A stretch of DNA of 35,535 nucleotides from Filomicrobium sp. Lineage in GTDB: Bacteria > Pseudomonadota > Alphaproteobacteria > Rhizobiales > Hyphomicrobiaceae. Shown here piece after piece: positions 1 to 35,535 of this stretch. Numbering within the stretch: position 1 is the first letter of the stretch; every line of letters begins with the position of its first letter. The position numbers and the translations under genes are program-made. Where the stretch lies: the NCBI GenBank assembly GCA_029287535.1, contig JARFQY010000157.1, forward strand, positions 1 through 35,535, read 5' to 3'. The notes beneath the pieces are model-generated. The model made no database searches. It was not told where the DNA came from and was given only the letters and a program-made list of their open reading frames with translations.

Positions 1-35
1 GAATGTCAGGCATGGCCGGCAAGACAAAGAAGTAA
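1..35 (+). CDS. 3' end of an upstream methionine-rich secreted protein (partial)
   Basis: Reading from base 3 the frame gives MSGMAGKTKK and then a TAA stop. This closely resembles the end of the next gene (MSGMSGDKKK, stop). The window therefore starts inside the last codons of a tandem paralogue of the Met/Gly/Ser-repeat protein. Only the tail is visible, so length and signal peptide cannot be judged. A chance match is possible because the piece is so short, but the shared MSGM...KK ending and the adjacency make a tandem duplication the better reading. Confidence 0.6.
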   Translation, partial: MSGMAGKTKK

Positions 36-132
36 GAGGGCAAGCGAAGCCCCGGCGCAAAAGCGCCTAGAGCGAAAGCCGTCGAGCAGCGGCGCCCGGC
101 GGCACACTCAACACAGTGGAGAAAAACAAATC

Positions 133-423
133 ATGGCTATGAGACGCAAACTGATCATCACGGCCTGTGCACTCGCTCTTTGCGCGGGCGCGGCCTACGC
201 GGGCGACAAGCAAAAGGGCATGAGTGGCATGTCCGGCCAGAAGGGTATGAGCGGGATGGGCGGAATGTCCGGCATGTCCGGTCAGGAAGGCATGAGTGGC
301 ATGGGCGGAATGTCCGGTCAGAAGGGCATGTCCGGCCAGAAAGGCATGAGCGGAATGGGTGGAATGTCCGGTCAGAAGGGCATGGGCGGAATGTCCGGTA
401 TGTCCGGTGACAAGAAGAAGTAA
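133..423 (+). CDS. secreted methionine-rich MSG/MGG repeat protein
   Basis: The 96-residue product has a clear signal peptide (basic MAMRRK, a hydrophobic core, AYA cleavage near residue 23). The mature chain of about 73 residues is built almost entirely from three units: MSG, MGG and MSGQKG. It holds 16 methionines (about 22 percent) and no cysteine, ending in DKKK. The DNA is correspondingly repetitive with a nine-base period. The start has a GGAG-like site about 12 bases upstream. No enzymatic domain is visible. Proteins this rich in exposed Met are known either as metal (copper/silver) binders or as oxidant sinks, for example the MrpX peptide that works with a methionine sulfoxide reductase in Azospira. 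Its position before a DMSO-reductase-type operon favours the second idea, but this is inference. Confidence 0.8.
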   Translation: MAMRRKLIITACALALCAGAAYAGDKQKGMSGMSGQKGMSGMGGMSGMSGQEGMSGMGGMSGQKGMSGQKGMSGMGGMSGQKGMGGMSGMSGDKKK

Positions 424-470
424 CCGGGGAACGGGCACAAAGCCCTTTACGCCCATCACAACTCTATCCG

Positions 471-492
471 GGAAGGCCTTTCCAGGCCTTCC
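471..492 (+). terminator. perfect 8-bp hairpin between Met-rich gene and cytochrome gene
   Basis: GGAAGGCC, loop TTTCCA, GGCCTTCC forms a perfect stem of eight pairs with a six-base loop. It lies 48 bases after the Met-rich stop and 33 bases before the cytochrome start. There is no T-run behind it, so it is not a classical intrinsic terminator. It could be a partial terminator, or an mRNA-stabilising element that makes the short Met-rich message more abundant than the enzyme message. Confidence 0.4.
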
Positions 493-525
493 TGTAAGTC
501 ACCTGGATCAACAGGGGCACGCGTC

Positions 526-1989
526 ATGAGAACAGTCGCCAAATTCGCTATCGCATGCGTCGCCGCGATAGCTGCCATCTTCGCAATTTCAGCGCTCACA
601 GGCTTTTTCACGCACGGTCCGATTCCAAACGAGGCGGCTCAGCTTCAAATCGAACAACCATCGACCGAAGCCACGGAGCCTGAACAAGCCAAAGCCGTGG
701 CGACTACGCAGCCAGTGCAACCCGCGGACACCACAGTCCATCCCCCCAAGCAGGACGCACCTGCTGGAGCAATCAACATCGCTGCGGGCAAGAAACTATT
801 CAGAAAGTGCAAGGCGTGCCACTCGGCCACAAAGGACGGCAAGAACAAGGCCGGTCCTAATCTATGGAACACCGTCAATCACCCAATCGCATCAAGCGAA
901 GGGTTCAAGTATTCGCCCGCGATGGCTGGGCTCAACTCCGAGACATGGACTCCAGAGAAGCTCGACGCCTTTCTGCTTTCGCCCAAAGGCGTCGTGAAAA
1001 AGACAAAGATGTCGTTTGCCGGGATCAAGAAGCAGGCCGATCGCAACAACCTGATTGCCTGGCTCGCCCAGCAGGCTGATGAGCCGATTTCTCCCGAAGC
1101 CCTTGGTCTAGCGACTGCCGGCGGAGGGGCTGCCGTCGCTGCTGCCGAAGGGCAAACCGAAGAAGAAGAAGAGCAAACGGTCGTTTACCGCGATCCTCCC
1201 CCGGCGACGCAAGCCGAACTTACCGAAATCGCCCGGCGGGTCGGCGAGCTGGAAAAAAGCTTGCCCGATCTCGACTACGAACGCGCTCGTTGGCATCCGA
1301 TTCACTTTAAGCCGGCCATTAGCAAGGCCAGTGATGCTGAATGCCTGACCTGTCACGCGAAGGTCCTGGAACGCAAGCCTCTGGATGTCGCCCCCGCGGG
1401 TATCAAGGCCAAGGATGCGCTAGCGTGGTACCAGACGCTCGATACCTATCACGGCGACCAGCAGACATTCCATTATCGACATATCGAGAGCCCCTTCGCG
1501 AAGCAGGTCATGAACCTGAAGTGCAACTTCTGCCATCAAGGCAACGACCCGCGCGAAGAAAGCCCCGGCGACGTGACCCGCGGCGATGGACAAGACGGAG
1601 CCTTCGCTCTCCGCAAAATGGTCAATCCAACACAGACCTGCCTGCGCTGTCATGGCCAGTACGATTACGAGCTGATGGGCACCGGCCCTTGGCCCGAGTA
1701 TCGCACCGATGTCGAAGACGAGGAAACGCCCAACGGCTGCTTGAGCTGCCATGGCGAGGCCTTCCGCACCAACCGGCACGCCGTCACTTACCTGAAGGCG
1801 GCATCCATCGAAGAGGCCGCGAAGACCTCCTCCGACACTTGTTACGGATGCCACGGCGGCCGCGCGTGGTACCGCAACACCTATCCATACCCGCGCAATC
1901 CATTTCCAGGCATGGATGAAGAAATACCTGTTTGGGCGAAAGACCGGCCGACTCAGTCCGAGGAACAATACCGTTTGAGCACCAAGTGA
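526..1989 (+). CDS. membrane-anchored hexahaem cytochrome c
   Basis: The 487-residue protein starts with an uncleaved-looking signal anchor (residues 5-28), then a Pro/Ala/Gln-rich linker. A class I cytochrome c domain follows, with CKACH at 95-99 and a likely axial Met in MSFAG near 162. After an acidic linker (EEEEE near 212) comes a five-haem module with CLTCH 273-277, CNFCH 333-337, CLRCH 372-376, CLSCH 405-409 and CYGCH 439-443. All six haem sites are intact. The protein should sit in the periplasm, tethered to the inner membrane. It lies 17 bases before the molybdoenzyme gene, so it is probably that enzyme's electron-transfer partner, standing in for the absent DmsC anchor. Whether electrons flow to or from the molybdoenzyme cannot be read from sequence. 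I do not recognise a named family for the whole fusion. Confidence 0.9.
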   Translation: MRTVAKFAIACVAAIAAIFAISALTGFFTHGPIPNEAAQLQIEQPSTEATEPEQAKAVATTQPVQPADTTVHPPKQDAPAGAINIAAGKKLFRKCKACHSATKDGKNKAGPNLWNTVNHPIASSEGFKYSPAMAGLNSETWTPEKLDAFLLSPKGVVKKTKMSFAGIKKQADRNNLIAWLAQQADEPISPEALGLATAGGGAAVAAAEGQTEEEEEQTVVYRDPPPATQAELTEIARRVGELEKSLPDLDYERARWHPIHFKPAISKASDAECLTCHAKVLERKPLDVAPAGIKAKDALAWYQTLDTYHGDQQTFHYRHIESPFAKQVMNLKCNFCHQGNDPREESPGDVTRGDGQDGAFALRKMVNPTQTCLRCHGQYDYELMGTGPWPEYRTDVEDEETPNGCLSCHGEAFRTNRHAVTYLKAASIEEAAKTSSDTCYGCHGGRAWYRNTYPYPRNPFPGMDEEIPVWAKDRPTQSEEQYRLSTK

Positions 1990-2006
1990 GCCGCAAGGAG
2001 AGCAGA

Positions 2007-4574
2007 ATGTTGAAGGACTATGTGCTACGCGAGCACTTGAACCGTGCGCTCAACACAAACCGGCGCTCCTTCCTGAAGGGAGCCGCGATTACAGCTGCGT
2101 CGGGATTGGTCACCACAGGCAAGAGCGAAAAAGCCCAGGCCTTTGCCTATCAGCCCTATCCCACCGACGACGAACTCGAGACGGTGGTCACCAGCTGCGC
2201 ACACAACTGCGGCTCGCGCCACGCTCTGATCGCTCACAAGAAGGGTGACGTCATCGTCCGGCTCTCAGCAGACGACGGCACCTACCAGCGCGATGGCTAC
2301 TTCGGCAAGGACACCGAGGAAGAGCCTCAGGTCCGCGCCTGCCTTCGCGGACGCTCCTACAGGGCCCGGCTCTACTCGGCAGAGCGGCTCCTCTATCCCA
2401 TGAAGCGCGTCGGCAAGCGCGGCGAGGCCAAGTTCAAACGCGTGTCATGGGACGAAGCCCTGACCGACATCACCCGCCGCATGGTCTATCTCAAGGACAA
2501 GTATGGGCCCACGGCGTTGCTCGACCAATCCTATGCGGGTGCCTCCTATGGCGTCCTACACAAATCCGATCAGATCGAAGGGCTTCTTGGACGCTTCCTC
2601 GGCATGTTTGGATGCCGCACATCGAGTTGGTCCGTGCCCTCTTATCAGGGCACAACGTTCTCCTCACGCATGACCTTCGGCACCATCGAGGATGGCAACG
2701 AAGATGATGCGTTCGCCCACACCAAATTGATGATCATGTGGGGCTGGAACCCCGCCTATACGTTCCACGGCGGCAACACGTTCTACTATATGCGCCTCGC
2801 CAAACAGCGTGGCTGCAAGTTCGTGTTGGTCGATCCACAATACACCGACTCCGCATCCGCCTACGACGCCTGGTGGATACCCATCAGGCCAAACACCGAT
2901 GCCGCGATGATGGCCGGCATGGCCCATTACATCTTCGACAACAATCTCCACGATCAGGAGTACATCAACCGCTTCGTGCAAGGCATGGACGCCGGAACCA
3001 TGCCCGATTGGGCCAAGGACCGTGAGAATTTCCGCGACTACATCTTCGGGACCTACGACGGCCAGCCGAAGACACCGGAATGGGCTTCCGAGATCTGCGG
3101 CGTCTCCGCTGACGACATCAAAAAGCTGGCGCGGATGTTCGCGGAAACCAAACCAGCCGCACTCAAAGCTTCGTGGGCCCCGGGGCGCAATGCATACGGC
3201 GAGCAGTATAACCGAATGGCCGCCGCTCTCCAGGCGATGACGGCCAACATCGGAATCCTCGGCGGCTCGGCGGAAGGCGTCGGCAAGGCCTGGCACGCCG
3301 AGGCGGTGGCCTATCCCTACGACCATTTTGCCAATGTCTGGTATTCGTCAATCAAGTCAGACCGCTGGGCCCACATCGTGCTGAATTATCCCAATGTCAA
3401 GCGCGAGGAGGCCGGCCTTTGGCCGCGCGGAGATAACCTGGACGGCATGATCCCGAACATTCGAGGCATCTTCTGGCAGGGCTCGGACTGGCTCAATCAG
3501 CTCACCAACATCAACAAGGAAATCGAAGCCATCAGGAAGCTGGAGGCCGAGGGCGACGAGGAAAGCCTCTTAGTGTGCATGGATTCCACCATCACGCCGA
3601 CTGGCATCTGGGCCGACTATCTGCTCCCCATAGCAACCCACTTCGAGCGCCATGACGTCGCCCTGCCCTGGTACAAGGGCCATTACTATATCCACCGCCC
3701 GAAGGTCATCGAGCCCATGGGCGAATCCAAGAGCGACTTCCAGGTCTTCACCGAACTCGCTTACCGCCTTGGATTTGGCGAGCGCTACAATCCCAAGGCC
3801 GACCGCTCCTACTTCGACAATGACGATCCCGTCGATGAGGCCTATTTGCGTGAATGGTGGGACACAAAGGTCATGCACCATCAGCACGTCGACATGAGCT
3901 GGGACGAATTCAAAAGCCACGGCATTTACAAATTCAAACTCAGCCAGCCACACGTCGCATTCCGCCAGCAGATCGAAAACGGTGTCCCCTTCCAGACGCC
4001 GTCAGGAAAGATCGAGATCTTCTCCAGCCAGCTTGGAACAATCACGGATTGGAAACGCACCCAATATGGCTACCCGATCCCTGCCATACCCAAATGGATC
4101 GAGCCCTGGGAGTACCTTGGCGCCAAAAAAGTCAGCGAATATCCCTTCCACCTCATCACGCCGCATCCCCGCTGGCGCACCCACTCGATCTTCAACAATA
4201 TTCCCTGGCTGCGCGAGACCTACGAACAAGAGGTCACCATCAACGCGTCTGATGCGAGAAAGCTCGGCATCAAGACTGGCGACACCTGTGAGATTTGGAA
4301 CGATCGCGGCATGATCGTGTTGCCGGCCTATGTCACGGAACGGCTCATGCCGGGAGTGATCGTCGTGCACGAGGGGTCGTGGATGGACATTGACGAAGAG
4401 GGCGTTGATCTGTCCGGCAACCCCGATTTCCTGACTCTCGACGAACCAAGTCCGGCGGGCGCCTTTGCCTACAACACCATACTCGCAGATATCCGCAAGT
4501 CCGACCGCATTCATAAACCAGGCTGGGATCGCATCGCCACCGCGCGCTCCCACGTTTTCAGAAGAGACCTTTGA
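2007..4574 (+). CDS. DMSO-reductase-family molybdopterin oxidoreductase, DmsA-like catalytic subunit
   Basis: I start at the ATG at 2007, which has AAGGAG six bases upstream; a longer in-frame start would run into the cytochrome gene. The 855-residue product has a Tat signal (NRRSFLKG, twin Arg 19-20), so it is exported folded. The Fe-S site reads C64-x3-C68-x3-H72-x39-C112: the usual third cysteine is histidine. The text after C112 (LRGRS, then YPMKRVGKRGE) and the C-terminal domain (HSIFNNIPWLRE, INASDARKLGIKTGD, PSPAGAFAYNT) are typical of the DmsA branch with bis-MGD cofactor. The Mo ligand is probably a serine in the 213-220 region, but this is uncertain. The substrate is unknown; DMSO, other S- or N-oxides, methionine sulfoxide or an oxyanion are all possible. 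It is encoded with its DmsB-like partner and its TorD-type chaperone. Confidence 0.9.
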   Translation: MLKDYVLREHLNRALNTNRRSFLKGAAITAASGLVTTGKSEKAQAFAYQPYPTDDELETVVTSCAHNCGSRHALIAHKKGDVIVRLSADDGTYQRDGYFGKDTEEEPQVRACLRGRSYRARLYSAERLLYPMKRVGKRGEAKFKRVSWDEALTDITRRMVYLKDKYGPTALLDQSYAGASYGVLHKSDQIEGLLGRFLGMFGCRTSSWSVPSYQGTTFSSRMTFGTIEDGNEDDAFAHTKLMIMWGWNPAYTFHGGNTFYYMRLAKQRGCKFVLVDPQYTDSASAYDAWWIPIRPNTDAAMMAGMAHYIFDNNLHDQEYINRFVQGMDAGTMPDWAKDRENFRDYIFGTYDGQPKTPEWASEICGVSADDIKKLARMFAETKPAALKASWAPGRNAYGEQYNRMAAALQAMTANIGILGGSAEGVGKAWHAEAVAYPYDHFANVWYSSIKSDRWAHIVLNYPNVKREEAGLWPRGDNLDGMIPNIRGIFWQGSDWLNQLTNINKEIEAIRKLEAEGDEESLLVCMDSTITPTGIWADYLLPIATHFERHDVALPWYKGHYYIHRPKVIEPMGESKSDFQVFTELAYRLGFGERYNPKADRSYFDNDDPVDEAYLREWWDTKVMHHQHVDMSWDEFKSHGIYKFKLSQPHVAFRQQIENGVPFQTPSGKIEIFSSQLGTITDWKRTQYGYPIPAIPKWIEPWEYLGAKKVSEYPFHLITPHPRWRTHSIFNNIPWLRETYEQEVTINASDARKLGIKTGDTCEIWNDRGMIVLPAYVTERLMPGVIVVHEGSWMDIDEEGVDLSGNPDFLTLDEPSPAGAFAYNTILADIRKSDRIHKPGWDRIATARSHVFRRDL

Positions 4575-4589
4575 CAGAGAGCACTTGCT

Positions 4590-5276
4590 ATGGCCAAACC
4601 TGACATCGACAAGGCCAAGATCAAGGCCGCCGTCAAGCGTGTGAAGCGTGAGGTTTACGTTCCCGTGGTGCCCGATGAACAAATCGGTTTCGTGCACCAC
4701 AACGTCGACTGCATCGGATGTCGCGCTTGCGAAATCGCCTGCAAGGACAAGAACGGCCTTGGGCCGGGGCCCCGCTTTCGTCGCGTGCAGTACATCGAGG
4801 GCGGGACCTACCCCGAGGTCTACGCCTACAAGGTCAACATGTCCTGCAACCATTGCGCCGAACCGGCCTGCCTACCGGCCTGTCCGACCGGCGCGATCTT
4901 CAAGCGCAAAAAGGACGGCATCGTCGACATCGATTCAACACTCTGCATTGGCTGCCGTCGCTGCGAAGCGACCTGCCCGTACGGCGCTCCACAGTTCGAC
5001 CCCTCGGACGGCCTCGTCAAGAAATGCAACATGTGCGTCGACGAGATCGACGCCGGACGCAAGCCCTATTGCGTCATGGCCTGCATGATGCGGGTCCTCG
5101 ATATCGGACCCATAGAAAAAATCTGGTCCGGCGAAGCTATCGATGTGATGGGAGAAAAGTCGAAAGCGGTGGGTGCGAACGAAACTGTTGTGCGCAAAGT
5201 CAAAAACATGGCCGACCCGGAACTCACCAAACCTTCGATTGCATTCATCCCCCACTCGAAGGGGACCGTGAAATGA
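4590..5276 (+). CDS. DmsB-like four-cluster [4Fe-4S] ferredoxin subunit
   Basis: The 228-residue protein has four cysteine groups: CIGCRACEIAC near 41-51, CNHCAEPACLPAC near 86-98, CIGCRRCEATC near 119-129, and CNMC...CVMAC near 148-168. These supply 16 ligands for four [4Fe-4S] clusters, as in DmsB, PhsB and NrfC. There is no signal peptide, which fits co-export with the Tat-bearing catalytic subunit. It passes electrons between the molybdenum subunit and, here, presumably the hexahaem cytochrome. A basic N-terminal extension (about 30 residues rich in Lys) precedes the first group. The gene begins 15 bases after the catalytic gene and overlaps the chaperone gene by ATGA. Confidence 0.9.
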   Translation: MAKPDIDKAKIKAAVKRVKREVYVPVVPDEQIGFVHHNVDCIGCRACEIACKDKNGLGPGPRFRRVQYIEGGTYPEVYAYKVNMSCNHCAEPACLPACPTGAIFKRKKDGIVDIDSTLCIGCRRCEATCPYGAPQFDPSDGLVKKCNMCVDEIDAGRKPYCVMACMMRVLDIGPIEKIWSGEAIDVMGEKSKAVGANETVVRKVKNMADPELTKPSIAFIPHSKGTVK

Positions 5277-6025
5277 AACCTGAAGAGACCGATCTGAAGC
5301 CGGCCGCGGAAATGGTCATGCTCGCCGACGCCATCAGCGAGGACTTCGCCTTGCTGGCCGCGCTCCATGACCATGAACCAACCGCGCAAATGCTGACGGC
5401 GTTGCGCTCGACCAAAGCGGCAGACTGGTTTGGCGCGCGACTCGACCCAGCCGTCACGGATGCACTGGATGCCGCTCTTGCAGCCCTTCCCCGTCCCCTG
5501 ACTGAGGCCGCGCTCGACTCGTTGGCCGCCGACTACGCCGACATCTACTTTGTCAGCACCTATGAGGCCGCACCCGTCGAGTCCTACTGGCTCGACGACG
5601 AGAACCTCGTCTGCCAGGACGCCATGTTCAACGTCCGCGGCTGGCAAGCACTCTATGGGATGCAGGCGGAAGACTGGCGTCGGCGAGCCGACGACCATCT
5701 TGTGTTGCAGTTACTCTTCTTATCCCATCTAGCCGGCTTTAAAACAGAGATCGCGTTACGTGATGCTGCCCGTTTTCTTGATCGGCACCTGCTGCTCTGG
5801 ATTGGCGATTTTGCCGATCGCATTGACCAACGCGCGCGCGAACCATGGTTCCGTGCGCTCGCCGTCGCCACGGCAGCCCACGCGCAAACGACGCGCGACC
5901 TGCTGCAGACCGTACTTGACGAACCACGCTGGCATCCTCCTGAAATTGAAACGCCGAAGGCGCCAGACCTTTGCCAACTCAAAGACGCCATGAAGTTCAT
6001 CCCGGGCACCGGACCAGGGTGGTAG
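5273..6025 (+). CDS. TorD/DmsD-family molybdoenzyme chaperone
   Basis: The start is the ATG at 5273, which overlaps the TGA of the DmsB-like gene (ATGA), so translation is probably coupled. The 250-residue, all-helical product has family features: the segment DYADIYFVSTYEAAPVESYW, then the NVRGWQALYGM helix, then FLDRHLLLWIGDFADRI. It is cytoplasmic, without a signal. Proteins of this family bind the Tat signal and the apo-catalytic subunit, hold it until bis-MGD insertion and then release it to the Tat translocase. The client is almost certainly the DmsA-like protein two genes upstream. The conserved C-terminal tail (LKDAMKFIPGTGPGW) overlaps the start region of the next gene. Confidence 0.85.
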   Translation: MKPEETDLKPAAEMVMLADAISEDFALLAALHDHEPTAQMLTALRSTKAADWFGARLDPAVTDALDAALAALPRPLTEAALDSLAADYADIYFVSTYEAAPVESYWLDDENLVCQDAMFNVRGWQALYGMQAEDWRRRADDHLVLQLLFLSHLAGFKTEIALRDAARFLDRHLLLWIGDFADRIDQRAREPWFRALAVATAAHAQTTRDLLQTVLDEPRWHPPEIETPKAPDLCQLKDAMKFIPGTGPGW

Positions 6026-7020
6026 CGGCCCCTGGTACCCTGCCGGAAATCAACCCAGACCGATGCGTTCACGGGTTATTCGCGTCGGCCACCTGCGAAG
6101 CGTGCGCAACCGCCTGCCCACGCCGCGCATTGCACGTCTCGGATGAGGGCCTCGGCCTCCTCGAAGAAAACTGTGACGGCTGCGGTTTGTGCGAGCCCGC
6201 CTGCCCGCAGGCCGCGATAAGTGTCATCGCCGCACCCGAGCTACGCGACACGGGGGCGGGACTGGCCCTGTTCATTGGCTGTGACGTGACCAACACGGGG
6301 CCAGGCTGCGCCGACCGCATCGGACTGCGCACCCTCGCGGAAGCCTGGCGCAAAGACGTCAGACAACTGATCATCGCCGAAGCGCCGTGCACAACATGCC
6401 CGCGCCGCGGCGCCAAAACGCTCGAAGAAAATTTCAAGACCTTGAACGCCCTGCTGGCCAGCAGGGGCTCCCCCCCGATGCGGTTGCGCCGCCTCGAGCC
6501 ACGAGAATGGCACGCTGCGTTTGAAAACTCCCGCCTCCCCGCGTCGGGTTTGAGCCGCCGCCAACTCTTCCGCCGGGTCACAAAACCGGCACAATACCGG
6601 CCCGTCGAGGATCCGGCGCACGTTTTTCTGCCGGATGCCGGCGACCGGCGCCTGTACGCCACCGTGCCGGTCATTGCTGCCGAGGCCTGCATCGCCTGCG
6701 GCGCCTGCGTGCGCGTGTGTCCCCATGAGGCGCTGTTGGATACCGAAACAAGTTATTCCGTTCGGCCGGAACGTTGCGTCGGTTGCGGACTGTGCGTGGA
6801 TGCGTGCGCCTCCAATGCCGTTGTCATCAAAACAATGACATCGTCGCCGCCAGACCTGCCACTCACGAATAACAAGTGCCCCGCATGCGGCGCCCCATTC
6901 CGGCAGCCAACGGGCCAGACGCGCAACACACATCTTTGCACGATCTGTGAGCAAACGAACCACACCCGAAAACTGTTTCAAGTGTTGGAGGGCCCTGACA
7001 ATGACACCAGCGACCGCTAA
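6019..7020 (+). CDS. multi-cluster 4Fe-4S ferredoxin with C-terminal zinc-ribbon-like motif
   Basis: The product is about 333 residues if it starts at GTG 6019, which overlaps the chaperone stop. An ATG at 5971 in the same frame would add 16 residues that merely re-read the conserved chaperone tail, so I prefer the GTG. Cysteine groups in order: CEACATACP (with a Cys ten residues earlier), CDGCGLCEPACP, a lone CTTC in a middle domain, CIACGACVRVCP, CVGCGLCVDAC, then CPAC...CTIC resembling a rubredoxin-like or zinc ribbon pair. No signal peptide is seen, so it is likely cytoplasmic. Similar polyferredoxins (NapF-like) accompany molybdoenzyme operons and are thought to serve maturation or electron supply. 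The exact role here is unknown. Confidence 0.75.
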   Translation: MVAAPGTLPEINPDRCVHGLFASATCEACATACPRRALHVSDEGLGLLEENCDGCGLCEPACPQAAISVIAAPELRDTGAGLALFIGCDVTNTGPGCADRIGLRTLAEAWRKDVRQLIIAEAPCTTCPRRGAKTLEENFKTLNALLASRGSPPMRLRRLEPREWHAAFENSRLPASGLSRRQLFRRVTKPAQYRPVEDPAHVFLPDAGDRRLYATVPVIAAEACIACGACVRVCPHEALLDTETSYSVRPERCVGCGLCVDACASNAVVIKTMTSSPPDLPLTNNKCPACGAPFRQPTGQTRNTHLCTICEQTNHTRKLFQVLEGPDNDTSDR

Positions 7021-7450
7021 CTGGATTTCCCCACTTACTGCCGCGATCAACGCCAACGGTCGCCACGGCGGATACGTCGTTAGCATGTCCGAGTACCGGC
7101 CCACATTGATCCATGTCGTCGCCAAAGAGTGCGGTCTTGTGCTACGCGATTTTCGAGCCGAGATCTTGAAACCAAAGGGCTGGGAGGCATCCACGACACC
7201 CTTGTCAGAACTTGACGACTACATTGGCAATGGCGGCGGCATGATCATGAACGCCGAAGCATTGCTGGCGACCAAGAACAGCGGCGAGCGCGCCGCCTGG
7301 CTGGAGCGGTTTGTCATGAGTGATGGCCCCTTGGCCATGGTTCCGCTCGTGGTGTTTTCAGACGACATCGCGCCAGGCCCCCGCTCGGTGATTCTGGATT
7401 CTGCTGCGCTTCCCGAAGAGACCCTATTATCGCGACTGATGGAAATGTAA
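7001..7450 (+). CDS. unknown protein of the molybdoenzyme operon
   Basis: I start at ATG 7001, preceded by GGAGG about ten bases upstream; an in-frame start at 6947 lies deep in the ferredoxin gene. The 149-residue product has no signal peptide, membrane helix or cysteine-rich motif; its one cysteine is in the segment KECGLVLRDF. It starts inside the last 20 bases of the ferredoxin gene and precedes the sensor kinase by 56 bases, so it is translated as part of the operon. I do not recognise the family. The placement suggests an accessory role in maturation or regulation of the molybdoenzyme. Confidence 0.7.
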   Translation: MTPATANWISPLTAAINANGRHGGYVVSMSEYRPTLIHVVAKECGLVLRDFRAEILKPKGWEASTTPLSELDDYIGNGGGMIMNAEALLATKNSGERAAWLERFVMSDGPLAMVPLVVFSDDIAPGPRSVILDSAALPEETLLSRLMEM

Positions 7451-7506
7451 GGACCAAGGCCACCTCAGCGGCGCGCGAAACGCACTGCTCCTGGCAAAAT
7501 GAACGC

Positions 7507-15354: not shown

Positions 15355-16641
15355 ATGGCTCCGAAGAGACTTTTTTTCATATCGTTTGTACTGGCCGCCT
15401 TTGCTCCCACGATAACCTTCGCCGACGACCGTCCGAGAAGCGCCGCCGAAATGGGGATCATGCAGGGCTCACCTCCAGAACGCCTCATCGACATGTCGAA
15501 ATGGGACAAGGGGCCAGATAACCGGTGGGCCTTCCAGCACATCAGCGAGATCATACCGACGGCGAACATCAGCCGCGGGTCCGGACCCACCTCGTGGCTG
15601 GAGCGGACGCCGCTCGACCTGTCGGATCTCAAATTCGAAGCCCCGGACGGCGAGGAAATGACCGTCCACAAAATGCTGCAAAGAACCTACACCGACGGCT
15701 TTATCGTCCTGCAAAGAGGCAACGTCGTCTTCGAAAAGTACTACAATGGTATGCGCCCTGGAACACGTCACCTCCTGATGTCGGTCTCCAAATCCCTCAC
15801 GGGTACCTTGGCGGGCATCCTAGTGAACGACGGAAGATTGAACCCCAAGGCCAAAGTCATCGACTATCTGCCCGAGATGAAAAACAGCGCCGGCTTCGCC
15901 GAAGCCACCGTGCGCGATGTGCTCGACATGACAACGTCGATCGTCTTCAGCGAGGACTACGCTGACCCGAAGGCGGAAGTCGTGTCCCACGAGGAGGCCA
16001 CCGGCTGGCGCGGACCTGGTTCCGAACGAGCGCGGGCCGGCGTCTACGCCTTTGCCCAGACCATCGGCAAGGACGACCGCCCGCATGGCGAGAAATTCCA
16101 CTATGCGTCGATCAACACCGATGTTCTGGGCTGGTTGATCGAGCGGGCCTCCAACCAGCGCTTCATCGATTTCATGCGCGACGCTATCTGGTCGCGGCTC
16201 GGTGCCGAACACGATGCTCAGATCAGCGTCGACTACAAAGGGTCTGCCGTTGCCAATGGCGGCTTTGTAATCACGCTACGGGACACGGCTCGTTTCGCGC
16301 AAATGGTGCTCAACGACGGATTTCACAACAATCAGCAGATCGTTCCGTCCGGCTGGATCGACGACATTCGCTTTAATGGAAAGAACTCCGCATGGAAGCC
16401 GACTCAATACGCTGAAATTTGGCCGGACGGCTTCTACCGCAATCAATGGTACGTCACCATGGACGACCACGGCTCCTTCTTCGCGGTCGGAGTCAACGGA
16501 CAGCACATCTGGATCAATCCCACGACCCAGGTCGTCATGGTGAAATTCTCTTCGCTGCCCGTCAGCGCCGACAAGGAGAGTATTGCCCTGGGCTTCGCCG
16601 GCATGGACGCCATCGCCCGCTACTTCGGCCAGCGCCAATGA
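15355..16641 (+). CDS. secreted NylB-like serine hydrolase (class C beta-lactamase fold)
   Basis: The 428-residue protein has a signal peptide (MAPKRLFFISFVLAAFAPTITFA, cleaved before DDR). The catalytic SxxK motif is S143-V-S-K146 in LMSVSKSLTG. The tyrosine motif is in HYASINTDVLGWLIE, matching the Y...TDVLGW pattern of 6-aminohexanoate-dimer hydrolase (NylB) and related esterases rather than classical AmpC, which has YxN. A third motif region is GVNGQHIWINP near the C-terminus. It should act in the periplasm on an amide or ester; true beta-lactamase activity is not implied. It stands alone, downstream of a strong terminator, with a 243-base upstream region for its own promoter. The start is preceded by AGAGGAA about seven bases upstream. 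Confidence 0.88.
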   Translation: MAPKRLFFISFVLAAFAPTITFADDRPRSAAEMGIMQGSPPERLIDMSKWDKGPDNRWAFQHISEIIPTANISRGSGPTSWLERTPLDLSDLKFEAPDGEEMTVHKMLQRTYTDGFIVLQRGNVVFEKYYNGMRPGTRHLLMSVSKSLTGTLAGILVNDGRLNPKAKVIDYLPEMKNSAGFAEATVRDVLDMTTSIVFSEDYADPKAEVVSHEEATGWRGPGSERARAGVYAFAQTIGKDDRPHGEKFHYASINTDVLGWLIERASNQRFIDFMRDAIWSRLGAEHDAQISVDYKGSAVANGGFVITLRDTARFAQMVLNDGFHNNQQIVPSGWIDDIRFNGKNSAWKPTQYAEIWPDGFYRNQWYVTMDDHGSFFAVGVNGQHIWINPTTQVVMVKFSSLPVSADKESIALGFAGMDAIARYFGQRQ

Positions 16642-16890
16642 GACGGCGCTGCCACCGGTGGAACAAGCAGCAAAGACGGGGTGCAAATCGAGAAGCTCGG
16701 GCTAAAGGCAAAACCGCTCAGACGAACCGCAGTTGCAAAAATTAATCCGATGGCGTACGGATTGTCGCCGATGAGCCATGCGCCGTTCTTATCCAAAACC
16801 TCCCTTAGGACACCGCGGCAACGGGAGTTCTGAGCAACGAGAGCGACAGCACCCAAGTACGGCGGCCGGAATCGCGGTGAGCAGCAGGTA

Positions 16891-17331
16891 TCAGGGCATG
16901 TTCAGCAATTCGTGGCTGAAGCCGAGTTCAAAGCAGTCATATTTGTTGAAGTTCGCCTGGTATTGGCGAATAAGGTCCATCTTACTGGTGCGTTTCCGTT
17001 CTAGTTCTTGCAGCCTGTTTCGCAGATTTTGCAATTGGGGCTTCAGCATTGCGAGTTGGCTGTCGAGCCGAGCGAGTTCATTGGCATTGGCGATTGCACC
17101 GAGGACAGATGTAGCAGCACCGATCGGACCGCCTACAGCCACTCGCGCCGGGACTGAAACACCAAGAGCTATGAACCGCTCCCGCTTGGCTTGCAATTCC
17201 GCGAACCGCACACTCAATTCTTGCTCCTTGTATTTGACCCTTTCGAATTCATTCGTGAGCGCCCGCCAGTCGCGTTTGAGATCCCTTAGCTGGGAGGCTC
17301 TCTCCTGGCAAAGGTCGTTACGACTGCTCAT
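16891..17331 (-). CDS. small coiled-coil protein with a central glycine/alanine helix
   Basis: The start is ATG 17331 (a GTG lies one codon upstream) with AGGA eight bases before it. The 146-residue protein is largely coiled coil: heptad-rich helices at about 5-55 and 85-130, rich in Arg, Lys, Glu, Leu and Gln. They are separated by a Gly/Ala/Val segment (about 56-82, VPARVAVGGPIGAATSVLGA) that could be a membrane-inserting hairpin. Two cysteines (about 8 and 134) lie near the ends. I do not recognise the family. It is divergent from the next exported-protein gene with only 19 bases between starts. The 249 bases between this gene's end and the NylB-like gene hold no supported gene. Confidence 0.65.
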   Translation of the reverse strand: MSSRNDLCQERASQLRDLKRDWRALTNEFERVKYKEQELSVRFAELQAKRERFIALGVSVPARVAVGGPIGAATSVLGAIANANELARLDSQLAMLKPQLQNLRNRLQELERKRTSKMDLIRQYQANFNKYDCFELGFSHELLNMP

Positions 17332-17350
17332 CACATTGATCCTTTTAACG

Positions 17351-18136
17351 ATGCAGAGAAGGATCAGTTTCAGCCTTAATCAGTGTGCGGGGATAACAGC
17401 GGCTTCGTTCCTACTCCTAACCGCGATCGCCGACTTTGCAGCCAAAGCCCACGCCGCGAGCATTGAGGAGCTTTATGAGATCATCGACGAGACAAGACAG
17501 GTGTATCGAGATTTCGAGTTTCCAAAGCCTGAGGATCTGCTAGATGACGACACGCTAAAAATCTATCAAAAGAAAATGGGACTGCGGGAGTGCCGCAGCG
17601 CCCTCCTCGAACTCATAAGCGCGTTCGGCCCGAAGTACCCGCACCTGCCCCATCCAGCCTCGGGTGGGATTCTCGCCTGGCGCTACGCAGTAAGCCCAAA
17701 TTATTATCCAGAAGCTTTTTTCTGCCAGACGGAAAACCACTTTCAAGAGGAGCAACGGCTCCTGGAGGAGCGCAGCAAAAAAGCACAGCGCCTGCCCCAA
17801 TCCAAAGCCGATGCCATCCCATTCCGGAGGGCTTACAATCCAGTCTGGGGCGTGGCGAATGAAACGATTTCCTTTCTCAACCTTGCCCTCGCCGATTACC
17901 CGCCGGCCTACTTGAAGCTCGCCCAGCTCTCTGAAGTTGGTGAAGTCATTCGCCTGACCCCGGTCTTCAACTACTTCGCACTCGCCCGAGCCAAACTCAA
18001 AGGACTAAAAGACCCCGACTTGGACCGTTTGTTAGCAGCGGCCGAAAGCAAACTCGACAACGAGGACAAAACCAGACTCGCATCCAGGATCGAAACCGGT
18101 TTGTGGCCCCGCGCCGAACCTATTGTCCTCGACTGA
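17351..18136 (+). CDS. exported protein of unknown function with Sel1/TPR-like C-terminal helices
   Basis: A much longer open frame begins at 16778, but its first 190 residues run antisense to the coiled-coil gene. I start at ATG 17351, which opens a signal peptide (MQRRISFSLNQCAGITAASFLLLTAIADFAAKAHA in pieces, cleaved before ASIEE). The 261-residue product is helical. The C-terminal third (NLALADYPPAYLKLAQLSE, then ALARAKLKG, then RLLAAAESKL) resembles Sel1/TPR helix pairs. Two cysteines are in the middle region. No ribosome site is obvious. The function is unknown; the shared promoter region suggests a link with the coiled-coil protein. Confidence 0.65.
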   Translation: MQRRISFSLNQCAGITAASFLLLTAIADFAAKAHAASIEELYEIIDETRQVYRDFEFPKPEDLLDDDTLKIYQKKMGLRECRSALLELISAFGPKYPHLPHPASGGILAWRYAVSPNYYPEAFFCQTENHFQEEQRLLEERSKKAQRLPQSKADAIPFRRAYNPVWGVANETISFLNLALADYPPAYLKLAQLSEVGEVIRLTPVFNYFALARAKLKGLKDPDLDRLLAAAESKLDNEDKTRLASRIETGLWPRAEPIVLD

Positions 18137-18182
18137 AGTTGAGGCATACCCAGAGCAGAAGAGCCGCAACCCGCAGCAAAAA

Positions 18183-18209
18183 CCGCCGGACACACATGGT
18201 ATCCGGCGG
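18183..18209 (-). terminator. intrinsic terminator for the minus-strand GY-repeat gene, possibly bidirectional
   Basis: CCGCCGGA and TCCGGCGG form a perfect eight-pair stem with an eleven-base loop. Read on the minus strand it is followed by TTTTTGC, the form expected for the gene ending at 18248. It also lies 47 bases after the plus-strand gene ending at 18136 and may serve both. Confidence 0.75.
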
Positions 18210-18247
18210 CTCTTTGAAATTTCCCAGACTTGCGGAGTCTGGCTCAA

Positions 18248-18697
18248 TCAGCAGCGGAAACCACTGCGCATGCAGTTGCGCATCTTCTCGCGCAGATCGG
18301 CTTTCCAGTTCTTGGCGTCTTCGCGACCGGCATAACGGCCATCCCGGCGACCCGAGCGATACCCTTTTTCGTAACCAACGCGGTAACCGTCCCGGTAGCC
18401 TCTGCGGTACTCCGCCGACGAGGCGCTTTTTGTGCTGTAGCGGGCACCGCCGTTAATCAGTTCATCAATGTAAGAAGCCTTGTAGGCATTCTTGAAACCG
18501 TCTTCATAACCATGCTTCCGGCCAATCTTCTTGCCCTTTGAATAGCCCTGCCAGTATGACCCGGCTTCCGCTGGTGTTGCCGTGAAGCCGGCGGCGCCGA
18601 ACATCATCATGGCGGCGAGGATCGGCAGCATGAAAAAAGTGAACAAGTTGCGGTGAGAGGTGGCGGGCGTAGCGATTGCGGTGGTTGGCGTCGACAT
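18248..18697 (-). CDS. secreted glycine/tyrosine/arginine repeat protein
   Basis: The 149-residue protein starts at ATG 18697, preceded by AGGAG ten bases upstream. A Thr/Ala-rich start leads to a hydrophobic segment (about 18-38) and a likely cleavage after PAEA near residue 45. The mature part carries a repeated (G/R)Y-x-x-G pattern: YWQGYSKGKKIGRKHGYEDGF, then RRGYRDGYRVGYEKGYRSGRRDGRYAGRED in pieces. This resembles the G-Y-x-x-G hairpin pattern of some surface or matrix proteins. Two cysteines sit at the C-terminal end (NCMRSGFRC). I do not recognise a named family, and no enzymatic motif is visible. It is transcribed alone, with a terminator after it and a 424-base region before it. Confidence 0.7.
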   Translation of the reverse strand: MSTPTTAIATPATSHRNLFTFFMLPILAAMMMFGAAGFTATPAEAGSYWQGYSKGKKIGRKHGYEDGFKNAYKASYIDELINGGARYSTKSASSAEYRRGYRDGYRVGYEKGYRSGRRDGRYAGREDAKNWKADLREKMRNCMRSGFRC

Positions 18698-19121
18698 CTG
18701 TTTTAACTCCTAGGTGCGTTGTGTGTCCTTCGATCGCCACATTGTCCTCCCGCTCCTGAATTGATTTTGAACGACGCATTCACTAAGCGTTCATCCGAAG
18801 AGAGCTCTGCAACATTCTGATTAAGTTGGTAAAATTTCAAGACCGATTTATGCGCCCTGAAGTCGGTCGAAGCCCGCCTTCGTTCACCATGTCAGCTATT
18901 TTTTGAAAACACGACAGACCGTCGATGCACGACCACCGGGGCCAGTCATCACCGGGCTAACCGCAAAACCAAGCGCAGCGCCGTCCATCCGATGCCACGT
19001 TGCGTAACGCAGCTGTGAGGGTGTTTTGCTCGCACATCCCCTTGCGCATGGACGTTCTTGGCGCGAGGCTGAGGGATACTCTTGCCCTCGTGAAACGAAC
19101 ACTCGAGTACAAAGGCCTTAG
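18698..19121. other. 424-base divergent intergenic region
   Basis: This gap separates the minus-strand GY-repeat gene from the plus-strand small exported protein. An AT-richer stretch at about 18780-18860 reads on the minus strand as TTGAAATTTTACCAACTTAA, possibly promoter material for the GY-repeat gene, though no good -10 spacing is seen. The half nearer 19121 is GC-rich. I see no gene or repeat in it. Confidence 0.4.
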
Positions 19122-19433
19122 ATGAGAACCGAAATCATACTGTCCGCCATCGCCGCCATGGCCATGGCGATCATGTCCGCCAGCCCGGCAACGGCAAAGA
19201 TCCGCTGCAAGGGCCCTTTTCAAGTCGTCCAGGGAAACCAGATCGCGACCCCCTATTGCGGTGACAATTACTTGGCGCAGGTCGCTCGCGGCTACGGCAG
19301 CAGCGTCTCGGCCAGAGCAATCCGCCAAAGCCCCTCGAAAAAAGAAGAAATCTGTAACTGGATCGGGCACGACACGCGGGTTCAAGATATCTGTGCCGGC
19401 TTCCGCAATGATGACGGTGGCAGAAACCGATAG
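19122..19433 (+). CDS. small exported four-cysteine protein, unknown function
   Basis: The 103-residue product has a signal peptide (MRTEIILSAIAAMAMAIMSASPATA, cleaved before KIRCKG). Its mature part is about 78 residues with four cysteines: IRCKGPFQ, TPYCGDNYL, EEICNWIG and QDICAGFR. These could make two disulfides in the periplasm. Similar small proteins with the RCKGPFQ/PYCGDNYLA pattern are, as I recall, common unassigned proteins of Hyphomicrobiales; that is memory, not a search. The start lacks a strong ribosome site (AAAGG about nine bases upstream). It converges on the SnoaL-like gene. Confidence 0.7.
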   Translation: MRTEIILSAIAAMAMAIMSASPATAKIRCKGPFQVVQGNQIATPYCGDNYLAQVARGYGSSVSARAIRQSPSKKEEICNWIGHDTRVQDICAGFRNDDGGRNR

Positions 19434-19472
19434 TCCCGCTTCGGTCGATTTTGGCGAATGCGGCGGGCGGCT

Positions 19473-19898
19473 TCAGGCCGTTCCGTCGTCTCCGCCGTCC
19501 TCCGCAATGTTCTGCCCGCTGAGCGACAGCGGCCGCGCGTGATGACCCGTCATCCGCCAAGCGCCGTTTTCCTCGACGAAGACATTGCTGGCCGTCATCT
19601 GATGGCCCTCGATATCTTCGGTGCAAAAGACAATGGCGACACGACCTTGTCGAATGACCATCGGGTTGGAACAGAAGATCGCCGGTGGCTCACTGAGCAC
19701 CATGACTTGGTGCCACGACGCCATGACGTCCTCTCGACCTGTGATTCCAGGCCAGTTGGGATGATAGACGGAGACATCATCCCGCTCCGACCACAGCGCT
19801 TCCATCGCCGCCACGTCACCGGAGCGAAACGCATCGTAGAACAGTTCGTTGGCGGCGAGCACCTCGGCAACACCGGCGGCGTATTGATCCATCCCCAT
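19473..19898 (-). CDS. SnoaL-like / NTF2-fold small protein
   Basis: I start at ATG 19898, which follows GGAGGAGG by eight bases; a GTG at 19916 lies before that ribosome site and is less likely. The 141-residue product has the cone-like NTF2 fold pattern: an N-terminal helix pair (AANELFYDAFRSGDVAAMEALWS), then DDVSVYHPNWPGITGREDVMASW in pieces, then strands ending in WRMTGHHARPL. This matches SnoaL-like/DUF4440 proteins, which act as small isomerases, hydrolases or binding proteins. The substrate is unknown. It lies 60 bases downstream of bioZ on the same strand and may be read through from the biotin operon. Confidence 0.8.
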   Translation of the reverse strand: MGMDQYAAGVAEVLAANELFYDAFRSGDVAAMEALWSERDDVSVYHPNWPGITGREDVMASWHQVMVLSEPPAIFCSNPMVIRQGRVAIVFCTEDIEGHQMTASNVFVEENGAWRMTGHHARPLSLSGQNIAEDGGDDGTA

Positions 19899-19958
19899 CC
19901 AACAAACCTCCTCCACAAGGCGAGCAAGACCGCATCGCGCGGCCTGGCGCAGGGCTAG

Positions 19959-20942
19959 TCAAAGGCCGAGTAGGACAGCACCGCCATTCAACCCGGCTCC
20001 CGCTGCACACAGTAACACGCGATCGCCGGTCTGAAAGCCACGCTCGTCAGACAAAATAGACATCGTAAACGGAATTGTTGCCGCCGAGCTGTTTCCGTAA
20101 GCGCAAACGGTTGAACATACAGACACTTCTCGGATCCCCAGGTTCCTGCGCACGGCCTCGATAATGCGCACATTGGCCTGATGAGGCACGAAGTGTGTTA
20201 CCTCCGCCGCATGCAGCCCGGCATTTGCCAAAGCTGCACGCGACGTATCTGACATCATTGCGATGGCCCGCTGGAAAACTGCGCGGCCATCTGACATGCA
20301 CATCAACACATCCTCGGAAGCCAGCTCTGTTCCGTAGGGAACCGCACTGCCGCCCGCTGCAATCTTGATGAGATCGTAACCGCTGCCATCGCATCTGACA
20401 TCGGCGCCGATCACACCCGCGCCAGTCCGCTGTGACGGCCCGATCAGCATCGCCCCCGCGGCATCCGCGAATAGCACGGCGCTCGCTGTCTCCTTCGGAT
20501 TGATCCGCCGCGATAGAATATTGGCGGCGATCACCAGCACATTCTTCTGATGCACCCGCACAAACGCATCGGCCAACGTCAACGCATAGAGGAACCCGGC
20601 GCATGCCCCGGCTATATCAATTCCTCCGGCCCCCGCCAGGCCAAGCCGGTGCGCTACAAGCGGAGCCGTTGGTGGCAGCAGATGGTCGGGCGTTGACGTC
20701 GCCAACAGTATAAGTCCCACGGAAGCCCGCGAAACCTTCGCGCGTGATAGGGCCATTTCCCCGGCGGCTATGGCCAGATCCGACAGGCGCTCTTCCTTGG
20801 CCGCCCAACGCCGTTCTGCAATACCTGTGCGGCTTTCGATCCACCCGGACTCGAGACCGAGCCGGTCTTCAATCTCACAGCTTTTGACCACACGCTCCGG
20901 CGCATAATGCCCAAGGCCGAGAACTTCCACGCCGCCGCTCAT
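19959..20942 (-). CDS. bioZ: BioZ, FabH-type 3-ketoacyl-ACP synthase for pimeloyl-ACP synthesis
   Basis: I start at ATG 20942, which overlaps the bioA stop (ATGA). The 327-residue product is a FabH-fold enzyme with the catalytic triad C114 (GACAG), H254 (VPHQAN) and N284 (AYGNSS). In alphaproteobacteria BioZ condenses a glutaryl thioester, derived from lysine breakdown, with malonyl-ACP, giving a ketopimeloyl thioester that the fatty-acid enzymes reduce to pimeloyl-ACP. That replaces BioC/BioH. Position as the last gene of a bioBFDA operon is the main reason to call BioZ rather than a housekeeping FabH. It supplies the substrate for BioF encoded upstream. Confidence 0.88.
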   Translation of the reverse strand: MSGGVEVLGLGHYAPERVVKSCEIEDRLGLESGWIESRTGIAERRWAAKEERLSDLAIAAGEMALSRAKVSRASVGLILLATSTPDHLLPPTAPLVAHRLGLAGAGGIDIAGACAGFLYALTLADAFVRVHQKNVLVIAANILSRRINPKETASAVLFADAAGAMLIGPSQRTGAGVIGADVRCDGSGYDLIKIAAGGSAVPYGTELASEDVLMCMSDGRAVFQRAIAMMSDTSRAALANAGLHAAEVTHFVPHQANVRIIEAVRRNLGIREVSVCSTVCAYGNSSAATIPFTMSILSDERGFQTGDRVLLCAAGAGLNGGAVLLGL

Positions 20943-22213
20943 GACCGCACCCCGGCCAAAACCCGTTCGACACCATTGACGAGGGCCGCGTACAGGACGT
21001 CCAGTTGATCCGACGTGATGCAATAGGGCGGCATCACGTAGACGGTATTGCCAAGTGGCCGCAGCAGCACGCCCCGGGCGATAAGCTCCTCATAGAGTGC
21101 TGGTCCGATTTGCGCCAGGTATCCTTGATCATCAACGTCAACATCAATCGCAGCGATGGTTCCTGTTCGCCGCGCGTTGCGGAACACGGTGTTTGCGCTA
21201 AGCCGCGCAACGTGCTGCTCCTGCATTTCACAAAGCGCCTGCACCCGCGCCAATACCGCCTCCTCTCGCCAGACCTCGATGTTGGCGACCGCTGCCGTGC
21301 AGGCGATCGGGTTCGCTGTGTAAGAAGAAGAATGATAGAAGGTCTTCGATCGATCCATTGAGTAGTGGGCATCAAAGATCCGTTCGGCGCACAACGTGGC
21401 CGCAAGCGGCAGATGTCCGCCGGTAATGCCTTTGGCGAGGCAGAGGATATCAGGGACAATACCCGCCTGCTCGCAGGCAAACAGCGTCCCGGTACGGCCC
21501 CAGCCCGTCATCACCTCATCGGCGATCAACAGCACATCATACTGATCGCAGATGCGCCGCAGTTGAGCCAGTGTCGCAGCCGGCCACATTAACATCCCCC
21601 CGGCACCGAGAACCAGCGGCTCAACGATCAACGCGGCCACGCCTCCCGCCCGACACACCGCCTCGAAGGCATCGAGCGTCGCCTGTTCCCGACCTTCTTC
21701 CGGAAACGGCAATCGCTTCACATCGAACAGTAACGGCTCGTAAGCTGCATTGAACACGCCGCGCGCACCGGCCGACATCGTCCCGATCGTATCGCCGTGG
21801 TAAGCATGCTCGAGTGCCACGATATGTGGACGTGGCGAACCGATGTTGCGCCAATATCCAAGCGCCATCTTCAAAGCGACTTCGACAGCGGTCGATCCGG
21901 AATCCGAATAAAACACACGCGTCAGCGGCTCTGGCGTCAACGCGACAAGCGCCTCCGCAAGCCGCTCCGCGGGCTCATGCGTAAAACCCGCGAAGATCAC
22001 CTGGTCGAGCCGCTCGGCCTGCTCCTTGACCGCTGCGACAATGCGCGGATGGCAATGACCATGTGTAACAACCCACCAAGATGAGATCGCATCCAGGATG
22101 AGGCGTCCATCAATAGTCTCAAGATAGGCGCCTGAGGCGCGCGCGACAGCGATCGCCTCCGGAGCAATTGCGTGCTGCGTGAAGGGATGCCAGACCGGCG
22201 ACTTGGAGGTCAT
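20939..22213 (-). CDS. bioA: adenosylmethionine-8-amino-7-oxononanoate aminotransferase
   Basis: The 424-residue class III PLP aminotransferase has WHPFTQH at the N-terminus, DAISSWWVVTHGHCHP, SDSGSTAVEVALKMA, the PLP-phosphate and ring contacts (ALEHAYHGDTIG, LIADEVMTGWGRTG) and the Schiff-base lysine in LAKGITGGHLPL. These are BioA signatures (the WW pair and HGH). It converts KAPA to DAPA with S-adenosylmethionine as amino donor. It starts with an ATGA overlap to bioD and ends with one to bioZ, so the operon is tightly coupled. Confidence 0.96.
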   Translation of the reverse strand: MTSKSPVWHPFTQHAIAPEAIAVARASGAYLETIDGRLILDAISSWWVVTHGHCHPRIVAAVKEQAERLDQVIFAGFTHEPAERLAEALVALTPEPLTRVFYSDSGSTAVEVALKMALGYWRNIGSPRPHIVALEHAYHGDTIGTMSAGARGVFNAAYEPLLFDVKRLPFPEEGREQATLDAFEAVCRAGGVAALIVEPLVLGAGGMLMWPAATLAQLRRICDQYDVLLIADEVMTGWGRTGTLFACEQAGIVPDILCLAKGITGGHLPLAATLCAERIFDAHYSMDRSKTFYHSSSYTANPIACTAAVANIEVWREEAVLARVQALCEMQEQHVARLSANTVFRNARRTGTIAAIDVDVDDQGYLAQIGPALYEELIARGVLLRPLGNTVYVMPPYCITSDQLDVLYAALVNGVERVLAGVRS

Positions 22214-22842
22214 TGGAAATCCTCCAGATCAAAGTTCGCGGCAAACGCGCCCGCGACAGCCGCCGGCGTCAGCGGATCGACAAACGGCAACCGGCCGAGG
22301 CGGCGAACCCCGCCAAATGCTGTGATCACCTCTTCGCTGTCGGGCACGGCATCACCGACAAACACCACCCCGGAAACTTCGATCCCTCGGTTGCGAAGTG
22401 CCTCCAGCGATATGAGGCAATGATTAATCGTCCCAAGCGATGTGCGCGCCACCAGGATAACCGGCAAACACCACTTTGCCACAACGTCAATTTGTAGAAC
22501 CGTTCGTGTGATCGGCACCAGCAAACCACCGGCCAGCTCAATGACGAGAGGTCTCTCGTCCGCCGGCGGGGTCAATCGCTTTATGTCGATGTCGACCTCG
22601 TCCCGCTCGGCGGCAAAGTGGGGCGAAGCTGGTGTTCGCAGCCGGTAGGCCTCCGTGAGAATTCGGTGCGGCGGCACACCACCGATGCTGGCGACGACTT
22701 TGCTGTCCGTCGGTTCGGCCATACCGGCCTGTATCGGTTTCCAGTAGCTGGCCGCGAGGGCTTGTGTAAGCGCCGCGGCGAAAACCGTCTTGCCGACCCC
22801 GGTATCGGTGCCGGCAATGACAAATGCTTGCCGTCCGCTCAT
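22210..22842 (-). CDS. bioD: dethiobiotin synthetase
   Basis: The 210-residue ATPase carries the P-loop AGTDTGVGKT at about residues 10-19, the substrate-contact segment WKPIQAGMAEPTDS, and the ELAGGLLVPI segment. It closes the ureido ring of dethiobiotin from DAPA, CO2 and ATP. LVARTSLGTINHCLISLEAL is the usual downstream family motif. It overlaps bioF and bioA by four bases each. Length is near the usual 220-230. Confidence 0.95.
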   Translation of the reverse strand: MSGRQAFVIAGTDTGVGKTVFAAALTQALAASYWKPIQAGMAEPTDSKVVASIGGVPPHRILTEAYRLRTPASPHFAAERDEVDIDIKRLTPPADERPLVIELAGGLLVPITRTVLQIDVVAKWCLPVILVARTSLGTINHCLISLEALRNRGIEVSGVVFVGDAVPDSEEVITAFGGVRRLGRLPFVDPLTPAAVAGAFAANFDLEDFQ

Positions 22843-24011
22843 GAGCGCATCAGCTCCTGCTCTTCGGCGAGCGCATCAACGAATTCCAGGAGCGCACCTT
22901 CCGGCGTATTCAACGTCAGGGACATCCTGAGCCGCGCCGTCCCCTCCGGAACCGTTGGAGGACGAATTGCCCGAATGTCAAAACCACGTTTTTGCAGACC
23001 CTCGGCAAGTTCCAGCGCACGCGCATCGCGACCGACCACGATCGGCTGAATATGCGTCCCTGTAGGCTCGAAGCCGCATTTCTTGGTCAACGCCGCGCCA
23101 ACGCGTCCAACGCGCCGCCGCAGCTCGTCTCGACGTTCTCGCCCAATGTCCTCGTCGCTGAGAATGCGTAACAGCGCCAAACGCACCGCTTCGGCCATCA
23201 AAGGTGACGGCGACGTGGTGTAGATGAACGGCCGGCAGCGGTTAACGAGGAAGTCGATTAGCACACGCGGCGCGCACAGCAGAGCCCCCATGAGCCCGAG
23301 CGCCTTGCCGCAAGTGTGCAGCGAAATGACATTGGGCCGCCCTTCGAGGTGGGCACCCAGCCCGCGGCCCTGCGGACCCAGAACCCCGGTCGCATGCGCT
23401 TCATCAATAACGACAATCCCGTCATGCCGGTCGGCTAACGCCGCAAGATCATCAAGCGGTGCCGCGTCCCCGTCCATACTGTACAGACTTTCAACAGCCA
23501 GCCACGGGCGGCCCGTTCCACCACGCCGCCGCCATTGCACGATCTCATCCTCGAATGCTGCGACATCGTTGTGAGCCGCGCCGGCGGACTCGGCACGCGA
23601 CAGCCGCATGCCGTCATGAACACTGGCATGAATAAGGGTATCGTACACGACGATGTCACCCCGCTGTGGCAGAGTCGAGAACACAGCCGCGTTGGCGAGG
23701 AACCCGCTACTGAAGTACAGCGACGCCTCAGCCCCAAATAGGTCTGCTGCTTCTTCTTCAAGCCGCGTGTGCGCGCGGTGATTGCCTCGCAACAGCCGCG
23801 AACCGCCCGAACCCATCGCCGCCCCGCTGGCCATCGCCTGCATGAATTCGTCGCGGAGTTCCGCTGAACCGGCAAGCCCGAGATAGTCGTTGGAAGACAA
23901 ATCCCAACCTTCGTTGTGCACGAGCCGCCTCAGGCGGTTCCGGCCAGCCAGAGCCGACAGGGAGCGCACGTGCGCCGGGTGATGTCGCGAGCTTTCATTT
24001 CGTTCGGTCAA
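22839..24011 (-). CDS. bioF: 8-amino-7-oxononanoate synthase
   Basis: The 390-residue alpha-oxoamine synthase shows SSNDYLGLAGS, GSGGSRLLRGNH, VIDEAHATGVLGPQGRG and the PLP lysine in HTCGKALGLMG. It condenses pimeloyl-ACP with alanine to give KAPA, the first committed ring-assembly step. It starts eleven bases after the bioB stop and overlaps bioD by ATGA. Confidence 0.95.
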   Translation of the reverse strand: MTERNESSRHHPAHVRSLSALAGRNRLRRLVHNEGWDLSSNDYLGLAGSAELRDEFMQAMASGAAMGSGGSRLLRGNHRAHTRLEEEAADLFGAEASLYFSSGFLANAAVFSTLPQRGDIVVYDTLIHASVHDGMRLSRAESAGAAHNDVAAFEDEIVQWRRRGGTGRPWLAVESLYSMDGDAAPLDDLAALADRHDGIVVIDEAHATGVLGPQGRGLGAHLEGRPNVISLHTCGKALGLMGALLCAPRVLIDFLVNRCRPFIYTTSPSPLMAEAVRLALLRILSDEDIGRERRDELRRRVGRVGAALTKKCGFEPTGTHIQPIVVGRDARALELAEGLQKRGFDIRAIRPPTVPEGTARLRMSLTLNTPEGALLEFVDALAEEQELMRS

Positions 24012-24022
24012 TCCGTGTCGTC

Positions 24023-25033
24023 CTAACCGCCGGCCTCGGCCTTGAGGCCGAGCTTCGCAAACAGCAAGTCATCCGCATCCTCGCCGGGGTTGTCAGCCGT
24101 TAGAAGCTGCTCACCGCAGAAGATGGAGTTGGCGCCGGCAAAAAAGCACCAAGCCTGAAGCTCATCGCTCATCTCACTGCGCCCGGCGGACAGCCGGACA
24201 TAGGATTTCGGCATCATGATGCGGGCCAGAGCTATGGCCCGCACGAATGCGATGCCGTCCACCTTCGCGGCACCTTCAAGCGGCGTCCCCTCGATTGCCA
24301 TCAGCATGTTGATGGGAACGCTGTCGGGATGTTCGGGAAGATTTGCAAGCGTGACCAGCATATCTATGCGGTCGGCATCAGTTTCGCCGAGGCCGAGAAT
24401 GCCGCCCGAGCAGACCTTGATGCCGGCCTCACGCACGCGCTCCAGGGTCTCAATACGGTCCGCGAACGTGCGCGTCGTAATAATCTCCGAATAATAGCGC
24501 TCGGACGTATCCACGTTGTGGTTGTAGTAATCGAGCCCCGCCGACCTCAGCTGCGCGACATCTTCATCCGTCAGCATGCCGAGCGTCATACATGTCTCAA
24601 GGCCCATCTCCTTGACTTCGCGCACCATGTCGAGGACGGCAGGCATGTCGCGCTGCTTCGGGCCGCGCCACGCCGCACCCATGCAGTAACGGGTCGCGCC
24701 ATTGGCCTTGGCCGCCCGCGCTCCTTCCAAGACCTCCTCCAGCGCCATCATCTTTGAGGCTTTGAGCCCCGTCTCGTAGCGTGAGGACTGACTGCAATAC
24801 GAACAGTCTTCCGGGCAGCCGCCAGTCTTGATCGACAACAGCTGGCATTTTTGGACGGTATTGGGATCAAAGCTGCTCCGATGCACGCATTGGGCGCGAA
24901 ACAACAGCTCGTTGAAGGGAAGGTCATAGATGCGCTGCGCCGCTTCGCGCGTCCAATCGTGGCGGATTCCGTCCCTCTCCACGCCCATATCACTGGCCGC
25001 GGTGACCGCTTCACGTGTTGGGTTATCCAGCAT
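24023..25033 (-). CDS. bioB: biotin synthase, radical SAM
   Basis: I start at ATG 25033, which follows AAGGAGG by ten bases; an upstream start at 25147 would add 38 unusual residues. The 336-residue enzyme has the radical SAM cluster C73-x3-C77-x2-C80. The ligands for the sacrificial [2Fe-2S] cluster are the cysteines in [19 protein letters not shown] and [10 protein letters not shown], plus the arginine in YVRLSAGR. It inserts sulfur into dethiobiotin. It is the first gene of bioBFDAZ. Upstream (RNA sense), TTGACC and TGTAGT sixteen bases apart, near 25150-25180, are a weak promoter candidate. I found no BioR-type TTATnnATAA site or BirA-type palindrome in the 292 bases before it. Confidence 0.96.
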
Positions 25034-25325
25034 CTGTCTGACGCCTCCTTCGGGTGTGCCCAGGATAATCGGCCCATCAATGAACCTAAGCCCGTCTCGC
25101 TGCAACGACCCCGTTCGTCGTAATGCGTCCTGAGCGGGTCGCCGCACACTACAAAGCTAGGTTATGCCGGGTCAACGGGCCCGGCTGGCGCCCTAAATCC
25201 ACAGGCCCATTGCGGAATCTTCCTGGGTCCGCACCGCTTCAGCAAGGCTTTCATCGACCATTTCGGCACTTGGGACATGATCATTGCCCCCGTCGTCAAA
25301 ACGAATTGGATCACCTCGTTCCGCG

Positions 25326-27293
25326 TCAAACGGCGATCTTCCCGCCCCTTCTCTTTGTAATAACAACGATGGCTGGCCTTGGCGGCATACTCCATTTGAA
25401 GTCTGGCCAGCGTGTTGACGGGCTGTCAAACGTCGAAACAGAGTCGCCCTCAGTTTGTCCAGGATGCTGAACGGCAACAAAAAACGTCTCGGAATCGGGC
25501 GTCACACAAGGTCCGCACAGCTCCGCTCCGACAGGGCAACGGAAGAACAAACGTCCCGTTCCGCGCGCTTGCCCCTCTGTTTCCAGGGCCCACAGGCCAT
25601 CCGTACGGCCCGTCGTCGCGGCCGAATTGCCATCCGTGGCGATCCACAAACGGCCCTCGTTGTCGATCATGCAGTTGTCGGGGTTGGCGAACCAGCCACT
25701 GGTGCTAGTTGCCGGATTGAATGTCGCGCCCACCTCCGCGACGCTTGGATCGCCGCATTTGACCAAAACCTCCCATCGGAACGTCGGTGCGGCGTGATCG
25801 CCGCCATCGGGCGTCATCTCGATGATATGACCGAAAGCATTCTCTGCCCTTGGATTTGCCGCATCGACTGCGACCTCGGTCCGCTTCTTGTTCTTGGTCA
25901 ACATGCAATAGACCTTGCCGGTCTGCGGATTGGCCTCCACATCCTCCGGCCGGTCCATCTTTGTTGCGCCAAGCAGATCAGCAGCGATCCGCACATTGAT
26001 CAGCACATCACCTTGATCGGTAAATCCGCTTGCTTCCGTTAGGGGCCCCGTGCCGAAGACGAGTGGCAGCCAGATACCCGAACCATCGGGATTGAACCGG
26101 GCCACATAGAGCGTGCCTTCATCAAGAAGGTCCTTATTGGCCTCCCTGCTGGCTCGATCCACCTTGTCCTTGGTTACAAACCGATAGATGTAGTCGAACC
26201 GCTGATCGTCTCCCTGATAGACGACCAGTCGGCCGTCTTTGTTGATGAGGTTGGCGGCACCTTCATGCTTGAAGCGGCCCATCGCCGTGCGCTTCTTGGG
26301 CTTGGAGTCCGGATCCATCGGATCAATTTCCACAACCCAGCCAAACCGGTTGATCTCGTTGGGCTCTTTCTTGATGTCGAACCGATCGTGATACTGGCCC
26401 CAATTGTAACGCTCGGCAGGCGCCCCGTAGCGCTTCAGGGCGACGGCATGCGGTGAAGCGTTGGCGGCCTTCTTGTTCCAGAAATAACCGTTGAAGTTTT
26501 CCTCGCAGGTCAGCCACGTCCCCCACGGCGTGATGGCTCCCGCGCAGTTGTTGAGCATCCCGTAAACCTTCCGGCCTTCCGGATCGTAGCTGGACTTCAA
26601 CTTGTCATGGCCTGCGGCGGGACCAGTGATTTCCATCTCCGTGGCCGCCGTGATCCGCCGTGCAAATATGGAATCAGGAACCACCGACCATTTTCCGGAG
26701 TCGCGCTTCACCTCGATCACCGACCCGCCATGCGCCATCATCTCGACCGCGACGCGGTCTGCGGTCATTTCCGCGAAGCGTTTTGATTTCTTCTCTTTTG
26801 GATTGATGCCCGGAAACATCAGCTCTTCATTGGTGTACTCGTGGTTGATACACAGCAGCCCATGACGCGCGTTGCCGTCGAGTGGCACAAATCCGATGAA
26901 ATCACTGTTGTAGCCGAACTGCTTGGCCTGGGCTTCGGCCGTCTGCGCCTTGACGTCGAACTCAGGCGCATCCTTGTCGACCTTGTCGCCCCACCGGATC
27001 AGCACATCGGCATTGTACCCGTCGGCAACATAGTGGCGCTCGCTGACACCTGCCGAAACCTCCGGAAAATTGAAGTTCGGCGTCGATGAAGTGTCTTCCG
27101 AACATGCCGCCAGCAACACCGCCGGAGACACCGCCGCGGTCATTGCCGTGGTCGCCAACATGCCCTGCATCAAATCCCGCCGGGAAAGCCGCTCCGCGAT
27201 AACGTCCCCAATCGTTGGGTTGCTGCTGGAATTGGCGGCGGCATCCTCAAGGTCCTCGAAGTCGAGGGAACGTGGCTGGTCGGGTTTGGCCAT
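25326..27293 (-). CDS. phoX: PhoX-family alkaline phosphatase, Tat-exported
   Basis: I start at ATG 27293, with ACGGAG about ten bases upstream. The 655-residue protein has a Tat signal (SRRDLMQGM, twin Arg 38-39) followed by a hydrophobic segment ending LAAC64, so it may be a Tat-exported lipoprotein. PhoX-family landmarks are GLLCINHEYTNEELMFPG, GTWLTCEENFNGYFW, GWVVEIDPMDPDSKP, MGRFKHEGAAN and WIATDGNS. PhoX enzymes are periplasmic or surface phosphomonoesterases that use calcium and iron rather than zinc. Their usual trigger is phosphate starvation, but no complete Pho box was found in the 221 bases upstream. It is divergent from the J-domain gene. Confidence 0.92.
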   Translation of the reverse strand: MAKPDQPRSLDFEDLEDAAANSSSNPTIGDVIAERLSRRDLMQGMLATTAMTAAVSPAVLLAACSEDTSSTPNFNFPEVSAGVSERHYVADGYNADVLIRWGDKVDKDAPEFDVKAQTAEAQAKQFGYNSDFIGFVPLDGNARHGLLCINHEYTNEELMFPGINPKEKKSKRFAEMTADRVAVEMMAHGGSVIEVKRDSGKWSVVPDSIFARRITAATEMEITGPAAGHDKLKSSYDPEGRKVYGMLNNCAGAITPWGTWLTCEENFNGYFWNKKAANASPHAVALKRYGAPAERYNWGQYHDRFDIKKEPNEINRFGWVVEIDPMDPDSKPKKRTAMGRFKHEGAANLINKDGRLVVYQGDDQRFDYIYRFVTKDKVDRASREANKDLLDEGTLYVARFNPDGSGIWLPLVFGTGPLTEASGFTDQGDVLINVRIAADLLGATKMDRPEDVEANPQTGKVYCMLTKNKKRTEVAVDAANPRAENAFGHIIEMTPDGGDHAAPTFRWEVLVKCGDPSVAEVGATFNPATSTSGWFANPDNCMIDNEGRLWIATDGNSAATTGRTDGLWALETEGQARGTGRLFFRCPVGAELCGPCVTPDSETFFVAVQHPGQTEGDSVSTFDSPSTRWPDFKWSMPPRPAIVVITKRRGGKIAV

Positions 27294-27514
27294 GTCGGCA
27301 GAACTCCGTGAAACGTACTTCCAAAGCCTTAGAGCGGGCACGAGCGCCGGCTAGCGAGAACAGCACAGTTGTTTGTCACTTGCGCGAAGGTAACCCTGCG
27401 ACCAAACAACCCCGTCCTGATCACGGCTCCGGCAGACACGGTCCGGCACTTGCAATCTCTCAACACAAGATCACTGGTCATCCCATTTTGAAACAATCAG
27501 ACGCCAGAGCCGTC

Positions 27515-28042
27515 ATGTTTGAGCGCAGTCGCAATGAAAATCCGTCCGATAAACGTGAAAGAGCCATTCCAGTCGAGCTTCGCATGGTTGATGGCCGCAT
27601 TCTCAAAGGCCGCTTTTTTGCCGGCGCCAAACGCCAAGCTTATGAAGAGCTCAACGGTCCCGGCGGCTTCATTGACTTCCAGTCCTATAATGGGGATCGC
27701 GAACTGGTTTCAAAAGCCTCAATCAGCGCCGTCCGATTGACGGACATTCCGAAAGCAAACCAGCTGAGACGTGGCAACGACGTCGACGAATTCGATCCGC
27801 ATTCTGTCTTGAATGTGCCGCGCGGTGCGCAGTGGGAGGCCATCCGCGAAACCTACCACCGGCTTTCCAAGCTCTATCACCCGGATCGGTATGCCAACCT
27901 TGATTTGCCCGACGAGGTGAAGGGCTACCTCGACGCCATGTCGCGCCGCATCAATGCAGCCTTCTCCGCCTTGGAGAAACCACATCAGGTTCAGCGCGAA
28001 TTCGCCCGCGCCAAATCGGAGCCAATCTATCAAAGAGGCTGA
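27515..28042 (+). CDS. J-domain protein with N-terminal unknown domain
   Basis: I start at ATG 27515; the open frame extends leftward only as antisense of the phoX start. The 175-residue protein has an N-terminal beta-rich domain (IPVELRMVDGRILKGRFFAG, then ELNGPGGFIDFQSY) and a C-terminal J domain. The J domain runs from DPHSVLNVPRGAQWEAIRET through YHRLSKLYHPDRYANLDLP, with the HPD motif intact, to the NAAFSAL helix. The J domain should stimulate a DnaK-type chaperone; the front domain presumably picks the client. It converges on argG with 17 bases between. Confidence 0.85.
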   Translation: MFERSRNENPSDKRERAIPVELRMVDGRILKGRFFAGAKRQAYEELNGPGGFIDFQSYNGDRELVSKASISAVRLTDIPKANQLRRGNDVDEFDPHSVLNVPRGAQWEAIRETYHRLSKLYHPDRYANLDLPDEVKGYLDAMSRRINAAFSALEKPHQVQREFARAKSEPIYQRG

Positions 28043-28059
28043 GTGTCAGGTCTGAACCA

Positions 28060-29304
28060 CTAGCGGCGATCGCGCATTCCCAGCGTTCTCAGTCGCAGTG
28101 CATTGAGGCGGATAAATCCCTCGGCGTCTTTTTGGTCATAGGCACCCTGGTCATCTTCAAAGGTGACGAGCTGGTCCGAGTACAATGACTTGTCACTCTT
28201 GCGCCCGGTAACAATGACGTTGCCCTTGTAGAGCTTTAACCTGACCTCACCCTCAACGTGCTCCTGGCTCTTGTCGATCAACGCCTGCAGCATCTCGCGT
28301 TCGGGAGCAAACCAGAACCCGTTATAGATGAGCTCCGCATAGCGCGGCATCAACTCATCCTTCAGGTGCGCGGCATCTCTGTCCAGCGTCAGGCTTTCGA
28401 TCGCCCTGTGGGCGGCAAGCAGGATCGTGCCGCCGGGCGTTTCGTAAACTCCACGCGACTTCATACCGACGAAGCGGTTCTCAACCAGATCCACCCGCCC
28501 GATTCCGTTGTCACGCCCTAGGTCGTTGAGTTTTGCAAGTAGCGTCGCCGGAGACAGCTTCGCACCGTTGAGTGACACCGCATCACCCTTCTCAAAGCCG
28601 ATAGTGATGGTCGTCGCTGTGTCCGGTGCGTCTTCGGGTGCAACAGTACGCATGAAGACGTAGTCCGGCGGCTCCTCGTTGGGATCTTCCAGCACCTTCC
28701 CTTCCGAGGACGAATGCAGCAGGTTTGCATCAACTGAAAACGGAGCTTCTCCGCGCTTGTCCTTGGGTACCGGTATCTGATGTTTCTCCGCGAAATCGAT
28801 GAGATCTTCGCGGCTCTTGAATTCCCATTCGCGCCACGGGGCAATGATCTTGATCGACGGCTCGAGCGCATAATAGCCAAGCTCGAAGCGGACTTGATCG
28901 TTTCCCTTGCCGGTCGCGCCGTGACACACCGCATCGGCGCCGGTAGCCCGGGCGATCTCGATTTGTTTCTTGGCGATAAGCGGCCTCGCGATCGACGTAC
29001 CCAGCAAATACACGCCCTCATAGAGCGCATTGGCCCGGATCATCGGGAACACGTACTCGGCGACGAATTCTTCGCGCAGATCCTCGATAAAGATGTTGTC
29101 GTCGCTGATGCCGAGCATCTCGGCTTTCTTGCGCGCGGGTTCTAGCTCCTCGCCCTGCCCGAGGTCCGCCGTGAATGTCACGACCTCCGCACCGTAGTGT
29201 TCCTGCAGCCACTTGAGGATTATGGATGTATCAAGCCCGCCCGAATAGGCCAGAACAACCTTTTTAACCTTGCCGCTTCCGCCCGGCGGATTTGCTGCTG
29301 CCAT
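28060..29304 (-). CDS. argG: argininosuccinate synthase
   Basis: The 414-residue protein has the ATP pyrophosphatase P-loop SGGLDTS at 21-27 and further signatures [25 protein letters not shown] and APWREWEF. It joins citrulline and aspartate with ATP in arginine synthesis, in the cytoplasm. Length and motifs are normal for the short bacterial type. It is preceded by a good sigma-70-type promoter, and its end meets the J-domain gene. Confidence 0.97.
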
Positions 29305-29355
29305 TTTTCTTTTTACCGTTCCTGCTTTGATGCGTCCTATTCCTGCTGGCGCGGC

Positions 29356-29383
29356 ACTATAGGCAAACCGTTTGCGCCCGCAA
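29356..29383 (-). promoter_or_regulatory. sigma-70-type promoter of argG
   Basis: On the minus strand TTGCGG (-35) and TATAGT (-10) are sixteen bases apart, 52 bases before the argG start. Both boxes match the housekeeping alphaproteobacterial pattern at four or more positions. No ARG-box-like operator was recognised. Confidence 0.6.
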
Positions 29384-29444
29384 GCTGACCGGCCAGAACC
29401 GCGCTAGATTTCATAGGGTGATTAAGGCCCCAGGGGCATCCCCT

Positions 29445-29476
29445 TAAAAGAAAACAGGCCGCTCCCAAGCGGCCTG
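29445..29476 (-). terminator. intrinsic terminator of the phasin-like gene
   Basis: CAGGCCGCT/CCCA/AGCGGCCTG is a perfect nine-pair stem, followed on the minus strand by TTTTCTTTTAAGG. It lies about 50 bases after the phasin-like stop codon. Confidence 0.88.
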
Positions 29477-29527
29477 CCGTCATGCCTCGCCGTTCAGGCT
29501 GGCGCGAAAGTGCTGGCGTGCTTCCAT

Positions 29528-30163
29528 TCAGCGCGAGCGGAAAGGCTGAAAGAACTGCATCAATAGGTTCGGATTGAAAGGCGTGACAGCAAAAGCCAGG
29601 GCGAGCGGGTTCGGTATCTCATTGACCCTAGTGACCGGTGCCGGCTTCGCATCAGGTCTATAATCGGCAAGTGCCTTCTCCACCGAGTGGGCGGCAACAT
29701 TAAAGGCGTCGATCGCTGCGAGATTTGCGCGCGCCGTGGGCCATGCGACCTGCTCGGGCACACCCACGGAGATCATTCCGAATGCCATCGGCCAGGCGTT
29801 GTATTGCGCGGGCTTCATCATCTCGAGCCAAGGGGCAAATGGCGAGAACATTCCATAGGGCATCCCAACAGCCTTGAAGGTGGCCATAGGATCGACATTC
29901 ATCATGTTGTTGGGGACCGCGGCCCAAGGCATCATGCGGGCCGCTGCACCCATCGGGTTAGCCCGCTCGGCATTGTAGCGCTGCGGGGCCGGCGATCCGT
30001 TAGCGGCTTGCGCGGTATCCAGGAAGGCGTCCACGGACTGCCCCCACATGTTCAGCATTTGCTGCGTCATGGCCTGATAGGCGTGACCGCTCGCATTCAA
30101 GTAGTTGACCACCGCCTCAGCACAGCTTTTGTTGAAACGAACCTGAGAATCGGTATCGAACAT
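29528..30163 (-). CDS. phasin-like granule-associated protein
   Basis: I start at ATG 30163, with GAGG about ten bases upstream; the open frame extends 34 further residues without a ribosome site. The 211-residue product has a phasin-like amphipathic helix (NKSCAEAVVNYLNASGHAY, then QQMLNMWGQSVDAFLDTAQAA). A Met/Pro/Ala-rich middle (MGAAARMMPWAAVPNNMM) and a second helix (ANLAAIDAFNVAAHSVEKAL) follow. There is no signal peptide. Phasins coat polyhydroxyalkanoate granules. Support comes from two TGC-N3-GCA sites upstream, one reading CTGCACCGCA, the type of sequence bound by the PHA repressor PhaR. The homology is loose, so the name is tentative. Confidence 0.5.
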   Translation of the reverse strand: MFDTDSQVRFNKSCAEAVVNYLNASGHAYQAMTQQMLNMWGQSVDAFLDTAQAANGSPAPQRYNAERANPMGAAARMMPWAAVPNNMMNVDPMATFKAVGMPYGMFSPFAPWLEMMKPAQYNAWPMAFGMISVGVPEQVAWPTARANLAAIDAFNVAAHSVEKALADYRPDAKPAPVTRVNEIPNPLALAFAVTPFNPNLLMQFFQPFRSR

Positions 30164-30300
30164 ATTGAAAAACCTCGTCAAATCGGCAGATGCGCCTGCC
30201 GAACGCGTGTTCGACTGGATTGGTGAACATATCGATCGGGGAAGCGCCGGTCGAGCTAAGAGCAACCATTCTGCACTTTAGCTCACAATAGTTTACATTT

Positions 30301-30330
30301 TGCAGCGCAACAACAAAATTCTGCACCGCA
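30301..30330. promoter_or_regulatory. two PhaR-type operators before the phasin-like gene
   Basis: TGCAGCGCA at 30301-30309 and TGCACCGCA at 30322-30330 both fit TGC-N3-GCA, and their centres are 21 bases apart, or two helical turns. The second, read with one more base as CTGCACCGCA, agrees with published PhaR targets in Paracoccus and Rhodobacter. They lie about 140 bases before the start codon, in an AT-rich stretch suited to a promoter. Confidence 0.5.
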
Positions 30331-30364
30331 AAACAAAGTCTTTAGATCAAAAAGGTCGCACCCT

Positions 30365-30925
30365 CTAGTGCGTATGCCGGGCCCCCGGATCAGGCACCGC
30401 GTGCACTGGGCGGTCGGCTTGATCGTAATCCTTGGCCTTTAAATGCTCCCGTTCGGTGTCTTCTTCGGCGGGCCGATATGTGGGCACCACCGGCTTTCGG
30501 TTGGCCCCGGCGCGATGCCCGGCGACAAGCCAATAAATGTACCCGGCGATGATGCCCGAAAAAGCGAACGCTGCGACCGCGTAGCCGTTGGCAATGGTCG
30601 GCTGACCGCCATCTTCACTCGCATAGAGCGCCGAGAAGCCGAGCAGGGCAATGGCCAGACCCACGAAGACATAGAAGGCCCAGCCCCGGACGCCCAAAAG
30701 GATACCGAACAAAATCGCGACCGCCGCGAACGGTAAGGCAAAAACAGCCGATTGCGTCGCCGCTGACAGCGAAATCATGCCTGCGAAGGCCAAGCGTTGC
30801 CATCGCGTATCACCGTCCAAGCTGTAGAGATCCGCCGGTGTTATGACGAACAACACCTGGGTGACTGCAGCCGCCAGACACGCCAACGCGAAACCAAACA
30901 GGATGCGAACCATTGCCGCGATCAT
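30365..30925 (-). CDS. four-helix membrane protein, paralogue of the gene at 31026
   Basis: The 186-residue protein has four membrane helices (about 5-28, 47-75, 79-102 and 113-136) and a hydrophilic, histidine-tipped C-terminal tail. The last helix reads VAAFAFSGIIAGYIYWLVAG. The same layout and a matching last helix (FAAAGFAGGFVYWLLAG) occur in the protein encoded just upstream on the same strand, so the two are probably an old tandem duplication. I do not recognise the family. A start four residues later (ATG 30913) is possible. Confidence 0.7.
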   Translation of the reverse strand: MIAAMVRILFGFALACLAAAVTQVLFVITPADLYSLDGDTRWQRLAFAGMISLSAATQSAVFALPFAAVAILFGILLGVRGWAFYVFVGLAIALLGFSALYASEDGGQPTIANGYAVAAFAFSGIIAGYIYWLVAGHRAGANRKPVVPTYRPAEEDTEREHLKAKDYDQADRPVHAVPDPGARHTH

Positions 30926-31025
30926 CGGACACCCAATTCGTGAGACTTCTCAGATTGATCCCGTCGACAGTCTTACACGCAGTGAACACCGCATCGCAAA
31001 CCCATCAGATCGCGTGCGCGTTTTT

Positions 31026-31439
31026 TCAGGCTGTTCGCCCTGCGAGAAGCCAGTAGACGAAACCACCGGCGAAACCGGCCGCCGCGAAGACCTGCCACAA
31101 GACAGCGGGGCCGCCGGAACTGCCCTGCGCAATCAGCGGTGTCACCGCCATGGAGACCCCGCCTCCGATGACGTAATACAGCACAGAGCGGATGCGGGCG
31201 ACCTCTCCGACAATGGCAAACACGAGCGCCGGAATGACAGTGAAAGCGGCGACCAGCGCCGAACCTTCGCCTATAAAAGTCATCACCTTCTCGAGGCTCT
31301 CCAGCCCACCCTCGTCAGCATGGACCGATTGCGTGATCCGCTCTAGCCCGAGAGTGACCAAAACAAATCCCGCCACCAGTATTGCCAGAATGAATGCAAT
31401 GGGCACCAGCAGCATCCGCCCGACGGTCTTCCAGAACAC
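31026..31439 (-). CDS. four-helix membrane protein downstream of rlmN
   Basis: I start at GTG 31439, one base after the rlmN stop, with GGAG seven bases upstream inside rlmN. An ATG at 31415 is the alternative; the frame further left is antisense-free but overlaps rlmN. The 137-residue product has a helix at about 8-31 (MLLVPIAFILAILVAGFVLV), two more in the middle, and a last helix FAAAGFAGGFVYWLLAGRTA. It is likely co-transcribed with rlmN and with its paralogue downstream. Function unknown. Confidence 0.7.
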   Translation of the reverse strand: MFWKTVGRMLLVPIAFILAILVAGFVLVTLGLERITQSVHADEGGLESLEKVMTFIGEGSALVAAFTVIPALVFAIVGEVARIRSVLYYVIGGGVSMAVTPLIAQGSSGGPAVLWQVFAAAGFAGGFVYWLLAGRTA

Positions 31440-31440
31440 G

Positions 31441-32655
31441 CTAGTCTCCGCTCGTTGCCTTTGCCGGATCGCGCTCTGATGCACGCAGTTTGACGCTCGC
31501 CGACTTGAGTTGCCCGCACGCAGCCAGAATATCCCGCCCCCGCGGCGTCCGTACCGGACTGGCATAGCCCGCCTTGTTGACGATTTCAGCGAACCGTTCG
31601 ATCTGCTCCCAATCCGAGCACTCATAGGCCGCTCCCGGCCAGGCGTTGAACGGGATCAAGTTGATCTTGGCCGGAATACCCGCCAGCAGTTTCACCAGCG
31701 CCCTAGCATCGGCAAGGCTGTCGTTGACACCCTTGAGCATCACGTACTCAAAGGTGATGCGCCGGGCATTCGACAAACCCGGATACGTGCGGCAGGCCTG
31801 TAAAAGGTCCTTGATCGGATACTTGCGATTGATTGGCACGAGCACATCCCGAAGCTCATCCGTCACCGCATGCATTGATATGGCCAGCATCGTGCCGGCT
31901 TCCGCCCCCCACCGTTCGATCTCGGGGACCACTCCGGATGTCGACAACGTAATCCGCCGCTTCGAATGTGACAGGCCGCCGCTGTCGGCGGCAATCTCCA
32001 TCGCCTGACGAACATTCTCAAAGTTGTAGAGCGGCTCTCCCATGCCCATCAGCACGATATTGGTGATCTTGCGCTCTGCATCCGGTAGCAAGCCGCCGTC
32101 ACTTGGCCCCTCGGCACCAGGCCAGTCGCCGACCCGGTCCCGCGCCAGCAGAATCTGCCCGACGATCTCCCCATGCGTTAAATTGCGCACAAGCTTTTGC
32201 GTGCCGGTATGGCAGAACGTGCAAGTCAGTGTGCAGCCCACCTGGCTGGAAATACACAAGGTGCCGCGATCGGCCTCCGGGATATAGACCGTCTCGACCT
32301 CGGGTGCCTTCGCGTCGTGGCCGCGTTTTGGCAGCCGCAACAGCCATTTACGCGTGCCGTCTTGCGAAACCTGTTCCGAGACAATTTGCGGCCGATCGAG
32401 CGAGTAAGCACCCGCGAGCTTCGCCCGCAGCTCCTTCGAGACATCCGTCATCTCTTCGAAATCGCCGATCCCACGCGCGTAAATCCAACTCCATAGCTGA
32501 CCGGAGCGCATGCGCAGCTGCTTGTCGGGAACACCAAGCGATGAGAGCGCGGACTTCAGCTCCCCACGGCTTGCGCCTGCCAGCGTGGAGAGTTCCCCTC
32601 TCCCATCCGCACCCGCCTTACCGGCAGCGGAAACATCGTTCAGGATCAGCACCAT
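31441..32655 (-). CDS. rlmN: dual-specificity 23S rRNA/tRNA adenine C2-methyltransferase
   Basis: I start at ATG 32655; a TTG ten codons upstream is the other option. The 404-residue radical SAM enzyme has the cluster C141-x3-C145-x2-C148 ([12 protein letters not shown]), the preceding C134 (TLCISSQVG) and the C-terminal catalytic cysteine in [24 protein letters not shown] and [11 protein letters not shown] are RlmN signatures. It methylates A2503 of 23S rRNA and A37 of some tRNAs, using a methylated cysteine intermediate. It is divergent from the spermidine-synthase-like gene across 148 bases and heads the transcript that includes the membrane protein pair. Confidence 0.96.
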
Positions 32656-32803
32656 CTCTTGGCTTCTTCTTCTTTCTCGGTACAAACTCGAGGCTCGCCT
32701 CGGAAAAGCTATACATAGCCGACCCGCGCCGAAGTACCAGTCACCTACCGCTGTTTTGCTACGTATACCAAACCCCTAACGCAGGCAGATATAGAGCCCG
32801 TAT

Positions 32804-34375
32804 ATGACGGCCGCCCATGACGCCGCCAACACAGCACAGCCGAACGCCAGTTTCACGATCGCGATTTATCTCGTTATCACCGGGCTGTCGGCGGCCTGCG
32901 GCCTGATCATCGAGATTGTGGCTGGGCGAATGATCGCGCCCTACCTCGGCATGTCGCTTTACACTTGGACCGCGGTCATTGCCGTCGTCCTGGCGGGCTT
33001 CTCCGTCGGCCACTGGATCGGCGGTTGGCTCGCCGAAAAGCCGTCGGGCCAGGCACGCCGCGCCGTTGTGGTCAGCCTGGCCCTGGCCGGGGTCAGCGCC
33101 GCCTTGAGCCTTGTCTTGCTGCGCACCCTGTCTGGCCCGGTCATTTCCCTGGGATTCCCTGCCGTACCCACGATTCTGCTGCTGACCTCCTTGCTCTTCT
33201 TTCTTCCAAGCTTCTTTGTCGGCATTCCCTCTCCGGTCCTGACAAAGCTGGCGATCGACGAGACTCCAGCGCGGATGGGCACGCTGCTGGGCGCCTTCTA
33301 CGCCATTGGAGCTCTGGGAAGCATCGCCGGCACCCTGGCCGCCGGCTTTCTCTTCATTTCCTATTTCGGCTCGATCCGTACGGTTCTAACCGTCGCGCTG
33401 CTCTACGCTGCAATGGCTGCCATCCTGTTCGTGCTCGACCGCCGCCTTGAGAAACAATCGCTGTTGTCCAAACAGATGGTGATCCCGCTTGTCGCCATCA
33501 TGCTGCTTGCCGGTGGCGTCCTTTTGTGGGGCCGCGGCGTCAGCGCTTTTGTCGAAAATTGCACCAAGGAAAGCGCCTATTACTGCATCCGTGTGATCGA
33601 CATCAGCCGCGATGTCGGCCTGCCGGCCCGCACCATGGTGCTCGATCACCTAGGCCACGGGACCAACTTGCGCGACCGGCCGGGGATCTTTCTGACACCC
33701 TACGTCGAGGCTCAGGACGCTCTGGTTGGAATTCGTTTCAAAGACCGACCGCAGCTGAGCGCTTTCTTCATTGGTGGCGGCGCCTACACCCTGCCACGTG
33801 CCTGGCTGACGCGCTGGCCTGAAGCAAGAGTCACAGTCTCGGAAATCGACCCCTCGGTGACCAAGCTCGCCCACGAGTCATTTTGGCTGCCCGACGACCC
33901 GCGATTAAAAGTTCGGCACCAAGACGCACGTCTCGCGCTGGCTTCTGAACCTGAGCACAGCTTCGATGTAATCGTTGGCGATGCCTTCCATGACATCGCC
34001 GTGCCGCAGCATCTGGTGACGCGGGAGTTCTTCGAACTGATCGCCAGCCGCTTGAAAGACGACGGCGTCTACGTGATGAACGTCGTCGACAGCGGCGCAC
34101 AACCGAAACTGACGCTTTCAATCAGACGCACGCTACAATCCGTTTTCCCGACCGTGGAACTCTGGCAGCCGTTCGGCCAGGGCGGGCGCCAAACATTTGT
34201 ATTTCTGGCCGCTAAATCACCAACACCCAAAAAGACTCTGTACTCCCGCGTCGACCCGGAGTCGTCCTGGCACCGAATGACACAGGACGAGATCGCCAAA
34301 CTCGCGAAAACCGCGGAGCCGCTGCTTCTCACCGACGACTTTGCGCCCGTCGATCGGCTCATCGGGGTGGAGTAA
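32804..34375 (+). CDS. membrane protein fused to a spermidine-synthase-like domain
   Basis: The 523-residue protein has six to seven membrane helices in its first 245 residues (starting IYLVITGLSAACGLIIEIVAGR). A soluble Rossmann domain of the SpeE type follows: FFIGGGAYTLPRAW, then VTVSEIDPSVT, then DARLAL, then VIVGDAFHDIAVP. This is the fused MFS/spermidine-synthase-like arrangement. The soluble part keeps the nucleoside-binding glycines and the acidic residue after the second strand. The catalytic Asp-containing loop reads VGDAFHD rather than the classical DxxD pattern, so polyamine synthase activity is doubtful. The upstream ribosome site is weak. It converges on hslU. Confidence 0.88.
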   Translation: MTAAHDAANTAQPNASFTIAIYLVITGLSAACGLIIEIVAGRMIAPYLGMSLYTWTAVIAVVLAGFSVGHWIGGWLAEKPSGQARRAVVVSLALAGVSAALSLVLLRTLSGPVISLGFPAVPTILLLTSLLFFLPSFFVGIPSPVLTKLAIDETPARMGTLLGAFYAIGALGSIAGTLAAGFLFISYFGSIRTVLTVALLYAAMAAILFVLDRRLEKQSLLSKQMVIPLVAIMLLAGGVLLWGRGVSAFVENCTKESAYYCIRVIDISRDVGLPARTMVLDHLGHGTNLRDRPGIFLTPYVEAQDALVGIRFKDRPQLSAFFIGGGAYTLPRAWLTRWPEARVTVSEIDPSVTKLAHESFWLPDDPRLKVRHQDARLALASEPEHSFDVIVGDAFHDIAVPQHLVTREFFELIASRLKDDGVYVMNVVDSGAQPKLTLSIRRTLQSVFPTVELWQPFGQGGRQTFVFLAAKSPTPKKTLYSRVDPESSWHRMTQDEIAKLAKTAEPLLLTDDFAPVDRLIGVE

Positions 34376-34407
34376 CCAGAACAAGCAAGCGACTTCAGGC
34401 ACCGGCC

Positions 34408-35535
34408 TTAAAGGATGAACCGAGACAGGTCCGCATCCTTGGCCAGTTCGCCAACGCGCTCATTGATATAGGCCGCATCAATTACGACGGTATCGCCACT
34501 GCGATCTGAGGCCTCAAAAGAGATCTCATCGAGCACGCGCTCCATCACGGTTTGCAGGCGCCGCGCCCCGATGTTCTCAACCGAATCGTTAACGGCAACC
34601 GCGGTATCGGCCAGCGCATCGATCGCGTCGTCAGTGAACTCCAGCGTAACCCCTTCGGTCGCCATCAACGCCACGTACTGCTTGATCAGGCTCGCCTCGG
34701 TCTCCGTCAGAATCCGGCGGAAGTCCTCGCGCGTTAACGCCCGAAGCTCAACCCGGATTGGCAAACGCCCCTGCAGCTCCGGCAGCAGGTCCGAAGGCTT
34801 TGACACGTGGAAGGCACCCGATGCGATGAACAAAATATGGTCGGTCTTCACCGGCCCATGTTTCGTTGCCACCGTCGTACCTTCGATAAGCGGCAGCAGA
34901 TCGCGTTGCACGCCTTCACGGCTGACATCGCCCGTGACTCGGCCCGCGCCATCTGAACGCGAGCAAATCTTGTCGATCTCGTCCAAAAAGACGATGGCAT
35001 TGTTTTCGACGGCAGCGACGGCTTCGGCGGTGATCTCCTCTTGATCAATCAACCGGTCACTCTCCTCATTTATGAGGATGTCGTGGCTTTGATCGACGGT
35101 AATGCGGCGCTTCTTGGTGCGCCCGCCAAACGCCTTTCCGAGCATATCGTTGAGATTGATGGCGCCGAATGAACCGCCCGGCTGACCCGGAATCTCGAAC
35201 ATCGGAATCCCGCCTGACGTATCGGCGACCTCAAGTTCGATTTCCTTGTCGTCGAGATCACCGGCTCTCAGCTTGCGGCGAAAGCTTTCCCGCGTTGCCG
35301 GCGACGCCGTGGCACCGACCAGGGCATCGAGCACACGTTCCTCGGCGGCTTTTTCGGCGGCTGCCCGGACCGTCTTGCGCTTGGCGTCCCGAATCAGCCC
35401 GATACCGACTTCGACGAGGTCCCGAACAATGCTCTCCACATCACGGCCGACATAGCCTACTTCGGTGAATTTCGTCGCCTCGACTTTCAGGAACGGCGCC
35501 CCGGCCAGCCGTGCCAGTCTCCGCGAAATCTCGGT
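34408..35535 (-). CDS. hslU: ATP-dependent protease ATPase subunit HslU (5' part missing at window edge)
   Basis: The frame runs open to the right edge ([15 protein letters not shown] just inside the edge), so the start and Walker A lie outside. Visible are the I domain ([19 protein letters not shown], then [10 protein letters not shown]), Walker [14 protein letters not shown], the sensor 1 region [20 protein letters not shown], the [11 protein letters not shown] segment, the sensor 2 region [20 protein letters not shown], and the C-terminal end ADLSRFIL that docks into HslV. It unfolds substrates for the HslV peptidase in the cytoplasm. hslV would be expected further right, upstream of hslU. 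Confidence 0.97.

Follow-up and report, generated by a model that had tools for sequence, protein, structure and literature searches.

Putative periplasmic methionine sinks and molybdenum sulfoxide reductases

An exported Met-rich sink served by a molybdenum reductase is known from the MrpX/BcrX and YedYZ/MsrPQ systems of Azospira and Brucella (YedY/MsrPQ as cited in PMC4623255 and PMC8315932). As proposed for the locus described here, the sink adjoins the methionine sulfoxide reductase and regulation is dedicated. BcrX, which is homologous to MrpX, belongs to the MXKDX repeat proteins and is accompanied by MsrP, an enzyme of the sulfite oxidase fold, and by an ECF sigma factor, whereas the present locus combines (GMx)n repeats with a bis-MGD enzyme, an Fe-S subunit and a pentahaem cytochrome, and encodes a haem-c kinase and a sigma-54 regulator. 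The likeness would be functional only, as the repeat protein (MSG) falls outside the MXKDX proteins and the molybdoenzyme (MO) is distinct from MsrP.

DorA of Rhodobacter sphaeroides, a DMSO reductase, reduces protein-bound methionine sulfoxide (MetO; PMC7402097). It resembles MO in family, periplasmic location, the serine at the Mo-ligand position and the tyrosine of its SYGW motif. It differs in being a single subunit without Fe-S cluster and in carrying SYGW. MO, which is about one third identical to the DorA group, carries SYAG and combines an FS0 motif with a partner of the DmsB type. In Haemophilus influenzae, MtsZ is a periplasmic member of the DMSO reductase family which is fed by a pentahaem cytochrome and reduces methionine sulfoxide (TorYZ/MtsZ, PMC5122715). 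TorY, however, is a quinol dehydrogenase of the NapC/TorC type, which the cytochrome of the present locus (CYT) is not, and TorYZ/MtsZ has no Met-rich partner. MtsZ failed to repair oxidised calmodulin (PMC5122715), which counts against a protein substrate for MO.

Low-complexity stretches of Gly-Met or Met-rich composition are also present in the (GGM)n tail of GroEL and in the Met-rich domain of yeast ataxin-2 (Pbp1), the latter being subject to redox control via Met oxidation (as cited in PMC7402097). Unlike MSG, these are not exported, have no such partner reductase and are much shorter or unrelated in sequence.

Gene layout of the locus

The window analysed is the whole contig (35,535 nucleotides), whose 5' end truncates the first MSG-repeat gene; the features are listed in Table 1. 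The earlier note had described two neighbouring Met-rich proteins, one visible only as a tail and the other with 16 Met in a mature chain of 73 residues, in front of a hexahaem cytochrome and a DmsA-like enzyme. The ORF and the tail were both recovered, as were six CxxCH motifs and matches to the DMSO reductase family. The gene unit runs past position 7450, the limit of that description, into the haem-c kinase and the sigma-54 regulator. An antisense ORF (67-459) runs over MSG and was discounted as a by-product of the repeat. Existing annotation lists the proteins as hypothetical only.

Table 1. Features of the MSG-CYT-MO gene unit in the window.
Feature	Position	Strand	Basis or remark
C-terminal tail of upstream MSG-repeat protein (MSGMAGKTKK, stop)	1..35	+	truncated by contig end
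MSG, 96-aa exported protein of the (Gly-Met-Xaa)n type	133..423	+	ORF; kept 5' of CYT in 77/80 loci
CYT, hydrophobic N-terminal anchor, class I cytochrome c-550-like and pentahaem domains	526..1989	+	6 CxxCH
MO, Tat-exported bis-MGD oxidoreductase, DMSO reductase family	2007..4574	+	domain, profile and PDB matches; tree
FS0 motif SCAHNCGSRH of MO, His for Cys at third ligand position	2193..2222	+	His in 88/88 homologues
FES, DmsB-like [4Fe-4S] electron-transfer subunit	4590..5276	+	TIGR02951 189 bits, cut-off 214
TorD/DmsD-type maturation chaperone	5273..6025	+	profile matches
FD, polyferredoxin, no export signal seen	6019..7020	+	GTG start probably near 6019-6022
X, protein of ~121 aa, conserved in part of the loci	7085..7450	+	locus comparison
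Sensor histidine kinase, periplasmic haem-c motif CQVCH (residue 141), HAMP, PAS	7507..9363	+	domain matches
NtrC-type sigma-54-dependent response regulator	about 9347-10696	+	profile matches

Conservation and co-occurrence

The conserved operon consists of a sigma-54 promoter, a small secreted WYTPF protein, MSG, the pentahaem cytochrome and MO, followed by the Fe-S subunit, TorD, a ferredoxin, the haem-c sensor kinase and the NtrC-type regulator. It is present in dozens of bacteria, mostly marine and sulfur-oxidising and including animal symbionts. A sigma-54 promoter was detected 5' of 20/36 loci (expected 0.64; reverse strand 0). In the window no sigma-54 site scored above chance; the promoter would sit upstream, beyond the contig end. 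The CxxCH motif of the sensor kinase is kept in 49 of 50 homologues. The AlphaFold model of the WYTPF protein (pLDDT 66) was too poor for a fold search.

The earlier note had asked how often homologues of the molybdoenzyme adjoin a secreted Met-repeat gene, and had named absence of that gene beside most close homologues as grounds for abandoning the idea of a regenerated Met-rich sink. Among close homologues of MO (75-91% identical, from Alpha- and Gammaproteobacteria), MSG lies directly 5' in 77 of the 80 distinct assessable loci, an outcome that did not refute the idea. Three loci (L082, L084, L093) retain MO without a normal MSG gene, which counts against such a sink. Beside distant MO homologues an MSG gene was found in 0/21 cases, and in 654 kb of flanking sequence MSG occurred nowhere except directly upstream of CYT-MO. 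The association also holds genome-wide: in the sample of the order, MSG is present in 9/9 genomes with MO versus 1/240 without (P = 1e-15), and in the sample of the phylum in 5/5 versus 0/314. Overall, the interpretation offered in the earlier note finds partial support.

We consider the chances about even that the locus encodes a self-contained periplasmic Met-redox system, in which a Mo-dependent S-oxide reductase would regenerate a Met-rich sink for oxidants. The observations behind this reading are gene content, gene order, conservation, co-occurrence, the promoter motif and the pattern of active-site residues. MSG would form exported, low-complexity (Gly-Met-Xaa)n chains with tens of exposed Met, which periplasmic oxidants would convert to MetO. 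MO, together with the Fe-S subunit and the pentahaem cytochrome, would reduce MetO in MSG back to Met, the electrons probably coming from the cytochrome c/quinol chain. A signal perceived by the haem-c sensor kinase may turn on the operon via the sigma-54 regulator. That the operon almost always opens with such a Met-rich gene suggests, without proving it, an inbuilt oxidant sponge which can be recharged and lies outside the cell membrane.

The repeat protein MSG

The MSG precursor of the window comprises a signal peptide (MAMRRKLIITACALALCAGAAYA) and a mature chain of 73 residues, in which each of the 16 Met lies within a GM[S/G]G unit. Across loci, mature chains contain 18-29% Met (14-104 Met per protein). 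Serine codons of the repeats are mixed (TCN and AGY) and all four Gly codons are used, so the protein sequence appears to be maintained and not to result from recent DNA duplication. Given this codon mix and a gene order conserved across two classes, the repeat is not due to chance. The MXKDX model of MrpX/BcrX was absent from NCBIfam matches of MSG at E ≤ 0.1. Literature searches turned up no description of the (Gly-Met-Xaa)n repeat, nor of the combination of Met-rich protein, DMSO reductase and pentahaem cytochrome.

MSG might instead be a structural or docking polymer (collagen-like, polyglycine-II-like or a condensate) which organises the cytochromes and MO at the envelope, with a small S- or N-oxide as the substrate of MO. 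The strict Gly-Met-Xaa periodicity, with Gly at every third residue, fits such a polymer, and the collagen repeat PF01391 matches MSG with 29.5 bits (cut-off 27.2), a match that is compositional with Pro nearly absent; matches to collagen adhesins and phage tails were rejected as compositional, too. Furthermore, operon-bearing genomes encode other periplasmic redox proteins which carry MSG tracts, namely a dihaem cytochrome c (L143), a cytochrome c'-like protein (L161) and a PQQ methanol-dehydrogenase-like protein (L211), as well as lipoproteins with such tracts (L142, L036). However, Ser, Gly or Pro in place of Met at each third position would serve a scaffold as well, and the Met share is held at ~27% in both classes. 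Since Pro makes up 1.7% of mature chains, a stable triple helix is improbable. Overall, we regard the polymer as unlikely. An extended form of the sink is unlikely, too. In it, giant (Gly-Met-Xaa)n proteins and the MSG tracts on cytochromes and dehydrogenases would make up a phase or polymer rich in Met within the periplasm, its Met/MetO state being set by a dedicated respiratory Mo reductase and sensed by the haem-c kinase. Met oxidation would then be not damage but a reversible redox storage tied to the respiratory chain, and MO would be the first known enzyme of the DMSO reductase family with a protein substrate encoded in its own operon.

The molybdoenzyme MO

MO belongs to the bis-MGD DMSO reductase family (PF00384, 4e-39; PF01568, 2e-20). 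In the PDB, DMSO/TMAO reductases match best (DMSO reductase 1eu1, 8e-76). As in DmsABC/YnfEFGH, a DmsA-like catalytic subunit is combined with a DmsB-like Fe-S subunit and a TorD/DmsD-type chaperone. MO, however, scores 597.6 bits against the DmsA/YnfE model TIGR02166, below the cut-off of 777.7, and forms its own clade beside DmsA/YnfE and TorA/BisC. The four Cys of the DmsA FS0 site are not preserved, the third being His, and a gene for a DmsC-like quinol anchor was found neither in the window operon nor among recurrent neighbour clusters.

The SVPSY motif is present in 88/88 homologues, and its Ser falls in the same alignment column as the Ser of GDYSS/GDYST in DmsA, BisC and TorA. By alignment, MO thus has Ser at the Mo-ligand position, as in Ser-ligated S/N-oxide reductases. 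Where DorA has SYGW, nearly all MO homologues have SYAG; the Tyr is kept and the Trp is absent. The missing Trp counts against MetO reduction by MO, although it is also missing in DmsA.

PF00174, the fold of MsrP/YedY, was not found in MO. The window genome lacks MsrP, its sole PF00174 protein being SoxC. As 22/41 operon-bearing genomes also encode MsrP, MO was rejected as its general replacement.

Alternatively, MO might reduce an inorganic oxyanion (of the chlorate, bromate, iodate or selenate type), while MSG absorbs reactive by-products and is not touched by MO. The DMSO reductase family includes many oxyanion reductases, the NCBIfam models nearest to MO are DMSO/selenate reductases, and MrpX offers a precedent in perchlorate islands (as cited in PMC4623255). 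Against this, the recurrent genes of the conserved operon include neither chlorite dismutase nor any other halogen gene. Type II oxyanion enzymes have Asp at the Mo-ligand position, where MO has Ser, and we judge this activity to be quite improbable.

Electron flow and sulfur metabolism

Of the six CxxCH of CYT, a single one belongs to the class I c-550-like domain; the other five lie in the C-terminal pentahaem domain, whose AlphaFold model (pLDDT 47) was too poor for a fold search. Against the NapC/TorC/TorY family PF03264, CYT scores 17.4 bits (cut-off 24.1). The c-550 domain is fused to CYT in many Alphaproteobacteria; it would equally suit delivery of electrons to the cytochrome c pool, i.e., an oxidising enzyme.

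MO could oxidise or reduce an inorganic or organic sulfur compound and pass electrons to the c-550 domain, with MSG as a sulfur-globule-like coat protein. In lucinid symbionts, genes annotated as dmsAB are reported to lie near a divergent soxY (PMC11237559). Gly/Tyr/Pro-rich proteins of Thiodiazotropha which resemble sulfur-globule proteins carry MSG motifs (L230-L233), although Met is no known signature of sulfur globules. SoxB above the cut-off was found in 29/40 operon-bearing genomes and in the window genome versus 86/249 genomes in the order; it is enriched, yet missing in 11/40, and the operon was therefore not regarded as strictly tied to sulfur oxidation by Sox. Moreover, Psr/Phs enzymes are Cys-ligated, unlike MO with its Ser. 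A role in sulfur oxidation appears as improbable as oxyanion reduction.

The reading of MSG as a Met-redox sink receives independent support from Thiodiazotropha, in which separate MSG genes are convergent with exported MsrA/MsrAB in 5/7 loci. Being convergent, not co-transcribed and confined to one genus, this arrangement also counts against that reading. A periplasmic buffer for Cu(I) or another soft metal is very improbable. The MxxM ladder of MSG is spaced similarly to Met-rich Cu(I) sites of copper proteins, but His amounts to ~0.1% of mature chains and no recurrent copper-handling gene is present in the operon.

Implications

Because MSG and MO are so tightly paired, a single enzyme and a single peptide would suffice for a direct test of the proposed sink. 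If true, a widespread, undescribed branch of the DMSO reductase family would gain an operon-encoded protein substrate. The strategy of a Met-rich sink, known from Brucella and from perchlorate reducers, would extend to numerous bacteria which are mostly marine and sulfur-oxidising, animal symbionts among them.

Organization of the window locus

MSG, an exported (Gly-Met-Xaa)n protein of 96 aa, has a mature chain of 73 residues with 16 Met, all within GM[S/G]G units. The window spans an entire contig (G000:C104; assembly 4.5 Mb, 379 contigs) that starts with MSGMAGKTKK*, the tail of a second MSG-type protein whose remainder is cut off. The earlier note's two neighbouring MSG-repeat proteins, one present as a tail, and their Met content were thus confirmed. 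MSG is followed by a cytochrome with six CxxCH motifs (CYT), the bis-MGD molybdoenzyme (MO), a DmsB-like Fe-S subunit (FES), TorD and a polyferredoxin. Gaps are 102 nt (MSG-CYT, where a terminator-like site was looked for and none was found), 17 nt (CYT-MO) and 15 nt (MO-FES); further downstream genes overlap. After the polyferredoxin come genes for a 121-aa protein, a histidine kinase that carries CQVCH in its periplasmic part, and a regulator of the NtrC type. An apparent biotin biosynthesis cluster (bioB, bioF, bioD, bioA-like) was read by eye elsewhere in the window.

Coordinates of features in the window, its genome (G000) and homologous loci (L)
Feature	Position	Strand
MSG	133-423	+
CYT	526-1989	+
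MO	2007-4574	+
FS0 (Fe-S cluster motif) of MO	2193-2222	+
FES	4590-5276	+
Biotin cluster	20939-25147	-
soxB adjoining soxC	G000:C145:9039-11675
Second operon copy	L206:9641-15565; L234
WYTPF protein	L093:4685-4993; L084:6678-6992; L037:5594-5905; 33 further loci
MSG tract + dihaem cytochrome c	L143:9393-10562
MSG tract + cytochrome c'-like protein	L161:374-1051
MSG tract + PQQ methanol-dehydrogenase-like enzyme	L211:7664-9820
MSG tract + lipoprotein	L142:9826-10333
MSG tract + other periplasmic protein	L157:1-1123
Gly/Tyr/Pro-rich + MSG-type protein	L230:7110-7907; L231:6660-7283; L232:1412-2215; L233:6920-7672

Conservation and co-occurrence

Close homologues (n = 88, 75-91% identity; Filomicrobium L032, 91%) were collected with the window MO as query from Hyphomicrobiales, Rhodobacterales, Thiodiazotropha, Sedimenticola and Thiotrichales. 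The order CYT-MO-FES-TorD-ferredoxin is kept, with kinase and regulator nearby. After removal of duplicates, and requiring readable DNA upstream of CYT, the MSG repeat was directly upstream of CYT on the same strand in 77/80 loci (exceptions L082, L084 and L093), and the proposed adjacency of a Met-repeat secreted gene to close molybdoenzyme homologues therefore holds. MSG was found within 1-1.5 kb on each side of 0/21 distant homologues (27-36% identity), and 654 kb of other flanking DNA contained no MSG-like ORF. Among 249 genomes of the order (matches ≥ 60% identity, E < 1e-6), MSG occurred in 9/9 with close MO vs 1/240 without (P = 1e-15), and among 319 genomes of the phylum in 5/5 vs 0/314, with P values serving as guides only, since the two samples have genomes in common and relatedness makes genomes non-independent. 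The single MO-negative genome with MSG (G062, order sample) carries it at a contig edge beside a WYTPF protein.

A second operon copy that has diverged further (MO 71% identical) is present at two Thiodiazotropha loci, together with a separate MSG gene; at L206, MSG and CYT are parted by a gene for a Crp-type regulator. In Rhodobacter xanthinilyticus (L237, NZ_CP017782.1) the operon is on plasmid pEJ01, typed as conjugative, hence horizontal spread is possible.

Promoter and regulation

Allowing ≤ 2 mismatches, a sigma-54 promoter match was found in 20 of the 36 loci with sufficient DNA, mostly 430-560 nt before MSG; the reverse strand gave 0 matches (expected number 0.64). Between promoter and MSG, 36/37 loci encode the secreted WYTPF protein (~100 aa, motif FLEDQGxWYTPFxxPGMxGPYDIRGWH), which matched no Pfam family and whose position the window contig begins too late to include. 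The operon kinase keeps its haem-c motif in 49/50 homologues. Promoter match, WYTPF position and haem-c motif make it likely that the WYTPF protein and MSG head the operon and that the regulator encoded within it turns it on.

Protein features

Full-length MSG proteins (n = 35) have 94-379 aa and 14-104 Met each; mature chains consist of 38% Gly, 27% Met, 17% Ser and 1.7% Pro. Collagen matches in Pfam and PDB searches arise because Gly recurs every third residue. Short conserved linkers part the tracts (WVCTQW in Alphaproteobacteria, YFKITPQGQIFFYPAS in Gammaproteobacteria). Both TCN and AGY Ser codons are used in 33/35 genes, which argues for selection on the amino acid pattern. That such chains form a scaffold or condensate was considered unlikely.

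MO forms its own clade outside DmsA/YnfE and TorA/BisC and scores below the cut-off of the DmsA model; no DmsC anchor was among the genes recurring at MO loci. In the alignment, Ser occupies the Mo-ligand position; of the SYGW motif of DMSO reductase, MO has a counterpart to the Tyr and lacks the Trp. His replaces the third FS0 Cys in 88/88 homologues (SCAHNCGSRH in 87, SCAHNCGARH in one), a combination of ligands that, judged by motif, is unusual among DmsA-like enzymes. CYT homologues have five (66) or six (19) haem motifs; the extra motif of the six-haem forms lies in a fused c-550 domain that resembles cytochrome c-552/cy. It is improbable that MO is an oxyanion reductase whose by-products MSG mops up.

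Msr enzymes and sulfur oxidation

A second MSG gene type in Thiodiazotropha is convergent with exported MsrA or MsrAB in 5/7 genomes. Other genomes with the operon have MSG tracts joined to further periplasmic proteins, namely a dihaem cytochrome c, a cytochrome c'-like protein, a PQQ methanol-dehydrogenase-like enzyme and lipoproteins. Some Thiodiazotropha proteins join a Gly/Tyr/Pro-rich half, resembling sulfur-globule proteins, to an MSG-type half. MsrP was found in 22/41 operon-bearing genomes and searched for in the window genome without a hit, the single PF00174 protein being SoxC, beside SoxB, a gene pair that makes thiosulfate oxidation by the host probable. SoxB is enriched, not universal (29/40 operon-bearing genomes vs 86/249 in the order). 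In lucinid symbionts, genes annotated dmsAB lie near a divergent soxY, in a paper whose text does not contain methionine (PMC11237559). A service to sulfur oxidation, or a globule role of MSG, is just as improbable as oxyanion reduction; copper buffering by MSG is very unlikely.

Relation to known systems

DorA acts on protein-bound methionine sulfoxide (PMC7402097), MtsZ, with a pentahaem cytochrome, acts on methionine sulfoxide (PMC5122715), and MrpX/BcrX is paired with MsrPQ (PMC4623255, PMC8315932); all three are precedents for the best reading of the locus. In membership tests for MrpX, MsrP, DorA and DmsABC, neither MSG nor MO came out as a member, for which reason the system would be grouped as a variant of the Met-sink-plus-reductase kind. 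A literature search for the MSG repeat found no paper with it, and an annotated plasmid copy labels MSG and WYTPF proteins hypothetical. The analysis itself shows which genes are present, how they are conserved and co-occur, the promoter and the pattern of residues. Our best reading, held with evenly balanced confidence, is that MSG may be a Met-rich oxidant sink recycled by MO as a respiratory molybdenum S-oxide reductase: MSG would be oxidised and then reduced again by MO, with electron direction and inducing signal likewise presumed.
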